DNA of 64,000 bases from the NCBI RefSeq assembly GCF_002160305.1, contig NZ_NFKI01000010.1, positions 1 to 64,000 of the forward strand. Direction: 5' to 3'. The translations under genes and the position numbers were made by a program. Shown here piece by piece: positions 1 to 64,000 of the stretch (the stretch's first letter is position 1; every line of letters starts with the position of its first letter). Below the pieces are notes generated by a model, which worked only from the letters and a program-made list of their open reading frames with translations, was not told the origin of the DNA and ran no database searches. This stretch comes from Pseudoflavonifractor sp. An184 (lineage in GTDB: Bacteria; Bacillota; Clostridia; Oscillospirales; Oscillospiraceae).

Positions 1-409
1 GGACGGTCTTGTCGTCCTCCAGGATGGGCACCCGCTCGGGCTCGCCGTAGGTGGCGGCGGTGGAGGAGAAGACGATCTTATCCACCCCGTGCTCCACCAT
101 GGACTTCAGGAGCACCATGGTGCCGTGGAGGTTGTTGTCGTAATACTTCAAAGGGTCGGACATGGACTCCCCCACCTGGGAGGAGGCGGCAAAGTGGATC
201 ACGCCCTCGATGTGCTCCGCCTGGAACAGGGTGTCCAGGGCACCCTTGTCACGGATATCCAGCTGATAAAACTTTGCCTTGGGGTGGACGGCGGCCCGGA
301 AGCCGGTCTGAAGGTTGTCGGCCACCACCACCTCGCGGCCCGCGTCGATGAGTTCATATACCGTGTGGGAGCCGATGTAGCCGGCTCCGCCCAATACTAA
401 GATCGCCAT
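1..409 (-). CDS. galE: UDP-glucose 4-epimerase, N-terminal part (runs off window)
   Basis: Interconverts UDP-galactose and UDP-glucose in the Leloir pathway (cytoplasm, NAD-dependent). The reverse strand from the ATG at 409 begins [20 protein letters not shown], the GxxGxxG NAD-binding loop of extended SDR epimerases. It continues with a VIHFAA stretch and an STAATYGEP stretch typical of GalE around residues 75-130. The 3' part lies outside the window. It sits 37 bp downstream of galK on the same strand, so the two probably form a galKE operon. GC content is high, like galK and unlike the element to the right, so this is probably host chromosome. Confidence 0.93.
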
Positions 410-446
410 AGTTCTATGCGCTCCTTTCTTCGATTCCGATCGAAAA

Positions 447-1739
447 TCAGCCCCAGAGGACGGTGCCGCCCACGGGGCGGATGCTCAGCACGTGGCAGCT
501 GCCCGCGCCCAGCGCGCTCTCCACCTGGGATTTGAAGGACTCCAGCAGGTCCAGGGGGACAAAGGCCTGGATGGTGCCGGCGAAGCCGCCGCCGTGCACC
601 CGGCAGGCGCCCCGGCCGTTCAGGGCCCGCTCGGCCACCGTCAGAGCCACGGCCATGGCCTGCTCCTGGACCGCCCCGGTGGGGGTGATATCCTGGAGCA
701 GCTCCCAGGAGGAGCGGCCCGACTGCTCCACCAGGGCCAGGAAGGCGTCCATGTCGCCCCGCTCCAGAGCGTCGGCCTCCTGCTCCGCGCGCCGGTCGTC
801 GGCAAAGAAGTGGAGGGCCCGGAGGACCGCCCGGTCTCCGGCTGCCTCCCGCAGCTGGGGCAGCTGGGAGAGCACCTGGGCCTCGTCCACCTCCCGCAGC
901 ACGTTTTTGCCGAAGAAGGCGGCCACCGCCCGCATCTCCTGGGGGATGGAGTCATACTCGCCGGTGAGGGCGGCGTGGCTGGCCCCCGAGTCCACAATGC
1001 ACAGTGCGTAGCCCAGGGCGTTCAGGTCCACCGCCACCGACCGCACCACGGGGGCGGCGGGGTCGGCGAAGTCGATGGCCACCGCGCCCCCCACGGAGGA
1101 GGCGGTCTGGTCCATGAGGCCGCTCTGCTTGCCGAAGTAGAGATTCTCAGCCTTCTGGCCCATCTGGGCGATCTCCACCGCCGTCAGCTCATCCCGGCAG
1201 AACAGGTGGTTTTCAATGACGCCCAGCAGCACCTCGCAGGCCGCCGAGGAGGACAGGCCGGAGCCGGGCAGCACGTTGGAGAGGGCGTAGGCGTCAAAGC
1301 CCGCCACAGGGTAGCCCCGCCGGGCGGCCTGGGCCGCCATCCCCCGCACCAGGGCGGCGGTGGACTCCTTCTCCTCCTCCTTGGGGTCCAGGGTGTCCAG
1401 CTCCACCTCCACCAGGGGCCAGCCCTCCGACTGGAAGCGGATGGTGTTGGTGCCGTTGGGGGCGGCGCAGGCCGAAAAATCCAGGTTCACCGCCGCGGCC
1501 AACACCCTGCCGTGCTGGTGGTCGGTGTGGTTGCCGCAGATCTCCGTGCGGCCCGGTGCGGAACACAGCGTCACAGGGGTGTCTTCCCCCCCGCCGAAGG
1601 TCCGCTGAAAGCCGTCCAGCAGCTGGGATACCCGCTGCCGGCCGGGCGCGGGGTCCCCGCACATCAGGCGGGCCAGAGCCTCGTCCAGCTCGCCGGCCGC
1701 CAGCGCAGTGCGTACTTCGCCCAATGTATGCATGGTCAT
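447..1739 (-). CDS. galK: galactokinase
   Basis: Phosphorylates galactose at C1 using ATP, feeding the Leloir pathway with the adjacent galE. The 430-aa product has all three GHMP-kinase signatures: the galactose-binding motif around residues 59-77 ([17 protein letters not shown]), the ATP-binding loop near 158-168 ([12 protein letters not shown]), and the C-terminal [13 protein letters not shown] near residue 385. Length is somewhat above the usual 390 aa because of an N-terminal extension ([12 protein letters not shown]). The ATG at 1739 is preceded by AAGGAG with 5 bases spacing; a second ATG two codons later is possible. The long open frames on the opposite strand are GC-driven shadows. 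Confidence 0.95.
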
Positions 1740-1985
1740 CCGAACTCCTTTTCACTCCGGGCAGGCCCGCCCGACTGCGCCGGCCGGCCCGGTCTTCTGT
1801 CTTTTTACCATAGCTCATCATAGCACATTGAGTCTGTATTTCCAAGTGTTTTACTTTTCCCCCTCAGTTATCAGAAAGGGACAGCTTCTGCTGTCCCCTT
1901 CTCAGTTTTAAGATATTAGGTTATAGCTGTAATGTTATACCAAGACTCTCCTATATCCTTTTGGCCCCTCCGTTATACACGCCCC
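1740..1985. other. intergenic boundary, chromosome to mobile element
   Basis: No gene seen. GC content falls sharply after about 1800. A hairpin GGGACAGC / GCTGTCCC (1878-1897, 4-base loop) followed by GTTTTA on the plus strand could be a weak terminator. The left boundary of the mobile region presumably lies here, but I found no copy of the tRNA-derived att sequence seen at 63268-63310. Confidence 0.4.
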
Positions 1986-2480
1986 TTATGTACGCCTCCC
2001 AGTAAAATATTCCGCCGCCCGGTATTCCAGCTCCGCCAGACTATTGATGCGGCGGTACTCAATGATCCGCTGCAGTTCCGGCAAAGCCAGAAAATATCTT
2101 TTCCAGATCTCCTCTCTGTCATAATCCTGCTGGTAGCGGCTCACGGCATAGTTAAAAACCGTCCTGCTTGCTATCGTACTGTTCTGCAGCTGGATTCTGT
2201 ACTTTCTGGGTGCCTTGTCACAGCCCAGCAAGTATGCCACCATATCCAGCACCCTCCGCACCGTCATGCGGGTGCTAAGAGATGTGACCGGATGGAGATA
2301 TTCCTCACCGAGGTCATCTGGATGAAACCCTTCTGTCAGATCGTCATGGGCAAGAGAGCGCTCCAGCAGCTCCGGGTACCGCTTCGTCAGCTGAATCATG
2401 GCTCTCATGTTGTCTCTCATATATGCAATTTGATTATAAAAAATGAACTCTTCCAGATGTTCCCGGCCCGCTTTATGCAC
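1986..2480 (-). CDS. unrecognised 164-aa protein, divergent from XRE regulator
   Basis: Not recognised. The product is mostly helical and charged, with a Tyr/Arg-rich C-terminus (YRRINSLAELEYRAAEYF) and no membrane segment. A longer frame opens at 2540, but the only good promoter for it (-35 at 2556-2551, -10 at 2533-2528) would start RNA near 2521. I therefore place the start at GTG 2480, preceded by GGGGGTGGAG. It is transcribed divergently from the XRE gene at 2644 through overlapping promoters, which suggests it is a partner or target of that regulator. Confidence 0.6.
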   Translation of the reverse strand: MHKAGREHLEEFIFYNQIAYMRDNMRAMIQLTKRYPELLERSLAHDDLTEGFHPDDLGEEYLHPVTSLSTRMTVRRVLDMVAYLLGCDKAPRKYRIQLQNSTIASRTVFNYAVSRYQQDYDREEIWKRYFLALPELQRIIEYRRINSLAELEYRAAEYFTGRRT

Positions 2481-2502
2481 AACTCCACCCCCTATTTTCA
2501 TC

Positions 2503-2531
2503 TTGACATAAGTTATTTTCAACAATATTAT
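2503..2531 (+). promoter_or_regulatory. plus-strand promoter for XRE gene
   Basis: TTGACA at 2503-2508, 17-bp spacer, TATTAT at 2526-2531. Near-consensus sigma-A promoter. Its -10 overlaps the -10 of the opposing promoter, so the two probably exclude each other. It drives the XRE gene at 2644 with a leader of about 105 nt. Confidence 0.75.
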
Positions 2532-2556
2532 AGGTTCCAACTTGTATAGATGTCAA
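2528..2556 (-). promoter_or_regulatory. minus-strand promoter for 1986-2480 gene
   Basis: Reading leftward: TTGACA (2556-2551), 17-bp spacer, TATAAT (2533-2528), a perfect consensus pair. It faces the plus-strand promoter and shares its -10 bases. Confidence 0.75.
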
Positions 2557-2643
2557 GGGTTCCCCTGCCTTTCTCACACTGTATAGCATTTTTAATTTCC
2601 GATAAAATAGAGAAAAACATAACCAAAGGACGGCAGGGGTGCA

Positions 2644-2985
2644 GTGAACCACAAAACAGATGAAAAAGTCGCTGAAATAGCTGCGAAACTGCGGAAAATC
2701 CGCGAATTGAAAAATCTCACACGGGAACAGTTCTGTGAACGCCTGGGAGAAAATGTGGAATATTGGGGCAAGATCGAACGCGGTGAGCAGACCATCAGCC
2801 TTGGAAAACTGCTTCAAGTCTGCGAGGTCTACCATATTCGTATCGAGGAGATCATAACGCTGGATTTTCAGGAACGAGACACACAACAGCTCCGTGACTC
2901 CGTTGTAGCTCTGCTCGATGAGTGCGATTACCACCAGCTTGAAATCATTCACAAATTTATCACGGACATTGCCAAGGCCATGTAA
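2644..2985 (+). CDS. XRE-family HTH transcriptional regulator
   Basis: Probable repressor or switch regulator. The 113-aa product has an N-terminal helix-turn-helix of the Cro/CI type around residues 12-65 (LRKIRELKNLTREQFCERLG ... YWGKIERGEQ), followed by a short helical C-terminus. The start is GTG 2644; AGGGG lies 5 bases upstream. It is expressed from the promoter at 2503-2531, which overlaps the divergent promoter of the 1986-2480 gene, so autoregulation and cross-regulation are likely (inference). Confidence 0.85.
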   Translation: MNHKTDEKVAEIAAKLRKIRELKNLTREQFCERLGENVEYWGKIERGEQTISLGKLLQVCEVYHIRIEEIITLDFQERDTQQLRDSVVALLDECDYHQLEIIHKFITDIAKAM

Positions 2986-3101
2986 TCAGCCTTTCGGATG
3001 CTTGTCGGCTTTTCTTTGCTGAGGCAAGCAAAAGTCATCCGATTTGTGGCAACATATCCACATCTATGACATAACCGCAATTTTATTATATCGGGAGGTC
3101 A

Positions 3102-3230
3102 ATGAGAGGCCAAGATACAAGAGAATACAGCATCGCAACAATCTATCAAATCACCTGGCGGAATTTCAAACAGACACATACTGCAGGAGGTAAACAGAAA
3201 TGGCAGGAAATTCCCACCGTGAGATTGTAG
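3102..3230 (+). CDS. small ORF, 42 aa
   Basis: Starts at ATG 3102 after GGGAGG (3-base spacing). The product begins MRGQDTREYSIATIYQITWR and is basic with no membrane segment. It overlaps the next small ORF (3200-3277) in another frame. It lies between the XRE gene and a strong terminator at 3319-3350, so it sits in a transcribed unit. No family recognised; support is only the ribosome site and position. Confidence 0.4.
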   Translation: MRGQDTREYSIATIYQITWRNFKQTHTAGGKQKWQEIPTVRL

Positions 3231-3277
3231 TGCATCGCCAAGGGCCTTTTTGTCAGGCCGGACAGCCAGGGAGGTAG
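3200..3277 (+). CDS. small ORF, 25 aa, nested frame
   Basis: ATG 3200 has an ideal AGGAGG eight bases upstream. The product is MAGNSHREIVVHRQGPFCQA followed by GQPGR. It overlaps the last 31 bases of the 42-aa ORF in a different frame, so its ribosome site lies inside that ORF, an arrangement suggesting coupled translation. The terminator at 3319-3350 follows within 45 bp. No family recognised. Confidence 0.4.
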   Translation: MAGNSHREIVVHRQGPFCQAGQPGR

Positions 3278-3318
3278 AGCCGGCCCCCATCATAATCCAA
3301 TATATTCCATCATCAGTG

Positions 3319-3352
3319 ACCTGCGCACCGTAAGGTGCGCAGGTCTTTTTTA
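3319..3352 (+). terminator. strong intrinsic terminator
   Basis: Perfect 11-bp stem ACCTGCGCACC / GGTGCGCAGGT with GTAA loop, then CTTTTTTAT. It ends the XRE/small-ORF unit. Bases 2986-3101 before it hold nothing else I can call. Confidence 0.85.
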
Positions 3353-3484
3353 TGTCGAATTAGGGAAGAACATTGGATTTAGCGGCGAGATACATCGAAA
3401 CGGCCGCAGCTTGGTCAGGTGCCGCTCCCCTCCCTCCATGCAGTGTTCATATCCACGAACGATCCGCATAGGAGGGAAATACAA

Positions 3485-3898
3485 ATGACACAGAGAAATG
3501 ACGGCCGCGGCGAGATCAACTTATTGCAAAATCACTTTACCGCTTACCTGACTGTGGCCGTGCGGCGCTGTAAAAGCAGGTACCTGGAGGACCTGCGCAA
3601 ATTAGCCGTGTATGAACCCAGCTATGATTTCCAGGAGACGCCCTTAGACTCCACAGAAGAACCCGATCTTCTCTCCGGCCTCCCTCTCATGGACACCATT
3701 GAGAACAAGGCGGTCTATCGTGCGCTCAAATCCATGGCGCCTCGGGATCTGGAGGTATTGCTCGATCTCATCGTCTATGAGATGAAGCCGGCAGAGCTCG
3801 CGCAAAAACTTGGGCTCACCTACCAAGGCGCCATGGCCGTATATTACCGCGCCAGAAAAAAGCTGCTCCAGCAGCTGAAGGAGGACGAGAAAGCATGA
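3485..3898 (+). CDS. sigma-70-like factor, region-4 subunit
   Basis: A 137-aa protein whose C-terminal half (residues about 85-135, RDLEVLLDLIVYEMKPAELA ... GLTYQGAMAVYYRARKKLL) is a sigma region 4-type HTH that reads a -35 element. The N-terminal half (NHFTAYLTVAVRRCKSRYL) is helical and may contact core RNA polymerase. An earlier in-frame ATG (3419) is unlikely because ATG 3485 has AGGAGGG seven bases upstream. The next gene overlaps it by ATGA and carries a region-2-like segment. The pair resembles the split sigma factor SigO/RsoA of Bacillus subtilis. Such genes are common in clostridial conjugative elements. Confidence 0.7.
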   Translation: MTQRNDGRGEINLLQNHFTAYLTVAVRRCKSRYLEDLRKLAVYEPSYDFQETPLDSTEEPDLLSGLPLMDTIENKAVYRALKSMAPRDLEVLLDLIVYEMKPAELAQKLGLTYQGAMAVYYRARKKLLQQLKEDEKA

Positions 3899-4077
3899 AT
3901 TTCAGGGAATTGCTGCTCCATGCAAAAGCCGGGGACCCGGCAGCTCAGGACCGCATGATACGCCTTTACGATCCTCTGCTCAGCAGTATGGCCTGGCATG
4001 ACGGGATCTTCGATGAAGATCTCTACCAGGAGCTAAGGATCACTCTCTTGAAGTGTATCCACACCTTCCCGGTATAA
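3895..4077 (+). CDS. small sigma region-2-like partner (HTH_16 type)
   Basis: A 60-aa protein (MNFRELLLHAKAGDPAAQDR ...) with the look of the sigma-70 region 2 N-terminus: AKAGDPAAQDRMIRLYDPLL, then DEDLYQELRITLLKCIHTF, which parallels the core-binding helix. The start overlaps the upstream stop (ATGA), so translation is coupled. It probably supplies region 2 to the region-4 protein encoded at 3485, by analogy with RsoA and SigO. A strong terminator follows at 4091. Confidence 0.65.
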   Translation: MNFRELLLHAKAGDPAAQDRMIRLYDPLLSSMAWHDGIFDEDLYQELRITLLKCIHTFPV

Positions 4078-4090
4078 GCGCCGGTACATA

Positions 4091-4131
4091 AAAGGAAGGC
4101 CCGGACTCAAAATAAGTCCGGGCCTTCCTTT
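4091..4131. terminator. bidirectional terminator between converging operons
   Basis: Perfect 17-bp stem AAAGGAAGGCCCGGACT / AGTCCGGGCCTTCCTTT with a 7-base loop. The A-run on one side and T-run on the other let it stop transcription both from the sigma pair (plus) and from the long minus operon to the right. Confidence 0.9.
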
Positions 4132-4194
4132 CTTCAGCCGTCGGCCGCACTGCTCCCCCGCAGCGCACCGGCCGCTCTATTCAGTGCCGCCCAT

Positions 4195-4368
4195 TCATGA
4201 GGCAGCCTTTTCCCATGCTTCATCCTCGTGCAATTCGCCGCTGGTGACTCCCTTCCAAAGTGCAAGCAGAATCTGTGTGCGGGTGATGCTGGACAGTTCC
4301 GACCAATCCAGCAGGATGCCGTCCAGCTCGATTGTAAATGCCGCACACCAGGTCCCCCATTTCGTCAT
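4195..4368 (-). CDS. unrecognised 57-aa protein, translationally coupled
   Basis: Starts at ATG 4368, overlapping the stop of the upstream gene in CTATGA, with AGGAGG nine bases before it. The product begins MTKWGTWCAAFTIELDGILL and is an acidic, Trp-rich small protein with a coherent composition to its stop at 4195. It is the last gene of the minus operon before the terminator at 4091-4131. Two other frames are open here but lack ribosome sites. Function unknown. Confidence 0.6.
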   Translation of the reverse strand: MTKWGTWCAAFTIELDGILLDWSELSSITRTQILLALWKGVTSGELHEDEAWEKAAS

Positions 4369-4688
4369 AGCGCAGGACCTCCTCTCTCAAAGAGCGCCGC
4401 CAACAGCGCCGCCATCTCCCTCTGCGTCTTGCATCTTCGCTTGAGGACCATTTTGTGGTCAAGGCCCATTTCATCCCGCCGCACGACACTCAGCTCCAGC
4501 ACGCCGTTTTTCTCGACGATCCAGAACCGTCTGCCGCCGGTCGGGTCCCGTGCCACAATCCACAGCGGTCCCAAGGGTTGCCCATGCCGTTGCTCGGGCC
4601 GCCTGCCGAAGCTGTAATCGTCATAGAGAAACCGGCGGTCCGCCCGGCGGCGCCGGTCCATCACTTCGTAGATCAATCGGTACTTCAT
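4365..4688 (-). CDS. unrecognised 107-aa basic protein
   Basis: Starts at ATG 4688 after GGGAGGAG. The N-terminus is very rich in Arg (MDRRRRADRRFLYDDYSFGR); a beta-rich middle (LWIVARDPTGGRRFWIVEKN) and a helical C-terminus follow. It is coupled by a 4-base overlap to the 57-aa gene downstream. No domain recognised. It belongs to the minus-strand series of small element genes. Confidence 0.6.
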   Translation of the reverse strand: MKYRLIYEVMDRRRRADRRFLYDDYSFGRRPEQRHGQPLGPLWIVARDPTGGRRFWIVEKNGVLELSVVRRDEMGLDHKMVLKRRCKTQREMAALLAALFERGGPAL

Positions 4689-4739
4689 ATCTGCTCCTCC
4701 CAGTCATGTTTCGCGGTCCAGGCGGGCAGGCCGCAGGAA

Positions 4740-5207
4740 TCACACCTCTGCCGCCCCGCCTTCCGTGTAGTCGAAGTCGATGCATCCGTCCCGCTCCGTC
4801 AGTCGAGGCGGTCGCTCATGCACCAGCTGAAAGCGGCACTCACCTTGATGCTGGTAGGGGCAGCCTGCGGATTCGCATTCCAGGCCCTGCCACGCCTTCT
4901 GCTCTGATCCATTGGCGCCATAAAGCAGGTAGGCCACGCCCCGGCTGTGGCGCTCATCGAACCACCGCCAGATCTCCTCCCGCGCCGTGCCGGCATCCCA
5001 CTCCAGGAAGGGGGCTTCCATACGCTCTGTCTCCGGGTTCATGGGCACATCGGAAAACTGTGCCCACAGTTCTTCCAAAGCCTCATCCCGCTCCTGCAGC
5101 GGTTCTATGTCCAGCAGTCCATCCATCACTGTGGAATATTGGCAATATTCAATGGTCTGGTGCAATTCATCCATCGTATCGATAGCCCTCTGTTTCACAT
5201 CATTCAT
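4740..5207 (-). CDS. conserved hypothetical protein, 155 aa
   Basis: An acidic, helix-rich protein with a central segment (EEIWRWFDERHSRGVAYLLY) and three cysteines in the last third (LECESAGCPYQHQGEC) that may bind metal. I recall similar proteins from clostridial mobile elements but no assigned function. The start ATG 5207 lies inside the stop of the upstream gene (ATGA overlap), so the two are translated together. Confidence 0.65.
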   Translation of the reverse strand: MNDVKQRAIDTMDELHQTIEYCQYSTVMDGLLDIEPLQERDEALEELWAQFSDVPMNPETERMEAPFLEWDAGTAREEIWRWFDERHSRGVAYLLYGANGSEQKAWQGLECESAGCPYQHQGECRFQLVHERPPRLTERDGCIDFDYTEGGAAEV

Positions 5208-5722
5208 TTTTCTTCCCCCTGCGGCTTATAAAATGTCGACACCGGGATGATCGTCGAGTAATCATAACAGAAGAAAAAATACGGCCGTAATCCATTGTCG
5301 ATCTCAATGACCTCCCCTATGGCCATGTTTTCGTCGATCTCAGCCAGATCTCTCCCCTTGTGGTACATTTTGAAGAATTGCCGGGCCGTCAAGTTCGTCG
5401 TTGTCTCTGTACGCAGCTTGTAATGAAAACTGTGGGGACTGATATAGGCGGGCGCTGGCTTTCCTCTCTGCGGCAGACTATCCAACTCCATCAGTCTGCT
5501 CCACTCGTCCCGAAACCCATAGATTCGAAGTACCGGCGGCGTAATGCGCCGCGGGCACCAGGACGGCGCCTTCATTTTCGGATCAGATGCCCGGAATCTT
5601 TTAGGGTTTTTCCGTTTAGGAAAGCCTGCGCAGTACCGAGTCTCGCTGATCCCGCCCCCCTGGATCACCAGGTCGTTGCAGATGTAGCAGCCCGGCTCGT
5701 GAAATGTATATTTAACTTTCAT
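5204..5722 (-). CDS. unrecognised 172-aa protein with N-terminal cysteine pairs
   Basis: Begins MKVKYTFHEPGCYICNDLVI. Cysteines C-x2-C (residues 12-15) and later YC and WCPRR could form a zinc site. Basic middle (FPKRKNPKRFRASDPKMK), aromatic C-terminus. The start overlaps the stop of the 31-aa gene upstream and its end overlaps the next start, so it sits in a tightly coupled chain. No family recognised. Confidence 0.6.
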   Translation of the reverse strand: MKVKYTFHEPGCYICNDLVIQGGGISETRYCAGFPKRKNPKRFRASDPKMKAPSWCPRRITPPVLRIYGFRDEWSRLMELDSLPQRGKPAPAYISPHSFHYKLRTETTTNLTARQFFKMYHKGRDLAEIDENMAIGEVIEIDNGLRPYFFFCYDYSTIIPVSTFYKPQGEEK

Positions 5723-5814
5723 ATTCCTGTTCTCTCCTTCTTATCTGGGACAGCGCCGTCAAGCCGCTCTGCCCACAATTTGATCTTCCTCAGGCAATCA
5801 GCCGGCTCCCACAT
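5719..5814 (-). CDS. 31-aa small protein, coupled
   Basis: ATG 5814 has CAGGAG six bases upstream. The product begins MWEPADCLRKIKLWAERLDG and ends in KKERTGI. Its TGA overlaps the ATG of the 172-aa gene, a typical coupling arrangement. No family recognised. Confidence 0.45.
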   Translation of the reverse strand: MWEPADCLRKIKLWAERLDGAVPDKKERTGI

Positions 5815-5870
5815 TTTCTTCTCCTGCTTGAGAAACCTCTGACGCGAGACACACCGGCCACACCTTCTGC

Positions 5871-6071
5871 TTACTCTGAGTCGTCGCAGAAATTAGCCAC
5901 TGTGAATGCGCTTTCGCGAAGTTCTGCGTCGCGGTGCAATTCCTCCTCGTAGGCACAGAGCTGTCTGCAATCTCTATAGTCCTGATTGATGTCGATGATC
6001 TCGATTTCTGCGTCCCCATCGGTCAAAACGCTTGTCACAATTCCGTCCACGATTATCACTTTGATCCTCAT
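5871..6071 (-). CDS. conserved small acidic protein, 66 aa
   Basis: Begins MRIKVIIVDGIVTSVLTDGD and runs through AEIEIIDINQDY to an acidic C-terminus. This looks like a small beta-strand protein often seen in clostridial elements, function unknown. The frame is open further upstream to 6140, but the ATG at 6071 has TGGAGG with 8 bases spacing and is the likelier start. Confidence 0.6.
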   Translation of the reverse strand: MRIKVIIVDGIVTSVLTDGDAEIEIIDINQDYRDCRQLCAYEEELHRDAELRESAFTVANFCDDSE

Positions 6072-6236
6072 AGCACCATACCTCCAATCCTTATAGGGCA
6101 TACGGCCGTCTTCTCCGGACTTCCAGCGTTTTTCTGCCAAAGGAGGTCTCAGGCCGCGAAAACGCAGCCTGGACCCTTTATTCTTCTTTTGTCAGCAAAA
6201 TGTCCGCATGTATCTGTTCCAAGGAGATCTCCACTA

Positions 6237-6962
6237 TTAAGAAGCATACTCCCGTTCAATGGGAAGTTCCGGCTTCCTATCTGCCTCAGTGGGCGCGATA
6301 CGACGGCTCACATCAAACGCCATCCCATCCTCGAAGCCCTCCTTCGCATAGGCAGCACCGGCGCCGCGCATATCTGCCTTTGCATAGACAGAAGGCGGCT
6401 TGTAGCTGGCAATGGCGGCCTCCACCTCTTGGGGAACAACCAGGACCAGTCCCCACTCCTGATGCTGCTCCTGCTGTTGTACATAGGCGATCTTCAGCCC
6501 GCGGGCAAATCCGAATCCATATCCATTGCACATCTTCCGAATGTCGTTCGCAGGATATCCTTTCTCTCGATTTTCCTTTCGGATCTCATTGACCCGCACT
6601 TTGACGCAGTCATAGGCATAGAGGAAAATTTCTTTGCAGATGGCAAAGTCTTCTTCCAAACCAGCAAATCCGACCGCCACTATCTTCGCGCCCTTCGTCC
6701 GTCTTCGGAATGCTTTGCAGCAGTAATTTGTGGCAATGACTGCTGCAAGTTCCACTGCCCAGCTATCCGTCATTTTGGTGCAGCTGACGCCCACAGTCTG
6801 AACAATTACACTGGACCTCTCTTCACGTTTAATATCCTCTGGACACAGCTTGTGCTGAGCCATAATCGCTCTGGCTTTCAGCAGCGCAGCTCTGGCCTCA
6901 TTCTCATCGGAGCTGTCTGCCAGCGATAATAATTTGGCAATTTTATCGCGAATATCACTCAC
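6237..6962 (-). CDS. DUF2786 / DUF7168 domain protein
   Basis: The 241-aa product has an N-terminal helical hairpin around residues 5-45 (DKIAKLLSLADSSDENEARA, then ALLKARAIMAQHKL), the hallmark of DUF2786. A larger domain follows with cysteines (ATNYCCKAF) and a glycine-rich GYGFGFARGLKIAY motif. The family is common in phages and plasmids and its function is not established. The start ATG 6962 is followed by the expected MSDIRDKI. It lies in the minus operon of small element genes. Confidence 0.8.
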   Translation of the reverse strand: MSDIRDKIAKLLSLADSSDENEARAALLKARAIMAQHKLCPEDIKREERSSVIVQTVGVSCTKMTDSWAVELAAVIATNYCCKAFRRRTKGAKIVAVGFAGLEEDFAICKEIFLYAYDCVKVRVNEIRKENREKGYPANDIRKMCNGYGFGFARGLKIAYVQQQEQHQEWGLVLVVPQEVEAAIASYKPPSVYAKADMRGAGAAYAKEGFEDGMAFDVSRRIAPTEADRKPELPIEREYAS

Positions 6963-6988
6963 TGTATTGTTCCTCCTTCATCTTTTTC

Positions 6989-7684
6989 TCAGAACCAAAT
7001 CAGGTTTATACCTCCGAGTATATAGATCCGGTCCATGATGGAGTTCATATCCACCCGGGCCCCTATCATGTTCTCCCTGGCATTCCACAGTCTGATTTTC
7101 TTCTGAAGCCAGGCGTCTGCCGCAGGGACGCAAAAGGCACCCTGGCCATTGCAGACCAGCTGACCACAGAACTCCTCGTAGACGCTCATTTCCCCCTGTG
7201 CCACTTTCCGCCGCCGGTCGCCATAAAAATTGATCTCACCCAGAAAGGCAGCGCCATGGAGCAGCTTCATAGCCGCTATTTTTTCACGGTTCCAGTCGTT
7301 GTATTTTTCGTCCGACTCTCGGACAGCCAGATAACCTCCGCTCCTCATCACATACTCCTGCTGGCGGCTGGTTGCCAGAGCGAGTCTGACCGCTCCCTCC
7401 AAAACCTCACGCCACCGGCTGGAGCGAAGATCCAGTTTTCCCTTGTTGGCAAAATTCGTATCCGGTCGGCCTTCCGCATTGATATTTTCAAAACGCCAAA
7501 ACGGTCCCTGGGAAACGCCCCGCCTGGCAGGCCCGCCGTTCTCGTCCTCTCCCAGGTCATAGAACAGCACTGTATTTCTCTCTCTTCCGACCTCGTTTGG
7601 GCATACTGCCACAACTCCAAGTCTGGCCGCAATTTCAGACAGCGCCTCCTGCTGAAGTGCGCTTTTGGGGTCCTGCATACCCAT
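6989..7684 (-). CDS. unrecognised 231-aa protein
   Basis: No family recognised. A mixed alpha/beta soluble protein with a C-terminal hydrophobic end (DRIYILGGINLIWF). The first ATG (7690) is only 2 bases after AAAGGAG; the second (7684) has 8 bases spacing and is preferred. It is followed after 26 bp by the DUF2786 gene. Confidence 0.6.
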   Translation of the reverse strand: MGMQDPKSALQQEALSEIAARLGVVAVCPNEVGRERNTVLFYDLGEDENGGPARRGVSQGPFWRFENINAEGRPDTNFANKGKLDLRSSRWREVLEGAVRLALATSRQQEYVMRSGGYLAVRESDEKYNDWNREKIAAMKLLHGAAFLGEINFYGDRRRKVAQGEMSVYEEFCGQLVCNGQGAFCVPAADAWLQKKIRLWNARENMIGARVDMNSIMDRIYILGGINLIWF

Positions 7685-7755
7685 TTGCATTACTCCTTTC
7701 TGCTCTCATTTCTCTGACGGCATCCCTCGTGGTTTTAACCCAGTCAGGGCAGATT

Positions 7756-8049
7756 TCAGCTCCGTTCTTCCGGCTCTCTGATATAAGGACGGCTGTCCAC
7801 TTCACCGGCGAAATTGTATCCCTGGAAATAGTAGTGTCCGCTGCTGCAGGTAAATGTAGCGTACAGTCCGCGCCACCGCCCAGTCCTTAAATCCTCGACG
7901 TGACTTCGGGGCTCGCTGATCTGAAACCCTCCGCCCCAGCCTTGGCCGCCCCGAATGGAGATAGGAGGGAGCATATTCAGCTGCTCATAGTAGTCCTCTT
8001 TGCTGATCTCCTGTCCACGGACCGCCGTATCGTAGGAAAATTTCCTCAT
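7756..8049 (-). CDS. conserved hypothetical protein, 97 aa
   Basis: Begins MRKFSYDTAVRGQEISKEDY. A Gly-rich segment (GGQGWGGGF) and CSSGHYYFQGYNFAGEVDSR follow. I recall close relatives scattered in clostridial mobile elements, without known function. ATG 8049 has GGAGG ten bases upstream; the frame extends to 8085 but that part has no ribosome site. Confidence 0.6.
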   Translation of the reverse strand: MRKFSYDTAVRGQEISKEDYYEQLNMLPPISIRGGQGWGGGFQISEPRSHVEDLRTGRWRGLYATFTCSSGHYYFQGYNFAGEVDSRPYIREPEERS

Positions 8050-8080
8050 GATCCAGATACCTCCGTTCGCTCTCGGAATA

Positions 8081-8124
8081 CACAACCGCCGGGCGGAGCA
8101 TCACGCATCCGTCCGGCGGTTGTG
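8081..8124. other. intergenic hairpin
   Basis: Long imperfect stem CACAACCGCCGG(G)CGGA / TCCG(T)CCGGCGGTTGTG with an 11-base loop between two minus-strand genes. There is no T-run after it, so it is more likely an RNA-processing or stabilising hairpin than a terminator. Confidence 0.5.
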
Positions 8125-8158
8125 CACTGTTTCACCTGATTCTGCTCAGGCAGCTGTA

Positions 8159-8947
8159 TTACAAATAGATTTTGTGTTTGCGTCCCCGCATATCTGGGCA
8201 CTCAGCAAACGCCTGCTCCAGCCCCATCAGCTCTCTGGCAATCCACTCCATCTCCTGGCAGGGGCTGCCGGCGTGGTAAAAGGCCGAATAGCTGGAATGC
8301 TGGTCATACAAATCCTGAAGCACATGATCGTTGCAGTATCCCAAATGGATTCCCCGGCGCTCCAGCAGCCATGCCAGCTCCATCATCTTCCGATAGGTCC
8401 TCAAGCGGTCCTCGACCGCCGTAAGGTACTCGTCCCAGCGTTCCAGAAGCCGTCTGCGGAAGTGATTGGAAAAGGAGATCTGCACCTTACGCGCTTTCCC
8501 CTCCTGCAGCACCCGCTGGTACTGTTCCAGCAGCGCCTTTTGTTCCAAGGCGGCCGCCGGTCCTCTCGCCTGGACAAAAATGAACCCGCTGCATCGGATG
8601 TCGATTTTCTCATCGGAGATCTGAAACCTCAGTTCCTCCACCAGCGGCTCCGCCAGATATTCCTGGTCCTGCTTGTCCACAGCTTCAGGGTCAGTTCGGA
8701 GCAGCTCTAAAAGCGCATGATGCAGGCTGTACCGCTCCAATCCCTTGCATATAGTCTGCAGGTCCACGCTCTTCACCTCCTCCAACGCGGCGCGGCGTTT
8801 TTCCGAATCGTCCCACACGGCGATGCCGTTGGTAATCCTGGTCCGCCCGTCGTCCTCCTGGAAGATCACTCCTTCCCATCCGGCGCTCTTATGCCGGCAA
8901 AACGCAAGAATTCTCAAGTTCTTACCATCCTCTCTTATCTCCGCCAT
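8159..8947 (-). CDS. unrecognised 262-aa protein
   Basis: No family recognised. The N-terminus (MAEIREDGKNLRILAFCRHK) is beta-like; the rest is helical with many Leu/Arg heptads (residues about 170-215), possibly a coiled coil. The ATG at 8947 lies inside the end of the upstream gene and has only a weak ribosome site; the same frame is open to 9025, so the start is uncertain. Overlap with 8922-9182 suggests coupled translation. Confidence 0.55.
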   Translation of the reverse strand: MAEIREDGKNLRILAFCRHKSAGWEGVIFQEDDGRTRITNGIAVWDDSEKRRAALEEVKSVDLQTICKGLERYSLHHALLELLRTDPEAVDKQDQEYLAEPLVEELRFQISDEKIDIRCSGFIFVQARGPAAALEQKALLEQYQRVLQEGKARKVQISFSNHFRRRLLERWDEYLTAVEDRLRTYRKMMELAWLLERRGIHLGYCNDHVLQDLYDQHSSYSAFYHAGSPCQEMEWIARELMGLEQAFAECPDMRGRKHKIYL

Positions 8948-9182
8948 TTGTATCAGCGGCCTTGTCCGCGCCGTAAGCCTCCAGCCGTCGCTCAAGCGCA
9001 CGAATCTGTTCCTTGAGCTCCGCATTCTCCTTGAGTGCCTGGATAGCCATGCTGCGGGCTATATCATAAAATTTCTGATTTTGATAGGAGTACAAAATGG
9101 GGTTCCCCGGGATATTGGGGATCGGCACTACTCTCGCGCCGCGCAAAACCCGAATGGCAAAGTCTATCGTCATTTCACCCAT
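8922..9182 (-). CDS. unrecognised 86-aa protein with C-terminal coiled coil
   Basis: Begins MGEMTIDFAIRVLRGARVVP; the last third (ALKENAELKEQIRALERRLE) is a clear short coiled coil. ATG 9182 has AAGGAAG six bases upstream. It overlaps the upstream gene by 13 bp and the downstream gene by 26 bp, consistent with one polycistronic unit. Function unknown. Confidence 0.6.
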   Translation of the reverse strand: MGEMTIDFAIRVLRGARVVPIPNIPGNPILYSYQNQKFYDIARSMAIQALKENAELKEQIRALERRLEAYGADKAADTNGGDKRGW

Positions 9183-9526
9183 ATTGGACTTCCTTTCTGT
9201 TGAGCCGAGGGTGTCTCCCCTCCTTGAGCCGCTCCGGCTTCAGGCCGGTTCAGCGCGCAGAGTGCACAGTCCAAAATCTGTCCATTGTCATTCAGACAGC
9301 CTCGGTACCCCAGGTCTCTGGCACAGTGTCCGCACATCTTCTGGATGCGGAGATAACCTCCTTCTCCATACTCCTCCAGCTGGACACGATGGGTCAGCAG
9401 CAGCGCTGTCCCGCCATAGGCTTGAGCAACAAATCCGTACCGCTTGGCCGCGTCCATTACCTCACTCCAATGCTGGTCCGCCAGCCGCCCAGGTACCTTT
9501 TGATCCGGGATCTCTTTGCTCTGCAT
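9170..9526 (-). CDS. small cysteine-rich protein, 118 aa
   Basis: Two cysteine clusters in the second half (MCGHCARDLGYRGC and LDCALCAL) look like a zinc-binding ribbon. The N-terminus (QHWSEVMDAAKRYGFVAQAY) is helical. No family recognised. It is coupled by overlap to the 86-aa gene downstream. Confidence 0.6.
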   Translation of the reverse strand: MQSKEIPDQKVPGRLADQHWSEVMDAAKRYGFVAQAYGGTALLLTHRVQLEEYGEGGYLRIQKMCGHCARDLGYRGCLNDNGQILDCALCALNRPEAGAAQGGETPSAQQKGSPIWVK

Positions 9527-9528
9527 TT

Positions 9529-10068
9529 CTATGTCCCCTTTCTCTGAGTTTTTCCTTTTTCGCTCTGATTCTCCCGGCAGCGGGCATTCTCATGCTCTGC
9601 CGGCATCTCTCCTCCGACTCTGTCATCTCCCCACCGGTGCTGATAACGGTCAAATAATTCCAGAGCTCGCTCCTGTGCCTCATGGCGCAGGAGGCATTGC
9701 GCCGAAAACAGTGACCACAAAACCAGCTCCTCCTCTTCCACATGATACGGAGACATGACTTTGATCACCCCCGCTTGAAACTCCGGCAGAGAGGGGCGGA
9801 TAATCTCCTTCACCTGGTTCACGGTTGTCGCAGCAGCGATAAACTCCAGCTTCTTCGCCAGAATAATCAGCAGAATCTCCGTCAGGATTCCTTGCTTATG
9901 GTAGGTGTTGATGATCTCCACCTGTCGCTCGGCGCCCCAGCCGCGCGCTTTTCGCACAGGTTCCGCAACTTCTCCAGGCGCCATTGCGTCCAGATAGAAA
10001 ACTGTTGCCAGGAAGCTGACTCCCAGCTGATAGTTACGCAGGGCCAGCGCCAATTTCAGCGTATCCAT
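9529..10068 (-). CDS. unrecognised 179-aa helical protein
   Basis: Mostly helical, with a moderately hydrophobic segment (YQLGVSFLATVFYLDAM) too weak to call a membrane span and a very basic, charged tail (RCRENQSEKGKTQRKGT). The start ATG 10068 follows the stop of the YkgJ-type gene by 3 bases, so translation is probably coupled. No family recognised. Confidence 0.55.
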   Translation of the reverse strand: MDTLKLALALRNYQLGVSFLATVFYLDAMAPGEVAEPVRKARGWGAERQVEIINTYHKQGILTEILLIILAKKLEFIAAATTVNQVKEIIRPSLPEFQAGVIKVMSPYHVEEEELVLWSLFSAQCLLRHEAQERALELFDRYQHRWGDDRVGGEMPAEHENARCRENQSEKGKTQRKGT

Positions 10069-10071
10069 TCC

Positions 10072-10758
10072 TCACATCTCAATCCCGTTTTCCTGGGCAA
10101 GCCGGTCCAATCTGCGGAGCAGCTCCTTGGCATTTCGATCATACTGAGGCAGGAACGGCTCATCCAGATCAAAAAATGCATAGCGCAGCAGACAGATTTC
10201 CCTGATTGCAGCGTCCAGGACGTCTCCTTCCATAGCCAGAATCCGCTTGCCGAGCTGAGGCAGGAAATCTCTCTCCCGAAGGACAAACGCACGGTCCTCC
10301 CTGGAGAAATTCTGATTGAACCAGTCTTTGACTCGCACTGTGCCGCCGGTGAAATGGAACTGTCGCTCTAAACACTGATACCAGATAAAATCCTGTCCGT
10401 GCTCCCCTGTGTCCACCGAAAAGGGATACAGTCGGCAGACCCGCAGGCGAGCCGGGTAGATTGAGCACGCATCGCCGTTGAGGAAGATGCACGCCTCATC
10501 CTGACCCGCAGTTTTCACCATGAAAATAGGGAAGTTGCCCGGCAGGAGCACCGGCACCGTGTACTCATCAAAGACGGTCGCCATATCAATTTCGGGGTGG
10601 CCGTGCTCCTTGAGGTACTTTGCAATCCGGTACGCGTCCAAGTTTTCCACCATGGCCTGTTCCCGAAGATTCCGGCAGCAACGTCCACACCGCTGGCAGT
10701 GGAAGTGGACAAGTTCCTTGGCCCTCACCCGTTTTGCCATCCGATCCATCCAAGTCAT
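10072..10758 (-). CDS. YkgJ-type cysteine cluster protein
   Basis: Belongs to the YkgJ / UPF0153 group of putative iron-sulfur or zinc proteins of unknown function. Signature cysteines are HCQRCGRCCRNL near the N-terminus and CIFLNGDACSIYPARLRVCR followed by LYPF near residue 110-135. Of several nearby ATGs, 10758 has AAAGGAG with 8 bases spacing. Length (228 aa) is normal for the group. Its role in a mobile element is unknown. Confidence 0.8.
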   Translation of the reverse strand: MTWMDRMAKRVRAKELVHFHCQRCGRCCRNLREQAMVENLDAYRIAKYLKEHGHPEIDMATVFDEYTVPVLLPGNFPIFMVKTAGQDEACIFLNGDACSIYPARLRVCRLYPFSVDTGEHGQDFIWYQCLERQFHFTGGTVRVKDWFNQNFSREDRAFVLRERDFLPQLGKRILAMEGDVLDAAIREICLLRYAFFDLDEPFLPQYDRNAKELLRRLDRLAQENGIEM

Positions 10759-10786
10759 AGTCATCACTCCTTTCAAACTCGTATCA

Positions 10787-10822
10787 TAGAAAAGCCGGGG
10801 CAAGGATTTCTCCTGCCCCGGC
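10787..10822 (-). terminator. terminator downstream of 10871-11110
   Basis: Stem GCCGGGGCA / TGCCCCGGC (10794-10822), 11-base loop, followed on the minus strand by TTTTCTATG. It separates the 79-aa gene from the YkgJ gene. Confidence 0.7.
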
Positions 10823-10870
10823 CGGGTGACTTGCGGCGCCTCTATACAGGCGCCCCATTCCCTTATCCGA

Positions 10871-11110
10871 CTATGCGGCCATACTCACAGGGAGCGCGGC
10901 GCAATCGTTTCTCGGAAAAGGGCTCAATTTGATCTGATAGATAGTGTTGAGCGTCTCGAAGCGGAGTTCGCTCTCCGTCCGCTTGTAAACAGCAACCACC
11001 TGAGTCGTCCAGATAATTTTGCCGCCGCTGAGCAGGAGCGCGCGGCTCCCTACTTCGACTGGAGCCAGGGCAACTCCCGCCATGCGGACAGTCTTCATTC
11101 TCGGTTTCAT
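10871..11110 (-). CDS. conserved small protein, 79 aa
   Basis: Begins MKPRMKTVRMAGVALAPVEV and contains a beta-rich stretch (GGKIIWTTQVVAVYKRTESE). I recall similar short proteins in clostridial elements; function unknown. ATG 11110 follows GGAGG by 7 bases. A terminator lies just downstream. Confidence 0.6.
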   Translation of the reverse strand: MKPRMKTVRMAGVALAPVEVGSRALLLSGGKIIWTTQVVAVYKRTESELRFETLNTIYQIKLSPFPRNDCAALPVSMAA

Positions 11111-11157
11111 TTCTAAGCCTCCTTCATCTGTTTTGTGATCGGACAGTAAAATCTGTC

Positions 11158-11688
11158 TTATGGACTCTCACACAACCTTGTATAGGATTCTCGGGTTTTC
11201 CGGAGCAGTGTCCTCACCTTTTTTTCACTCAACTTTTTTTCAGCTGCAATCTCCCGCACGCTGTATCCAGCCAATCTCAGCCGCATCAGATCATACTGCT
11301 GCGCAGGCAGTTTGGCAGAGAGCGCATGGAGGATCAGCACCTCCTCCAGCTGTTGTTCCATCCTTTTGTCGGAGATCGCATGAAGCGGCATCCCATCCGT
11401 GCCTCCCGTGTCCAAACTGACCGTCTCCATGTGATGACGGCGTCCATAGCGGGTGCGCATGGCATGTGAAACACTCCGGCGCATGGCCTGGTTGGCAATG
11501 GTGGAAAAGGCATGCCGATGGAGTTCCGGCCGGGAGAGGTAGCGCCGCACCGCACTGATATACCCAAGTGCGGCGACGGCGTAATACTCCTCCTCCGGCA
11601 GCCCTCTACGTGCGAGGTACGCCAGGATAAGCCGGTGGTTCTCAGCAGCAAAGCGCCGCTCCTGATCTGTCAGCGCACTATCCAGCAT
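11158..11688 (-). CDS. sigma-70-family factor (regions 2 and 4)
   Basis: A 176-aa protein with both sigma modules. Region 2 spans about residues 18-80 (ENHRLILAYLARRGL, then ALGYISAVRRYLSRPELHRH and ANQAMRRSVSHAMR). A region 4 HTH spans about 120-172 (LPAQQYDLMRLRLAGYSVRE, then KKVRTLLRKTR). ATG 11688 has AAGGTGAG six bases upstream. It is the most complete of the sigma-like proteins in the window and probably directs element genes (inference). An alternative is a phage-type late regulator of the same fold. Confidence 0.75.
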   Translation of the reverse strand: MLDSALTDQERRFAAENHRLILAYLARRGLPEEEYYAVAALGYISAVRRYLSRPELHRHAFSTIANQAMRRSVSHAMRTRYGRRHHMETVSLDTGGTDGMPLHAISDKRMEQQLEEVLILHALSAKLPAQQYDLMRLRLAGYSVREIAAEKKLSEKKVRTLLRKTRESYTRLCESP

Positions 11689-11758
11689 ACAGAACTCACC
11701 TTGCCTGCCACGCTGTGTTACTGGCTCCAGTCAGATGCGTCGTTTCGCCCCCCGCAGT

Positions 11759-12592
11759 TCAAAGGGGCAGTTCGCCCAGATCTTCATCTGCACTGACACC
11801 GTCCTGGATAACAAAGCCGCCGTTCTTCCCTTTCTTTCCAAAGCCATCATAGTCACAGCCGTCATCCTGCTGATCCTTGATAATCTGAACACGCTCCTCC
11901 AGCATTTTCTTCGTCTGATTTCTGAAGGCATTGGAGTATGCTTTGGCCTGTGCCAATTCCACGCCAACAAAGTCACGCACCTTGCGGAAATCTACCACCG
12001 CATGGGGCTTCGGCTTTTCCTCTCGATGAAGCGTCAGCTCAACCACACTGCCGTAGCTGGCCCGGTTACGACGCAGAAACGCAATGTTCATGAACTGGCT
12101 GAACGCCTTCAGACTGGTCGGGGGCAGATACAGCTGAATCGGCATAAACTCTCCATCCCGCAGCAGATACAGGCACCGCTGATTCTTGCAGGCTTTTCCA
12201 CGCCCATCTTCGCTGCTTCCAAACCGGTTCAGATAGCACTGGGCACAGGCTCCGCCGGGCTCTCCATATCCAGTCTTACCATCCATGGAAGTACACAACG
12301 GCGCGTTATCTTCGTCCGCAGAATCGCCTACCCAGTAGCCATTGACCGGGTGATGGAAAAGAATAACACCCTCCAGCTTGCCCACATGTTCCGGCTTTGA
12401 GGCGTCGTCGCTGGGCAGCTCAAACACCGTGGTCCCGCCGCCGGCGATCTTCGCCCTGGGGAACGAGAGGTGGAGACCGTCAATATCGTCTTCCATGTCC
12501 TCCTTGGAAAAGTCTGCGGAGGCATCTACGTCCGGGAATCGGAACACGATGTCCTGCTCTTCCGCAACTGCCAAATTCGTCTGATTATACAT
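11759..12592 (-). CDS. conserved element protein with cysteine motif, 277 aa
   Basis: Unnamed family that I recall from clostridial phage-like elements. Five cysteines (C100, C116, C119, C135, C140 in GACAQC ... ACKNQRC) suggest a zinc site set in a beta-rich domain (FPRAKIAGGGTTVFELPSDD, FMPIQLYLPPTSLKAF). The C-terminus is acidic (VSADEDLGELPL), like many single-strand-DNA-binding proteins, but this role is only a guess from the tail and from its neighbours DUF932 and SSB. ATG 12592 has GGAGG six bases upstream. Confidence 0.6.
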   Translation of the reverse strand: MYNQTNLAVAEEQDIVFRFPDVDASADFSKEDMEDDIDGLHLSFPRAKIAGGGTTVFELPSDDASKPEHVGKLEGVILFHHPVNGYWVGDSADEDNAPLCTSMDGKTGYGEPGGACAQCYLNRFGSSEDGRGKACKNQRCLYLLRDGEFMPIQLYLPPTSLKAFSQFMNIAFLRRNRASYGSVVELTLHREEKPKPHAVVDFRKVRDFVGVELAQAKAYSNAFRNQTKKMLEERVQIIKDQQDDGCDYDGFGKKGKNGGFVIQDGVSADEDLGELPL

Positions 12593-12609
12593 AGTAGTCC
12601 TCCTTCATT

Positions 12610-13713
12610 TTATGCGGCGGCCTGAAGCGCCGCGGCCTGATTGAAATGGTTCCATTGACGCAGGGGCATGGCGATCAGGTCGTACCCCGCTGATTCGAGC
12701 TGTATTGCTCTGTCGTAGCTGTCCACATCCTGAGCGTATCGGGTGACTGCGTTTGCCAGACCGTAGAGGGTCATGTCTCCGACCTCCAGCAGATGGGAAA
12801 GCACATGCTGCTGTTCCGGCTCTCGGATTCCCACGGCAGTCCCGACCAGCTTCAGCAGACCGGGCAGCTCCTCTGTCTCGATGTTTGCTTGTGCTGCGCG
12901 CCGCATCATATCCAGGATCTCGCCGAATTTGCTCTCTTCCGCAGCCATCTTCACACTGTTTTGAAACTGCTCTGCAAACTTGTCCCTCAGAGTCAGCTCC
13001 GGCGGATGATAGACCTGCATGGGGCCGTTCAATTCCATCGTACAGCCCTTGTGGATTCGTCGCGTGCCGTCCCCGATCCGTTCACCGCTCACCATCCCGT
13101 TGCTGCAGACCAGCCGGTAGAGATAAGGCTGAATGGTGATAGCTCCCATCCCCACCTCGCTGTTAGTAATGATGAGCCCGTATTGAACGGTATCTCCCGG
13201 GACAACATCTTCTTTGAGCCGTTCGCTGGTAACCTTGACATACATGCGTGTCTCCGACAAACCGCAGTCCAGCACGCTGATGCCGGGCATGTGGCCGAGT
13301 ACGGGAATTACCATCTGGAGTAGATTCAGATGGTCTACACACCAGTAGCGGTTACTCAGCACGGCCCTGGCGGTGCCGTCCATGGTACGAAGCAATTTTA
13401 CCTCCGCGGTCCGGTTCAGCCAGTTATTCACATTGGTCGTCAGCAGATCGGTGGCCTCCCTCAGCATCCGGTCATAATAACTGGCCGGAATCTTTAGGTA
13501 CGCCCCCAGCTGCTTATGGGCTGTGGAGGTGAGCTCCAGCGGCTCCATACAGTCCCCGCCGGAATAGTCTAGGACCCGCAGAACCGGCGTCCCTCCGTAC
13601 GCCTCCATCACCATTCGGGTTGAGTCAACCAAGTAATCCTGCTTGACCTCGCTCTGCTGCACCAGTGTCTGGGCCAGTTCCTCCAAGGTCAAACGCTCAA
13701 TCATGGCGTTCAT
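12610..13713 (-). CDS. DUF932 domain protein
   Basis: The 367-aa product matches the DUF932 (phage/plasmid YfjQ-like) group. It has an N-terminal LTSTAHKQLGAYLKIPASYY motif and RAVLSNRYWCVDHLNLLQMV near residue 115-135, followed by a beta-rich core and a helical tail. The family is found on phages, plasmids and integrated elements and its activity is unknown. The start is MNAMIERLTL at 13713, with AAAGGAA upstream; the ATG three codons later is also possible. It probably shares a transcript with the ssb gene upstream, past a partial terminator. Confidence 0.75.
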   Translation of the reverse strand: MNAMIERLTLEELAQTLVQQSEVKQDYLVDSTRMVMEAYGGTPVLRVLDYSGGDCMEPLELTSTAHKQLGAYLKIPASYYDRMLREATDLLTTNVNNWLNRTAEVKLLRTMDGTARAVLSNRYWCVDHLNLLQMVIPVLGHMPGISVLDCGLSETRMYVKVTSERLKEDVVPGDTVQYGLIITNSEVGMGAITIQPYLYRLVCSNGMVSGERIGDGTRRIHKGCTMELNGPMQVYHPPELTLRDKFAEQFQNSVKMAAEESKFGEILDMMRRAAQANIETEELPGLLKLVGTAVGIREPEQQHVLSHLLEVGDMTLYGLANAVTRYAQDVDSYDRAIQLESAGYDLIAMPLRQWNHFNQAAALQAAA

Positions 13714-13739
13714 TCACTTCCTTTCTCCGTCACACCGAC

Positions 13740-14516
13740 TCACCAGGTAACTCGGATGGCTTCACCGTCCACATCCGCAGCGTAACCCTCGCTTTCCAAA
13801 ACTCGGACCGTCTGCGGCCAGTGGACCTTGCTTGGGAAGCTGGTAAAGGCCGGAACAGCCTTGTCGTCAAATTCGCCCTCCACTGTGACGCTGCCATCCT
13901 CGTTCATGATCAGGCTGTTGTGGCCCCGTGAATCGAGGTCAGCAATCAGCTCTTCCAAGACCTGCCGACCTTGGATCTCAAACCATACCTGGGGATTGAA
14001 CTGCTCATCTGCCCTTGGCGTTTCTTCCTTCAAATCATGTTCGGAAGGAACAGGAACCACGCGGAGAAGACTGCACTCCATACAACCGTTCGGCCGCAGA
14101 TCCACTTCCGCATAGTTGTAATCCGGTACGCCGTGGAGCAGGAGCCGTCCCTTTCCGCCGCGAACAATAAGGCGCGCGGGATCTTTTGTCTCCCACTCCC
14201 AGGAAGCGTCCGGGTAAGCGGAATGGAGGCGGGCTGAAATGCGGTAGTTCACATGTTTCACCATAGTCTCTTCGGCCCGAAACCTGGCCTGCCCGTCTCC
14301 GGTCGACCGTCTCCGCCCGAGGAAATTTCTCTGGGCGCGCCTCCATGCGATGCGTGGACGCAGAATAATCATGAACACCCAGATCCCCCACACGGCAAAC
14401 ACAAGCAGCAGAATGCCGGTTCTCCAAGCTCCTGGAACGAAGGCAAATACCGCGAGTACAGCGCCAACGAGAACGGAGACGCTGCACCACAGCCTTTCAT
14501 ATACTTTCACATACAC
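13740..14516 (-). CDS. membrane-anchored protein, 258 aa
   Basis: Two membrane segments near the N-terminus (residues about 10-28, VSVLVGAVLAVFAFV, and 33-52, GILLLVFAVWGIWVFMII), then a long soluble domain presumably on the cytoplasmic side. The soluble part shows beta strands (SLIMNEDGSVTVEGEF). No family recognised. ATG 14516 has GGTGGAG just upstream. Between DUF932 and SSB genes, in a unit of DNA-metabolism genes. Confidence 0.55.
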   Translation of the reverse strand: MYVKVYERLWCSVSVLVGAVLAVFAFVPGAWRTGILLLVFAVWGIWVFMIILRPRIAWRRAQRNFLGRRRSTGDGQARFRAEETMVKHVNYRISARLHSAYPDASWEWETKDPARLIVRGGKGRLLLHGVPDYNYAEVDLRPNGCMECSLLRVVPVPSEHDLKEETPRADEQFNPQVWFEIQGRQVLEELIADLDSRGHNSLIMNEDGSVTVEGEFDDKAVPAFTSFPSKVHWPQTVRVLESEGYAADVDGEAIRVTW

Positions 14517-14544
14517 TCCACCTTTCCTTTTCTAACTGAAAACA

Positions 14545-14602
14545 AAAAAGGGACTGTGCCTGTTTTCAGCGTCGCTTCTGAAAACATGACACAGTCCCTT
14601 TT
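14545..14602. terminator. long terminator hairpin after ssb
   Basis: AAAAAGGGACTGTG pairs with CACAGTCCCTTTT, and inside it TGTTTTCAG pairs with CTGAAAACA. A- and T-runs at the two ends make it functional in both directions. It lies between ssb and the membrane-protein gene and may only partly stop the ssb transcript. Confidence 0.75.
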
Positions 14603-14612
14603 GTACCGGAGA

Positions 14613-15035
14613 TCACTCCGGCAGCGGTTCCCGCTCTCCGTCAATCCGCATTCCTTCCGGTGGAAGGGTGGACTCCGAAGCCGGTGAGACCGCGTGGGTT
14701 GTAGACGTCCTTTGAGAATTTGAGTTCGGCTTTTGCCGGAGGATCAGCCTGCCATCACGATAGATGATTTTGAGCCGGATTCCTGGTGTATACCCGTCCT
14801 TTGCCGTGTACTCCTCAACCAAGAGCGGGCCGTTTACTTCCAGGATGCAGCCCGGCCTCAAGTCTCGCTTGACCAGATGCTCGGCCTCCCATCCGTATGC
14901 CCATACCTGAAAAAGCTGCGCCGGTGCATTTCCGGTGCGTTCTTCCAGTGAAAAGCGGACATAGGGGGTCCCCTTCAGGCTCACCTTCAACTCCAACTCC
15001 GTGGTCACACGCCCCACAACATGAATAAAACTCAT
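14613..15035 (-). CDS. ssb: single-stranded DNA-binding protein (SSB-like)
   Basis: A 140-aa OB-fold protein. Residues 1-105 follow the SSB pattern: MSFIHVVGRVTTELELKVSL, PYVRFSLEERTG, FQVWAYGWEAEHLVKRDLRP, then GCILEVNGPLL. A short polar tail follows, but without the usual DDDIPF tip, so partner binding may differ from host SSB. ATG 15035 has AAAGGAG four bases upstream. It is the first gene after leader RNA copy A and its terminator, so expression is probably controlled by read-through of that terminator. Confidence 0.75.
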   Translation of the reverse strand: MSFIHVVGRVTTELELKVSLKGTPYVRFSLEERTGNAPAQLFQVWAYGWEAEHLVKRDLRPGCILEVNGPLLVEEYTAKDGYTPGIRLKIIYRDGRLILRQKPNSNSQRTSTTHAVSPASESTLPPEGMRIDGEREPLPE

Positions 15036-15067
15036 TTCACTCCTTTCTGCCTTGCGGCTGTATTCTA

Positions 15068-15227
15068 TATATAAAAAGTGCCAGTAATTCAACTGCATCC
15101 CGCAATGGGCGCAGTCGTACTACTGACACTTGAATACAAACTTAACAACGTGTGCAATGCAGGATCTCTCCTGCGGGACAAACCGGGTGGTCTGCCATCC
15201 CGAAGGACACGCACAATAATCAATTAC
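15068..15227 (-). ncRNA. conserved structured leader RNA, copy A
   Basis: About 155 nt on the minus strand from the promoter at 15234-15262 to a terminator ending near 15068, just ahead of ssb. It is closely related in sequence to 59240-59386. Predicted fold: UGUGC/GCACA closes a junction holding UCC-UUCG-GGA, GGCAGACC/GGUUUGUCC and GCAGGA-GAGA-UCCUGC. A conserved linker (GUUGUUAAGUUUGUA) follows, then a terminator stem AGTGTCAGTA / TACTGGCACT with TTTTTA. Helices differ from copy B by compensatory changes. No known riboswitch class recognised. Confidence 0.65.
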
Positions 15228-15233
15228 AGCGTC

Positions 15234-15262
15234 AGGATACCACAATATTATGTGTTTGTCAA
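15234..15262 (-). promoter_or_regulatory. promoter of leader RNA copy A / ssb operon
   Basis: Reading leftward: TTGACA (15262-15257), 17-bp spacer containing AATATTGTG, TATCCT (15239-15234). The copy B promoter has the same layout and shares AATATTGTG in the spacer. Confidence 0.75.
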
Positions 15263-15315
15263 GTTCATATTTCTATATATAGTATTCCGCAAGGCAAACT
15301 ACGCTTTTCCCATGT

Positions 15316-15909
15316 TCAGATTCCGTCTTCGCCGTCTTCAACATAGAAGTGATACCGCATCTCAGCCGATGTACCATAATTGAACACCAAGTCATACCTG
15401 TCTCCATCGCCGTCCACACCAACAAGCCCCAGCCAGTTCCCGCCATTATGTCCGTTCAGGAACCAGAGTCTGATATCCTGATACTCCGTCTGTGTGATCC
15501 GTTCCTTCATCACCATGGTCAGAACATCGTCAAGCTCCAGCAGCTGTTCACACTCGAGATAGCGGCAATAGAGGTCATCAGGCAGGTTCAGAATCTGCTG
15601 GTGGGTCAGCGGGGTAGGATTATTGAGCCACCAAGTGGTAAGGTCGTCAAAGCTCATGAACTGCGGGTGCCGCGGATCGGCCCAAAATGCCTTGATGAAT
15701 GCGAGGTGCTCCTGATTAGACGCCGGCGTAGGAAGCGGCGCTTCTAAAACATGTCCGTCCATCCACTGGAATGCCATGCGGTCTCCGATTTCATCTTGGA
15801 TCATCAGGCTGGAGCGAGAGACCGGGGCCACCAACAGGCACTCCATGTGGAAATTATCCTTGATGTACTCCATGATTTTGAACTGCTCAATGGTTCTGGG
15901 TTTATACAT
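15316..15909 (-). CDS. unrecognised 197-aa protein
   Basis: Begins MYKPRTIEQFKIMEYIKDNF and has an aromatic, acidic C-terminus (YDLVFNYGTSAEMRYHFYVE). No domain recognised. The frame is open to 16011, but ATG 15909 has GGAGG seven bases upstream. It is the last gene of the 17163-15316 unit; the promoter of leader RNA A begins about 50 bp beyond its stop. Confidence 0.6.
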   Translation of the reverse strand: MYKPRTIEQFKIMEYIKDNFHMECLLVAPVSRSSLMIQDEIGDRMAFQWMDGHVLEAPLPTPASNQEHLAFIKAFWADPRHPQFMSFDDLTTWWLNNPTPLTHQQILNLPDDLYCRYLECEQLLELDDVLTMVMKERITQTEYQDIRLWFLNGHNGGNWLGLVGVDGDGDRYDLVFNYGTSAEMRYHFYVEDGEDGI

Positions 15910-15991
15910 GGCTAAGCCTCCTTTCCCATTACATCTATTAAAAAGGGGAAAGCACGCCTGATTTCTGCAAATTCCGCGTATTCGGGCAAGA

Positions 15992-16453
15992 TTATCCCGA
16001 ATTGTCCTCAACTCTTTCCACGCCGAGCAGATTTCCGGTAGAAAAAGCTGCGGCGAGCCATGTCCCTGGGAGGGATACGCCGCTCTGGCGCTGAAGATAG
16101 AACCGGTAACGCTCCCCTACCTGCATCGTGTACTGTCTTCCAATACACAGGGATAGTTCCTCTTCATCCGCACCCAACAGCCTCACCTTTCTGCACTTCT
16201 GGAGCGGCAGCGGGGTAATCTGGACACATACCCCCTCAAGCACAGTATAATTGCCCAATACAAAGCACCGGAACAGCAGAGCCGCCCGCCCAAGGGAGAG
16301 AAGAAAAACTGTCCCGCTGAGCAGCAACATAATACGGTCCTGGGTCGCCATCCAGACGGCAACGCCCACCAGGAGAAAACCAAATCCCGCCGCAATGGTA
16401 AGTCCCCACCGATGAATCAGAACTGTCGGCCACATTTTGATCAATTCCATCAT
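15992..16453 (-). CDS. small membrane protein, 153 aa
   Basis: Two adjacent membrane segments (residues about 17-36, LTIAAGFGFLLVGVAVWMA, and 42-64, IMLLLSGTVFLLSLGRAALL) followed by a beta-rich soluble domain. The start ATG 16453 overlaps the TGA of the upstream gene, so it is translated with it. No family recognised. Confidence 0.6.
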   Translation of the reverse strand: MMELIKMWPTVLIHRWGLTIAAGFGFLLVGVAVWMATQDRIMLLLSGTVFLLSLGRAALLFRCFVLGNYTVLEGVCVQITPLPLQKCRKVRLLGADEEELSLCIGRQYTMQVGERYRFYLQRQSGVSLPGTWLAAAFSTGNLLGVERVEDNSG

Positions 16454-17163
16454 AGGCAGCCTCTTTGAAACACGATCTGCTTACGCAGATATAGGTTGGA
16501 CACCGCCAATACAACGGCGTCCCTCACCGGGCTTTCACTCATGAGGTGCGCAATATTATAGCAGGTTGTGGTATCATCGTAGTAGAGAGAAGACAGCACC
16601 TTTTCACCGCTGGATACATCCAGCACGCCGCACTCCTCGCATTTGACCAGTTCGGCAGTGGATAAGAGTGTCTGGCCGGACAGCGCTAAAATTCGCGCCT
16701 CCTGCTCCGTGGTACAGTCCTTTTTCAAAATGGATTTCACAGCGGCCGGTGTGGCCCGTCCATTCGCCATGAGTTTTGAGGCCAGTGACAGCCGATTCCA
16801 AAAGCTGTCGCTGATGGGCGAGATATAGAGATTGCTCACAAGATCATAAAGGGCGTCCACCTGGCACTCCCCCTCCCCCGCCGCAATCAGCCCCCGGGAC
16901 ATAAGATGTTTCAACGCACGGCGAAATGCTTCTTCCTCCCGCTCCCGTGCCGGAAGCCCCGCCTCTTTTGCCGCCGCTTCGTATTCACTCCACAGATGTT
17001 TCTGGTCCCGAAAGCGCCAGCACAGCCGGCTCCACAGCACCAATTCCATCGGCGTCAGCAGGTACTCTCTCCGATTCAGAATCACAACCGGGTAGCGCTC
17101 GTTCTTCTGCGTCTGTTTGACCTGCAGATGACCCGTACAAGTATAAAGTGTAGTCGTGTTCAT
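16450..17163 (-). CDS. unrecognised 237-aa protein with winged-helix-like segment
   Basis: Begins MNTTTLYTCTGHLQVKQTQK. Residues about 35-95 (LLTPMELVLWSRLCWRFRDQ ... FRRALKHLMSRGLIAAGEG) resemble a winged helix of the kind used in replication initiators and repressors; this is a weak inference. ATG 17163 has GGAGG seven bases upstream. It heads a three-gene unit (17163-15316) and is followed by coupled translation of the membrane protein. Confidence 0.55.
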   Translation of the reverse strand: MNTTTLYTCTGHLQVKQTQKNERYPVVILNRREYLLTPMELVLWSRLCWRFRDQKHLWSEYEAAAKEAGLPAREREEEAFRRALKHLMSRGLIAAGEGECQVDALYDLVSNLYISPISDSFWNRLSLASKLMANGRATPAAVKSILKKDCTTEQEARILALSGQTLLSTAELVKCEECGVLDVSSGEKVLSSLYYDDTTTCYNIAHLMSESPVRDAVVLAVSNLYLRKQIVFQRGCL

Positions 17164-17250
17164 ATGGATTCCTCCGTTCTGTATTTTTCCTATACGAAAA
17201 ATCAGCTTCCTTTTCAACAAAAATTTTGAAGGTGAACCCTGTTTAATAGC

Positions 17251-17285
17251 AGAAAAGGCCGGAGGAAGTTCCTCCGGCCTTTTCT
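17251..17285. terminator. bidirectional terminator after SLH gene
   Basis: Perfect 15-bp stem AGAAAAGGCCGGAGG / CCTCCGGCCTTTTCT with AAGTT loop. It closes the surface-protein operon that runs leftward from 21695. Confidence 0.9.
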
Positions 17286-17306
17286 TGTTGTTTCAGATTT
17301 TATATG

Positions 17307-20300
17307 TCAGTTTGCTTCTTCCACAAACTCCTGACAGAATCGCATGAGGATCATGGCAACTTGTGACCTTGTGGCGGAGCCACCTGGGGATAAGGTGCTG
17401 CCGTCGCCGGTGCCGCTGATGATCCCCGCGCCGCAGGCCCACTGGAGGGCGGAGACGGCGTACTCGGACACAGTAAAGGCGTCGGCGTAGCTGAGGATGT
17501 TGGTGTTCTCGCCGATGGACACGTCGTAGCCCTGGTGCTGGGCGTAGCGGTGGAGCATCACCGCCAGCTGCTCCCGGGTGATGGGATCGTCGGGGCCGAA
17601 ACTGCCGTTTCCATAGCCCCCGGCGATGCCCTCGGAGGTGGCCCAGCGGATGGCCTCTGCGTAGTAGGCCGCCGGGTCCACGTCGTCAAAGTCCATCAGG
17701 TAGTTGACAACCGGGCTGCCGGAGAGCCGCCACAGGATGGTGACGATCTGCCCCCGGGTGGTGGCGCCCTCCGGGCTGAAGGTGGAGCCGCTGGTGCCCG
17801 CCATCAGGCCCTCGCCGTAGACGTACTGGATGGCGTCATAGGCCCAGTAGCCCTCCGGCACGTCGTTGAAGGGCAGGTCCACCGGCTCGTGGCTCCTGTC
17901 GTCGATGACGATGGCGTAGTCGGAGGCGTGGTCCAGTTCGAACTCCGCCGTGCCGTCTCTGGCGATCCGGGCGGCCTGCTGGAACTCCAGCTCCTCTGTC
18001 CCCTCGTTGAACCAGTAGAGGTTGGCCCAGTAGTCGGCGTTGTCCCGGCCTAACGGGGCGGAGAGGGTCATGGTGAATCCGAACTGCCCGTCGTGGGCCA
18101 GGGATAGCTGGACGGCGCCGATCTCGCCGGTGACGGCGTTGAGGACCGTGGCGGGAATATCGCTGTCCCCCAGGTCCACGTCCAGGTCCAGGTCGTGGAG
18201 GCGGGTGTCCTCCGGGATGTCCAGGCCGTTGACCGTCCAGAGCACGCCGTCCCCGGCGTCGATCTCCAGGGTGATGTCCTGGCCGGCCAGCGCCTCAAAC
18301 ACCTCCCGCTCCAGGGTGGTGCGGCCGGGGCGCAGGGTGATCTCCACCGTGTCGCCGGGCCGGGCGTCCTGGATGTCGTCGATGGCTTGGTCGCTGAGGG
18401 AGGTGGAACTGCTGGAACTGCCTCCGCCGGAGCTGTACCGGGAGACGGTGACGGTGCAGGAGGCGCTTGCCCCGCTTCCGTCCGCCGCTGCGGCGGTGAT
18501 GACGGCGGTGCCGCGGGCCAAGGCGGTGACAACGCCGTTCTGGTCCACGGTGGCCACAGCGCTGTCACTGCTGGTCCAGGTCACCGCCTTGTTGGTGGCG
18601 TTGTCGGGGGCCACCGTGGCCGTGAGGGTCAGGGTGTTGGGGGTGCGGTTGTAGTACAGGGACGCCTGGGTCTGGCTGAGGGTCACGCCGGTGACAGGGA
18701 CTGTGACGGTCACGGTGCAGGTGGCGGTCTTTGTGCCGTCCTCCGTGGTGACAGTGATGGTGGCGGTGCCCGCACTCACGGCGGTGACGCGGCCGCTTGC
18801 GTCCACGGTGGCAACGCTTGTATCATCACTGCTCCACGTCACGTTTTTGTTGGTGGCGTCGGACGGCTCCACCGTAGCGGTGAGGATCTCGGTGTCGCCC
18901 ACATAGAGGCTGGTGCTGGTTTTGTTCAGTGTCACTCCGGTAACAGGAACCGTCGCGGCCGTCACGGTCACGACACAGGTGGCGGTTTTGCCGCCGTCAG
19001 CTGTGGTGACGGTGATGGTTGCGGTGCCCGCACCTATGGCGGTCACTTTGCCGGTCGCGTCCACGGCGGCAATGCTTGTGTTGCTACTTTCCCACGTCAC
19101 GTTTTTGTTGGTGGCGTCGGACGGCTCCACCGTAGCGGTGAGGGTGCCTGTTTCGTTCTCCACCAAGTTCAATGTGCTTGGACTAAGCGACACACTATTA
19201 ACTGGGACATAAGCTGCCGTTTCAATCGTCAGCGTAAACTGCGTGCTGTCGTTGCCGTAGTCATTTTCAGCCTCCACAGTGAAGGTGCTTTCCCCTTGTG
19301 CTGTGGGCGTGCCGGAGATCATATTTCCATTCAAGCTCAATTCCGCGGGCAGAGAACCGCTGGTGACGCTCCATGTAATGGTGTCAGAGCCGGTAGCTTC
19401 AAGGGTCTGATTATAGGTCGTACCCACCTCGCCGTTCGGCAGGCTTGCAGTTGTAATGGTCGGCGGATACTTCACGCTGTCGCCCAGGCTGGTCGTGATA
19501 TCTTCGTCCACCGTGCCACCGTCCACGATCACGTTGTGGCCGCCTGCGGCCAGGGCTGCACCATCGTCCAGCGTCAGGCTCTCGCCCTCGCCGATGGTCA
19601 AATCCTCCTGCAAGGTCACATTGCCGTACACGGTGCCCTCGTCGCCGTTAAAGACGATGCCCTCGCCGGAAGGGGACACTGGCTGGAGATTTGTAGTACT
19701 TCCGGCACCGATTTCGCCATTTCTTGCGTCCACGATGGCACTGTTGCTGATGGTTAAGGCCGTAGTTTTAGGAACGGTACCACTGCCGATAGAATCATAT
19801 AGAATCCCTGGAGACCCGCTGGCAGTCAGGCTGCCGCCGTCCACAGTCAGAGCGGCGGTCGAACTATTGCTGGATTGCACATTAACACCATAGCCGGCGG
19901 TATTGGTCCCCGTTGCTTCAACCTTGGCGTTCTGGATAAACAAAGCGCCATTGCCGTTGTTGCTCTGAACCCAGATGCCAGTCTGACTGGCGCTGGCATC
20001 CAGACTGCCGTCGCCCGTGATGGTCAGGGTGGCGCCGCCAGTAGAATTGGCCAACACATAGATCCCCTTGCCGACCTCTGCGATTGTATTGGTGCCCTCC
20101 AATGTGATTGTCAACTCCGCAGCGCCGTTCTGATTGTGCACGCCAATGGCAGCGCCAGCGACATAAGTGCTGGTATTATAGGGTACTTCCTCTTTAATCG
20201 TGGCGTTGTGCAGGGTCAGGGTATTGTAGCCTGCGTCATAATGGATATAGTTGTTTGACGGTGTGCCTTCCTCGGTGTATTGGGTGACACTTCCATCACT

Positions 20301-20462
20301 GTCCGTCGTCCAGTAGCCGCCGCTTGTCACTTCTTTGCCGCCGACATAAATCGTTTGTCCACTTTGTGCGCCCGCCGCCAGCGCCGTGGCGGGCAGCAGG
20401 CTCAGGCACAGGGCGAGGAAAAGTAAAAAAGCATTCCAGTTTTTGAGTATTTTTGATTTCAT
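17307..20462 (-). CDS. S-layer-homology surface protein with Big2 repeats
   Basis: A 1051-aa exported protein. A signal peptide spans about residues 1-29 (FLLFLALCLSLLPATALAA). A beta-helix-like region of short Thr/Gly/Asn repeats runs to about 330, then a putative-Ig domain (about 335-420). Three bacterial Ig-like Big2 domains (about 423-675) follow, each with VTWxSxxxxxATVDxxGxVTA. After a Gly/Ser linker and a beta domain come three SLH domains from about 865 to the end (FNDVPEGYWAYDAIQYVYGE, YAEAIRWATSEGIAGG). SLH domains anchor proteins to pyruvylated wall polymer. It follows the DUF4157 gene on the transcript driven by invertible promoter 1. Base composition is GC-rich. Confidence 0.9.
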   Translation of the reverse strand: MKSKILKNWNAFLLFLALCLSLLPATALAAGAQSGQTIYVGGKEVTSGGYWTTDSDGSVTQYTEEGTPSNNYIHYDAGYNTLTLHNATIKEEVPYNTSTYVAGAAIGVHNQNGAAELTITLEGTNTIAEVGKGIYVLANSTGGATLTITGDGSLDASASQTGIWVQSNNGNGALFIQNAKVEATGTNTAGYGVNVQSSNSSTAALTVDGGSLTASGSPGILYDSIGSGTVPKTTALTISNSAIVDARNGEIGAGSTTNLQPVSPSGEGIVFNGDEGTVYGNVTLQEDLTIGEGESLTLDDGAALAAGGHNVIVDGGTVDEDITTSLGDSVKYPPTITTASLPNGEVGTTYNQTLEATGSDTITWSVTSGSLPAELSLNGNMISGTPTAQGESTFTVEAENDYGNDSTQFTLTIETAAYVPVNSVSLSPSTLNLVENETGTLTATVEPSDATNKNVTWESSNTSIAAVDATGKVTAIGAGTATITVTTADGGKTATCVVTVTAATVPVTGVTLNKTSTSLYVGDTEILTATVEPSDATNKNVTWSSDDTSVATVDASGRVTAVSAGTATITVTTEDGTKTATCTVTVTVPVTGVTLSQTQASLYYNRTPNTLTLTATVAPDNATNKAVTWTSSDSAVATVDQNGVVTALARGTAVITAAAADGSGASASCTVTVSRYSSGGGSSSSSTSLSDQAIDDIQDARPGDTVEITLRPGRTTLEREVFEALAGQDITLEIDAGDGVLWTVNGLDIPEDTRLHDLDLDVDLGDSDIPATVLNAVTGEIGAVQLSLAHDGQFGFTMTLSAPLGRDNADYWANLYWFNEGTEELEFQQAARIARDGTAEFELDHASDYAIVIDDRSHEPVDLPFNDVPEGYWAYDAIQYVYGEGLMAGTSGSTFSPEGATTRGQIVTILWRLSGSPVVNYLMDFDDVDPAAYYAEAIRWATSEGIAGGYGNGSFGPDDPITREQLAVMLHRYAQHQGYDVSIGENTNILSYADAFTVSEYAVSALQWACGAGIISGTGDGSTLSPGGSATRSQVAMILMRFCQEFVEEAN

Positions 20463-20498
20463 TTTACAAACGCACCCCTATTTCTCTTGTTATATTCC

Positions 20499-21695
20499 CT
20501 ACCTCACGTTTTCATAAATCATATGTATGAATTGAGCATATTTTTTTCTATTCGTCGCACTACTGCTTACTCGGTCAATAAAGTCATCCGGGTCAGTTAA
20601 CAATTCACTAAACTCATCTTCGGAAAGTCCAATCGTTTCAGGACGCATGGTTGGATATCTGGTGTCCCCTACTCGAGCAACTTTCTCTCTGCCTGTACAG
20701 GTATCATCAAAGAATGCTGCTGCCGCAGCTTCCATAGATTCCGATATGGGAAACATCGTGCTGCTCTTTCGTTTCTCCTCTTTTTTTCCGCCAGAACCTT
20801 TACGATGCCAAACTAAAACGTGAACCGCTCTGGGGTCACCAATGATACGTTCGGGATAAACATCATCAGGCAGAATCCTTCCGTTCCGTGCCCCATCTAC
20901 TAAATATGCATGGATTCCAACCGGATCTGTAGTTTTCTTTTTTGTTTTTGCATCTGTTCCTAAAAAAGCGTGGCTCAAAATCCGTTCACTATCTTTGGGC
21001 CATTCAGGTTTTTCGTGTTCCTTCATAAACCTTTGGAAGCGAGCATCACTCGATGCTCCGCCTCCTACTTTTTCATCCCTACAACTAAATATTCGCGCTA
21101 ATAACTCCGTTGGCACCGTCGGTTCCGCTGCAGCCACCCTTCGTTGTGTAGCAGGTGGTGCTGCCGAAGATTTTCGCCCCCGTCTCTCCTTGCCCTTTTT
21201 AGGTTTTCCATACTGCACCACCGGCCCCGCCGCAGTCCCCGCCGTCTGGGCCACAGACCCGGCGTCGGCGCTGTGTTCCAGCGCCGGGGAGCGGTTCACG
21301 GCCATCCCGTGCTCCATCCCCGTGGGGCGCACCTGCCCCAGCTTCTGCTGGGCCACATGGGTCATCTCATGGTTCAGCAAATCCTCCTGCCCCGGCCCGA
21401 TGAAAATGTCTGTGCCGTAGGTGTAGGCCCCGGCGTCAAACTTGGCGGGCTCATCGGAATTGCGGTGGACCCGCACATCGTCCATGGGCAGGCCGAAATG
21501 CCGCTCAAACTTCGCCCGCATGGCCTCGGCCAGGGGCGTCCCCCCGGAGGCGGGCTGGACCTCCCCCCTCTCCCCCTGCGCCTCCAGCATGGAGAGCATA
21601 GCCTGATTGCCCGCCCCGGCGGGTACGGCTGCCTGTTCCTTCTCAGTTTCCTGTGCCTTGGCTTCTCCCTGTCTCTTTCGCAGATATTCCAGCAT
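20499..21695 (-). CDS. DUF4157 (eCIS core) protein
   Basis: A 398-aa protein with an N-terminal DUF4157 domain: PLAEAMRAKFERHFGLPMDD, DIFIGPGQEDLLNHEMTHVA. The HEMTH motif (about residues 109-113) is the metalloprotease-like HExxH of this family, which is associated with extracellular contractile injection systems and secreted toxins. A Lys-rich linker leads to a 200-aa C-terminal domain I do not recognise, possibly an effector. No signal peptide. ATG 21695 has GGAGG seven bases upstream and lies just outside invertible segment 1, so this is the first gene switched by it; the SLH gene follows after 36 bp. Confidence 0.8.
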   Translation of the reverse strand: MLEYLRKRQGEAKAQETEKEQAAVPAGAGNQAMLSMLEAQGERGEVQPASGGTPLAEAMRAKFERHFGLPMDDVRVHRNSDEPAKFDAGAYTYGTDIFIGPGQEDLLNHEMTHVAQQKLGQVRPTGMEHGMAVNRSPALEHSADAGSVAQTAGTAAGPVVQYGKPKKGKERRGRKSSAAPPATQRRVAAAEPTVPTELLARIFSCRDEKVGGGASSDARFQRFMKEHEKPEWPKDSERILSHAFLGTDAKTKKKTTDPVGIHAYLVDGARNGRILPDDVYPERIIGDPRAVHVLVWHRKGSGGKKEEKRKSSTMFPISESMEAAAAAFFDDTCTGREKVARVGDTRYPTMRPETIGLSEDEFSELLTDPDDFIDRVSSSATNRKKYAQFIHMIYENVR

Positions 21696-21718
21696 GAAAA
21701 CACCTCCGAAAAAACCAT

Positions 21719-21745
21719 TGACCACATACTTTTCCTTTTGTTGTA
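21719..21745. repeat. left inverted repeat of invertible segment 1
   Basis: 27 bp starting TGACCACATACTTTTCC; it is the inverse of 21961-21987 with one mismatch (26/27). Two half-sites ACCACATAC and TTTTGTTGT flank a 6-bp TTTTCC, as expected for a tyrosine-recombinase crossover site. Confidence 0.9.
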
Positions 21746-21778
21746 GCTGCGTCTGCACAGAAATATTTCAATAACAAA

Positions 21779-21807
21779 ATTATACATATTTGCTGGGAAA
21801 TTCGCAA
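21779..21807 (-). promoter_or_regulatory. promoter inside invertible segment 1
   Basis: Reading leftward: TTGCGA (21807-21802), 17-bp spacer, TATAAT (21784-21779). It points at the DUF4157 gene start at 21695. Confidence 0.75.
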
Positions 21808-21920
21808 GATAATTTCGTCCCCGCCAGCACAGACATGCGTGAACGAGGGTGAATTGCTCCTCACGCCAGTTTTGTCATGCCAACATTCGTGCATATTTCA
21901 ATTTTCGACACGTTTTAAGA

Positions 21921-21946
21921 AGCTCCGCACCAGCGGAGCTGTTTTC
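21921..21946. terminator. terminator within invertible segment 1
   Basis: Stem AGCTCCGC / GCGGAGCT with a 4-base loop, GTTTTCC on the plus side and TCTT on the minus side. It would stop the recombinase transcript (minus) before the switch promoter. Confidence 0.7.
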
Positions 21947-21960
21947 CTCCGTGGCCGGAT

Positions 21961-21987
21961 TACAACAAAAGGAAAACTATGTGGTCA
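21961..21987. repeat. right inverted repeat of invertible segment 1
   Basis: 27 bp beginning TACAACAAAAGGAAAAC, inverse of 21719-21745. It contains the last codons and stop of the recombinase gene. Confidence 0.9.
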
Positions 21988-22885
21988 GGACCAGCCACAT
22001 GCGCTCCACCTGCCGGGCATGGACCGCGCCGCTCTCCACGGTATAGATGCGGGTGGTATTGACAGAAGAATACCCCAAAATGTCCGCCAGCCGTGACAAA
22101 TCCCGTTCCATGGCATAGTAGGTCCGGGCAAACAGGTGGCGCAGGTTGTGGGGAAACACTTTCTCCGGCTCAACCCCGGCGCTCTCGCACAGCCGTTTCA
22201 TATCCCGCCAGATGTTGCTCCGATCAACGGGTTTCCCGCTGCGCGTTACGAACACCGCCCCGGCGGTGATTTTTTGTGTCCGGAGATATTTTTGCAGAAG
22301 TCGGCGCAGCTTGCCCGAGAGAAAGACGGCGCGCCGCTTCCCCTTGTTGCTGACCTCGGCCCGGCCGGTCTGCACCGCCTGAACGGTGATATAGCGCAGC
22401 TCGGACACTCGGATGCCAGTGGCGCAAATGGTCTGGATGATGAGGGAAAGACGCTGATTTTCCTTCTGCTCAGCGGCGCGGACCAGGCGGGCGTACTCAG
22501 CGCGGGTCAGCTCCTTGTCGGGGTCACAGAAGATGGCCTTCTGGATTTTCAGCAACTTGATTTTGCACTCGCACCAGCCCATAAAGGAGAGAAAGCCATT
22601 GACGGCGGCGACCATGCTGTTGACCGTGGCCGGGGCGTGGTCGGCGGTCAGAGCTTTTTTCCAGGCAATCAGCGCCGCCTTGGTGAGGGGCTGGCCATTC
22701 ATCCAAGAAAGCAAAGCGGTGAGATCGTGGACGTACTTCTGAATGGTGACCGGGGCGCGCTCCTGCTCTTGCAGATAGCTGACATAGCGGCGGATGTGGC
22801 TGGAGGTAAAATTGTGGGTTTTCGGCTCATAGCAGTGTCCTCCTAAAAATGCAGATACCACTATTGTACCGAAGCGACAGGCCAA
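21977..22885 (-). CDS. tyrosine recombinase for switch 1 (possible N-terminal frameshift)
   Basis: XerC/D-type site-specific recombinase of about 285 aa. It has a SAM-like core-binding domain (APVTIQKYVHDLTALLSWMN) and a catalytic domain with the Arg (ATGIRVSELRY), the Lys region (NKGKRRAVFL), HNLRH and the Tyr (TTRIYTVE). The second His is Tyr (GYSS), which some members tolerate. A good AGGAGG plus ATG at 22830 is out of frame with the body; one extra A in the run at 22819-22822 would give MSRKTHNFTSSH in frame. The open frame otherwise needs a TTG at 22885 without a ribosome site. It is about 40-50% like the 32218 recombinase by eye. It presumably inverts 21719-21987. Confidence 0.8.
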   Translation of the reverse strand: MACRFGTIVVSAFLGGHCYEPKTHNFTSSHIRRYVSYLQEQERAPVTIQKYVHDLTALLSWMNGQPLTKAALIAWKKALTADHAPATVNSMVAAVNGFLSFMGWCECKIKLLKIQKAIFCDPDKELTRAEYARLVRAAEQKENQRLSLIIQTICATGIRVSELRYITVQAVQTGRAEVSNKGKRRAVFLSGKLRRLLQKYLRTQKITAGAVFVTRSGKPVDRSNIWRDMKRLCESAGVEPEKVFPHNLRHLFARTYYAMERDLSRLADILGYSSVNTTRIYTVESGAVHARQVERMWLVLTT

Positions 22886-23073
22886 TATGCACAGCTCCGC
22901 AACCTACAGTTTAATTTGCTGTCCCTTCAAGTTGCTTGAGCATCTTTTCTTCTCTTTTGTAATATCGCAAAGCAGACCCTAACAGCCATGGACACCAACA
23001 GCACCTGTCCCGTTTCAAATGGGACTTCTTCCGAGCCAACTATCAGCCACTCTCCTTTCTCCTCTATCTCCTC
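22886..23073. other. intergenic, no gene seen
   Basis: Between the recombinase and the HipA operon. It holds a hairpin GTCCC(G)TTT / AAA(T)GGGAC near 23007-23025 followed by TTCTTCC, possibly a weak terminator. Nothing else recognised. Confidence 0.4.
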
Positions 23074-23102
23074 TTGACACTTCCGCTCACTTCGTTTAGA
23101 AT
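23074..23102 (+). promoter_or_regulatory. promoter of HipA-like operon
   Basis: TTGACA (23074-23079), 17-bp spacer, TAGAAT (23097-23102). It is followed at once by a palindromic operator. Confidence 0.8.
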
Positions 23103-23126
23103 GTAATTAAATTAAAATAATTACAT
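23101..23126. promoter_or_regulatory. palindromic operator
   Basis: Perfect 9-bp arms ATGTAATTA / TAATTACAT around an 8-bp AT-rich centre, at the transcription start. It is probably bound by the HTH protein of the operon (autorepression, as in toxin-antitoxin operons). Confidence 0.65.
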
Positions 23127-23151
23127 ATACTTTATAGAGGAGGCGAGTCAG

Positions 23152-23745
23152 TTGAGCAGAACAGATTACCGAGAACTTTGTGTGGAGCTATTCGGAACCG
23201 ATGATGTGGACCGGCTCCGCAAAATTGCTGAACTGGCGCGGAAGCAGAATCCCCGCAATGCCGGGCGGAAGCGAAAATTCGGGGCCGAGGAAATCGCCCG
23301 GATGCGGGATCTTCAGGTCGCCGGTGCCACGATACAGCAAATCGCCAATAAGTTCGGCACCTCCAGGCAGATTGTCGGCAAGTATCTGCATACCCCGCTG
23401 GCTGCGCCGTATACGATGCGCATCACCTATATGTACCGCCAGAAGCCATGTACCACGATCGACGTGGATTTTCTGGAGGAAAAAATTCACATCTGCAACC
23501 TGACCCCGGACCCGCTCCATCGCGCGTTCGGCTCCAACGAACACCCAACCTGGACAGATTTCCAGCAGTTCCTGCAGGATCGCTGTATTCCTGCTTCCCG
23601 CGGCATGCTGAAGGAGGCGCTCAATGACATTGGCGTAGACACCTACGATCCATTGCGCATTGCGGAAAAAACAAAGGGACGGACTGCTGACGACGATCTT
23701 TGGCTTAAATTTCAATACCGCACGGAAGGAGGAGCTCCCGCATGA
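23152..23745 (+). CDS. HTH protein, partner of HipA-like kinase
   Basis: A 197-aa protein. A helix-turn-helix at about residues 40-78 (FGAEEIARMRDLQVAGATIQ, then NKFGTSRQIVGKYL) resembles resolvase-type HTHs. The C-terminal 110 residues (YTMRITYMYRQKPCTTIDVD) look like a beta-containing domain reminiscent of the N-subdomain (HipS-like) that caps HipA kinases; this is inference. Start is TTG 23152 with AGGAGG eight bases upstream. Its stop overlaps the next ATG. Likely antitoxin-like repressor acting on the palindrome at 23101-23126. Confidence 0.65.
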   Translation: MSRTDYRELCVELFGTDDVDRLRKIAELARKQNPRNAGRKRKFGAEEIARMRDLQVAGATIQQIANKFGTSRQIVGKYLHTPLAAPYTMRITYMYRQKPCTTIDVDFLEEKIHICNLTPDPLHRAFGSNEHPTWTDFQQFLQDRCIPASRGMLKEALNDIGVDTYDPLRIAEKTKGRTADDDLWLKFQYRTEGGAPA

Positions 23746-24551
23746 AACAGATCAATTTGGATGACGCAGCTCTGGTGCCGGCTGCGGGCCACACGTCTAA
23801 AGGTGATCAGCCAAAGTGGCAGATCCGCAACCGGTGGTATAAAGCAGATCATATGGGCTACGAAGCTCTTGTGGAATGCCTGGTCTCATCACTTCTGGAG
23901 AAAACCAACCTCCAGGATTTTGTTTCCTATGAGCCGATTCAAATTTTATACCGTGGCCGCACACTGTGCGGCTGTGTCAGCAAAAATTTTCGCGGCAAGG
24001 ATGAGATGCTGGTTCCGCTGGAGCGACTGCACCGGGCCTATCACGGCCGCGGCCTGGCGGAGTCAATCGCCGCTCTGCCGGAAACAACCGACCGCATCCG
24101 CTACACCGTGGATTTTGTGGAATCCGTCACCGGCCTGACGGGATTCGGCCCATATCTAAGCGTCATTTTAGAGCTGGACTGTTTGTTTCTCAACGAGGAC
24201 CGGCACACCAACAACCTGGCAGTCGTCCGCAACGAAAAGACTGGCGTCTACCGGTTCTGCCCTATCTTTGATAACGGCCTGGCGCTGCTGTCTGACCTGA
24301 ACGACTATCCACTGGACAATGACGTGTACCACTGCATTGGCCGCGTGCAGGCCAAGCCGTTCTCACTGGACTTTGATGAGCAGGCAGATGCCGCTAATGC
24401 ACTCTATGGAAGTCACCTTCAGTGCTCTTTTACCCGAAGCGACGTTACTTCGATCCTGGAGTCTTTTGCTGATTTCTACCCACCGGAGATTCTCTCCCGA
24501 GTAGAGCGCGTCTTGTTTGAGCAGATTCGCCGGTACAGCATTTACTTTTAG
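23742..24551 (+). CDS. HipA-like serine/threonine kinase
   Basis: A 269-aa protein with the catalytic signature of HipA/HipT kinases: LELDCLFLNEDRHTNNLAVV (about residues 144-162; D153, H155 and N158 in the catalytic loop) and CPIFDNGLALL (D177, Mg-binding). It lacks the full N-terminal domain of E. coli HipA, like HipT in three-gene HipBST systems. HipA kinases phosphorylate aminoacyl-tRNA synthetases and stop growth; the target here is unknown. It is coupled to the HTH partner by ATGA overlap. Terminator follows at 24555. Confidence 0.8.
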   Translation: MKQINLDDAALVPAAGHTSKGDQPKWQIRNRWYKADHMGYEALVECLVSSLLEKTNLQDFVSYEPIQILYRGRTLCGCVSKNFRGKDEMLVPLERLHRAYHGRGLAESIAALPETTDRIRYTVDFVESVTGLTGFGPYLSVILELDCLFLNEDRHTNNLAVVRNEKTGVYRFCPIFDNGLALLSDLNDYPLDNDVYHCIGRVQAKPFSLDFDEQADAANALYGSHLQCSFTRSDVTSILESFADFYPPEILSRVERVLFEQIRRYSIYF

Positions 24552-24554
24552 TGC

Positions 24555-24580
24555 GCCGCCCGCAAGGGCGGCTTTTATTT
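24555..24580 (+). terminator. terminator of HipA-like operon
   Basis: Stem GCCGCCC / GGGCGGC with GCAA loop and TTTTATTTTA tail, 4 bp after the kinase stop. Confidence 0.9.
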
Positions 24581-24619
24581 TATCCGATCATTGTTTAAAA
24601 GATAAACCGGTATATTAAT

Positions 24620-24655
24620 ATGGAACCCGACATCTCCATATTTGTCGGGTTCCAT
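24620..24655. terminator. hairpin ending minus-strand gene 24691-25344
   Basis: Perfect 13-bp stem ATGGAACCCGACA / TGTCGGGTTCCAT with a 10-base loop. AT-rich flanks but no long T-run; probably a terminator between converging genes. Confidence 0.6.
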
Positions 24656-24690
24656 ACTATATATGACTCTCAAATTGTTACATAGTTCTC

Positions 24691-25344
24691 CTAAATTTTA
24701 GAAATATCAAAGTGAATTTCTTTTGTAGCAAAAGTCACCGTACCAAGATATACTTTAGTAAATCTACCATCATTCATGTCCGTCGTTATATATTCTCCTC
24801 CACAATAGGCATCATACTTATGTCCTCTCATGTACCAAGTCAATTCATACAGTCCCGGACTATCAAATTCACAATACCATTCCTCGTTAACTTCAATACT
24901 AGCAGTTTCTGTGTTATGATAGTCCCCTTCTAGCAGCAAACTTGCTTTTACTGCCTTTATGTCAAAATCTCCTGATCCTTGTACGCGAATATTCCACTCA
25001 TTCTCCTCTGTAGTCCATTTTCTTGTCGACACTTTGTAGTATGGGCTTGCACCTTCGTCAAAATTCACACTTGTTCCCCAGATATATGCATACTCATGGA
25101 CATAAGTACGGTTTTTTAACTCCTCATATCCAGGAACATAATTATAGCCAATGAATACGAGTGGTGAAACTTCCTGATTCTGAGGCACATTTATTTTTTC
25201 AGGTAAATCGTTTTCATAAATACTTGTTCCATCAGGGAGAATGCCATTATATGAAACACTGTCTGGAATTCTTTCATACGCCATTACAGATGGTGCAGAA
25301 AGGCAAAAAGCCAAAACTACCATTATAGATACCAGTCGTTTCAT
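24691..25344 (-). CDS. secreted protein of unknown function, 217 aa
   Basis: Signal peptide at residues 1-22 (MVVLAFCLSAPSVMA), then a soluble beta-rich domain with many aromatics (YNYVPGYEELKNRTYVHEYA, WTTEENEWNIRVQGSGDF). No family recognised. The gene is AT-rich compared with the element average, suggesting separate acquisition. It follows the next upstream exported protein (25363-25935) after 18 bp and probably shares its transcript. Confidence 0.65.
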   Translation of the reverse strand: MKRLVSIMVVLAFCLSAPSVMAYERIPDSVSYNGILPDGTSIYENDLPEKINVPQNQEVSPLVFIGYNYVPGYEELKNRTYVHEYAYIWGTSVNFDEGASPYYKVSTRKWTTEENEWNIRVQGSGDFDIKAVKASLLLEGDYHNTETASIEVNEEWYCEFDSPGLYELTWYMRGHKYDAYCGGEYITTDMNDGRFTKVYLGTVTFATKEIHFDISKI

Positions 25345-25362
25345 TTTGTTTCCTCCTTCATC

Positions 25363-25935
25363 TTATTGTTTTTCTACTAAAAAGGTAATTAATTTATTAC
25401 TGAAGTCCAACAAAACTGCCGCTGCACTTGGCTCTGAATTCTCATTTGAAAAAACAAGTGTAGAAAAAACTATTCCACAATATGAAAAAGAATTTGATGC
25501 GATTTCCACTTTTGGAGTATTTGTGTCGTAACTTTCAATGTTAAGTAAATTAAACATTTCTGCGCTATAACTCATGCTACTCAGCCATTGATTTTCTCCA
25601 GTATAAACCATTGGATCACAGGTTATCTGAAGAAAAACAGTTGTCCCAGTTACATCATTTTTATATACAAGCAACTTTTGTAAATCCAAAAAAATACCGT
25701 TTTCATTAATTTGGGGATATTCCATCGGTAGCGCCATGATGTTTGTTCGATCCTGCATCACCTCAGCAAATCCTTCAAAAGAAAATTCTTCTCTAATTTC
25801 TTTTATTTTTTCATAGTAGTGCTCCGTTAATGTTTCTGTGTTACTGTCATTTTGACTTTTTACTACCCCCAGTACCAGTACTAAAATACAGCATACACCC
25901 AACACTAAAATTGCACTTAGGTGAGTTTTTTTCAT
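25363..25935 (-). CDS. exported or membrane-anchored protein, 190 aa
   Basis: An N-terminal hydrophobic segment (residues about 6-25, LSAILVLGVCCILVLVLGVV) acts as signal anchor or signal peptide; the rest is an extracellular alpha/beta domain. No lipobox fits well. No family recognised. AT-rich, same unit as 24691-25344. Confidence 0.6.
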   Translation of the reverse strand: MKKTHLSAILVLGVCCILVLVLGVVKSQNDSNTETLTEHYYEKIKEIREEFSFEGFAEVMQDRTNIMALPMEYPQINENGIFLDLQKLLVYKNDVTGTTVFLQITCDPMVYTGENQWLSSMSYSAEMFNLLNIESYDTNTPKVEIASNSFSYCGIVFSTLVFSNENSEPSAAAVLLDFSNKLITFLVEKQ

Positions 25936-25963
25936 TGACTGTCTCCATCGTTGATAATTACTT

Positions 25964-26305
25964 TTAATACTTTATATAGCCAGATACATAAACTGATTCC
26001 GGAAAATTTCCCCTACAGCTAAAATGTAATCCTTTCTGGTTTACTCCGATTGATTCATCAAAGATAACGTTTTTCGTATTCACTTCGCAGAACAAATTAT
26101 TTACAGCAATCCAACCAAAATCTGCACTCTTAGAAAGCGGAGAACAGGTCACCTTAACCGTTAACATCTCTCCAACATTCAGAGAGAAACGCTAATGGCC
26201 TTTACGGAATTGTTTCCGGGTATCTCCGTATCGAATGTTCCCGTTGCTCTTACTTTCACATAAGAATCCCTCTCATTTTGACCCCCTCCATTTCTACAAC
26301 ATTTC
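25964..26305 (-). pseudogene. remnant of secreted beta-sandwich protein (frameshift)
   Basis: The last 67 codons (from ATG 26167) read MLTVKVTCSPLSKSADFGWI ... ESVYVSGYIKY. Just upstream, another frame gives YVKVRATGTFDTEIPGNN then SVKAISVSL. The two join smoothly into one domain of a type I recall from small clostridial exported proteins, if one base is missing near 26190. The signal peptide is also broken by stops near 26310. It lies upstream of 25363-25935 on the same strand. Confidence 0.55.
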
Positions 26306-26356
26306 TCTCAGATGCCAACGTAGCCAATACCAGTCTTAATTTCCCCCCTTTCTTTG

Positions 26357-26418
26357 TTATTTAATACGAAATAAGAGGGTGATTTTGGACCACCAAAATT
26401 TATTTGTAGAAAATTTTT
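26357..26418. repeat. imperfect direct repeat, copy 1
   Basis: About 62 bp (TTATTTAATACGAAATAAGA ...) that recurs in altered form at 28626-28686, including AATACGAAA, ATTTGTAGAAA and a run of T. Non-coding in both places. It may be a duplicated promoter/upstream segment or scar of a past insertion. Confidence 0.55.
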
Positions 26419-26450
26419 TATATCCATTTCTGATGATGCACTTCTGAAAA

Positions 26451-26555
26451 ATGGTTGGTTTTTCTGTAAGCCTCCCTGGTGGTGCATCAGGTTCTATTAA
26501 CTGGACTGTTGCAGCAACAAAAGCAGATTGGAATAAGGACAATTACCGCTGGTAA
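26451..26555 (+). pseudogene. 3' remnant of a plus-strand exported protein
   Basis: From ATG 26451 the plus strand reads MVGFSVSLPGGASGSINWTV ... DNYRW and stops, with a strong terminator 10 bp later, but there is no ribosome site or upstream coding sequence. It looks like the C-terminal end of a lost gene. Low confidence. Confidence 0.35.
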
Positions 26556-26563
26556 TTTATTGC

Positions 26564-26615
26564 AGTGAAGATTGGGGGGAAGGTTACCCTTCCCCCCGAT
26601 CTTCACTATTTTTTA
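26564..26615 (+). terminator. strong terminator
   Basis: 20-bp near-perfect stem AGTGAAGAT(T)GGGGGGAAGG / CCTTCCCCCC(G)ATCTTCACT, then ATTTTTTATTT on the plus strand. It overlaps the last codons of the minus gene 26584-26799. Confidence 0.85.
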
Positions 26616-26799
26616 TTTCTTCAAGAATATCTTGTATTTCATATACTTCTCCCATTGTCTTGTCTATTTTTTCAGATAAATATTCACCAACAGAACCTAA
26701 GCCCTCATATACCTTGTCTACCTTTTTTATTAAAACACACTGCAAAACCAGTACCGTTATGAGCAGTATTGTAACAACCCACAATAATTTTTTATCCAA
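26584..26799 (-). CDS. small membrane-anchored coiled-coil protein, 71 aa
   Basis: N-terminal membrane segment (WVVTILLITVLVLQCVLI) followed by an amphipathic helix (VGEYLSEKIDKTMGEVYEIQ). Start is TTG 26799 after AGGAGG with 9 bases spacing. No family recognised; the shape resembles holin-like or toxin-like small membrane proteins but nothing supports a choice. Confidence 0.5.
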   Translation of the reverse strand: MDKKLLWVVTILLITVLVLQCVLIKKVDKVYEGLGSVGEYLSEKIDKTMGEVYEIQDILEEIKNSEDRGEG

Positions 26800-27065
26800 A
26801 ACTTTTCCCCTCCTCTTTCTATGGAGCTTACTCTCATGCTCTCAAAGACAAGCCGAGAAAATCCTAGGCTGCCCTGGCATATACCCCCTTCAGACTTGTA
26901 CTCAAAGGAAACAGAACGCCAAGTGCCCCACCGAGCCGATTTGGGCGCAGCACGTCCACCCCTACCCCCAGTGAATATCCCAGCCGTCCTAGATCATGCG
27001 ATCACACTCCGCCTCATAACTAACCTGCAGCACCTTCTTTGCCATGAGCACCACATCGCTTATTT
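26800..27065. other. intergenic, no gene seen
   Basis: About 265 bp with no convincing coding frame. On the minus strand a short frame ending near 26991 (MAKKVLQVSYEAECDRMI) could be a fragment of a former gene. Confidence 0.35.
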
Positions 27066-27329
27066 TTAATCTTCATAATGGCCCCGGCAAGACAACACCA
27101 CAATGCTGTCATTCTCCACTATATATTCCAGACGGTTCTCCTTGTCGATCCGCTTGCTCATACCCTTTTTTCTCCGCAGGATCTCACTCTTGCCTATTCC
27201 CTGCACTGCGCCATCCCGCTGCAGCTCCTGGAGCAGCTTGTTGATCCGCTTTAGTGTTTTCTTATCCTCTGACTGCCAGTAAAGGTAGTCAGCCCAGGCA
27301 TCCGGCGAGAAAGTAATGTTATGTGCCAT
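27066..27329 (-). CDS. YoeB/Txe-family toxin (ribosome-dependent mRNA interferase)
   Basis: An 87-aa RelE-superfamily toxin. It has FSPDAWADYLYWQSEDKKTL near the N-terminus, GKSE (the catalytic Glu region of YoeB), KRIDKENRLEYIV, and the C-terminal SCRGHY. The loop between GKSE and KRID is shorter than in E. coli YoeB. It cleaves mRNA in the ribosomal A site when free of antitoxin (family knowledge). The start at 27329 overlaps the antitoxin stop by 11 bp. Confidence 0.85.
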   Translation of the reverse strand: MAHNITFSPDAWADYLYWQSEDKKTLKRINKLLQELQRDGAVQGIGKSEILRRKKGMSKRIDKENRLEYIVENDSIVVLSCRGHYED

Positions 27330-27588
27330 CTTCCGCCATTGCCTCCAGTTCCTCCATTGTCTTTGTGATACCAAACCCTGCATGGACCTGTTCAAGCCCT
27401 CTCTCCAACTTGCCCAGATATGCAGCATTCCGCTCAGCTTTCTCCAACTCGTTATACCGTTCCTCACTGATGATTACCACATTTTTTTCTGCTTTTCGTG
27501 TCACGATGACAGTTTCATCATTGTCCGTAACTCTATCGCAGAGAGCCTTGAGCCGGCTCCGGGCCGTCGAAAAGTTAATCGCAATCAT
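27319..27588 (-). CDS. Phd/YefM-family antitoxin
   Basis: An 89-aa antitoxin: MIAINFSTARSRLKALCDRV, the DNA-binding Phd/YefM fold, then VIVTRKAEKNVVIISEERYN, and an acidic toxin-wrapping tail (TMEELEAMAEDGT). ATG 27588 has GGAGG eight bases upstream. It neutralises the adjacent YoeB-like toxin and represses the operon, probably through the repeats at 27607-27655. Confidence 0.85.
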   Translation of the reverse strand: MIAINFSTARSRLKALCDRVTDNDETVIVTRKAEKNVVIISEERYNELEKAERNAAYLGKLERGLEQVHAGFGITKTMEELEAMAEDGT

Positions 27589-27606
27589 TCCATACACCTC
27601 CAATCC

Positions 27607-27655
27607 ATATTATGCACCATATCATGTACTATATTTTGTACCATTTATTGTACCA
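27607..27655. promoter_or_regulatory. operator repeats of the YefM/YoeB operon
   Basis: Four direct repeats of 11-12 bp in the leader (minus strand: GGTACAATAAAT, GGTACAAAATA, TAGTACATGATA, TGGTGCATAATA), sharing GTAC/GTGC and ATA. They lie just upstream of the antitoxin ribosome site and probably bind the antitoxin. Confidence 0.6.
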
Positions 27656-27787
27656 CTTTTAGTTATCTAAAGCAAGTGCTTCCTCTACTATTGATTACTA
27701 TTACAAGCAAAAAATCACAAAAACGGCCTCTTTCAACCTGCGAATCCTTTCTGAAGCACTTGCCACGTGTTTCTTTTACCTTAGCAG

Positions 27788-28555
27788 CTAAACCTTGATG
27801 ATCTGGTCCTCATGTCCATCCTCCGCGAGGATTATTTGACCCATGTCCAGCTCACTGAAATCAATGCTCCCACTGCCTGCGCTTAATTCAATCGTAAGCA
27901 ATGAATTGGATATCGTTCCCGCATAGGAAAGGACCAGGTCTCCGGCAGAGAGCCCCGAAAAATGGATCTTGCTGTTCTCCACGTCAATACTGACTGTGGC
28001 CGTTTCTGCAGTGCCGGCAGACAAGCGGATAAAACCATGTTCGCCCAAATTTTTGCACGGCATGGAACCGGCAATGTCCGCGAATGCGTCATTCCCGGAA
28101 AAAGTCATTTCGCCATCCGTAGTAACGGTGATTGTCTCCATACCGATGCCGCTTACGGTGTACTCAAAATAACCCTCTGTGCTGACGTCCAAATTTGGAT
28201 CGGAGACAATTCCAAAGAGCTGCCCGCCATCTCCCTCGCACTGATAGGTAAAACTGTCGCTGAAAGCAGTTTCCAACAGATACCTGTCCGCAGATTCCGG
28301 AGCATCCTCAAAGATCTGTTGATTGATCAAATCCATGTCTCCCGAAAAGTCCCCGCTGCGGCAGCTGACCGTTTCCCCTTCTGTATTGCTGATGTCAAAG
28401 CTGTCTCCGCGTGCTGAAAGCCCAATCGTCTGCTTCTCCGTATTACATCCCGTGAGAGCTATTAGCAGAGCAAGAGAGAACACCACCTTTAGACGCCGCA
28501 TTTTCATATCGCCCGCCGGTATACTATTTCTCATCGTTCTTTTCATGTTTTTCAC
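27788..28555 (-). CDS. lipoprotein of unknown function, 255 aa
   Basis: The N-terminus carries a basic stretch, a hydrophobic segment and a lipobox (LALLIALTGC, Cys near residue 37), so the mature protein is membrane-anchored outside. The mature part is acidic and rich in beta strands (VTTDGEMTFSGNDAFADIAG). No family recognised. Several ATGs are possible; the lipobox position favours the one about 20 residues before it (MKMRRLKVV), which has a poor ribosome site. Confidence 0.6.
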   Translation of the reverse strand: MKNMKRTMRNSIPAGDMKMRRLKVVFSLALLIALTGCNTEKQTIGLSARGDSFDISNTEGETVSCRSGDFSGDMDLINQQIFEDAPESADRYLLETAFSDSFTYQCEGDGGQLFGIVSDPNLDVSTEGYFEYTVSGIGMETITVTTDGEMTFSGNDAFADIAGSMPCKNLGEHGFIRLSAGTAETATVSIDVENSKIHFSGLSAGDLVLSYAGTISNSLLTIELSAGSGSIDFSELDMGQIILAEDGHEDQIIKV

Positions 28556-28625
28556 CCTTTATTTTCCCTAATAATTGGCATACCCAAATAATTTCCTCAG
28601 CCTCGCTGTTCGTCAGTTTCTCTCA

Positions 28626-28686
28626 TTATATAATACGAAAACAAGAGGAGATTATGGACTGTCCAAAATTATTTGTAGAAATTTTT
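28626..28686. repeat. imperfect direct repeat, copy 2
   Basis: Second copy of the approximately 62-bp sequence at 26357-26418 (TTATATAATACGAAAACAAG ...). Non-coding. The two copies bracket the YefM/YoeB and lipoprotein genes. Confidence 0.55.
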
Positions 28687-28705
28687 CAAACTTGATGAAC
28701 GGGTT

Positions 28706-28855
28706 TTATTGGATGATATACTGCCGGGTCTGTCCATCTGCTGCAATCTCAAATCGGCAAATATATTTTAACATCTGCAGCAGGTCGGAGACTAATAAGA
28801 CTTTTCCTGTCCGCAGGACATCCCAGATTGCACGGTCACTGCTCCGATTCTCCAT
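28706..28855 (-). CDS. possible 49-aa protein overlapping the XRE gene
   Basis: A frame starting MENRSSDRAIWDVLRTGKVL at ATG 28855 overlaps the last 20 bp of the XRE gene and continues with plausible composition. No ribosome site is visible, so it would depend on coupling. Weak call. Confidence 0.3.
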   Translation of the reverse strand: MENRSSDRAIWDVLRTGKVLLVSDLLQMLKYICRFEIAADGQTRQYIIQ

Positions 28856-29135
28856 GACGCTTGAACACATTTGTGATTCCGCTGACAAGCGCGGCCTCTT
28901 CATCTGTCAGACTGGATATATCCAGTGTGCGTTTCTCCTCCCGGCCCAGCAGATAATCTACCGATACCCCAAACAAATCTGCAATGCGGATCAGCACATC
29001 ATAAGAGGGCAGCCGGATGTCCGTTTCATAGGAAGACACCATAGACGCAGTGACGCCGATCTTCTTGGCGACCTGTGCCTGAGTCATATGATTATCCAGT
29101 CTCACCTTCCTGAGTCTTTGAGAAAAATCAACCAT
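28836..29135 (-). CDS. XRE-family HTH regulator
   Basis: A 99-aa Cro/CI-type protein: HTH at about residues 8-62 (LRKVRLDNHMTQAQVAKKIG, then SSYETDIRLPSYDVLIRIAD) followed by the usual LFGVSVDYLLGR. ATG 29135 has GGAGG nine bases upstream. It is divergent from the GPR-like gene, with alternating heptamers (29176-29198) between them as the probable operator. Confidence 0.9.
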   Translation of the reverse strand: MVDFSQRLRKVRLDNHMTQAQVAKKIGVTASMVSSYETDIRLPSYDVLIRIADLFGVSVDYLLGREEKRTLDISSLTDEEAALVSGITNVFKRHGESEQ

Positions 29136-29175
29136 GAGCCGTATCCTCCTTTTCTACTAGTGTATACGGCTTTTC

Positions 29176-29198
29176 ATTTCTAATAGAAATTATTTCTA
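29176..29198. promoter_or_regulatory. probable operator for the XRE regulator
   Basis: Three alternating heptamers ATTTCTA-a-TAGAAAT-t-ATTTCTA. It sits between the XRE gene and the -35 box of the divergent promoter, so one protein could control both genes. Confidence 0.6.
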
Positions 29199-29208
29199 TA
29201 CAAATTGG

Positions 29209-29237
29209 TTGAGTTACTATCAAATGACTGCTATAAT
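29209..29237 (+). promoter_or_regulatory. promoter toward the GPR-like gene
   Basis: TTGAGT (29209-29214), 17-bp spacer, TATAAT (29232-29237). It drives 29335-30132 with a leader of about 90 nt. Confidence 0.75.
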
Positions 29238-29334
29238 GATGGCGGCATTCATTGCGCGCTTCCGCAGGCTCCAGGCCAGTTCAATGCCAAGCCTGTGCGA
29301 TACCAAGCAGCAGTAAGGTGGGGAATCAGTAGCC

Positions 29335-30132
29335 ATGATTTTTGATGCTTTGCAGGACCATATCCAGACGGAGCAGCAGAAGATCTGCGGCTTTGATGTG
29401 CATGTAACCAGCATTACCTCCGCGGAGGCAGGCGCACTTGTAGGCCTCCCTGTTGGTACAACATGGTGCATTGAGACGGGCTCCTTCCACGATCTGTTTG
29501 AGATCAGTGAGGCCGGCGAGTGCCTTCGTGAGGTCCTTGTGCCTCTTTTGGAGCCTTTTCAGGGAGAAACGCTCTGCGTCTGTGGAATCGGGAATGTCTG
29601 GACAGTATACGACAGGCTCGGACCGCTGACTGCCTCCCTGATCCCTGTACATACTATCTCAGCCGCCGGTATCCCATCCTTGTTTTCATCTCTGTTGACA
29701 CTGGCACCTGGAACTTTGGGGCAGACGAATCTTGATACAGCCACCCATATTTCCGCGCTCCTGCAAGCGAGCGGTGCCTCCTGCGTCCTTTTGATCGACG
29801 CCTCCCAGGCACAAGACGTCAGCGCTCTATCCTCCAGAATTGACGTGAGCAACTTCGGAATCACCACCGCTTTGCAGGGCACTGCCCTGACCAAAAATTC
29901 TCTCGGTATCCCGGCACTCGCGGTGGGTGTACCTTTAGTGACAAAATTGGCCTGTGCAGATAACCCGCAGTGCTCTGAATACGTTATGCGGACAACCATC
30001 CAGGAAGATGTGTCGGTCGCCGCCCAAATCATTGCGTACGCCGTTTTGCGTGTGGCCTATCCAACTCTCAGCAAGGATGATGCTCTGTCTGTCTTGGCAC
30101 TGTTCGGCCGCGATGTGAAGTTGCCTTTCTGA
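29335..30132 (+). CDS. GPR-type (germination protease) homologue, short form
   Basis: GPR degrades small acid-soluble proteins during spore germination. This 265-aa protein keeps the GPR core: CVCGIGNVWTVYDRLGP (cf. GN-x-x-x-T-x-D-x-LGP), LAPGTLGQTNLDTATHI, VLLIDASQA (catalytic-Asp region), DVSNFGI and NSLGIPALAVGVPLV. It is about 60-100 residues shorter than host GPR, and its N-terminus differs, apparently lacking the usual propeptide. The start ATG 29335 has a weak GGTGGGG site. Separate promoter and neighbouring XRE regulator suggest independent control from sporulation. It could be a divergent protease or a regulator derived from it. Confidence 0.75.
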   Translation: MIFDALQDHIQTEQQKICGFDVHVTSITSAEAGALVGLPVGTTWCIETGSFHDLFEISEAGECLREVLVPLLEPFQGETLCVCGIGNVWTVYDRLGPLTASLIPVHTISAAGIPSLFSSLLTLAPGTLGQTNLDTATHISALLQASGASCVLLIDASQAQDVSALSSRIDVSNFGITTALQGTALTKNSLGIPALAVGVPLVTKLACADNPQCSEYVMRTTIQEDVSVAAQIIAYAVLRVAYPTLSKDDALSVLALFGRDVKLPF

Positions 30133-30203
30133 CACATCGGTTCCAGCCAGCCGCCGCAGGCGGGCCGGAGCACTCGATATAAGCGAAAAATCTGCTATTC
30201 CAA

Positions 30204-30248
30204 AAAGAATGCAGCTGCGGATTCAGAGCATCCGCAGCTGCATTCTTT
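30204..30248. terminator. bidirectional terminator
   Basis: About 19-bp perfect stem AAAGAATGCAGCTGCGGAT / ATCCGCAGCTGCATTCTTT with a 7-base loop between the converging GPR-like gene and 30259-30558. Confidence 0.9.
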
Positions 30249-30258
30249 CGTCGTAATT

Positions 30259-30558
30259 TTAATCTTCAGGGAAATAGATCCCATCTTCCATGAGTTCCGG
30301 GTAACAGCTCTGAATGATACGATTGGCTTCTGCCGGAGAGGCGCATGCACGCTCTCCCCATCGTTTACACAGATCCACCGTTTCGTTATATTCACTGGAG
30401 GGTACATCCCACTGCTCGCAGACCTCCTCGCAGGGTTCCTGCCAGAGCAGTTCCGCAACTCCATCCCACACAAAGCAGATTGGGACGCCGGTGTCTGGAT
30501 GCTGAAAATCCGAGGATTTTAAAATATCATTCATTTCCTGATACCTCACATTCTTCAT
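30259..30558 (-). CDS. unrecognised 99-aa acidic protein
   Basis: Acidic, Trp- and Cys-containing protein (CFVWDGVAELLWQEPCEEVC) ending in PELMEDGIYFPED. No family recognised. It stands alone on the minus strand between terminators. Confidence 0.5.
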   Translation of the reverse strand: MKNVRYQEMNDILKSSDFQHPDTGVPICFVWDGVAELLWQEPCEEVCEQWDVPSSEYNETVDLCKRWGERACASPAEANRIIQSCYPELMEDGIYFPED

Positions 30559-30693
30559 TTTACCACCGCAGTCGCTTTAGTCGGACATGCAGCGGAAAAG
30601 CTGCCGCAATTTGAAATTATGGCATAAATCATACTCCTGTCAATATATATCTTTCTTCGTCATGATCCGCTGCTCAAAATATCCAGTTTGCTG

Positions 30694-31089
30694 TCACCGC
30701 TGCCGAAAGGCCGCTATGGTGCTTTGTATCGCACTCACTCCCTTTTCTCCCAGCAGTTCCTCAGCCTGCCTGCGGACCTCTTTTTCCTGTTCGACCGGCA
30801 TAACCGGCACTGCAGTTCTCTGCGGCTGCGCTTTCTCCCGGAGCAGTCCTTTCTCCGCCAGTACATGGAGGATCACCGCCTCGATGGCAGCACTGTCTGC
30901 GGCCGGCTCCAGTGCTCGCTGTATCACCGGCGTCTCTGAACAATGGATGTAGTGTGAAATCGCATTGACGATAAACTGTGCCTTACGCCTGGGCCCCTGA
31001 CGGTTGATGACCTCGGCCACCTCCCGCTGGATCGGGTCCTCCAGGTTCAGGCTGATCGTAAACCGCCCTGGTGTCTTTTTCTCCGGCAT
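30694..31089 (-). CDS. ParR-like partition protein (centromere-binding)
   Basis: A 131-aa protein directly downstream of the ParM-like gene. The N-terminal region (RFTISLNLEDPIQREVAEVI, then RRKAQFIVNAISHYIH) fits a ribbon-helix-helix DNA-binding fold, and the C-terminus is a long helix that would contact the filament. ATG 31089 lies 5 bp after the parM stop. Position, size and fold support ParR; sequence alone is not diagnostic. Confidence 0.65.
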   Translation of the reverse strand: MPEKKTPGRFTISLNLEDPIQREVAEVINRQGPRRKAQFIVNAISHYIHCSETPVIQRALEPAADSAAIEAVILHVLAEKGLLREKAQPQRTAVPVMPVEQEKEVRRQAEELLGEKGVSAIQSTIAAFRQR

Positions 31090-31093
31090 GCTC

Positions 31094-32008
31094 TCACGCC
31101 CCCTGCTCCGTTGCCAGATAGAGCTTGGCAAAGCCTTTGGCGTTGGCATTGATATCCGTGACGAACAGGCACCGCCCTACCTTTCCTGTGTTTTCAATTA
31201 TACGCCGAAGAAGAATTGCCCCACCACCGGTAAAGATGGTCAGACCGGTGCGCAGATCCATCCCCCGCTCTCGCAGGGTCCCAAACAGGTCGCCCACAAA
31301 GCTGACCGCCTCCCGCTCCACCATCTCGGCAAGCGCAGGGGCATACCCGCCTTTTCGCTCCAGAATCGCGTCCACGTCACTCTCCTCCAGCCGCAGATCG
31401 AATTCCGCGTTGACTTTGGACAAGATCCGGTTATAGAGAAGAATCACTCCATTTTCCAGGGAATCGCTGGCGCTGAGCTGACCTTCCCCAAACTTGATCT
31501 GTAAGTAGTCCGCAGTGAAGCCCCCAATATCTACAACCACCGCCCGCGGCTCATCACACAGCTGCGTGAGCATCGTGCAGGCCGCGGCATAGGCCTGGGG
31601 GAAGCAGAGCACATCCGTAATCAAAATGGAATAGGGCCGTCCCTGAAAGGTGAAATTGACGTTGCGGCGCTCTTTGAAGTACCACTCAAACTTCTCGTAC
31701 TGAGAACCGTAGTGCGCCGGTGGGAGTCCCACTGCCAGCTGGATGGGCAGGACGACATTTGGGGAGTACGTCCCACGCTTGTCCAATTCTCGCGCGATCG
31801 CGAACAAGGTCAAGATAAAGAATCGTTCATCCTCCGTTTTATCCCGCCGGTAGGGGATGCGCTCATCCATCAGAGAGTAATATTTCCCGTCGTAGAAAAT
31901 TACCATGTCCCCAAGCGGCCGGGTCAGGCTCTCCCGGAGCCCGGAGGTAAACGGAGGGCAATTCTCTGTCTTGATCTGTTTATTCCCATGGTCAATTGCA
32001 ATCAGCAT
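31094..32008 (-). CDS. parM: ParM/StbA-like actin ATPase
   Basis: Forms filaments that push plasmid copies apart. The 304-aa product has actin-fold nucleotide motifs: phosphate 1 at the N-terminus (MLIAIDHGNKQIKT), phosphate 2 VVVDIGGFTADYLQIKFG about half-way, and the adenosine motif LTIFTGGGAILLRRII near residue 260. ATG 32008 has AAGGAG eight bases upstream; an earlier frame lacks a site. A partition system in an integrated element implies a circular, replicating stage. The centromere (parC) repeats are not obvious upstream. Confidence 0.85.
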   Translation of the reverse strand: MLIAIDHGNKQIKTENCPPFTSGLRESLTRPLGDMVIFYDGKYYSLMDERIPYRRDKTEDERFFILTLFAIARELDKRGTYSPNVVLPIQLAVGLPPAHYGSQYEKFEWYFKERRNVNFTFQGRPYSILITDVLCFPQAYAAACTMLTQLCDEPRAVVVDIGGFTADYLQIKFGEGQLSASDSLENGVILLYNRILSKVNAEFDLRLEESDVDAILERKGGYAPALAEMVEREAVSFVGDLFGTLRERGMDLRTGLTIFTGGGAILLRRIIENTGKVGRCLFVTDINANAKGFAKLYLATEQGA

Positions 32009-32217
32009 AAAATCAACTCCTTTTTTTGCTGTACTCCTTCTATACGCACACAACGCGCTTTTATCAACATTTTTTTGCCGGAGGTCCTCAAATTCACTGA
32101 ATGTTGCCGATCATTGATCCGCAGCTGCTATTGGCTTTGTATCCACAGCGCTTTGAGAATGAGCGAATGGCAGAAAGGTATAATAATCGTATTCTTGCTG
32201 TTTTGGAGGACTTTGTC

Positions 32218-33063
32218 ATGAATGAGCGTCAACTGACCCAAGATCACCTCGCTGCCTATGCCAGACATCTTCACGCGGAGGAGCGCAGTCCCGGGACGAT
32301 TGAAAAATATCTGAGGGACGCCGCAGCCTTTCTCCACTGGCTGGCTGGGCAACCAGTCACACGAGAGCGGGCGAGAGACTGGCGTGACGATCTGCTGGAT
32401 CGGAGCTACGCTCCAGTGACGGTAAATTCCATGGTGGCGGCAGTGAATCAGTTTTTTGCCTTTCTGGGCTGGGAAGACTGTAAAATCCGGTCTCTGAAAA
32501 TCCAGCGAAAGCTGTTCCGGGATGACCGCCGGGACCTGAGCCGGGAGGAGTACCAGCGTCTGCTGGACACCGCCCACAACCTGGGGAGAGACCGCCTGGC
32601 TCTGCTATTGGAGACCATCTGTTCCACCGGCGTCCGGGTGAGCGAGGTACGGTATATCACTTTGGAGGCAGTCCGCGCTGGGCGGGCGGAGATCTCCCTC
32701 AAAGGCAAGCTGCGGGTAATTTTGCTCCCCGGGAAGCTGTGCCGGAAGCTGAAAAAATACGCTCGAGCAAAAAAAATCACTTCCGGTGAGATTTTTCTCA
32801 CCAGAAGCGGCAAAAGTTTATCCCGGCGGCAGATCTGGGCCGAGATGAAACGGCTGTGCAAAAAAGCTGGGGTCGCCTCCAGCAAAGTGTTTCCCCATAA
32901 CCTGCGGCACCTGTTTGCCCGGACATTTTATAAGGTATGCCGAGATGTAGTGAAGCTGGCCGACGTACTGGGCCACAGCAGCGTAGAGACCACCAGGATT
33001 TACCTGATGTCCACGGGTTCGGAACACACAAAGATTTTACGGAACATGCATCTTGTCCAATAA
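32218..33063 (+). CDS. tyrosine recombinase for switch 2
   Basis: A 281-aa XerC/D-type recombinase with a complete catalytic set: R140 (STGVRVSEVRY), K164 (LKGKLRVIL), H227 and R230 (PHNLRHLFA), H253 (LGHSSVETT), Y262. The N-terminal core-binding domain includes SPGTIEKYLRDAAAFLHWLA. ATG 32218 has GGAGG eight bases upstream; the frame is open further left without a site. It lies immediately left of an invertible segment bounded by 16-bp inverted repeats and presumably inverts it. Its relative at 21977 serves switch 1. Confidence 0.9.
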   Translation: MNERQLTQDHLAAYARHLHAEERSPGTIEKYLRDAAAFLHWLAGQPVTRERARDWRDDLLDRSYAPVTVNSMVAAVNQFFAFLGWEDCKIRSLKIQRKLFRDDRRDLSREEYQRLLDTAHNLGRDRLALLLETICSTGVRVSEVRYITLEAVRAGRAEISLKGKLRVILLPGKLCRKLKKYARAKKITSGEIFLTRSGKSLSRRQIWAEMKRLCKKAGVASSKVFPHNLRHLFARTFYKVCRDVVKLADVLGHSSVETTRIYLMSTGSEHTKILRNMHLVQ

Positions 33064-33129
33064 AACTTAATAATTGTTTTGCCTACATCATTTGATAAAA
33101 GAGCCAAATCTTTACATATGTTTAAAAGC

Positions 33130-33158
33130 ATTGTAGCACGGGCAATCCGAATTTTCAA
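33130..33158 (-). promoter_or_regulatory. promoter inside invertible segment 2
   Basis: Reading leftward: TTGAAA (33158-33153), 17-bp spacer, TACAAT (33135-33130). As assembled it runs into the recombinase 3' end; inverted, it would point to 33362. Confidence 0.75.
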
Positions 33159-33190
33159 GGTACCGTGCGGATTTTGGGCGTGAAAATCTA

Positions 33191-33218
33191 GCCGCGCGAA
33201 AACTTGTTTTCATGCGGC
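33191..33218 (+). terminator. hairpin inside invertible segment 2
   Basis: GCCGC-gc-GAAAAC / GTTTTC-at-GCGGC, followed by GGATTTTTGCG on the plus strand. It may stop read-through from the recombinase gene, as the hairpin in segment 1 does. Confidence 0.5.
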
Positions 33219-33361
33219 CTGGATTTTTGCGCCTTTTCGACGTTTTACACGGTGAAAGACGAGCTGAGCCAACGGCTCAATCCATATTTCCAACGCCTTT
33301 CGGCGCTCCAGAAGAAGGCAAAACAATTATTTTGCCCACGAGGGAAACGGGGGTGGCAAAC

Positions 33362-34195
33362 GTGAACGCGATGTTGGAATCCAAGGTGCTCCCGCAACCA
33401 GCAGAGCTGGAGTTGACGAAGGATCTGCTGGAAGAATTTTTGGGGGAATTGATTCGAAAGGAACGGACCCCAGGCACGCTGGAGACGTACCGGCGCAGCG
33501 TGTACCAGCTGTACGACGCCCTGCCCCCCGACAAAACGCTGCGGCCAGGCACTTTGGATCAGTGGCAGGGGGACATGCTCGCGGACGGGTACTCCCCACG
33601 GACGGTGAATACCCGCGTGTCGGCCGCCAACCACCTGGTGGCATTTCTGGGGCGGCGTGAGCTGCAGGCCCGGGGCAGGTTGGAAGTGGCGGAGGCTGAC
33701 CTGCCGGAACTGACCCGGCTGGAATATCTAAGGCTCTTGTCTACGGCCCGGACCCTGGGCAAGGAGCGGATCTATCTGCTGATAAAGTTGTTTGGCAGTA
33801 CGGATTTGACCGTGAGCGATCTGCCCCGGCTGACGGCGGAGGCCCTGCGGGGGGAGGCCCCATGTCCGGTGCGTCTTCCAGACTGCCTGCATCAGGAACT
33901 GAAGGATTATGCCAAACGCAGCGGAGTGGTCAGCGGCCCCCTGTTTCAGACCCGATATGGGAATCCCATTGGCAGAACCGCCGTGACTGACAGCATGAAA
34001 CAGCTGTGCCGGGACGCCCGGGTGGAGGAGGAAAAGGTGAACCCAAGGTGCCTCAAGCGGATGTGGCAGGATATTCAGGACGACGTGCGCCTCCGCCTGG
34101 ACCACCTGGTGGAGCAGACCTGTGACAACCTGCTGGAGACGGAACAGCTGACCATCGGCTGGGATCAAAGTAAGGAGGTGAGCAGCGCGCCGTAA
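33362..34195 (+). CDS. catalytically dead tyrosine-recombinase paralogue
   Basis: A 277-aa protein alignable with the 32218 recombinase over its full length (core-binding domain TPGTLETYRRSVYQLYDALP; DGYSPRTVNTRVSAANHLVA). The catalytic residues are gone: the Arg motif is STDLTVSDL, PHNLRH has become NPRCLKR, and no GHSS or Tyr motif remains at the end. The start is GTG 33362 after GGGGGTGG, or ATG 33371, just outside the invertible segment. Without an active site it is likely a DNA-binding accessory or regulator of the switch (inference). It would be the first gene of the switched operon. Confidence 0.7.
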   Translation: MNAMLESKVLPQPAELELTKDLLEEFLGELIRKERTPGTLETYRRSVYQLYDALPPDKTLRPGTLDQWQGDMLADGYSPRTVNTRVSAANHLVAFLGRRELQARGRLEVAEADLPELTRLEYLRLLSTARTLGKERIYLLIKLFGSTDLTVSDLPRLTAEALRGEAPCPVRLPDCLHQELKDYAKRSGVVSGPLFQTRYGNPIGRTAVTDSMKQLCRDARVEEEKVNPRCLKRMWQDIQDDVRLRLDHLVEQTCDNLLETEQLTIGWDQSKEVSSAP

Positions 34196-34251
34196 GGGGC
34201 CCGCGGCCCGAAACGCGTACAGACTGATATAGTAAAGGAGGAGAACCGAGC

Positions 34252-36159
34252 ATGAAACAGAAACTTTTGGCGTCCGCAATGGCATTGGCTATGGTCCTGT
34301 CTCTGACCCCGGTGACGGCACTGGCGGCGGAGGGTGAGGACACAACTCTTCCGGAGGAAGAGATCACTGTTCAGACCGAGACCCCAGTAGAAGAACCGGT
34401 TCAGCTGGAAACGGAGATCGAGGAACCGACGGAGCCGGAAATCCCAGCGGAAGAGCTTGTCCCGGCCGATGAAATTCCGGTTGAGGAACCCGCTGAGCCG
34501 GAGTCCGCTACGGAAGAGACCGATAGTGCGGAGCCTGTTCAGCCGGAAACTGCGGAAGAGCCTGTTGAGGTAGAGACTGCTGTGCCGACTATCAGTGACA
34601 TTGAAATCTCCAATGTCACTGACAGTGAAGTTGTCAATGGCAGCTATATCTTTACTGCGCCGCTGAACAGCGCGGTGACCAGTTATGTTGCCACAGTGAC
34701 CCTTAGCGACGGCGCAGTCTTTACCCCCACTACCCCCACCACCCCCAACACCGGGGATCTGTACGTGGAGGAAGTCGGCGAAGGTACTGCCACCCTGAAA
34801 TTCAATCTGAACGTGGGTGGTGTTGATATCAGCGCCGACCAGTTCGCACTGATTCTGGAGGAGACTGGGGACAACAAGTGGACCGGCGGCTTTGAGAATG
34901 CCGCGGGCCTGTCCCTGGAGACCCTGGCCGGGTATCTGGTGGATCAGGACATCCAGCTGGCGGCTGGAGCTCTTGGCGCTGGCAGCGAGGCTCAGCAGAT
35001 CTTAGTCAACCAGGATGCTGAGGACGTCATGTTGGCTCTTTGCGCCCCCAATGCCACAGTCTACACAGTGGACTACGTAGTGGACGAGGACACCACCATC
35101 ACCTGGAAGCTGCCCGCAGGGGCTGAAATTCGAGAAATTGCGGTGGAGCTGTCCGGCGGCCAGGAAATCGAGGGCTGGTACACCAATGCTGACTGCACCA
35201 ATTCTTTTGTGGTGGGTACGACTGTTACTGGGAATACCACCCTGTATGCTAAAGTAGATGTTCCAGCTACGGATAAAACTTTCCTGGAGAAATTGGAAGA
35301 TCATGATGATGTTACCATCTATACAAAAACTGAGTGGGACACATTTGTGGAAAACTCTGACGTGGTAGTTGCGGGACAACTGATTACCTTGGGTGCTGAC
35401 ATCGACTGTAACAACACCACCTATGATTCCATGACCTTCAAGGGCAACTTCAACGGCAATGGCAAAACCATTTCCAACGCCACTTTTAGGGCTGTTGACA
35501 GCGCGTACTACACCTCCTCCGAGTCCGACATCGTGTGTAGCGGCATGTTCGCCGCTCTGGGCGCGGGGCAGATTGTTGCCAACCTGACGCTGGACAACAT
35601 CACTGCTCAGTATGCCTCTACCTATTCTGCGCCTTTGGCTGGTCTGGCAGACGGCACCTCTAGTCAGCGGGTTCTGATCCAGAATGTGCAGGTTCGTAAT
35701 AGCAGCGCCAGCGGCCGCACCGCAGCAGGTGTGGTTGGTTTTACTCGTAATACCACAGTGCGCTTCTGCTCCAGCCGGAATACCACTATTACCGGGCTCG
35801 CCAACGGCGGCGGCATTGTGGGCATCAACAACGCCAGAGTAGAATTCTGCTATTCCACCACTTCGCCCACTGCATTGCCGTCCATTTTTGGCGGCAGTAC
35901 CGGTGGTGTCGTAAGTAAGAATGTCCGTGGCGGATATGCTGATACTTGTTGGGCAACCATGGTTGTTGTCGGGGCCTCGGATTCTGGAGGGACGAATATT
36001 AACATCCTTGATGATGTCGATCCGGATAGTACTGAATCGAGCGCTTTTGAAGCAGCTGGTTTTAATGCCTCTGGAGAAGTTTACTGGAATTTGGCGGACG
36101 GTGATGAAACAGATTTTATTGAAACCGCAGTTGAGTACCAGTTTACTGATAATAACTGA
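34252..36159 (+). CDS. secreted surface protein with Glu/Pro-rich stalk and beta-helix repeats
   Basis: A 635-aa protein. Signal peptide at residues 1-26 (MALAMVLSLTPVTALAA), then a repetitive acidic stalk (about 30-115, repeated EEPVQPE-like units). A beta domain and an InlB/Listeria-Bacteroides-type repeat follow (GWYTNADCTNSFVVGTTVTG, then NTTLYAKV). The C-terminus has GLUG-like right-handed beta-helix repeats (VVGFTRNTTVRFCSSRNTTI, GLANGGGIVGINNARVEFCY). No SLH domain or LPXTG motif, so it may bind to the SLH protein encoded next. ATG 34252 has AGGAGGAG upstream. Member of the switch 2 operon. Confidence 0.8.
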   Translation: MKQKLLASAMALAMVLSLTPVTALAAEGEDTTLPEEEITVQTETPVEEPVQLETEIEEPTEPEIPAEELVPADEIPVEEPAEPESATEETDSAEPVQPETAEEPVEVETAVPTISDIEISNVTDSEVVNGSYIFTAPLNSAVTSYVATVTLSDGAVFTPTTPTTPNTGDLYVEEVGEGTATLKFNLNVGGVDISADQFALILEETGDNKWTGGFENAAGLSLETLAGYLVDQDIQLAAGALGAGSEAQQILVNQDAEDVMLALCAPNATVYTVDYVVDEDTTITWKLPAGAEIREIAVELSGGQEIEGWYTNADCTNSFVVGTTVTGNTTLYAKVDVPATDKTFLEKLEDHDDVTIYTKTEWDTFVENSDVVVAGQLITLGADIDCNNTTYDSMTFKGNFNGNGKTISNATFRAVDSAYYTSSESDIVCSGMFAALGAGQIVANLTLDNITAQYASTYSAPLAGLADGTSSQRVLIQNVQVRNSSASGRTAAGVVGFTRNTTVRFCSSRNTTITGLANGGGIVGINNARVEFCYSTTSPTALPSIFGGSTGGVVSKNVRGGYADTCWATMVVVGASDSGGTNINILDDVDPDSTESSAFEAAGFNASGEVYWNLADGDETDFIETAVEYQFTDNN

Positions 36160-36178
36160 CAAATTCGCTTCTTTATTT

Positions 36179-36207
36179 GGGACGCGTAGCCTTGTGCTAC
36201 GCGTCCC
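36179..36207 (+). other. intergenic hairpin between surface genes
   Basis: Perfect 12-bp stem GGGACGCGTAGC / GCTACGCGTCCC with a 5-base loop and no T-run. It lies between two co-transcribed genes and may set their relative expression. Confidence 0.55.
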
Positions 36208-36233
36208 CATACGAAGCAGAAAGGAATTTTATC

Positions 36234-39200
36234 ATGAAAGCTGGAAGCAAAAACTTGAACCGCGCGCTCAGCTATCTGCTTATGCTGGGATTGATGTTGT
36301 CTTTGCTGCCTGTTAAAGGGTTCACCGCTGGATATACGGACAATTCTGGTGCGGCGATCGTGGCTCTCCATAAAACAATGGACGACACTCTAAAGAACAC
36401 AGAGAATACCAATCTGAAAGACGCGGCCAGCGGAATCGATGCGGGTGAATCCGATATCTTAAATCCTCCCCATAAGATAACAGCTAACGCATGGCCTTCT
36501 GAGAAGAGGGAAAATAATAAGATCGATGTTTATCCGATGACCAAAGACATGACCGAAGAAGATCGCTCTGATGTTGCGATCCCCTTTATTGATGACAGCA
36601 ACAACACGAGATGGTACCTTTATCAGATCATATGGACAAATGCATCGACCATAAATTATGCAACAATGGATACAGGCACAGTTGTATCCTCAGATGAGAT
36701 TGTTGAGGCTAACAATAACAGTTCGGATAATGTATATTCATTTGATTTGAGCAAGATCAATGCAAAACCAAATAGCTCAAACCGGTACTACATTGTTTAC
36801 TGCTGGACCGATATTGCGCCTGACTCATGGGAGGGCGAAGTGACTCCGGCAGCAACATATCAGATTCAATACGTTCCTAATCTTCCCACACTGGAAAACC
36901 GAAACATCTATCCAGTCGATACAGCAGGCGGTATGGTCATCGGCAATGATGGACTCACTGACTTGGACGAAGAACTTGGCAAGTATCAAACCTCGGTCAA
37001 AAAAGATCGGTATTTTACCATTGCCCAGGGCGGACAGTACAAAGACTATCTGGTCTTTGGCGACGAAGGGTATTATGCCTTTGCGGGCTGGCAGGATGAG
37101 AAGGGGAACTTATACGAGACCCAAGAGAACACCTGCACAGTTCAGGCCACTTCTTTGTTAGCCGGAGAGGATGATACCATTACGCTGACCGCCCAGTGGG
37201 AGCTGTTCTATCCCACGGAAGCGGCGGAAGGCCAGGAGCCGACAGCGGCACAGACCGAGGCCGCAGAAAAGCTGGCTAAGGCGCAGGCCGCTTGGGCCAA
37301 TGCAGAGAGTTATCCAGACTTCAAAATTGATGTGCTTGAGAGGGACAGCAGCGCCACCAGCGAAAATGTCTTGCTGACCCAGTGGAGCAGCTTGCACGGC
37401 GAACCGGATTTTGGAGAATATTCTGGTGATACGGTATATCTCGACGAAACTGGAACGATTCATTACCGAGTCTCTGCCAGAATGGGTGGAGATGTCAATA
37501 GTTTTGCGCAGGATAGTGCGATCCAGAAATTTGCCACATTTACCCTTTCTCTGAAGGTGGATAATAATCTGGAGTTTGTAAGTGGGACAGACGGACAGGC
37601 AAGTTTTACCTTCAACTGCCCATTCCTGAAGCCGACAAGCACAAATATTAAGGAAGCAACAATTCCAGATACTCCTGACGAAAACGGCAATTACACAATC
37701 ACATTTTCTCCCAGCAGCATAACGCCGGATGAGGATGGCTGCATGACCATTACAGTAACTGCGGAGTGGATTTCTAAGGTCTACCCGTCTACAGAGAATA
37801 CGCTGCGCCAGCCCATGACGCTTGACAATCTGGTTTTCCAGTTGAAAGATGATGTGCAGACGCAAGGGATACAGCTCCAGACAAATGCCAACATTACCGC
37901 CAAGATTGATCTTACGGCAACGGGTGAGTCCCGCACCTTATATCAGAAGGCTCGCAGTCTGCTCACAACATCGCCTAATGACGCTTGGGCAAACATATTT
38001 GGCGAACCCAGCGATCCCATGGCCGTTGCGCTTGCCGCAGAATTTTTAAACGATAAACTGACAAATTATGACTTGAGCCAAGACACTGCGATGGACGGTA
38101 CAGCTTCCGCTGTTGTTGTCGAGTCCGCCCCAGTTGTCATTACTCCCGCCGACATCACGATCTACGAGGGCGGCGTCGCCGGCTACGAAGGAGTCGTTAA
38201 CGAGAGCGGAAGTACGATCACAAGCAGCTCTTTCCCCGAGCCGCTGTTCAAGATCAACACGCCGGAAGGCAGCGGGGCCGATCCAGAAAATCTGACCTTT
38301 ACCAATCACGGCACCGGCAACAGCTGGCATGTGGAAGTGGCTGGTACAGATTCGGAAGGGACAACCTATTACAGACTGGTCGATACGAAGAGTTCTGGCA
38401 CACCAATCCGCATCCAGTTTATTGATGAAGATGGCAACGTAATCGAAAGTGATACTGTTGCAACAACGGATGAGGTTTTCGATACTCACACCATCGCGAT
38501 CTTCTCTGGTGACGATGACGTTACTGCGACGGCAGGTCAGGCGGTATACACCGTTTCCACGAATACTGGCATCCTCACCGTCCGCGCGGTACAGAGCAGC
38601 AACGCCACCAGTCCCATTGAGACTCAGGCTCCCTCCTCTGTCACCCCTGGCTCTGCCACGGCGGTTGCCCCGGCAGATGGTACTACATACACCCTGAATG
38701 ACACCGGCGTGGAACTGCCCACAGGCAGTCTGCCCTCCCTGCTGTTCGACGACATCATTGACACGGATGTTAACCGCACCAGCGCCCTGAAGGACAAAGT
38801 GGACGCCGTCCTCGGCGGCGCGGATGCGGACCGTGAGTATCAGATCAAGTATCTGGACCTGGTGGACGCCAACAACGGCAACGCCTGGATCAAGTCCAGC
38901 AATGGCACCGACATCTACTGGGGCTATCCCAGCGGCACCGACAGAAGCACCAACTTCACCCTGCTGCACTTTGCGGGCCTGCACCGGGATGGTGAGAACT
39001 CTGGCTTTGAACTCAGCGACCTTGCGAATATTACCCCCACTGCGGTAAACATCCAGAAATCAGACGCGGGGATCAAGTTCCATGTTGAGGCCGGCCAGTT
39101 CTCTCCCTATGCTCTGGTATGGACCGACGCCTCTACCCCTGGCACCAACCCCGGCGGTGGTTCCGGCGGCGGCAGCGATAACAGCGACCCCACCGGCAAC

Positions 39201-40181
39201 CTGACCATCTCCCTGGGCGGCAGCGGCGGCAATGAGGACTTCACCTTCACCGTCATCTTCACCGACGAGGACGGAGACGAGCTGGAGAACAACTTCTACT
39301 ACAACGGCGACTACACCGGCACCATCGGCAGCGGCGACGAGATCACCCTGACCGGCGGCGACAAGATCGTCATCCGCAACCTGCCCGAGGGCACCCGCTA
39401 TGAGGTCATCATCGAGACCGCCGACGGCTACACCGCCACCTCCACCGGCGCCGAGGGCGTCATCCGCACCTCCGGCAGCGAGGCGGCCTTCTCCGTCACC
39501 CCCACCGTGGTCCTGGCCGACCCCAGCGTCACCGGCGTGTCCCGCTGGCTGAACACCACCGACCACACGGCCTACCTCTCCGGCTATCCCGGCGGAACCT
39601 TCGGCCCCGATAACTCCATGACCCGCGCCGAGGTGGCCCAGATGTTCTACGCCCTGCTGCTGAACAAGGACGTGACCATCACCAAGAGCTTCTCCGACGT
39701 GCCCGCCGATGCGTGGTACGCCACCGCGGTGAACACCCTGGCCTCTCTGGGCATGGTCTCCGGCGATCCCGACGGCACCTTCCGGCCCAACGACCCCATC
39801 ACCCGGGCCGAGTTCTGCGTCATCGCCCTGGCCTTCGCCTACGAGCCTGACAACGCCGTGTGCTACTTCGGCGACGTGTCCCGCAGCGACTGGTTCTACA
39901 CCTACGTGGCCCAGGCGGCCAGCTACGGCTGGATCGGCGGCTACACCAACGGGAATTTCGGTCCCAACGACCAGATTACCCGCGCTCAGGTGACCACCAT
40001 CGTCAACAACATGCTGGGCCGCGCGGCGGATCGGGATTATGTGATCGACCACCAGTCCGACCTGGTACAGTTCAGCGACGTGCCCCGCTCTCACTGGGGC
40101 TACTTCCAGATCATGGAGGCCACCAACGCCCACGACTACACTAAGAGCGGCAACACAGAGGACTGGACCCAGCTGAACTAA
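36234..40181 (+). CDS. large S-layer-homology surface protein
   Basis: A 1315-aa exported protein. Signal peptide (YLLMLGLMLSLLPVKGFTA), then a very long beta-rich region including a Flg_new-like repeat (YYAFAGWQDEKGNLYETQEN), a Gly/Ser-rich linker around residue 985, and a prealbumin-like domain (FTFTVIFTDEDGDELENNFY). Three SLH domains follow at about 1115-1300 (YLSGYPGGTFGPDNSMTRAE, MVSGDPDGTFRPNDPITRAE, WIGGYTNGNFGPNDQITRAQ). ATG 36234 has AAAGGA eight bases upstream. GC content and codon use rise sharply in the last 1.3 kb, suggesting that the C-terminal part was recombined from a host-like SLH gene. Last gene of the switch 2 operon. Confidence 0.88.
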   Translation: MKAGSKNLNRALSYLLMLGLMLSLLPVKGFTAGYTDNSGAAIVALHKTMDDTLKNTENTNLKDAASGIDAGESDILNPPHKITANAWPSEKRENNKIDVYPMTKDMTEEDRSDVAIPFIDDSNNTRWYLYQIIWTNASTINYATMDTGTVVSSDEIVEANNNSSDNVYSFDLSKINAKPNSSNRYYIVYCWTDIAPDSWEGEVTPAATYQIQYVPNLPTLENRNIYPVDTAGGMVIGNDGLTDLDEELGKYQTSVKKDRYFTIAQGGQYKDYLVFGDEGYYAFAGWQDEKGNLYETQENTCTVQATSLLAGEDDTITLTAQWELFYPTEAAEGQEPTAAQTEAAEKLAKAQAAWANAESYPDFKIDVLERDSSATSENVLLTQWSSLHGEPDFGEYSGDTVYLDETGTIHYRVSARMGGDVNSFAQDSAIQKFATFTLSLKVDNNLEFVSGTDGQASFTFNCPFLKPTSTNIKEATIPDTPDENGNYTITFSPSSITPDEDGCMTITVTAEWISKVYPSTENTLRQPMTLDNLVFQLKDDVQTQGIQLQTNANITAKIDLTATGESRTLYQKARSLLTTSPNDAWANIFGEPSDPMAVALAAEFLNDKLTNYDLSQDTAMDGTASAVVVESAPVVITPADITIYEGGVAGYEGVVNESGSTITSSSFPEPLFKINTPEGSGADPENLTFTNHGTGNSWHVEVAGTDSEGTTYYRLVDTKSSGTPIRIQFIDEDGNVIESDTVATTDEVFDTHTIAIFSGDDDVTATAGQAVYTVSTNTGILTVRAVQSSNATSPIETQAPSSVTPGSATAVAPADGTTYTLNDTGVELPTGSLPSLLFDDIIDTDVNRTSALKDKVDAVLGGADADREYQIKYLDLVDANNGNAWIKSSNGTDIYWGYPSGTDRSTNFTLLHFAGLHRDGENSGFELSDLANITPTAVNIQKSDAGIKFHVEAGQFSPYALVWTDASTPGTNPGGGSGGGSDNSDPTGNLTISLGGSGGNEDFTFTVIFTDEDGDELENNFYYNGDYTGTIGSGDEITLTGGDKIVIRNLPEGTRYEVIIETADGYTATSTGAEGVIRTSGSEAAFSVTPTVVLADPSVTGVSRWLNTTDHTAYLSGYPGGTFGPDNSMTRAEVAQMFYALLLNKDVTITKSFSDVPADAWYATAVNTLASLGMVSGDPDGTFRPNDPITRAEFCVIALAFAYEPDNAVCYFGDVSRSDWFYTYVAQAASYGWIGGYTNGNFGPNDQITRAQVTTIVNNMLGRAADRDYVIDHQSDLVQFSDVPRSHWGYFQIMEATNAHDYTKSGNTEDWTQLN

Positions 40182-40260
40182 ACACCTCATCCAGGAGCCA
40201 AGTGTTGAGAAGCTGCTATACAACGATTCTCTGATCTCCACTTGACAACTGGATACTGAC

Positions 40261-40309
40261 AAAGAGGAATCCCGCAGAGACCAGCATGGTCCCTGCGGGA
40301 TTCCTCTTT
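40261..40309 (+). terminator. terminator of switch 2 surface operon
   Basis: 17-bp stem AAAGAGGAATCCCGCAG / CTGCGGGATTCCTCTTT with an inner GACC/GGTC pair, 80 bp after the SLH stop. Confidence 0.9.
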
Positions 40310-40361
40310 ACACATGCTTATGGAGATTGGATAAGATAATTGGTAACTCGATCAACCTTTA

Positions 40362-40401
40362 GAAAAAAGTAGCCCCGTACCAACAGCTGTTGGCACGGGG
40401 C
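40362..40401 (-). terminator. terminator of minus-strand operon
   Basis: Stem GCCCCGT-CCAACA / TGTTGG-ACGGGGC followed on the minus strand by CTACTTTTTTCT, just after the peptidase-like gene. Confidence 0.85.
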
Positions 40402-40417
40402 GCGTTTGCATCTAATT

Positions 40418-41428
40418 TCAGATCGCGTTCAGGAACCTGAACGCTTCCTCCAATGTCATAACCTCTACTGGTTCCGCGAGGTGCTCGGAAAATTCCAGCG
40501 GCTGATCGTCCAGCGTGTACGCTTTCGTGTGCTCAGCCAATACCGCAGCTCCAACCTCATCCAGGTAGTCATAGACATTGCCGCTCTTATCCATATAGTG
40601 TAGTAGTCCGTTTTCTACCACTTGTCCGTTTACTTTGACATATGCCTCCGTGGGAACCTCCATCAGGTCCTGAACCTTTTCCTCTGGTGTGAAGTCCCAA
40701 AGCGGGAGACGTTCCTGCCATCCGCCAAAGCCGAATGACCTTCCCCAAACATACCGGAAGTGCCCGCAATCTGTTTGCGCCATCTTGATGACCCGCTGCA
40801 CATTGTTCATCATATGTACCAGGTCGATGTATTCCCGGGGAGAATGTTCATAATAGTAGCCGGCGCTGATATTGACCGCCGCAGTCTCCAGCTGCGGTGC
40901 AATGATGGAGATATCGCTGAAGGTGCCAAACTCCTCCTGGAAGCCGAAACCTTCCACAAATTGTATGAACTCCTGATTGGCGCACCCATAGAATACCGCG
41001 TCATTCCGGCCTCTCCGGTCTAACTCCACGAGGTAGTTGACCTGCGGCTTGATTCCGCTCTTGGCAAACTGTTCCGCGCCCTTGCCTCCGATCTCCTCAT
41101 CTTCACAGAAGAGGACGTGGCACCGTGCTTTCTTGATGATCTGTAAGATCATGAAAACACCTGCCCGATCATCTCCGCCGATCCCCTGAGGAGACATGGC
41201 GATCCGCCTATTTTCTGAATAACAGATGATCTGTACCGGCTGGCGATGTACAGTATCCAGATGAGCCACCAGGAGCACCGGAACGTCGCCTGGAGCATAT
41301 AGGTAGCCGCACTCTACTGTCGTCTGGTAGCCCTGTTCCTTCAAGCGGCTGTTCAACATCTGCTTGAGCTCCGGCTGGGTCTGCCGCAGGATCTTCTCCA
41401 ATAATTGATAGTCCAGTTTCTGGTTCAT
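40418..41428 (-). CDS. M20/M42-like metallopeptidase homologue
   Basis: A 336-aa protein with metal-binding signatures of di-zinc aminopeptidases: VLLVAHLDTVH near residue 50, GGDDRAGVFMIL, FCEDEEIGGKGA and LVELDRRGRND. The last 100 residues (VPTEAYVKVNGQVVENGLLH) are an extra domain not found in ordinary peptidases. ATG 41428 has GAGGAG six bases upstream. The role in a mobile element is unknown; it could process a peptide or be a structural derivative. Confidence 0.7.
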   Translation of the reverse strand: MNQKLDYQLLEKILRQTQPELKQMLNSRLKEQGYQTTVECGYLYAPGDVPVLLVAHLDTVHRQPVQIICYSENRRIAMSPQGIGGDDRAGVFMILQIIKKARCHVLFCEDEEIGGKGAEQFAKSGIKPQVNYLVELDRRGRNDAVFYGCANQEFIQFVEGFGFQEEFGTFSDISIIAPQLETAAVNISAGYYYEHSPREYIDLVHMMNNVQRVIKMAQTDCGHFRYVWGRSFGFGGWQERLPLWDFTPEEKVQDLMEVPTEAYVKVNGQVVENGLLHYMDKSGNVYDYLDEVGAAVLAEHTKAYTLDDQPLEFSEHLAEPVEVMTLEEAFRFLNAI

Positions 41429-41445
41429 ACGTTTCTCCTCTCCCA

Positions 41446-42858
41446 TCAGGCCGCTTCAGGGAACCATTCCGAGTGTCCGCAAAATACGGCCGCGTCCACG
41501 GCTTCACAGACAGACGTGCACTGACACTGTCTGCATGCTTCTGTCAATTCTTCATAGCACGTCCGACACGCATTTGCGGGCAGACCATGTCGGTGTCTTT
41601 GTACTCGGTAGACCTCTCCCTGAATAAGGGTGCTGCAGAAACGGCAGCGAGGCCGGCAGTCACCACAGAAAAATGCGCTTGCTTCGTCGTCGTATTCCCC
41701 ATATGCGGTACCTACTTCTCTCCCGCACTCTTTGCAGATAATAGTTCCCCTGCAGCTGGAGCACTTGAGCCTGTCCTCATAATATAATTCCTGCCCGCAG
41801 CAGACACAGTATGCCTGGGACCCAATCACAAAAATTTTGTGCTGGAACTCCTGTCCCTGAAGCAATGAGACAACCGCATATCCATTATTGTAGTCTCTAT
41901 AATGGAGCGCATTTCGGTCCGTGAGCCAATATTTATCGGTGCTATGTGTAATAGCCTGCGTAATCCATTGATTCGGCACGTCCAGACATGTGGTAATGAC
42001 CCGTTCCACCAAATCCATATAGCGCTCTCTCTGGTCTGCCCGGTCCGTAGGGTAGAGTCTGGACTGCAGCAGTGTCCCATCATAATAGCAGAAGACCTCC
42101 CGTGTGATCCGCGGGGCCTTATGGAACTCCCTTTCCACATCAGATGCCACCGTGTAAAAAATCATAGTGACCGTATCTCCCATGTAGGAGAGAGCGCCTG
42201 CCTGGTACCCCCCGTCCTCTAAGCAGTGACAAGAGTGCCAGGAGTTGTCCTTGTTGGACATCTCCAGGAAGTCGCAGGGATGGATGGAGAGGACCCCTAC
42301 CCTCTGCTCCACACCTGGGTTCAGCGCATCGGCGAGCCGGGCAAAGATCGCGTTATAGGGATGTATCTGCCGCATGGTCTTTGTCCCATCCGGTGAAGAC
42401 TCTTCCTTGTCCACAACATAGCGGTCCAAGCCGAATTTCAGGCAGAGCCGGTTGACGATCCGGCTGGCCTTCTGGCCCGGCGCACATTCGATCCCTCCGA
42501 GGCGGCGGATATCTGCCAATCTGCTATCATTGGGAACACGTCGATAGTCTCTTGTGGCGGCATCCAACGCGCCGGTAAAGTTGTCGAACAGTTCACCGCA
42601 GAGACCGCAGTCCTTGGCCAACTGCGTCATTTCAAAAACACCTTCATCCACACAGCTTCGGTCAATGTCCCGAATATCTTCATAGTGAAGAACGACCGCC
42701 ATCTCGTCCTCATTCCAGTCAGGGTGCTTTTGGAGCAGCGCGTGCAGGTCTTTCTTCCCAGCTTTCCACTGCTCCAGGTTTTTCTGGACGCCTGCGATTC
42801 CAAACGACTTTCCGTACTTGTGCATGACATCATAAAATTGTTCGGTCAGGGTATTCAT
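41446..42858 (-). CDS. unrecognised 470-aa protein with C-terminal zinc ribbons
   Basis: The first 350 residues form an alpha/beta domain (PGQKASRIVNRLCLKFGLDR; DNSWHSCHCLEDGGYQAGAL). The last 110 hold many CxxC pairs (YCVCCGQEL, LKCSSCRG, ICKECGREV, FCGDCRPRCRFC, CRTCYEELTEACRQC), i.e. three or more zinc ribbons. Layout recalls PcfJ-type proteins, which also join a domain with HC-x-x-x-x to zinc ribbons, but this is weak. ATG 42858 has AGGAAGG upstream. Confidence 0.6.
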   Translation of the reverse strand: MNTLTEQFYDVMHKYGKSFGIAGVQKNLEQWKAGKKDLHALLQKHPDWNEDEMAVVLHYEDIRDIDRSCVDEGVFEMTQLAKDCGLCGELFDNFTGALDAATRDYRRVPNDSRLADIRRLGGIECAPGQKASRIVNRLCLKFGLDRYVVDKEESSPDGTKTMRQIHPYNAIFARLADALNPGVEQRVGVLSIHPCDFLEMSNKDNSWHSCHCLEDGGYQAGALSYMGDTVTMIFYTVASDVEREFHKAPRITREVFCYYDGTLLQSRLYPTDRADQRERYMDLVERVITTCLDVPNQWITQAITHSTDKYWLTDRNALHYRDYNNGYAVVSLLQGQEFQHKIFVIGSQAYCVCCGQELYYEDRLKCSSCRGTIICKECGREVGTAYGEYDDEASAFFCGDCRPRCRFCSTLIQGEVYRVQRHRHGLPANACRTCYEELTEACRQCQCTSVCEAVDAAVFCGHSEWFPEAA

Positions 42859-44008
42859 TGTTATCCTTCCTTTCTTCATCATTGTTTGGAAAAATCCAAG
42901 TAGATCGATCCAATGGTTCAGTCGTCTCTGTGTACGCCCCATTCTGGAAGAGCGAGGTCTGCTCCGCCCCCATCTGGGACGTATCTTGTGCTCGTTCCTG
43001 CCGGAGCCGCTTTTTTATCTGCCTTTTTCGTTTCTCCGCACGCTTTTTTTCGCTGGCTGCCCTATGGGCGTCGGTCGCATATATCACATCAACGCCGCGC
43101 TCAGTCTCCAACTGATCTTGTACACTATCCCGGTGCTCACGGGCGGCGACCCGGATATTCTCAACGTGATACTGATAGTGAACGCAGTCCTGGTCCACAC
43201 ATTGACTTACTGTCCTTTGATGATCTTTCTGTGCAGGTATTTCCCCGGCCATATCCGGTTTATAGATTGTACTTTTGCTTTGGAGCTGTGCAAATGAGTC
43301 TTTGCGCTCAGAAAGCCAAATCTCTGCGTCTGTACGAGCCACTGGTTTCGGGAACACCTTTTTACCTCTCATCACGGTTTCTTTCCGATCCCGCAGGAAA
43401 CCGGTGCGGGTGATCCATACCCTCCTGACATCATAGTACACATTAGCCCGGCGCAGATCCCGCTCCTGCTGCCTGGCCACGCAAAACGGATTGCGGCAGT
43501 CGCTCCGGATACACCTCTCCACATCATACTGGATCTTAAAGCCGGCGCCGCCGCAGTCGGTGTCGCTGACCACGCAGGCACAGCAGGCGCCCTGCGTGAG
43601 ATTCATATATCTGCGCCTCTTTTCCCGCGTCAGCTCCTCCTCTGCTTTCTCCGCACTGTCCTCGTAGCGATAATGCCGATCAGTGCGGTGGCATGGGCAA
43701 TGCGGTATCGGAAAGCCTTTTGGGATGTGGGAGCAGTCTTTTCGATCATACGGGCAGAGGAGCATGGGGTTGTCGTTCTCCGGACAGTAGCAGATCCCTT
43801 GAAAAGAGACTTCGCCTTCCGCAAGGCCGATTCCCATTGCGCTCTTTCCTCTGATCAGCAGACCGCACGGGGTTTCCCAGGTAACCTGAGCCAGGTACTC
43901 TCTTTTGTAAACGAAGCCCTGCCAGCTATCCCAACGGACATATTCCGGGTGCCGTTCTTTGGTATAGCCCGCTGCATAAATGGCTTGGGTCAACTTGTTT
44001 TGTTCCAT
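42830..44008 (-). CDS. cysteine-rich element protein, 392 aa
   Basis: Rich in Cys and His through the first 180 residues (GICYCPENDNPMLLCPYDRK, CPCHRTDRHYRY, GACCACVVSDTDCGG, CIRSDCRNPFC), suggesting several metal sites. A very basic helical stretch follows (ASEKKRAEKRKRQIKKRLRQ). Its C-terminus overlaps the start of the next gene by 29 bp. No family recognised. ATG 44008 has GAGGAA upstream. Confidence 0.6.
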   Translation of the reverse strand: MEQNKLTQAIYAAGYTKERHPEYVRWDSWQGFVYKREYLAQVTWETPCGLLIRGKSAMGIGLAEGEVSFQGICYCPENDNPMLLCPYDRKDCSHIPKGFPIPHCPCHRTDRHYRYEDSAEKAEEELTREKRRRYMNLTQGACCACVVSDTDCGGAGFKIQYDVERCIRSDCRNPFCVARQQERDLRRANVYYDVRRVWITRTGFLRDRKETVMRGKKVFPKPVARTDAEIWLSERKDSFAQLQSKSTIYKPDMAGEIPAQKDHQRTVSQCVDQDCVHYQYHVENIRVAAREHRDSVQDQLETERGVDVIYATDAHRAASEKKRAEKRKRQIKKRLRQERAQDTSQMGAEQTSLFQNGAYTETTEPLDRSTWIFPNNDEERKDNNEYPDRTIL

Positions 44009-44042
44009 GCTGCTTTCCTCAGCTCCCTCCCTGCCCGCTTAT

Positions 44043-44067
44043 GGCGGTGCCGCAATGCGGCACCGCC
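44043..44067. other. intergenic hairpin
   Basis: Perfect 11-bp stem GGCGGTGCCGC / GCGGCACCGCC with AAT loop between two minus-strand genes, no T-run on the minus side. Possible processing site or attenuator. Confidence 0.5.
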
Positions 44068-44097
44068 TGTGGGGGGGATGGTTAGGGCCAGTTCCGT

Positions 44098-45096
44098 TCA
44101 GTTTTCCGTACCGGAGCAAGTACCTCCGGAACTGCGCTGTCTCCACTGGCGCACGTGCCGCTCATAACCCTTGAGATCAACTTCGCGCAATTTTTCTTCC
44201 GAGAACAGAAACTCGGGATAACGTACAAAGCCGCTCTGTGTCGTTGCACCAGTCAGGCTCCCAAATCCATATTTTTTGAGCCAATCCACACATTCTTGAC
44301 CACAGTTGTTGATGTCAAGGAAAGCGTAGTTGGGGCCTTTCGAACATGGAGTCAAGTTCACGGTCAACGTATCCCAAGACTCCCAGTAGCCGTCGATCAG
44401 GGCTTCCCGTTCCACGGCAAGATTGTCGAATGTAACATATGTCCCGATCTTTATACGGGCCGGGTATCTGTCACCGTCGCTTTCAATCACCATCGGGAGT
44501 TGGGTACCTGCGTGATTTTGGTCATGCTGAGCCTCGGATTTCGCCAGATTGGGCCCATACTTCTTCCACAGGCGTGGGCAATACTCGGCGATGTCCTGCA
44601 TGTTCCGATGAAACTCGATTCCTTCCCGGAGTGTGACCTCCTGCGCCAGCAGGTCAGCCACTACCGGATATGTTCCATCCGGCACGTCGTCCCAGACATT
44701 CCCGCCGGTCAATTCCTCGTACGCCTTTTCAGCAACGCGAGTTAAGAATCCAAAGGAGCAATCTGCATATGTCTCGAGTTCTGCCAGATAGTCCGGATTT
44801 TCCATGACGGCAAGGTAGTCCTTCTTCCCCTGGGCAATCAGCCAGCAGCGGAAGCTGAGAAACTTGTCGTAATTCAGATCATGGCACATCAAGCTTGCCG
44901 CATCCCTGATGCCGTGCTCCACGGCAATATCCAGGTATGACTCCAAAATGATGTGGAACCATATAGCGTCGTCCTGGCCGCGCTTGATAAGGCTGTCGGT
45001 CAGCCACTTCGCCTCGGCTGTGACATCCTGTCCCAATTTGTCTTTGCCCTCCTGGAGCAGCGCCCAGAACTTGTCCTTTGCAAACATTGCATTCAT
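44098..45096 (-). CDS. DUF4240 domain protein
   Basis: The first 135 residues fit DUF4240 (KFWALLQEGKDKLGQDVTAE; LMCHDLNYDKFLSFRCWLIA), a helical family of unknown function in bacteria. A second, beta-rich domain follows (YPARIKIGTYVTFDNLAVER), then CGQECVDWLKKYGF. ATG 45096 has GAGG seven bases upstream. It overlaps a longer frame from the upstream gene (see 44879-45358). Confidence 0.7.
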   Translation of the reverse strand: MNAMFAKDKFWALLQEGKDKLGQDVTAEAKWLTDSLIKRGQDDAIWFHIILESYLDIAVEHGIRDAASLMCHDLNYDKFLSFRCWLIAQGKKDYLAVMENPDYLAELETYADCSFGFLTRVAEKAYEELTGGNVWDDVPDGTYPVVADLLAQEVTLREGIEFHRNMQDIAEYCPRLWKKYGPNLAKSEAQHDQNHAGTQLPMVIESDGDRYPARIKIGTYVTFDNLAVEREALIDGYWESWDTLTVNLTPCSKGPNYAFLDINNCGQECVDWLKKYGFGSLTGATTQSGFVRYPEFLFSEEKLREVDLKGYERHVRQWRQRSSGGTCSGTEN

Positions 45097-45358
45097 TGTG
45101 ATACCTCATTTCGTCTGTTTTTCTTGTTCCAGCTTCCTGCTGGCCCGTGGGTCGGTACGGCGTTATCCGTAGGTACTCATACTCAGCGCCGCATCTCCGA
45201 CAGACAAAGGGGCCGTATGGCTGTTCTGCTTCATAAATGTTGGCGTCCGCTCCTCCACTGAGGTTTGCAAGAAAGTCGCCGTTTTCATCTACTAAGACAT
45301 CCATATAGCAGCGCTGATGTCCTACAAATTCACCTCCGCCGCAAAATTTGCATTTCAT
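44879..45358 (-). CDS. zinc-ribbon protein (3' end uncertain)
   Basis: The first 70 residues are convincing: MKCKFCGGGEFVGHQRCYMD, then FVCRRCGAEYEYLRI form a two-half zinc ribbon. The frame then runs 218 bp into the DUF4240 gene in another frame, with unlikely composition, so the true protein probably ended near 45100 and a small frameshift has extended it. ATG 45358 lies 4 bp after the stop of 45362-45580. Confidence 0.5.
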   Translation of the reverse strand: MKCKFCGGGEFVGHQRCYMDVLVDENGDFLANLSGGADANIYEAEQPYGPFVCRRCGAEYEYLRITPYRPTGQQEAGTRKTDEMRYHNECNVCKGQVLGAAPGGQRQIGTGCHSRGEVADRQPYQARPGRRYMVPHHFGVIPGYCRGARHQGCGKLDVP

Positions 45359-45361
45359 GGT

Positions 45362-45580
45362 TTACTTCTCCGTTGGCACTGCGGAGCGGTCTTTGGCATA
45401 CCGGCCAAAATTCAGTTCCCGGATGATCTCCTGAATCTTTTCATCATCATCCCACCGGGCAGAGAGGGTGGTCCGCTCTGGACCTTCCCCTACATGAATA
45501 CTCGCCTTGGCGCACGACACCTGCAGCAGCACATCAGTGCGCTGCGCACAGACGATGGCCAAGTTACCCAGCTGCTTCAT
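45362..45580 (-). CDS. unrecognised 72-aa protein
   Basis: Begins MKQLGNLAIVCAQRTDVLLQ and ends RYAKDRSAVPTEK. ATG 45580 has AAAGGAG seven bases upstream. A small beta-then-helix protein of the kind common in clostridial elements; no function known. Confidence 0.6.
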   Translation of the reverse strand: MKQLGNLAIVCAQRTDVLLQVSCAKASIHVGEGPERTTLSARWDDDEKIQEIIRELNFGRYAKDRSAVPTEK

Positions 45581-45596
45581 TGTCATTCTCCTTTCC

Positions 45597-46079
45597 TCAC
45601 GCTGCATACAGCCAGACCACAACAGGCCGGGCAAGGTCGGCAATCGCGTAATTCTTCCGCACATGAACAGGGCGGAACTGCGCGTCAAACTCGCACTCCG
45701 TGCTCTCCTCGATATACCCCTGCGTCCGGGCCAAATAGTCCCGGAACATGCGCAGTATATCCAAACGCTTTTCGATTGCGTCGTCTTCCCTGCACCGCAG
45801 ATTAGAAGCGTACACATATCTGTGCTGCTCCCCTTTGAGGAAAAAGCCATAGGTTTTGTATGCATGGCACTGCCGCGCCTGTTCCCGCTCGATGTGCTTG
45901 AGATAGGCCACGCCGGCCTGTCCGCCTTTGGTCAGGCAGAGATTCCCCATCTGGCGGCGCTGTTCAGAAGACAACGGGATCTTATGTTTTTCCTGTCCTG
46001 GAAGTCCCTTGTAAGCTCGGAACAGCTCCGGGGCATATCGGCAACCCCTGATTTCATACTCAAATCGTGATTTTCCCAT
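45597..46079 (-). CDS. unrecognised 160-aa basic protein
   Basis: Begins MGKSRFEYEIRGCRYAPELF; contains a helical, Arg-rich middle (KHIEREQARQCHAYKTYGFF) and CREDDAIEKRLDILRMFRDY. ATG 46079 has AAAGGTG upstream; the longer frame to 46244 overlaps the next gene and lacks a site. No family recognised. Confidence 0.6.
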   Translation of the reverse strand: MGKSRFEYEIRGCRYAPELFRAYKGLPGQEKHKIPLSSEQRRQMGNLCLTKGGQAGVAYLKHIEREQARQCHAYKTYGFFLKGEQHRYVYASNLRCREDDAIEKRLDILRMFRDYLARTQGYIEESTECEFDAQFRPVHVRKNYAIADLARPVVVWLYAA

Positions 46080-46164
46080 AATCACCTTTCTTCTGATCGG
46101 TAGCCGTCCCCGCGACGGAGGTCGGCACGATAACCGTCTAAAATGGTTTTGATGTTTGGTGCCC

Positions 46165-46398
46165 TTAGGCCAATGGCGGCCAGTGCCCGTTGACGGAATA
46201 TCCCCAAACGATCTCCTCATCGGATTCATACTGCATGATCCCATGGGCGGTCAGCGTCCATCCGTCCGGGATACGCTGGAAAGTCGCCGTTGTCTCACAG
46301 GGCATAGGCCGCTTTTCGACACTCGTGCACAGGTACAGATTCCCGTTGCGGTTACGATAAACTGTACCGACAACCGGAGTGATATACTCCAATTTCAT
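46165..46398 (-). CDS. unrecognised 77-aa protein
   Basis: Begins MKLEYITPVVGTVYRNRNGN, a beta-rich small protein (YLCTSVEKRPMPCETTATFQ). ATG 46398 has AAAGGAG seven bases upstream. Function unknown. Confidence 0.6.
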   Translation of the reverse strand: MKLEYITPVVGTVYRNRNGNLYLCTSVEKRPMPCETTATFQRIPDGWTLTAHGIMQYESDEEIVWGYSVNGHWPPLA

Positions 46399-46475
46399 GA
46401 TCGCGCTCCTTTCTGATACGTTCGTGTGACCCTTTGATCGTGCTGCCCGGGCCGTCCCCCCTTTCAGATCTGGCG

Positions 46476-46519
46476 AAAAGGAACGCGCCAGCCACATACA
46501 TGGTCAGCGCGTTCCTTTT
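46476..46519. terminator. terminator downstream of sigma-like gene
   Basis: 13-bp stem AAAAGGAACGCGC / GCGCGTTCCTTTT with an 18-base loop. A- and T-runs on both sides. It separates the sigma-like gene (46586-46942) from the small genes to its left. Confidence 0.8.
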
Positions 46520-46585
46520 CATGGTTCTACATCGTTTATAATGTAGACAGATTCTTACAACGGTCCTGCTGTGAATACCTCACCG

Positions 46586-46942
46586 CTACGCCGCGATCTG
46601 CAGTTCCCAGTCGGGGTTGCACTCGGCCAAACATTCCAAAGATACAACGGCACCACGAAGGTCCCAGGGGGCATCGGCAAATCCGTATTTCCTCTGGCTC
46701 CCCTTGCACTTCAGGAGTTCATAGTGGAGCTGGGCGAAGAGATGCTGGCGCAAAACGCCTTTGTCCGGGTCAAATGTGGCAACCGCCTGGATCATGCGCA
46801 GTGCCAGCCACTGGTACACATCATCGTAATCCAGGTGTGCAGATTGCATCAGCGCATGATTTCTGCGGATCACCGCATCAATACACCAAAGGTTTTCCTC
46901 TACAACTGCGTTCCGCAGGGCGACAGAATGATAGATACACAT
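46586..46942 (-). CDS. sigma-70 region-2-like protein, 118 aa
   Basis: The central part (LDYDDVYQWLALRMIQAVAT, then FDPDKGVLRQHLFAQLHYEL) matches the core-binding and -10-reading helices of sigma region 2; no region 4 follows. ATG 46942 has GAGGAG nine bases upstream. As with the pair at 3485/3895, it may work with a separate region-4 partner, or it may be an anti-termination-type regulator. Function inferred from fold only. Confidence 0.6.
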   Translation of the reverse strand: MCIYHSVALRNAVVEENLWCIDAVIRRNHALMQSAHLDYDDVYQWLALRMIQAVATFDPDKGVLRQHLFAQLHYELLKCKGSQRKYGFADAPWDLRGAVVSLECLAECNPDWELQIAA

Positions 46943-47044
46943 TGTAGTACGCTCCTCTTTTAAATTTGAATTTTGTGAAAGTGCTTTTCTATTTCTTCTT
47001 TTCTATCAATTCGGTTCTCATCTGACAGCTGGTATGATCTTCTC

Positions 47045-49222
47045 TCACGCCGCCTCCATCAGATCCGCCTGGAGCACATCCAACAAGAGGCTGCCTGCCA
47101 GTTTGCCGGTCCGGACCCTAACTTGGTCCCGTTGGAGTTCTTCAAATTCCTGGACCCGCAAAATCTTACTCTTCTGAGCCAGCTTCAGGTCCTCCTCGCT
47201 CAGGTGATTTTTGATTTCTTTCTGCCACTTTTTCAGGAACTGGGACGCCTGAAGGATGTCCTCTTTCTGCTCATCTCCCAGGGTCCGCTTCTGCCGGATC
47301 GCCCCGTTCGGTTCGATTTCCAGTGTGTAAAAAGGCTTATCAGTCTCCCCGGTGCGGCGCAGGAACAGGATATAGCTTTCCCGCTGCTCGATCCGTTCCC
47401 AGTACCGCTCGCTGTCGCCGACGCAGTGGGATAGGATCTGTCCCTCAAGGATGATCTCTTCGATGCGCTCCGGGACACGGATCGTATACTCCTGGTCGGA
47501 AAACTCGTACTTGGGCTTGATCTCTTGGAAGATATCCTCCAAGTGCGGATACTTTTTCAAAATTTCACCCGCTCGAAGGACCATGGATTTGTCTGTGTGG
47601 AAGAACTGAAGCAGTTCATCGTGGCGTTTTTTCACATTTCGCACACGGTAGACCGCCTCACTTGTGAGATCCATTTTCAACCGGGCCGCCATGGAGAGAT
47701 AATCTTTCCACGTGGTCATGACATAGTCGCATTCCCGGTTCAGCTCCCGCATTTGCCGCTTCAGATAATTGCAGACCTGCTGAGGACTCATGACGCCGTT
47801 CAAAAACGCAAGATCCCTTGGCTTCAGTCCATGTTCGCAGAGCCACATGATCGCACGGTCTGGTATCGGTTTCCCCGTGCTATTTTCACAGCGGAGCCAT
47901 GCAAGAACATCCATCCCGCCTTGACAGTCCCTAAGGCGCTTCATCTCCTGTGCGTCAATGCCGAGCGTCCGAGCTAATCCGGCTTTTGACTTCAGTTCTG
48001 TGACGTTCCAATTGCGCGAATGGTACATGCAGTCCCGGGCCAATCCACCTAGTCCCGCCTTGACCAACTGTTCCACCATCGGGATTTTTCTGCGCGTGTC
48101 CAGATAGAGTTCCGGATCAATCTTCCTGAGCAGCCGGACGGCCTCCGGGAGGCCTGTGTACCGCAGCACGCTCTCTGCCAGAGCTGGAATGGTTTTTCCA
48201 TAGACGGCGCCCGCCCAGTCTTCATGCCAGTACCGATGATAGTAACTGTATCCATAAACATAGTTCTGCGGGATCCATCGGGTCTCCCGGTTTTTGTAGT
48301 TCTCCCAGCAGTAAGTACCAGCCTTTTTCGCCTGGCTGTCATAGAGCACGCGCCGAAACTCATGCATATACAGTTTCTCTTTTTTTACGTCATCTGTGGT
48401 ATAACTCCGCGTACATATGAACATGCGGAGAACAAATCCACTTTGGTACCGTTGCACCAGGTGGATATAGCAGTCGGGCGTCGAAACATACTTTGCCTTG
48501 CCCAGTGCCTTATAAGCAATCTTCCGACGGCAGCGCGGGCAGTGCCCCTCTCGATTATGCCTAGGATGTGAAATCGGCACCTCCTGCTCACAGTAAGTGC
48601 AGTATCCCGTCGTCGCTCCCCTTCGGCTGTACTGATAGAAAATATAGTTTTCAGGAATCCCGACCTTCCGGCACCACTGCGTCCAGTTCTTTGGCAATGC
48701 AGAAATCTGTGCCATATCCGCGTCCCACGGCTCGACTTCCCGCTTGTATCTGCGCCGGAGTGATTCCTCGCGCAGCCTCAACTGGTAATCCAGGACGCCG
48801 CTAAAGCCCCCACGTTCTCCGTTCAGATACTGTTTGATGGTCTTATCATCCGATCGGCTGATCCAGTTTCCTTCAGAGTAGCTGACGTATTTCGGCCAAT
48901 CCAGATAATCCAGTTTCGCACTGCGCCACCGGTTCTCGATCCGGTCGTAGGTGAGAAATTGCTTTTTTGCCCGATCCACATAGATCTCATAGGCGGCGTC
49001 TCTTGCCCCCATGCGGAGTGGCTCCGGGAGGAAGATAGCAACATGCAGTATGCCGTCCTGCACTTTGCTGCGCAGGTATCGTCCCCATTGGTAGCCCTTA
49101 CCCTGATAAGGAAAGCCGTGAAGCAGCAGTTTCCGCGTTTTCAATTCATCCAAAGCGGCCAGTTCCAAGATCTTCTTGGTGGCGCGCAACGCTGACATAG
49201 CCAAGAGTTTTTTCTTGTTCAT
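47045..49222 (-). CDS. pcfJ: PcfJ-like protein
   Basis: A 725-aa protein of the PcfJ family (named after plasmid pCF10). It has a central zinc ribbon (YCTYCEQEVPISHPRHNREG, then HCPRCRRKIAYKALGK), a helical middle, and a C-terminal conserved block with LSHCVGDSERYWERI, YILFLRR and PFYTLEIEPNGAIRQKRTLG. PcfJ proteins go with PcfK on conjugative plasmids and integrative elements; their activity is unknown. The start overlaps the upstream stop (ATGA at 49219-49222). A PcfK-like gene lies two genes upstream. Confidence 0.8.
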   Translation of the reverse strand: MNKKKLLAMSALRATKKILELAALDELKTRKLLLHGFPYQGKGYQWGRYLRSKVQDGILHVAIFLPEPLRMGARDAAYEIYVDRAKKQFLTYDRIENRWRSAKLDYLDWPKYVSYSEGNWISRSDDKTIKQYLNGERGGFSGVLDYQLRLREESLRRRYKREVEPWDADMAQISALPKNWTQWCRKVGIPENYIFYQYSRRGATTGYCTYCEQEVPISHPRHNREGHCPRCRRKIAYKALGKAKYVSTPDCYIHLVQRYQSGFVLRMFICTRSYTTDDVKKEKLYMHEFRRVLYDSQAKKAGTYCWENYKNRETRWIPQNYVYGYSYYHRYWHEDWAGAVYGKTIPALAESVLRYTGLPEAVRLLRKIDPELYLDTRRKIPMVEQLVKAGLGGLARDCMYHSRNWNVTELKSKAGLARTLGIDAQEMKRLRDCQGGMDVLAWLRCENSTGKPIPDRAIMWLCEHGLKPRDLAFLNGVMSPQQVCNYLKRQMRELNRECDYVMTTWKDYLSMAARLKMDLTSEAVYRVRNVKKRHDELLQFFHTDKSMVLRAGEILKKYPHLEDIFQEIKPKYEFSDQEYTIRVPERIEEIILEGQILSHCVGDSERYWERIEQRESYILFLRRTGETDKPFYTLEIEPNGAIRQKRTLGDEQKEDILQASQFLKKWQKEIKNHLSEEDLKLAQKSKILRVQEFEELQRDQVRVRTGKLAGSLLLDVLQADLMEAA

Positions 49223-49764
49223 CTGATCGCTACCCTCTCCTTCAGGTCTACACCATACCAGGTATCCGGCAGGACCTTATTTCCATCCACGCGGGTAAGG
49301 CAGATTTCTTCTATCCCAGTCCCGTAGAGATTTTCTTTTGCAAGGGCCAGGATATCTCCGATCTTGCCCCTGGCGCGGGGATCCACACCCCTGGCCACGG
49401 CGCAGCCGTTGAATGCCGTAGCGCTGTCTCGAATGACCCGCGAACTCCATGGCTGCAGCGGATGCGCGGCCATATAGGCCAGGCCATGTAAAAGCAGCTG
49501 GTCCAACTCCAGTTTCCGCAGGATCGTCAGTTCCGTGCAGGAGATCTTGGAGTCGATATTGTCCTCATCCATATCTCCCCCGGCATTGACCAAGTAATAC
49601 TCAGAATGAGCCGTATCGGGATAGTGAGACAGGCAATCAAACGGGTTGGCAGCACAATGAAATCCGTTTGCCCGGCAGTTTGCCTTTTCCGTCACATTCA
49701 GTCCCATAGAGAACTGATAATCCCGACAGATCAGACCCTGATGAAATCCTTTGTAAGCGAGCAT
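49219..49764 (-). CDS. conserved element protein, 181 aa
   Basis: Begins MLAYKGFHQGLICRDYQFSM and contains NGFHCAANPFDCLSHYP, YYLVNAGGDMDEDNIDSKIS, then CTELTILRKLELDQLLLHGL. I recognise the pattern from a widespread clostridial phage/plasmid family (annotated elsewhere, I believe, as DUF7666-like) without known function. It is coupled by overlap to the PcfJ-like gene. Confidence 0.65.
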   Translation of the reverse strand: MLAYKGFHQGLICRDYQFSMGLNVTEKANCRANGFHCAANPFDCLSHYPDTAHSEYYLVNAGGDMDEDNIDSKISCTELTILRKLELDQLLLHGLAYMAAHPLQPWSSRVIRDSATAFNGCAVARGVDPRARGKIGDILALAKENLYGTGIEEICLTRVDGNKVLPDTWYGVDLKERVAIR

Positions 49765-49775
49765 ATTTTCCTCCT

Positions 49776-50681
49776 TCAGCTTGCCTTTTCCATATCTTGC
49801 AGAAACGCGCCAAACGAGATTTGCTCTTCTTCCGGAGCTTCGGACGCCAGCTTCTGAGCAGCCGTTTTTTTCTCCGCTGGCTTTTTCTCTTTCTTCTTGG
49901 CGGAGTTCCGCTTCTTTCCTTTCGTGGACACAGGGCCGGTATAAGGCTTCGGTACAAATTCCTCCTCAGGTTCCTTATCCTCCTCGGCACTCATGTCCCG
50001 GTAGTAGTCTTCCGCCCACTGGTATACAACATCATCCGGAACATCTCCTCCGTACATGCCGTTGACACCATAGGGGCGCTGCATGCCGTTGTCTTTCATC
50101 TCCTGCTCCAGGTACTCCCGTGCCTTGCGGTTGATGTACCAGATGCAGTGCATAAAACTTTTGCGCGGGTGCATGGTCAGCCTGGCAAACTCCAGGTCGT
50201 CCAGGCACAGGGTCTGAAGGTATTCAGCCAGATATTCCTTCATATTCCTGCGCGTCAGGCGTTCAGTCTCTGCGTTGATCCGCTTTGCAGAGGACATCAG
50301 CAGTTCCTCCTCACCCATGGCGGCAACCTTCTGGAGCTGCTTCTCTTCCGCGGCCTTTCTTGCCTCTCTTTGTGCCTCCCACTCCGCCTTGCGCTTAGCC
50401 TCAGCCTCCTCGTGGGCTCTCCTGGCTTCGGCCTCGGCCTCATCGGTTACGCTCGGCACTGCCGGTGCGGTATCCTGCTTCGGCGGTTTTTCTTCTCCCA
50501 TCAGCTTTTTCAGCTCTTGCGGAGCGGCGTCTGCCTCGGCTCTCTGGGCGTCCTCATCTTCAAATCTGATTTGCTCCTGCCCGAGTTCTTTTTCTTCCGG
50601 GCCCAAGCTGAACGCCTCGACAGGCTGTTCAGTACCGTCTCCGTACTTCAGGTCGATATCAATCTCTGAGTACGCACCCAT
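49776..50681 (-). CDS. pcfK: PcfK-like protein
   Basis: A 301-aa protein with an acidic/charged N-terminus, a long Ala/Glu/Arg coiled coil (residues about 80-120, EAEARRAHEEAEAKRKAEWE) and the PcfK-type core near 165-230: SFMHCIWYINRKAREYLEQE, MYGGDVPDDVVYQWAEDYYR. A Lys-rich tail follows (KGKKRNSAKKKEKKPAEKKT). PcfK proteins accompany PcfJ on pCF10-like plasmids. The N-terminal extension is longer than in classic PcfK. Confidence 0.78.
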   Translation of the reverse strand: MGAYSEIDIDLKYGDGTEQPVEAFSLGPEEKELGQEQIRFEDEDAQRAEADAAPQELKKLMGEEKPPKQDTAPAVPSVTDEAEAEARRAHEEAEAKRKAEWEAQREARKAAEEKQLQKVAAMGEEELLMSSAKRINAETERLTRRNMKEYLAEYLQTLCLDDLEFARLTMHPRKSFMHCIWYINRKAREYLEQEMKDNGMQRPYGVNGMYGGDVPDDVVYQWAEDYYRDMSAEEDKEPEEEFVPKPYTGPVSTKGKKRNSAKKKEKKPAEKKTAAQKLASEAPEEEQISFGAFLQDMEKAS

Positions 50682-50699
50682 AAAAACACCATTCTCCTT

Positions 50700-51854
50700 T
50701 CACCGTAAATATCTGCCCATAGAGAGGGCAAACGATTCATATCCGCTCCAATAAGCAGGATCTTCCTCATTTTTAATAAGTCGGTCCCACAGGTCATGCA
50801 AAATTGTACTGTACCGGTCTGCCTTTGCATCAATTTTGTTATGTAGACAGAACGCAGTCCACAGGCATACAAGCTGATCGCATAATATCGCTTGTTCAAA
50901 CGAAGAAGCTTCCACGAAGGTAAACAGATACTCCAATTCGTATCGATCTTTCACATTTTGCTCACTCTTTTCCGCATTTCCGGCCATTGCTCCGGCAGTA
51001 CTGTCTGGCCTCTCTTCTTTGATTTGCAGACAGTTGCCCTCTAAGAGCGACTCTGCTGCCTCTGAGAGCGAACGCCGATACGCGGTACAGCTGGTTTTTA
51101 TCTGGCTTAGGAGCCGCTGCATTACCTCCGGCGAGTGGCAAATCCGCTCCCACTGCTCAGCGGTAAGTTTTCGATCATTTCGCCGCCCCTTGGCCTGATG
51201 CGAAAAATCATCCCGAATCTTTTGAGCCATCCACTGCTCACTTGTTATCTTCAGAAACGATGGGGATAGATACAATAACCGCTGTTCCACGGCAATGAAA
51301 TAGTGGTTTTCGCTATATTCCCCATCCAGATAACATTCGTAGCTCTGCTCTGTCTCCATCTCTACGAATTGGCTCTTTTCCCGCCATCGTTCCACGCAGC
51401 CGTTTTGAAATTCTTCCCACAGATCATCCTGAAGCTGTCTCTTTGCGTCGTTCAGATCGGTGAAGGGGAGCTCATAGGCCCCAGACTCTCCGTCGGTTGC
51501 CCAGTGAGCTGTCACTGCATAGATCACCTGCCAGACGTAATCCTGTTCCGGTGACGCCAACGGCATCACCATCTCCGGCGTCATGACAGAGGCGCGATAA
51601 GCCAGGCAATCAGTATGCAGAACAGCGCTTCTGAACTCATGCGAAGCCCCCTCCAGCATGCCCCGTTTAGACGGCAGCGCTGGAGTATCAAACGTACAGT
51701 AGAGTTCTGGCACTCCTTCGCGGCTGGTATGGATCTCCACGAGGCGTCCAAACAATCCTTCGTATCCGCTTGCTTCCGTCGTCAGCACACGGCCGCCAAT
51801 TTTGTAGCAGGCACCCTTGTACAGGAACTGCTCACCTTCCTGTTTGTAAATCAT
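50700..51854 (-). CDS. unrecognised 384-aa protein
   Basis: Begins MIYKQEGEQFLYKGACYKIG. The N-terminal 60 residues look like a small beta domain, the rest is helical and acidic. No family recognised. Of two ATGs, the second (51854) has the better spacing to AGAGGGGG. It overlaps the end of the LPD11-type gene by 23 bp. Confidence 0.6.
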   Translation of the reverse strand: MIYKQEGEQFLYKGACYKIGGRVLTTEASGYEGLFGRLVEIHTSREGVPELYCTFDTPALPSKRGMLEGASHEFRSAVLHTDCLAYRASVMTPEMVMPLASPEQDYVWQVIYAVTAHWATDGESGAYELPFTDLNDAKRQLQDDLWEEFQNGCVERWREKSQFVEMETEQSYECYLDGEYSENHYFIAVEQRLLYLSPSFLKITSEQWMAQKIRDDFSHQAKGRRNDRKLTAEQWERICHSPEVMQRLLSQIKTSCTAYRRSLSEAAESLLEGNCLQIKEERPDSTAGAMAGNAEKSEQNVKDRYELEYLFTFVEASSFEQAILCDQLVCLWTAFCLHNKIDAKADRYSTILHDLWDRLIKNEEDPAYWSGYESFALSMGRYLR

Positions 51855-52155
51855 GTTCATTCCCCCTCTGCTCTGTAGTCTGGTCCATCCCCATCATACG
51901 AGCCTCATAGTCGTCGATCTGAAGCATGCTCAGCCACTCCGGCTTCTGATCCTGTGAAAAGCTGTCCCAAATCGCTCTCATGTAGGCGATCTGCTCAGCG
52001 ACGTCTCCCGCCCATAGATATCGGCTGCACCGGCGTCCATAACCGAGGTAGTAATTACAATCGGTTCTGAGCCGGTCCAGCATCTGATAGCGGAACGTCA
52101 GAGTCCACTGTTCAATTTCCATTCTGCATGCTTCGTCCAACTGGCACTCAGCCAC
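51832..52155 (-). CDS. LPD11-domain protein, 107 aa
   Basis: Matches the large-polyvalent-protein-associated domain LPD11: FRYQMLDRLRTDCNYYLGYG, SRYLWAGDVAEQIAYMRAIW, then LQIDDYEARM. Here the domain stands alone instead of being fused into a polyvalent protein. The likely start is GTG 52155, ten bases after GGAGG; the frame is open to 52200 but that part lies inside a terminator stem. Confidence 0.65.
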   Translation of the reverse strand: MAECQLDEACRMEIEQWTLTFRYQMLDRLRTDCNYYLGYGRRCSRYLWAGDVAEQIAYMRAIWDSFSQDQKPEWLSMLQIDDYEARMMGMDQTTEQRGNEHDLQTGR

Positions 52156-52182
52156 TCTGCTCTGTCCTCCTTTTGAATCAAA

Positions 52183-52221
52183 AAGGGCACGGGACGGCAT
52201 GTTGCTGCCGTCTCGTGCCCT
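52183..52221 (-). terminator. internal terminator in the DNA-processing operon
   Basis: 17-bp near-perfect stem AAGGGCACGGGACGGCA / TGCCGTCTCGTGCCCTT, 5-base loop; on the minus strand followed by TTTTTGATT and then directly by the LPD11 ribosome site. It probably lowers expression of pcfK/pcfJ relative to the primase and recD2 genes. Confidence 0.8.
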
Positions 52222-52229
52222 TACATGGT

Positions 52230-52505
52230 TTAGCAGATCGCATAAAGCAAGGTGCTGTGCTCATCGAAGCAATAGCACGCAACCCGCGGGTAGCGTTTCG
52301 CCAACTTCTTGATCTGCGTCTGGATCTCTTTTGCCTTTCCCTCCGGATCTGGTGAATCCCAGCCCTGCCACACCATGGCGGTAAAGCATAGGTTTCCGGT
52401 GCAGAATCGGATCTCCGCATCCAGTTTACTGCACTCTTCCATCAATTTCAGCAGCTCCGCCATAGCCAATGTTTTTCGGTCCTCTGCCTTTTGTATCATC
52501 TCCAT
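52230..52505 (-). CDS. unrecognised 91-aa protein
   Basis: Begins MEMIQKAEDRKTLAMAELLK, a helical N-terminus, with AKEIQTQIKKLAKRYPRVAC and a C-terminal beta strand. It overlaps the primase stop by 10 bp, so it is co-translated with it. No family recognised. Confidence 0.55.
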   Translation of the reverse strand: MEMIQKAEDRKTLAMAELLKLMEECSKLDAEIRFCTGNLCFTAMVWQGWDSPDPEGKAKEIQTQIKKLAKRYPRVACYCFDEHSTLLYAIC

Positions 52506-54226
52506 TCTCGAGTATTCTCCTCCTCCGTTACCGTTCGCCTGATCGCCGCTGGCGAAAATCTCACCGGGAGATACGTACGGTCCTGATCCACATAGAAGTA
52601 CCTGCGGCTCCCCTCATCATACAGTTCCAGCACATCCGAGGGCGCAACACTTCGTCCGCAGTAACCGTTCGGAAGATCGTCACTGTACTGTTCAGCGATC
52701 CGCTCCAGGATCATGTCATCCGTATCACTTGCAAAGGTATTGATCTCACCATCATGGACTAGGCAGTAAGACCTGGCCGGCGGCTGCGCGTAAGCGGCTT
52801 CCGCCAGCGCCTTGATCCCTTTGAATGCAAATGGTACTACCTGGCCGGTGGACAGATCCAATTGATAGATCCGAAAGCGCCGCTTTACTTTTTCCCGCTC
52901 CAGCAGTGAGCTGAATGCAGCAATACTTTCCTGAAACGCTGCGAACTCCCGCTCGTTAACTCCCAGAAAGCTTGCCAAGGACACCTTTGGTTCCGGCAGA
53001 TCTTCCCATTGCTGTACGAATTCGTTAACCTGTTCCGCAGAGCAGGCATCTGTTCGGAACCGTTCCTTAAAATTCTTTTGTTCCTCCTTTTTCTGCGCTC
53101 GTCTTATTCGGAGTGCGATTTGCCAGTCATCGATGCCTTTATAATTGGGGTTCCAAGTCAGGGACCGGCAGCGCAGTCCACAGCTTTTGGCAAGCAGATA
53201 GATCTTCTGCGCACCTTTCGCCACAGTAGCGTTATTGAACTTGTCAATATCAAGCGCCTCCACGATCAGCTGTGTTCCATGATCCTTGAGTGTCAGAAAC
53301 GCCTCTTTTACGCCATTGAGGTTGTTAGCCCCCTGGATGGAGAGGACGGTCCGCTTCATCAGGCAGTGCGCGATTCCTGCCTTAAAAGCCCCTTCTGTGA
53401 TGTAAACGGTGCGTGCATAGCTGTTCCCGATGAGATTGACCGGACAGCCAGACGATGTGCCCTTGCTCTTGTTGGAGGAGGAAAACCAGATATATTTTGT
53501 ACCCTGTTCCTCCGGATCGCTCTCGTCATCTTTTATTGGCTTATCCAGCCTGATCTGCGCACCGCTGATCAAGCCATCCATGTCCCGTGTCGGGATCAAG
53601 ATGCCTGCCGTCCAGGTCGTGAAATTTACAGTCCACTTTCCGTATCGATCCACGAAAAAACCCGGCACGCCAGCCAAGGTGCAGCCTCTTTCCTGGAGCC
53701 GTCTGGGTATCACATGCCGCAGTTTAAAGGACGGCGTGCTTTTCAACCCCAAGTAGTCGATCTGGTCGTCATTGAGCCCGCGTACATGATGAAGGTGCTC
53801 ACGATGCTCCGGCCGGACGCTCAGCATTTCCAGCATGGCACGCATTGTGCGGTCTATCTCCTCACGGGATGCCTTTGGTGACTGCTCCACTGCATGGTTG
53901 TACCTGCCGGCTGGGATCGCTTTTACGGCGACCTCACTATGTGAAACACGGGGTTGTCCCATGCTTTCTGCCAGCAAGTCGATCAGCTCCAGTTTTGCGT
54001 CGGATACAAGGATGCCGCGCAGCCGGGCATACAACTCAAACATGTGTCCGCTCTCGCCACATCGGTTGCACCGCCACACGTTCTTCATCAGATTTAGGTT
54101 CAGCTTTCCCTTGCGGTGCTTGTTGCAGAACGGGCAATCCACATAAACGCTGTCGGCGAGTTCCCGCCTGACGGTCAGCCGTAAGATATTGGCGATGTCC
54201 AGGATATTGAATGGGTACTCGTCCAC
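52496..54226 (-). CDS. DNA primase with CHC2 zinc finger, Toprim-like and C-terminal YodL-like domain
   Basis: A 576-aa primase of mobile-element type. The CHC2 zinc finger has C31-x2-C34 and C53-x2-C56 (VWRCNRCGESGHMFELYARL). A DUF3854/Toprim-like centre follows: YITEGAFKAGIAHCLMKRTV, then IVEALDIDKFNNATVAKGAQ. The last 110 residues (FRIYQLDLSTGQVVPFAFKG; DVLELYDEGSRRYFYVDQ) resemble the YodL/LPD-type accessory domain found in polyvalent proteins. It would make primers for element replication or transferred single strands. Same operon as recD2 and yqaJ genes. Confidence 0.78.
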   Translation of the reverse strand: MDEYPFNILDIANILRLTVRRELADSVYVDCPFCNKHRKGKLNLNLMKNVWRCNRCGESGHMFELYARLRGILVSDAKLELIDLLAESMGQPRVSHSEVAVKAIPAGRYNHAVEQSPKASREEIDRTMRAMLEMLSVRPEHREHLHHVRGLNDDQIDYLGLKSTPSFKLRHVIPRRLQERGCTLAGVPGFFVDRYGKWTVNFTTWTAGILIPTRDMDGLISGAQIRLDKPIKDDESDPEEQGTKYIWFSSSNKSKGTSSGCPVNLIGNSYARTVYITEGAFKAGIAHCLMKRTVLSIQGANNLNGVKEAFLTLKDHGTQLIVEALDIDKFNNATVAKGAQKIYLLAKSCGLRCRSLTWNPNYKGIDDWQIALRIRRAQKKEEQKNFKERFRTDACSAEQVNEFVQQWEDLPEPKVSLASFLGVNEREFAAFQESIAAFSSLLEREKVKRRFRIYQLDLSTGQVVPFAFKGIKALAEAAYAQPPARSYCLVHDGEINTFASDTDDMILERIAEQYSDDLPNGYCGRSVAPSDVLELYDEGSRRYFYVDQDRTYLPVRFSPAAIRRTVTEEENTREWR

Positions 54227-54273
54227 GAAGCACCACCTCCCACATGCCGCACTTGGTCAGCATAAGATGACTC

Positions 54274-54603
54274 TCAAGCACTCTTTTGCAGATTGAGGCT
54301 TTCAAATACCATGCGTGCCGCCTTTCTGAGATGCTCGCTGCTGTCCGGGCATGTCGTAAAATACCAGCGCAACGTAGTCGGACGGCGGTCCGCAATCTGG
54401 GCCAGCGTCTTTCCCCGGCAGCTTCCCACATCAGCGATGACGTTCATGGCTTCCTCCAAGGTCATCTCCTTGGGCACCTGATCCGCCTCACCAGCAGATG
54501 TCTTTTCCGTATCGTTCAATTCGCCGTCCTGTGCGCCGTGCTGGGCTTCCGCGCTCTCATCACCCGGTACGTCAGCCTCACCGACAATGGCATTGGCCTC
54601 CAT
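54274..54603 (-). CDS. small protein with ExoX-like C-terminal domain
   Basis: A 109-aa protein. Acidic N-terminus, then MTLEEAMNVIADVGSCRGKT, LAQIADRRPTTLRWYFTTCP, a pattern (xGKTLxxIxxxxPxxLRW) like the small domain found at the C-terminus of some exonucleases. On its own it may bind DNA or a partner. ATG 54603 has GGAGG at a long 14-base spacing, so the start is unsure. It follows the annealing-candidate gene by 24 bp. Confidence 0.55.
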   Translation of the reverse strand: MEANAIVGEADVPGDESAEAQHGAQDGELNDTEKTSAGEADQVPKEMTLEEAMNVIADVGSCRGKTLAQIADRRPTTLRWYFTTCPDSSEHLRKAARMVFESLNLQKSA

Positions 54604-54627
54604 CTCTCGGTGTTTCGCCTCCGTGTC

Positions 54628-55464
54628 TTAGACGGGATGAGCTTCATGGACAGTCTCCGCAGGCATGCTTTGCTCGGCCAGGGAAATGTCGCTCGCTTCC
54701 TCACCCTGCGTCGTTAAGCTATCGCTGTTGTCAGGAATAACCCCGACATGAGCCGTTTCGGGAGCCGCAGGTTGGGCGGAGTCTTCATTTGTGCCGGGCT
54801 GCATACTCGGTTTTTCCAAATCGGACCCATGAGCAGCAGAGTTCTCGTTCTCTGCCGGCACGACTTTCTGCGTCGCAGAGGTGCATTCAGACAGAACTTG
54901 ATTGGGAACCGGTTCCATTTCAGGCGTGGAGGCCTCGTCTTTCTGCTCCTCCTGGTGGCGCTCGATTACAGGTTCAGAACTCTGCACAGCGTACCCCTGC
55001 ATCTCATCCATGGTTTTGGATACCGGCTTCGTGTAGGCCTCTTCCCCCCAAGTCTTGCAGACATCGCAAAGTTGGAGCCCAAAGCCCGCATCCGTCAGGG
55101 CATTGTCCACAGCCTCGTACTGGGCTGCCTGAATATAGAGCCCGCCGGGAGTATCATGCGCAGTGCGGCTGGCGACAAAATTCGAAACCGGTGCAGGGTC
55201 GGCTTTATCCCGATAGATCTCTGCTTCAACAACAGCGATTTTCTCGGTCAAGTGCCGCGCGACCAGGCGAATTCTGCCATTGGGACAGGCAAGCCGGAAC
55301 CAGAGTTTCTTGTACTTCAGCATCAGTTGGGGGACCTGATCCGACGCACCCTCCTGCCCTTTGACGGACTTCTGGAGCAGCTTGACAGGGTCAAATCCCG
55401 GCACACGGTTTAGATCCGCGACCTGCTTGTTCTCTTTGATCAAAAGGTTCTTTTCTTCTGGCAT
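54628..55464 (-). CDS. candidate single-strand annealing (Rad52/Erf-like) protein
   Basis: A 278-aa protein. Residues about 35-125 (LMLKYKKLWFRLACPNGRIR; EKIAVVEAEIYRDKADPAPV; SNFVASRTAHDTPGGLYIQA; AQYEAVDNALTDAGFGLQLC) follow the layout of phage annealing proteins, in which a beta sheet is followed by xxxEAAExxAxxRALxxxGFG. The C-terminal half is low-complexity and acidic. ATG 55464 has AAAGGAG eight bases upstream. Position between a YqaJ exonuclease, RecD2 and primase supports a recombination role, but family assignment is inference. Confidence 0.5.
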   Translation of the reverse strand: MPEEKNLLIKENKQVADLNRVPGFDPVKLLQKSVKGQEGASDQVPQLMLKYKKLWFRLACPNGRIRLVARHLTEKIAVVEAEIYRDKADPAPVSNFVASRTAHDTPGGLYIQAAQYEAVDNALTDAGFGLQLCDVCKTWGEEAYTKPVSKTMDEMQGYAVQSSEPVIERHQEEQKDEASTPEMEPVPNQVLSECTSATQKVVPAENENSAAHGSDLEKPSMQPGTNEDSAQPAAPETAHVGVIPDNSDSLTTQGEEASDISLAEQSMPAETVHEAHPV

Positions 55465-55544
55465 GGAAATATCTCCTTTCAATATAAAAAGTCGAGACAC
55501 CGGCAAATTTTTGCACGGCACCCCGTTTTTTACCTTTTCCCAGA

Positions 55545-57857
55545 TCAAGCGACAACAGCATCGCTCTTTCTGGACAAAGCCTTATAGTAAAGTTGCACTC
55601 GCTGCGCCAGCAATGTATTCCGCTGGTCGATCTTATTCCGTAGTATGGCGGCGATCAGCATATCTTTCTGACCCACCAAAAATACTTTCTTCTTTGCACG
55701 TGTGATGGCCGTGTATACCAGATTTCGATTAAGCAGGATAGAATGCGGACGGATGATCGGGATGATGACATTTTCGCATTCAGAACCCATTGCCTTATGG
55801 ATGGTGATCGCATATGCGAATGTGAGGTCACCAAGCTTGTCCAATGGATATGTGGCCAGGCGGCCGTCATACTCCACCACGACAGACTGATTACTGATGT
55901 CACGGATCGTTCCTATGTCACCGTTAAAGACGCCAGAACCCACTAATACGCCGTTTTTGTCCCGCAGATCAATGTGATAATCGTTTTTTGTCTGCATGAC
56001 CCGGTCATCAATGCGAAACGTCTGATTCCCAAATCGAAGTTCTCCCTTGGCCTCATCGAAAGGATTCAGCTTTTCACGGATCACTTTGTTGATTTGCTCA
56101 GCAGAAGCCTCGCCTTCAGAGCGAAACGGTGAAAGGATCAAAACGCTCTCCACGCCTTGCTCCTCCACCATGCGGCAGTACATATCACAGATGATATCAG
56201 CACTTTCTTTTTGTCCTTTGCTCTTCACAAACATGAAATCATCTCCATAGAGGAGATTGGTCCGGCCTTCATGGATAAACCTAGCATTGTGTGCAATGCG
56301 GCTGTCCTCTGCCTGCCGGAATATCTGGTCTAAAACCGTCACCGGTATGACGCCGCTGGAAATCAGTTCGCGGAAAACATTTCCCGCTCCGACACTGGGC
56401 AGCTGATCGGCGTCACCGACCAGAACGACCTTTGCGCCATCGGCTATACGGCGAAAGAATTGCCATGCCAGCCACTGGTCCACCATGGAGGTCTCATCCA
56501 CAATGATAAGATCCGCCGTCAGTGGGCCTGATTGCTTGTTTTCCGGCATGACATCCTCCGTTCCTAACTTCAGAGCGCTGTGCAGTGTCTTAGCTTCCAG
56601 AAATCCGGTACTCTCTGCCATGCGTCTGCTTGCTCTTCCGGTTGGTGCGGCAAGCAAGATATCTGCACCTGGATAAACCGTCTGATACACAGCCAAGATC
56701 GCCTTCAGCACCGTCGTTTTTCCTGTTCCGGGACCTCCGGTGATAATAGAAATATTATGCTGAAACGCAGTCTCAACAGCGAGCTCCTGCTTTTCAGACA
56801 GGGTGATCCCCAGTTCTTGTTTGACTTTTTTCAGCGCGCTGCTGATATTTTTCTGCTTTGGGCGTTCGATCAGAATTTCTGATAAACGCCGGGCCGTCTC
56901 GTCCTCCAGTTCAAAAGCTTTTTTGAGATAGATACAGTCCCGGCATTTTATCACATCGCCGTGAAGGACCATCTCGTCAAACAGAGACTCCACTCTTGAT
57001 CTCGGGATCTTCATTTCTATGAGCGGAACATTCTTGTTGAGAAGCGTGTGCGCCTCAGTCAGAAGCTGTTCCTTTTCCACATAGAGGTGCCCCCGCTTAC
57101 CCTTGTTGTCCTCCAGCGTAAAGCAGATTGCTGCCTGTATCCGTTTCGGATCGTTCAGCTTCCCTCCGCTCTTCTGGACAATGCTGTCGACACGAAGGAA
57201 CCCAAAGCCTGGCACCTGGCATAGTTCATAGGGGCTTTCCTGCAGAATCTTCACGCATTGAACCCCAAAAAACTGGAAGATAGACAGGGCCGCTTTCGGT
57301 GTGACTTTAAACGGCGCGAGCAGGGTCATCAGATCTCTTAGGGCTCTGCTCTCGGTGTAGGACTGTTTGATATCCTCCAGACGGCTTTCTGTGATACCCT
57401 TGATCTCCAGCAGGCGCTCCGGCTGATACTCTAGGATGTCCAGAGTCTCCAAGCCAAACCGGTCTACAATGGCTTCAGCAGTTTTGGGGCCTATGCCTTT
57501 GAGCAATCCGGAGGCCAGGTAGCCCTGGATGCCCTCCTTCGTCCGGGGAATAAGTTCCCGCCACTGCGTCACTCTGAGTTGCGCACCATATTTGCTGTTC
57601 TTCCACTCGCCCTCCCACTGAATATCAATGTTTTCAGCCCTGGGAAGGTCATAACCGGTCACCGTAAAGCGGATCAAATGATCTCGGTAGGTGTACTGGG
57701 ACCTGCACTGCTCCGGAATCGAAGTATCTTCCGTGCGAATGCTCAGCACGCAGTATTTATTCACCGGATTGAAGTAGATCGTACGGTCATAGCGTCCGGT
57801 ATGGTGGACAAAACCACCTTGCTGGTCGGGCACTATAGTCTGTTCTTCTCGTTCCAT
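55545..57857 (-). CDS. recD2: RecD2-type ATP-dependent DNA helicase
   Basis: A 770-aa 5'-3' SF1B helicase. OB-like N-terminus, helix-hairpin-helix repeats (LKGIGPKTAEAIVDRFG, then LEIKGITESRLEDI), and the helicase core: motif I GGPGTGKTTVLKAI (about residues 374-387), motif II VDETSMVDQW, motif III VLVGDADQLPSVGAG, and C-terminal motifs ITIHKAMGSECENVI and LNRNLVYTAITRAKKKV. RecD2 works without RecBC. ATG 57857 has AAAGGAG five bases upstream. In this operon it would unwind DNA for the adjacent exonuclease or for replication. Confidence 0.93.
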   Translation of the reverse strand: MEREEQTIVPDQQGGFVHHTGRYDRTIYFNPVNKYCVLSIRTEDTSIPEQCRSQYTYRDHLIRFTVTGYDLPRAENIDIQWEGEWKNSKYGAQLRVTQWRELIPRTKEGIQGYLASGLLKGIGPKTAEAIVDRFGLETLDILEYQPERLLEIKGITESRLEDIKQSYTESRALRDLMTLLAPFKVTPKAALSIFQFFGVQCVKILQESPYELCQVPGFGFLRVDSIVQKSGGKLNDPKRIQAAICFTLEDNKGKRGHLYVEKEQLLTEAHTLLNKNVPLIEMKIPRSRVESLFDEMVLHGDVIKCRDCIYLKKAFELEDETARRLSEILIERPKQKNISSALKKVKQELGITLSEKQELAVETAFQHNISIITGGPGTGKTTVLKAILAVYQTVYPGADILLAAPTGRASRRMAESTGFLEAKTLHSALKLGTEDVMPENKQSGPLTADLIIVDETSMVDQWLAWQFFRRIADGAKVVLVGDADQLPSVGAGNVFRELISSGVIPVTVLDQIFRQAEDSRIAHNARFIHEGRTNLLYGDDFMFVKSKGQKESADIICDMYCRMVEEQGVESVLILSPFRSEGEASAEQINKVIREKLNPFDEAKGELRFGNQTFRIDDRVMQTKNDYHIDLRDKNGVLVGSGVFNGDIGTIRDISNQSVVVEYDGRLATYPLDKLGDLTFAYAITIHKAMGSECENVIIPIIRPHSILLNRNLVYTAITRAKKKVFLVGQKDMLIAAILRNKIDQRNTLLAQRVQLYYKALSRKSDAVVA

Positions 57858-57879
57858 CGGTACTCCTTTCTTACCATTG

Positions 57880-58938
57880 TTATGTGACCTGCTCTTTTGG
57901 GACGCCACTCACGCGAAATGTCCGGTACTCGGAAGTGGTCACGAACTGCCGGTACGCCTCAGGATACAATGTCTGCATCCGTAGCATGTCTTTTTTCATG
58001 ATCGAGGCTTTTTGTATCGGATTATAGGTGACTTTATAGCAGCTGCCATTCACTTCGCAGTAGGCCGTGCAGTTGTCTCCCATTTCAGCTATGATCAATG
58101 CCCGAAGCCGCTTCATTTCTTTATTGAGCGATTCGGCTTCCTGATCCCTGTCTGCTTTGCAAGCTTGAAGTTCTAGGTACTTCTCAAGACATCTTTTGCT
58201 TTTCTCTGAGAGCTGAACGGCATCTTTCTCTGGATCTGCCAGACCGACATGCCGTTTCAGGCTTTCCTCGATCAGTTCTGCGTCCTCTGTATAGGGCGGG
58301 GGAATTCGAGCCAAAACGTGATCCGTCCAGAAGCATTGCTCCAGGAAAATCAGTTCTGATTCGTAGAAGCAGTCCCGCTCAATGTGCCGGATGATCACCT
58401 CGTCCTCATTGTTTCCATACAGGCAGCAGAAATAGACTTCATCTACATTCATCACGGCCATGTAATGCCGGCCTTGTGCCTCATAGTATTCCGGTACGAT
58501 CTCCTGTCCATTGCTCCACCAGTGGCTCTTTGCGTTATAGTTGGTGGTCTTTATTTCCAGGATAGCCGTCTGTCCATTCGGCAGTGTGATGAAGAAGTCG
58601 ACGTCTGCCAGCATAAAGGGATAAAGAGGGTGCTGAAACATGCGCTCCAATTTGAAGATCGGGAGGCCCGTCTTTCTGGTGAAGATCTCCGCCACCAGAT
58701 CTTCTAGGAGGTGTCCCATTTTCAGCGCGACCCAATTACCCTCATATTCAGCTGTTGTGACGAGACCCAACTTGTCGTAGTAGATATCCCGTGCCGTTCG
58801 GAACGGAGAGATCCCCATGATAGAGGCAGCGTCACTTCCGCCGATACCCTGTCTCCGATATGCCAGCCATTCCTCTCGTGAGAGATCCGTGGTGTCAACG
58901 AAGACTCTGGGCGCGTAATTCGGACTTTGTGCTGTCAA
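57880..58938 (-). CDS. YqaJ-type (lambda exonuclease-like) nuclease
   Basis: A 352-aa PD-(D/E)xK exonuclease of the YqaJ viral-recombinase family: RRQGIGGSDAASIMGISPFR (residues 28-47), GHLLEDLVAEIF (E80), ADVDFFI (Asp 112/114), AILEIKTTNYNAKSHWW (E128-x-K130), EYYEAQGRHYMAV. Such enzymes chew one strand of duplex DNA to feed a single-strand annealing protein. Start is TTG 58938 with GAAGG eight bases upstream, overlapping the stop of the 48-aa gene. Its partner here may be 54628-55464. Confidence 0.9.
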   Translation of the reverse strand: MTAQSPNYAPRVFVDTTDLSREEWLAYRRQGIGGSDAASIMGISPFRTARDIYYDKLGLVTTAEYEGNWVALKMGHLLEDLVAEIFTRKTGLPIFKLERMFQHPLYPFMLADVDFFITLPNGQTAILEIKTTNYNAKSHWWSNGQEIVPEYYEAQGRHYMAVMNVDEVYFCCLYGNNEDEVIIRHIERDCFYESELIFLEQCFWTDHVLARIPPPYTEDAELIEESLKRHVGLADPEKDAVQLSEKSKRCLEKYLELQACKADRDQEAESLNKEMKRLRALIIAEMGDNCTAYCEVNGSCYKVTYNPIQKASIMKKDMLRMQTLYPEAYRQFVTTSEYRTFRVSGVPKEQVT

Positions 58939-59085
58939 TTAGCACGCCTTCTTTCGCTTGATGGCACGTGCGTTGAACGCACGCTTGATCTGCTCACCAT
59001 TCCACCGCGGAGTTTCTCTGATCCACTTGCGGTCCGGCCTTTTGGCCCGAATGTGATGATGAGATCTTCTTCGCTTGTTTTTCAT
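58939..59085 (-). CDS. 48-aa highly basic protein, first gene after leader RNA B
   Basis: Begins MKNKRRRSHHHIRAKRPDRK, ends AFNARAIKRKKAC. Ribosome site GGTGG seven bases before ATG 59085. The strong positive charge suggests nucleic-acid binding. Its stop overlaps the yqaJ start. It is the first gene after the leader RNA terminator and might even act on that RNA (speculation). Confidence 0.5.
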   Translation of the reverse strand: MKNKRRRSHHHIRAKRPDRKWIRETPRWNGEQIKRAFNARAIKRKKAC

Positions 59086-59239
59086 TGGTATTCCACCTTT
59101 CATAATATCCTCAAAGCCTCTCGGCATCTGGGCAATAAAAAAGCGAGAATAACCTATCCACTTTCAAGCGGCTGTCACCATACGTAAATTCGAATGGTCA
59201 AGGTCATTCTCGCATAGATGGGAACAAGTCCCATAAAAC

Positions 59240-59386
59240 AAAAAAAGCCGATTATATCACGGCCCAATGGGCGCAGTAATACAATCGGCAATTACAAACT
59301 TAACAACGTGTGCAATGCAGGAAGAATATCCCGCCGGACAGAATTTTGCTCTGTCATCCTTACGGACGCGCACAATAATCAATTAC
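59240..59386 (-). ncRNA. conserved structured leader RNA, copy B
   Basis: About 147 nt on the minus strand, from the promoter at 59393-59421 to a terminator ending in TTTTTTTG. Same conserved blocks as copy A (GTAATTGATTATTGTGCG; CCTGCATTGCACACGTTG; TTAAGTTTGTA; ACTGCGCCCATTG). Predicted stems: UGUGC/GCACA around UCC-GUAA-GGA, GACAGA/UCUGUC and GCGGGA/UCCUGC; terminator stem GCCGATT/AATCGGC. The tetraloop is GUAA where A has UUCG. It heads the yqaJ-recD2-primase operon; the first gene starts 155 bp later. Confidence 0.65.
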
Positions 59387-59392
59387 ACAGGC

Positions 59393-59421
59393 AATATATC
59401 ACAATATTTTGCGATAGTCAA
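59393..59421 (-). promoter_or_regulatory. promoter of leader RNA copy B
   Basis: Reading leftward: TTGACT (59421-59416), 17-bp spacer with AATATTGTG, TATATT (59398-59393). Matches the copy A promoter in layout and spacer. Confidence 0.75.
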
Positions 59422-59597
59422 TCCCTCTCACGCAAGATATAGTTATTTTCTGCATATAATTCTGTTTTTCACCGATTTTCGCGCTTTATGCAGAAAAAGG
59501 AAGTCTGTGCGTCTCTTTATATATTGAATGGCATCAGCCTTGTGGTGCACCTTGCTACGAAAATAAGTAGCGAGGGCGTGAACCTTGACAAACAGGC
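59422..59597. other. intergenic, no gene seen
   Basis: AT-rich upstream region between leader promoter B and the left end of the insertion sequence. GTGCACCTTGCTACG and a CTACG/GTAGC pair occur near 59548-59572; nothing else recognised. Confidence 0.35.
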
Positions 59598-59681
59598 TTT
59601 CAACGCCTCATGAAAAACCATCGCAGCACAAAAAGCGGCAGGCCAAAACCTGTCGCCGGCCGAAGTATGGTACAGTGGGAA

Positions 59682-60920
59682 TCAGCCTGGTGCCACCACA
59701 AAGTACCCCAGCTTTTGCAGTTCGTTCACCATACGGCTGGCCCGTTTGCGCTCACTTTGTTTTCTGCGGATCTCAAAACAGTCTTCGTTGTATGGAGAAC
59801 CTGTCTTCAACATCGTGTAAATCAGCGCCAGCAGTTTGCGAGCCAAAGCAATCGTTGCACGTTTAGCGCCCTTCCGCTGTTTTATCCTCCAGTACCAACC
59901 GGAGAGGTACAAGCTTCGTTTTCCGGAGATGACCCATCCCACCTCGCAGAGCATACTCTTCAGATACGGATTACCTTTGTTAATGTGAGCACTCTTGCGT
60001 TTTCCGGCACTCTCGTTGTTACCGGGACTCAAACCAGCCCAGGAGCATATATGCTGGGAATCCGGAAAGGCACTCATATCGGTACCAATCTCCGCGATAA
60101 TGGCTGCTGCCGCAGTTACATCAATGCCCGGTATGGAGCACAGGAGGCTCAATGCCTCTTCGTGCTTTGTGATCTCTTTCGTAATAGCGTCCTCCACAGT
60201 ATGGCGGTGCTGTTCAAGCGCTTCCAAGTGCCCAAATATCATGCGAAGAAAGCCGCGCTGGTGCTCCGAGAGCGAACCGTTCAAGGCAATCAGTATTTCG
60301 TCGATACGTTTCCGGGTCTGCGTTTTCAGGCACCGGTCCAGAGCTTCCCGCGAAATATTTCCGTATTCCATGAGATGACGGATGATGTTTCGCCCGGAAG
60401 CGCCAAATGCGTCCGACAGAAACGCTGTGAAGCGGAAACCGGAGCTTTGCAGAAATTTATCGATGCGATTCTTTTGGGCGGTAATGTCGCGAACGATGCT
60501 CTTACGATACCGGGTCAGATGCCGCAGTTCCCGGAAGGTCTTATCTGGGATAAAACTTCCCTTTAGTAATCCGGCACGGAGTAATGTGGCGATCCATTGC
60601 GCGTCCCGCATATCCGTTTTACGCCCAGGCACATTCTTCATGTGGCGGGCATTCACGACCAGAATGCTGATCTGCCCATCAAAACATGGCTCCAGCATTT
60701 CGTAAATAGGCTGCCAGTAGATCCCGGTGCTCTCCATAGCGACATAGCGGCACTCTGCTTCCAACACCCAATCCCGCAGTTTCCGCATTTCCGGGATAAG
60801 TGTGCTGAAGGAGCGAATCTCGATTTCCGGATCGGTGCCCAGCTCACCTTTGGCAAGACAGGCAACGATAACGTCACGATGAATGTCCAGTCCCATGGCG
60901 CAGGTCAATATGTCTTGCAT
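59682..60920 (-). CDS. IS110-family transposase (DEDD recombinase)
   Basis: A 412-aa protein. N-terminal RuvC-like DEDD domain: MGLDIHRDVIVACLAKGELG; VAMESTGIYWQPIYEML; KTDMRDAQWIATLLRAGLLK. C-terminal Tnp_IS110 domain with the serine region: LLCSIPGIDVTAAAAIIAEI; FPDSQHICSWAGLSPGNNES; NKGNPYLKSMLCEVGW. Full length with no obvious defect. ATG 60920 has AGGGAGGG upstream. Family members are RNA-guided by a bridge RNA encoded in the element's non-coding end. Confidence 0.93.
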   Translation of the reverse strand: MQDILTCAMGLDIHRDVIVACLAKGELGTDPEIEIRSFSTLIPEMRKLRDWVLEAECRYVAMESTGIYWQPIYEMLEPCFDGQISILVVNARHMKNVPGRKTDMRDAQWIATLLRAGLLKGSFIPDKTFRELRHLTRYRKSIVRDITAQKNRIDKFLQSSGFRFTAFLSDAFGASGRNIIRHLMEYGNISREALDRCLKTQTRKRIDEILIALNGSLSEHQRGFLRMIFGHLEALEQHRHTVEDAITKEITKHEEALSLLCSIPGIDVTAAAAIIAEIGTDMSAFPDSQHICSWAGLSPGNNESAGKRKSAHINKGNPYLKSMLCEVGWVISGKRSLYLSGWYWRIKQRKGAKRATIALARKLLALIYTMLKTGSPYNEDCFEIRRKQSERKRASRMVNELQKLGYFVVAPG

Positions 60921-61158
60921 CAAATCCCTCCCTGAATTATGCAGGCTGGGAATTGCCCGGGTGGGTATCCGAACTTTGCTACTCGTGCTCTTCACTTACG
61001 TGACGCAACATACTGCTGTTCTCTTGGGCAATTCGTCCACGTTGAACAAACGGGGTGAAAATCCACCAAGGTGCAACCGGACTACGACTGCTGTCTTCAG
61101 TTTAGCAAATCCTTCGGTTAACGCACAGACTATATTTTCATTCTCAGCTGTGATGGCA
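60921..61158 (-). ncRNA. candidate bridge RNA region of the IS110 element
   Basis: The 240-bp non-coding stretch upstream of the transposase is where IS110-group elements encode their bridge RNA. It contains several short complementary segments (for example GGGCAATT near 60952 and 61026) that could form stems. Position-based call; loops were not assigned. Confidence 0.35.
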
Positions 61159-61176
61159 TTTCATGAGGCGTTGAAA

Positions 61177-61335
61177 TTTAAATACCCTGCTCCGGAGGTC
61201 ATACAGGAATTGGAGATAGTGCGCATGAGGCGCGCCTCCGATGGAAGTGTCGCATAGCGGCAACCTGAAAATACGTGGCCGAAACGCTGGGCATAGGAAG
61301 TGATCCGGAAGCAGATCCAAATTTTTTATTTTGGC
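61177..61335. other. intergenic, no gene seen
   Basis: From the right end of the insertion sequence to the excisionase promoter. A short frame ends at 61257 but lacks a start signal. Nothing recognised. Confidence 0.35.
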
Positions 61336-61364
61336 TTGGCAACATTGAGCATTCAGGATATAAT
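61336..61364 (+). promoter_or_regulatory. promoter of xis-int operon
   Basis: TTGGCA (61336-61341), 17-bp spacer, TATAAT (61359-61364), 80 bp before the excisionase start. Confidence 0.75.
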
Positions 61365-61443
61365 GTACCTGCCTGCTAAACTCTTGGAAGGGAGGTTATT
61401 TTATTCTGGATGGTTGCCAAGCTGCATGAAGGAGTATCTATTT

Positions 61444-61710
61444 ATGAGCTACAACGATTGCAGCGTATCCGCTCAACGAACCTACACTGTTGAGCAGATA
61501 GCGGAGATCCTTGGTGTCAGTATTCGCAAAGCATATTACATTTGCGAAACTACGAACGATTTTAAGGTCATTCGGCTCGGGCGGCGTTGCCTGCGCATCC
61601 ACAAAGAATCTTTTGATCAATGGCTGGATGGGGCGAACCGCGGTCCTGAGCAAGCACCAGAAAGGAACTCAAATAATGGCAACTTACAAAGTAAGGGGGA
61701 CCTCACATAA
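61444..61710 (+). CDS. xis: excisionase-type HTH protein
   Basis: An 88-aa protein with a MerR/excisionase winged helix: RTYTVEQIAEILGVSIRKAY, FKVIRLGRRCLRIHKESFDQ, WLDG. ATG 61444 has GAAGGAG nine bases upstream. It overlaps the integrase start by 35 bp, the usual Xis-Int arrangement of Tn916-like and related elements. Directs excision by bending DNA near the att site (family knowledge). Confidence 0.85.
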   Translation: MSYNDCSVSAQRTYTVEQIAEILGVSIRKAYYICETTNDFKVIRLGRRCLRIHKESFDQWLDGANRGPEQAPERNSNNGNLQSKGDLT

Positions 61711-63157
61711 TGTAATTTACCAATACCGAACTTCTTCGGGCCAGGTAAAACAGCAGTGGGAGTCCTATGAGAGCGAATTGGAGGCGATCCAGCGGAAAGC
61801 CTTCATTGACTATCTGCAATCAAAGAAACAGACCGATGAAATCCGAAAACAGGCATTGGAGTATAAAAGGTCCCGTGCAATTGAAAAGACGGCCAGCAGA
61901 ATTTCTCATGAGAGCGCTGATTGCCTGGAGGCTCCCACAGCCATGAATTCTGAGGAAAACATGCTGCGGACCTACAAAGAGTTTATGGACAAGTTTCTGC
62001 CGGCCTATGCCCGCAAGAAAAACTTTTCCCCAAAGACATACGACAGTTATATCAGCAACCTTAACACGCATATACTGCCGTACTTTGGAGACTGGGTGAT
62101 GAGTACGATCACAGCGCAGGCAATAGACGATTTCATCGACCATCTGCGTAAAACGCCTTGCCGCGGCTTCAAGAGCTATGGAAAGAAGGCCAGTGAAATC
62201 CCTACCCTAAGTTCTCCGACCATCAAAAAATGCTATAACATTCTCATGCTCGGGTTTCCAACAGCAAAACGCTGGGGGTATGTGAAGGAGATTCCTGACA
62301 CGACTGCACCATCGGAAAAATTTAAAAAGCGCAAAGCGTGGTCGCCGGTCGCCATCATGGAAGCCTTGGTCAAAATCAAGGATGACCCACTGCTCCACCT
62401 GGCCGTACACATAGCGTTTGTCTGCTCTCTACGCGCGGCAGAGGTCGTAGGCTTGGATGCAAATTCTGTTAATCCTGAAGATAACAGCATCTGGATCACG
62501 CAGATTGTTGAGCGTGTATCAGATAACTCACTACGGGAGCTGCCCAAGGAGCGCATCGTACAGATTTTTCCCAAGCAGAATCCGCTTTCTAAGACCAGCA
62601 TGATTCTGAAGACACCCAAAACAGATGACAGCTTTCGAAAGCAGTATCTGACTGGGCCATTGCTGAAGGAGATCATGGAGCGTTTGAAAGTGATAGAGCA
62701 GAATAAGTCTGCCCTTGGTTCAGAGTATCACGACTACGGCCTATTGATCTGCCAGAACGATGGTCGCCCCATTGATCCCTGTAATCTCTGCAAGTCATTT
62801 CGGCGCTGGCAGACGGAGCACCACATAACGGACCAAATTGACTTCCAAGGTCTTCGAAAGTCCGGTCAGATGCATAAGGTACGGCTCACACAAAACAACT
62901 ATCAGCTCGTTGCTGAAAGCAGTGGGCAGTCGCCGGAAGTTCTTATGAGCAATTACAATGAGGCGCTGGACTCCGAAAAGAGAAATCTATCCAGTCTTGT
63001 TGAAGCCGATCTATACCCAAAGCCATTTGCAGAAAGTGAAAAAAATATCGAAGAAAAATTTGATGCAGATCTTCTTTTAGAAAAAATTCGGTCTGATCCA
63101 GACTTTTCTCGTCAGCTTATGCAGTTACTGCTTCGCAATGCAGAAAAAGCCAGCTGA
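61676..63157 (+). CDS. int: site-specific tyrosine integrase
   Basis: A 493-aa integrase. N-terminal arm-binding and SAM-like domains (TYKEFMDKFLPAYARKKNFS; YISNLNTHILPYFGDWVMST), then the catalytic domain with AFVCSLRAAEVVGLD (Arg), FQGLRKSGQMHKVRL, SSGQSPEVLMSNYNEAL (Tyr). The first and second His are replaced by Gln, as in a Lachnospiraceae/Oscillospiraceae branch I recall. ATG 61676 has AAAGGAA upstream and lies inside xis. It presumably integrated this element at tRNA-Thr(GGT), whose 3' fragment lies 110 bp downstream. Confidence 0.9.
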   Translation: MATYKVRGTSHNVIYQYRTSSGQVKQQWESYESELEAIQRKAFIDYLQSKKQTDEIRKQALEYKRSRAIEKTASRISHESADCLEAPTAMNSEENMLRTYKEFMDKFLPAYARKKNFSPKTYDSYISNLNTHILPYFGDWVMSTITAQAIDDFIDHLRKTPCRGFKSYGKKASEIPTLSSPTIKKCYNILMLGFPTAKRWGYVKEIPDTTAPSEKFKKRKAWSPVAIMEALVKIKDDPLLHLAVHIAFVCSLRAAEVVGLDANSVNPEDNSIWITQIVERVSDNSLRELPKERIVQIFPKQNPLSKTSMILKTPKTDDSFRKQYLTGPLLKEIMERLKVIEQNKSALGSEYHDYGLLICQNDGRPIDPCNLCKSFRRWQTEHHITDQIDFQGLRKSGQMHKVRLTQNNYQLVAESSGQSPEVLMSNYNEALDSEKRNLSSLVEADLYPKPFAESEKNIEEKFDADLLLEKIRSDPDFSRQLMQLLLRNAEKAS

Positions 63158-63173
63158 GGCAATCATTTTTTTG

Positions 63174-63220
63174 TTTAGCAAGGAGTTTAGCAAGACGCTC
63201 AAAATGACGACCTTGCTAAA
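63174..63220. other. probable integrase arm-type sites
   Basis: TTTAGCAAG at 63174-63182 and 63186-63194 plus its inverse CTTGCTAAA at 63212-63220, between the integrase gene and the att core. The spacing and orientation suit Int/Xis arm sites. Confidence 0.55.
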
Positions 63221-63231
63221 GAAAAACAAAA

Positions 63232-63264
63232 AAAACCCTCAAGCCGTTGAGGCTCAAGGGTTTT
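63232..63264 (+). terminator. terminator after integrase / tRNA
   Basis: Interrupted stem AAAACCCT-CA-AGCC / GGCT-CA-AGGGTTTT with GTTGA loop. Confidence 0.6.
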
Positions 63265-63267
63265 CGA

Positions 63268-63312
63268 TGGAGCTGCTACCCAGATTCGAACTGGGGACCT
63301 CATCCTTACCAA
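63268..63312 (-). other. att site: 3' end of tRNA-Thr(GGT)
   Basis: On the minus strand this reads GGTAAGGATGAGGTCCCCAG then TTCGAATCTGGGTAGCAGCT and CCA: half anticodon loop, anticodon 3' stem, variable loop, T-arm and acceptor of a tRNA-Thr. The 5' half is absent, since the sequence turns unrelated after 63312. It is therefore the duplicated 3' end left by integration, and the intact tRNA should lie beyond the right edge. It marks the junction of this element with a second one to the right. Confidence 0.75.
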
Positions 63313-63649
63313 TTATAGCCCGCCCTATTGTAGCTTGCTGTCTTTTATTGCACTTTGTTTTCTCAATCCCTTGCGGCACAGGGGCTACACGGTTTTCCCT
63401 TGTTGTAGTTTGTTGTGCCTTGCGGTTGCTTTACCTCAATCCTTTTAACGTGTAGCTCAATCCTTTGCTCAATCCTTTTCGGAGCCGCCACCCCTGGGGG
63501 ATATTGCCAACCGGGGCCGCCCCCCCACCTTACCCCCGCGAATAGCCGGAAACCGGGAAAGGCTTTCTGAAAAATCCGGCGGAGGTGTAAAAGGATTTTT
63601 GGCGAAGATACAGAATATTGTAGTCAGAAAAATTTATCTACACAAGGGG
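63313..63649. repeat. end of second element, with direct repeats
   Basis: No gene. TTGTAGYTTGYTGT occurs twice (about 63332 and 63402), and CTCAATCC four times (63362, 63435, 63456, 63468), the last three followed by TTT. Such repeats next to an att core are typical of integrase/excisionase arm sites of the element extending right. A GC-rich stretch follows (63480-63540). Confidence 0.5.
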
Positions 63650-63678
63650 TTGACATAGGACAAAAGCCGTGGTAATAT
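63650..63678 (+). promoter_or_regulatory. promoter of right-edge leader
   Basis: TTGACA (63650-63655), 17-bp spacer, TAATAT (63673-63678). Confidence 0.8.
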
Positions 63679-63682
63679 AACA

Positions 63683-63800
63683 GTGTAGAGGCGCGCAATC
63701 TACACCGTAATTTTATATTTGCACCTCCGTCACTGGACAGAGGTAGACAGCCACAGGGCTATAAACCGAGAAATCGGTTTGTAGTCCTGTTATTTTTTTG
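63683..63800 (+). promoter_or_regulatory. attenuator-type leader with three hairpins
   Basis: Hairpin 1 GTGTAGA / TCTACAC (63683-63705), hairpin 2 CCTC(C)GTC / GAC(A)GAGG (63724-63743), hairpin 3 from ACAGG (63753) to CCTGT (63790) around CTATAAACCGA / TCGGTTTGTAG, then TATTTTTTT. Hairpin 3 is a strong intrinsic terminator placed before the first gene, so this leader probably controls read-through. It is not related in sequence to leader RNAs A and B. Confidence 0.65.
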
Positions 63801-63821
63801 CCCGAAAGGAGAAATTTTTTC

Positions 63822-64000
63822 GTGAATAAAAGAATTTATCAGGATGCCATTTACCAGGGCTTTCCCGAAACACAGCGGATCACCGGCCTTTCCCGTGGTG
63901 CGCTCCAGCGTGGGCTTGATGCCGGGATTTTCCCCCACATTAAAAGCGGAACCCGGACGCTGTTCAATGTGCCCGCCTTATTGGAGGTGCTGGAGCAGAT
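63822..64000 (+). CDS. HTH protein of second element, N-terminal part
   Basis: GTG 63822 with AAAGGAG ten bases upstream begins MNKRIYQDAIYQGFPETQRI, then TGLSRGALQRGLDAGIFPHI, a winged-helix-like segment of the kind found in small regulators or excisionases of clostridial conjugative elements. The gene runs off the window. Read-through of the terminator at 63753-63799 would be needed to express it. Confidence 0.6.
   Translation, partial: MNKRIYQDAIYQGFPETQRITGLSRGALQRGLDAGIFPHIKSGTRTLFNVPALLEVLEQ

Follow-up and report, generated by a model that had tools for sequence, protein, structure and literature searches.

The same short leader, a promoter followed by a folded RNA and an immediate terminator, precedes two operons in the window, that is, in the stretch of 64,000 nucleotides of Pseudoflavonifractor sp. 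An184 that we analysed, and we wanted to know what such an RNA does there. That the same folded RNA with an immediate stop stands at two operons, and is kept in many elements, suggests that the RNA decides whether the stop is passed. Our preferred reading is that of a cis-acting leader RNA that probably lets the polymerase pass terminators (processive antitermination), and we give it a probability of roughly 0.58.

Both copies lie on the minus strand, 44 kb apart. Copy B extends from 59421 to 59240 (-). Its promoter (59393..59421, -) has a -35 box TTGACT (59421-59416), a spacer of 17 nt and a -10 box TATATT (59398-59393); transcription is predicted to start at 59386, 6 nt past the -10 box, with an RNA that opens with GTAATTGATTATTGTGCG. 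The RNA core (59293..59386, -) is built from an outer helix UUGAU/GUUAA and an inner helix UGUGC/GCACA with three hairpins within, and its 3' part is a linker ending in UUUGUA. After another 3 nt there begins a strong terminator, T1 (59240..59289, -; stem 59289-59247, T-run to 59240), which carries ACUGCGCCC on its 5' side. Copy A extends from 15262 to 15073 (-), with a promoter (15234..15262, -; -35 TTGACA 15262-15257, 17 nt, -10 TATCCT 15239-15234), a core of the same plan (15135..15227, -) and a T1 (15073..15131, -; stem 15131-15076, T-run to about 15073) that also carries ACUGCGCCC. As had been claimed, the two promoter spacers share AATATTGTG.

Over about 160 nt, 75% of the positions are the same in the two copies. 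There are two exact occurrences of ACTGCGCCCATTG in the window and no more in the rest of the genome; if one mismatch is tolerated, chance would give 0.16 occurrences in the window, and 2 of 100 shuffles reached two. The fold of core and terminator was better than all 200 shuffles in both copies (z -5.5 and -6.3), and a covariance model search of the genome returned exactly two matches, A and B, at E values up to 1. A known Rfam RNA was rejected, since the window had no match in Rfam 15 at the gathering score and both copies gave only chance-level hits. The observation of two copies is confirmed, and the original prediction of a regulatory leader RNA without a known family is supported.

Operon A begins with ssb (14613..15035, -; PF00436, E 2.4e-7), whose start we read as the ATG at 15035. 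Copy B was expected 155 bp before an open reading frame for a basic protein of 48 aa, and it is indeed followed at that distance by a gene for a very basic protein (58939..59085, -; pI 12.0, net charge +16), then by genes for a YqaJ-type recombinase (57880..58938, -; PF09588, E 1.2e-23) and a RecD2-type helicase (55545..57908, -; PF14490, E 5.2e-26). As to the primase that was also placed in this operon, Pfam recognised none among the ten operon-B proteins scanned.

To collect the family, we searched 84,980 species genomes and viral contigs with a single degenerate pattern taken from the core's 3' side. It matched 116 stretches in the species genomes and 6 in the viral contigs, and a longer exact DNA pattern had no match in the viral contigs. 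Note that the pattern fixes TTGCACACG...TTTGTA, so that the invariance of the core 3' side is partly due to selection; model R1 recovered members that break the fixed pattern. Four of the 146 pattern matches were dropped because they have no recognisable 5' strand (three of them lie within 60 nt of an end of their sequence), and repeats of one locus were merged. This gave 110 contexts, many of them from related genomes, which include the two of the window and contain 99 distinct cores. The named hosts among the matches listed (80 of the 116 stretches) are Clostridia, for example Lachnospiraceae and Oscillospiraceae. Anaerotruncus colihominis DSM 17241 (locus L021) is one strain with such an element.

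The core, about 94 nt long and located at the predicted transcription start, consists of one to three hairpins enclosed by two nested helices. We aligned 68 cores without fitting them to a structure, and the structure was itself derived from this alignment; in it, 95.9% of the cells are paired, compared with 88.7% in shuffles, and 111 cells show double changes, compared with 33.7; none of 500 shuffles was as good. Sliding the partner by one to three columns reduced the pairing in this alignment to 19-52%. The inner helix is fixed by the search pattern, from which G1172 and L156 depart by a compensatory change (UGUGC/GCACA to UGCGC/GCGCA). As expected for RNA, the sense strand of the core makes frequent use of G-U pairs. 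When the 99 cores were folded as single sequences, three inner hairpins were found in 77, two in 20 and one in 2, and the inner helix formed exactly in 82. Without the terminator the single-sequence signal is weaker (mean z -1.8, 38 of 99 cores below -2); that single cores fold only moderately better than shuffles counts against our reading.

Conservation across loci is much higher in the core than in the terminator loop. The original prediction had singled out an invariant 13-mer in that loop as a likely binding site, and this held in part: the core, not the 13-mer, is the main conserved feature, and what survives is a short motif. The 13-mer reduces to a loose motif in 92 of 110 contexts (10.6 in shuffles) or to RYGCC, and by inspection of the predicted folds the segment is paired in some types and lies in a loop in others. 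RYGCC is found in T1 in 90 of 110 contexts (17.1 in shuffles), and on the predicted structures it would fit a sequence-specific contact. The suggestion of a complementary RNA acting in trans gained no support from the genome, where the exact 13-mer occurs only at the two copies, with nine one-mismatch sites elsewhere.

Next, we asked which genes follow the RNA. According to tblastn searches with the downstream DNA, it heads an ssb operon in 33 of 110 contexts (assigned by a match to SSB in 28 of the 33, otherwise to the next gene), a yqaJ-recD2 operon in 31 (one more is probable), a gene for a cysteine-rich protein of 67 aa in 22 (C-type) and a tyrosine recombinase gene in 6 (D-type). Of the 102 contexts in which the DNA extends far enough downstream, 93 can thus be assigned to one of these four operon types and 9 cannot; the other 8 contexts have too little downstream DNA. 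The small basic first protein belongs to the yqaJ-type operons only, with a pI over 10 in 21 of 22 distinct predictions, some of which have an uncertain choice of start. In one C-type example (L022:3372-4792, +) the 67-aa protein and a protein of about 400 aa are both without a Pfam match; in D-type examples (L014:5031-6361, +, L031 and L112) a small gene and the tyrosine recombinase lie downstream, and L112 has two copies of the RNA 276 nt apart.

Genomes carry one to four copies. In surveys with model R1, for which samples and stricter filters were used above 40 genomes, 27 of 300 genomes of the window's family have a match, 17 of them with two or more copies and 10 with one, the latter including a single-contig genome (G963). 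Surveys of the class gave 2 of 391 genomes, of the phylum 2 of 398 and of one more family 1 of 9; the family, class and phylum counts each include the window's genome. The distribution is patchy, as for a mobile element. The copies point towards each other in 8 of 12 contigs that have a pair (at distances of 2-72 kb, five of them 56-72 kb), and both lie on one strand in the other 4, including the window. A convergent pair with a distance of 78 kb is also found on a circular Subdoligranulum plasmid of 247 kb. Related elements have YqaJ, RecD2, PcfK and PcfJ on one side and ssb on the other, with copies of the RNA at both, which is the arrangement that the original prediction had proposed to look for. 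Its further idea, that one signal co-ordinates both operons, is plausible, but the number of copies per genome varies from one to four.

In G1010, G1172 and G918 the yqaJ-type copy adjoins an integrase-like gene. In the window such a gene lies at 61511-63157, and an IS110-type transposase gene (59682-60995, -) intervenes between it and copy B. The window also encodes two sigma-factor-like proteins (11158-11688, -, and 3419-3898, +), the first of which, with relatives in many ssb-type operons, is a possible regulator of the element; an actin-like partition protein (31094-32053, -) with relatives in G1010, G1172 and G918; and a protein with an eCIS core domain (PF13699; 20499-21758, -) adjoining a large Ig-like/SLH surface protein (17307-20462). 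Near-perfect inverted repeats at 40261-40309 and 40372-40401, where opposed genes meet, are likely terminators.

The promoter is a constant part of the leader. With at least 9 of 12 matches and an end 3-9 nt before the core, it was found in 104 of 109 contexts (3.6 in shuffles). A spacer of 17 nt with 6 nt to the core was seen in 102 of 109 when the search was limited to 3-9 nt before the core; when the promoter was searched anywhere in 80 nt, 78 of 109 had a spacer of 17 nt and 63 had the core at a distance of 6 nt. The promoters share further words: one like ATATNNTGTG in the spacer (94 of 109 promoter regions, 0.3 in shuffles) and one like CTATATATAG upstream (97 of 109, 5.0 in shuffles). 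This sharing suggests a common DNA-binding regulator and a probable shared operator. Control may be double, by the operator at the start and by the RNA at the stops.

Is the stop behind the core passed? T1 begins 1-10 nt past the core in 99 of 110 contexts; a recognised T1 is absent in the other 11, 4 of which are yqaJ-type. All 33 ssb-type leaders have T1, and in all of them the ribosome site begins 25-32 nt downstream, with the third base of the T-run as the point of reference. Since this distance is too short for a promoter, transcription of ssb has to cross T1, and the sequence strongly implies that this terminator is read through.

T1 is not the only predicted stop. In the operon of copy A another terminator, T3 (14546..14602, -; -35.7 kcal/mol), lies between ssb and the next gene, with its T-run 30 nt before the next start. 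A strong hairpin with a T-run (-28 to -40 kcal/mol) follows ssb in 30 of 31 operons examined, where the ssb stop was not found in 5 and was too early in 7, and in these cases the hairpin was sought in a longer stretch ahead of the next gene. In 20 of the 30 no more than 45 nt separate the beginning of the T-run from the next start, and in the lone exception (L116) the next gene is called so early that the hairpin falls inside it. The leader of operon B has a second structured terminator, T2 (59137..59213, -; GCGAGAAUGACC ... GGUUAUUCUCGC and a T-run). T2 is common to yqaJ-type and C-type leaders, and its stem covaries (45 distinct sequences). Within 59213-59095 (-), T2 is followed by GCCCAGAUGCC...GGCUUUGAGGAUA just before the ribosome site, with GCCCAAAUGCC in many relatives; this region recurs in yqaJ-type and in part in C-type leaders.

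We also looked for terminators inside the operons. Operon B of the window has only one close before a next gene (52183..52222, -, T-run about 29 nt before the next predicted start); it has counterparts behind the corresponding small gene of G918 and G1172, and in G1010 and G1172 a further operon B terminator lies after recD2. In total, 12 of 110 gene pairs of the elements have a terminator no more than 45 nt ahead of the second gene's start (24 operons tried, 18 of which gave gene pairs; the stretches of G1066b, G1152b and G083a began 0.5-3.1 kb after the RNA), compared with 5 of 186 pairs in 400 kb of the G1010 chromosome (Fisher p 0.008). The excess is modest: five of the 12 are T3, the operons are related, 7 of the 18 have none and the gene caller is crude. 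Terminator-like hairpins in sense and antisense direction are not clearly different in number in operon B (4 and 8 in the window; 5:3, 8:6 and 6:6 elsewhere), and in operon A the sense direction exceeds the antisense (5:2, 15:5 and 9:4). The 7 operons without an internal terminator, the single close one in operon B of the window together with its excess of antisense hairpins, and the 11 contexts without a recognised T1 count against our reading.

In a simple attenuator, T1 would be undone by an alternative structure. No conserved alternative pairing of the T1 5' arm with upstream RNA was found over 99 leaders (mean z +0.24, scattered positions, with the letters of the arm shuffled 30 times each), and a classical attenuator with a mutually exclusive antiterminator was rejected for this reason. 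A pairing of GCGUA at the start of the inner helix with URYGC in T1, which looked promising by eye for copies A and B, was dropped; C-type leaders, inspected by eye, break it (GCGAA with ACGCC). Leader-peptide attenuation was rejected too, as 18 of 99 cores are without an ATG and the closed frames of the others, taking ATG starts only, have very different lengths. So was LoaP-dependent antitermination, since the genome (98.8% complete) has one match to a NusG domain, on another contig.

Potentially, the core could be an aptamer or a protein-binding site that gates T1 and nothing else, as in a riboswitch or in autoregulation, for example by SSB. A compact, conserved core immediately before a terminator is what such a non-processive conditional terminator would look like, the ssb-type leaders have exactly this form, and the nearly invariant residues of the core suggest a specific recognition; that T1 directly follows the core suits an ordinary ligand-gated attenuator as well, which counts against our own reading. 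However, core and T1 5' arm have no conserved alternative pairing, no known aptamer was matched in Rfam, and the strong T3 after ssb and T2 in the yqaJ-type leaders would also have to be passed. We regard this explanation as rather unlikely, though worth keeping in mind. Gating of T1 alone leaves the passage of T2 and T3 unexplained, which favours a change in the polymerase itself.

It is also conceivable that the terminated product of about 150 nt is a small RNA that functions in trans, and that read-through is incidental. The unit has its own promoter and terminator, which should give a discrete short transcript, and together with its terminator it folds strongly; but a free small RNA would hardly be expected to head one of four operon types in 93 of 102 contexts, with the ribosome site at a fixed distance in all 33 ssb-type leaders and no room for a promoter after T1, and we consider this improbable. 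More doubtful still is that the structure acts as single-stranded DNA, for example as a promoter like Frpo on the strand that arrives during transfer. As this idea would have it, ssb typically belongs to the early genes once transfer has taken place, whereas a regular double-strand promoter stands before the core in 104 of 109 contexts and a terminator after it, the structure begins at the predicted transcription start and not within the promoter, and G-U pairs are used freely in the sense strand, as in RNA. Finally, a guide or bridge RNA of the IS110 transposon that adjoins copy B can practically be dismissed, since such a transposase lies within 3 kb (as far as the sequence extends) of only 1 of 110 contexts, and none at copy A.

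We therefore come back to processive antitermination. The RNA lies between the promoter and the terminators of its operon, and on the predicted terminators there is more than one to pass (T1 and T3, or T1 and T2). The lack of a conserved antiterminator pairing together with several terminators favours a modification of the polymerase, as for put, EAR, conAn and canT. While the RNA family, promoters, terminators and operon positions are established by sequence, we infer antitermination, its processivity, a partner and a trigger as follows. The leader RNA would be made from the element's own promoters and act in cis, its nascent core folding on leaving the RNA polymerase. Alone or with a small basic protein, for example the first product of operon B, the core would convert the polymerase to a form that passes not only T1 but also T2 (in the yqaJ leader), T3 (downstream of ssb) and further terminators within the operons. 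If this action is missing, the terminators would keep the DNA-handling operons silent, and one RNA at two or more promoters would allow one condition to open the operons together. By analogy with lambda N or with ConAn1, the 48-aa protein is a candidate for the partner.

The put RNA of HK022, a lambdoid phage, consists of two hairpins and is present at two early promoters of one genome. Here, in contrast, we see a junction of one to three hairpins, in Clostridia, with a terminator directly after it. As nascent RNA, put of phage HK022 acts on the polymerase by itself (PMC9378689). A likeness in setting comes from the work on Tn916 (PMC11658703), in which canT, an RNA of a Gram-positive integrative element, located after an element promoter and before terminators T1-T3, lets the polymerase pass these and unrelated terminators in cis and processively. 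Its active fragments have 341-452 nt, and its authors were unable to link the activity to a fold (PMC11658703); by this description, our RNA is set apart by a core of about 94 nt from the predicted +1, a covarying fold and its presence at several promoters. conAn of pLS20 is an RNA that works with a protein and stands at the beginning of a long operon in which terminators occur (PMC8955417); both are leaders at the head of an operon in Gram-positive mobile elements. The basic protein here heads only yqaJ-type operons. EAR of Bacillales eps operons is another RNA antiterminator of Firmicutes (PMC11658703 and PMC8955417); the operons differ, and the RNA here is without a match to any Rfam family. 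One more point counts against our reading: a transcript that reads in from upstream would also carry the core, and the insulator logic of Tn916 is therefore not directly transferable.

We consider it possible, at somewhat below even odds, that the RNA is an antiterminator of a new class, folded into a compact junction from +1, which places several operons of one integrative element under a shared terminator pass, perhaps with a very basic N-like protein from one of the operons. Our search of the open-access literature, which covered few subscription journals and preprints and was in several cases mostly off-topic, returned no paper listing that describes this RNA, which is weak evidence of novelty.

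The known RNA elements that make the polymerase ignore terminators are few; those named in PMC11658703 and PMC8955417 are put, EAR, canT and, as an RNA paired with a protein, conAn. If our reading is true, there would be an RNA antiterminator whose fold is clear, whose 5' end is precise and which naturally occurs in several copies, from Clostridia, where mobile elements have received little study; a construct of promoter, core, terminator and reporter would be a simple test system for it. Should it turn out to be an ordinary conditional terminator, the RNA would still be a family unmatched in Rfam 15 and present at operons of four kinds. As an antiterminator, it would moreover provide a regulatory link between the protection of single strands (SSB) and recombination (YqaJ, RecD2).
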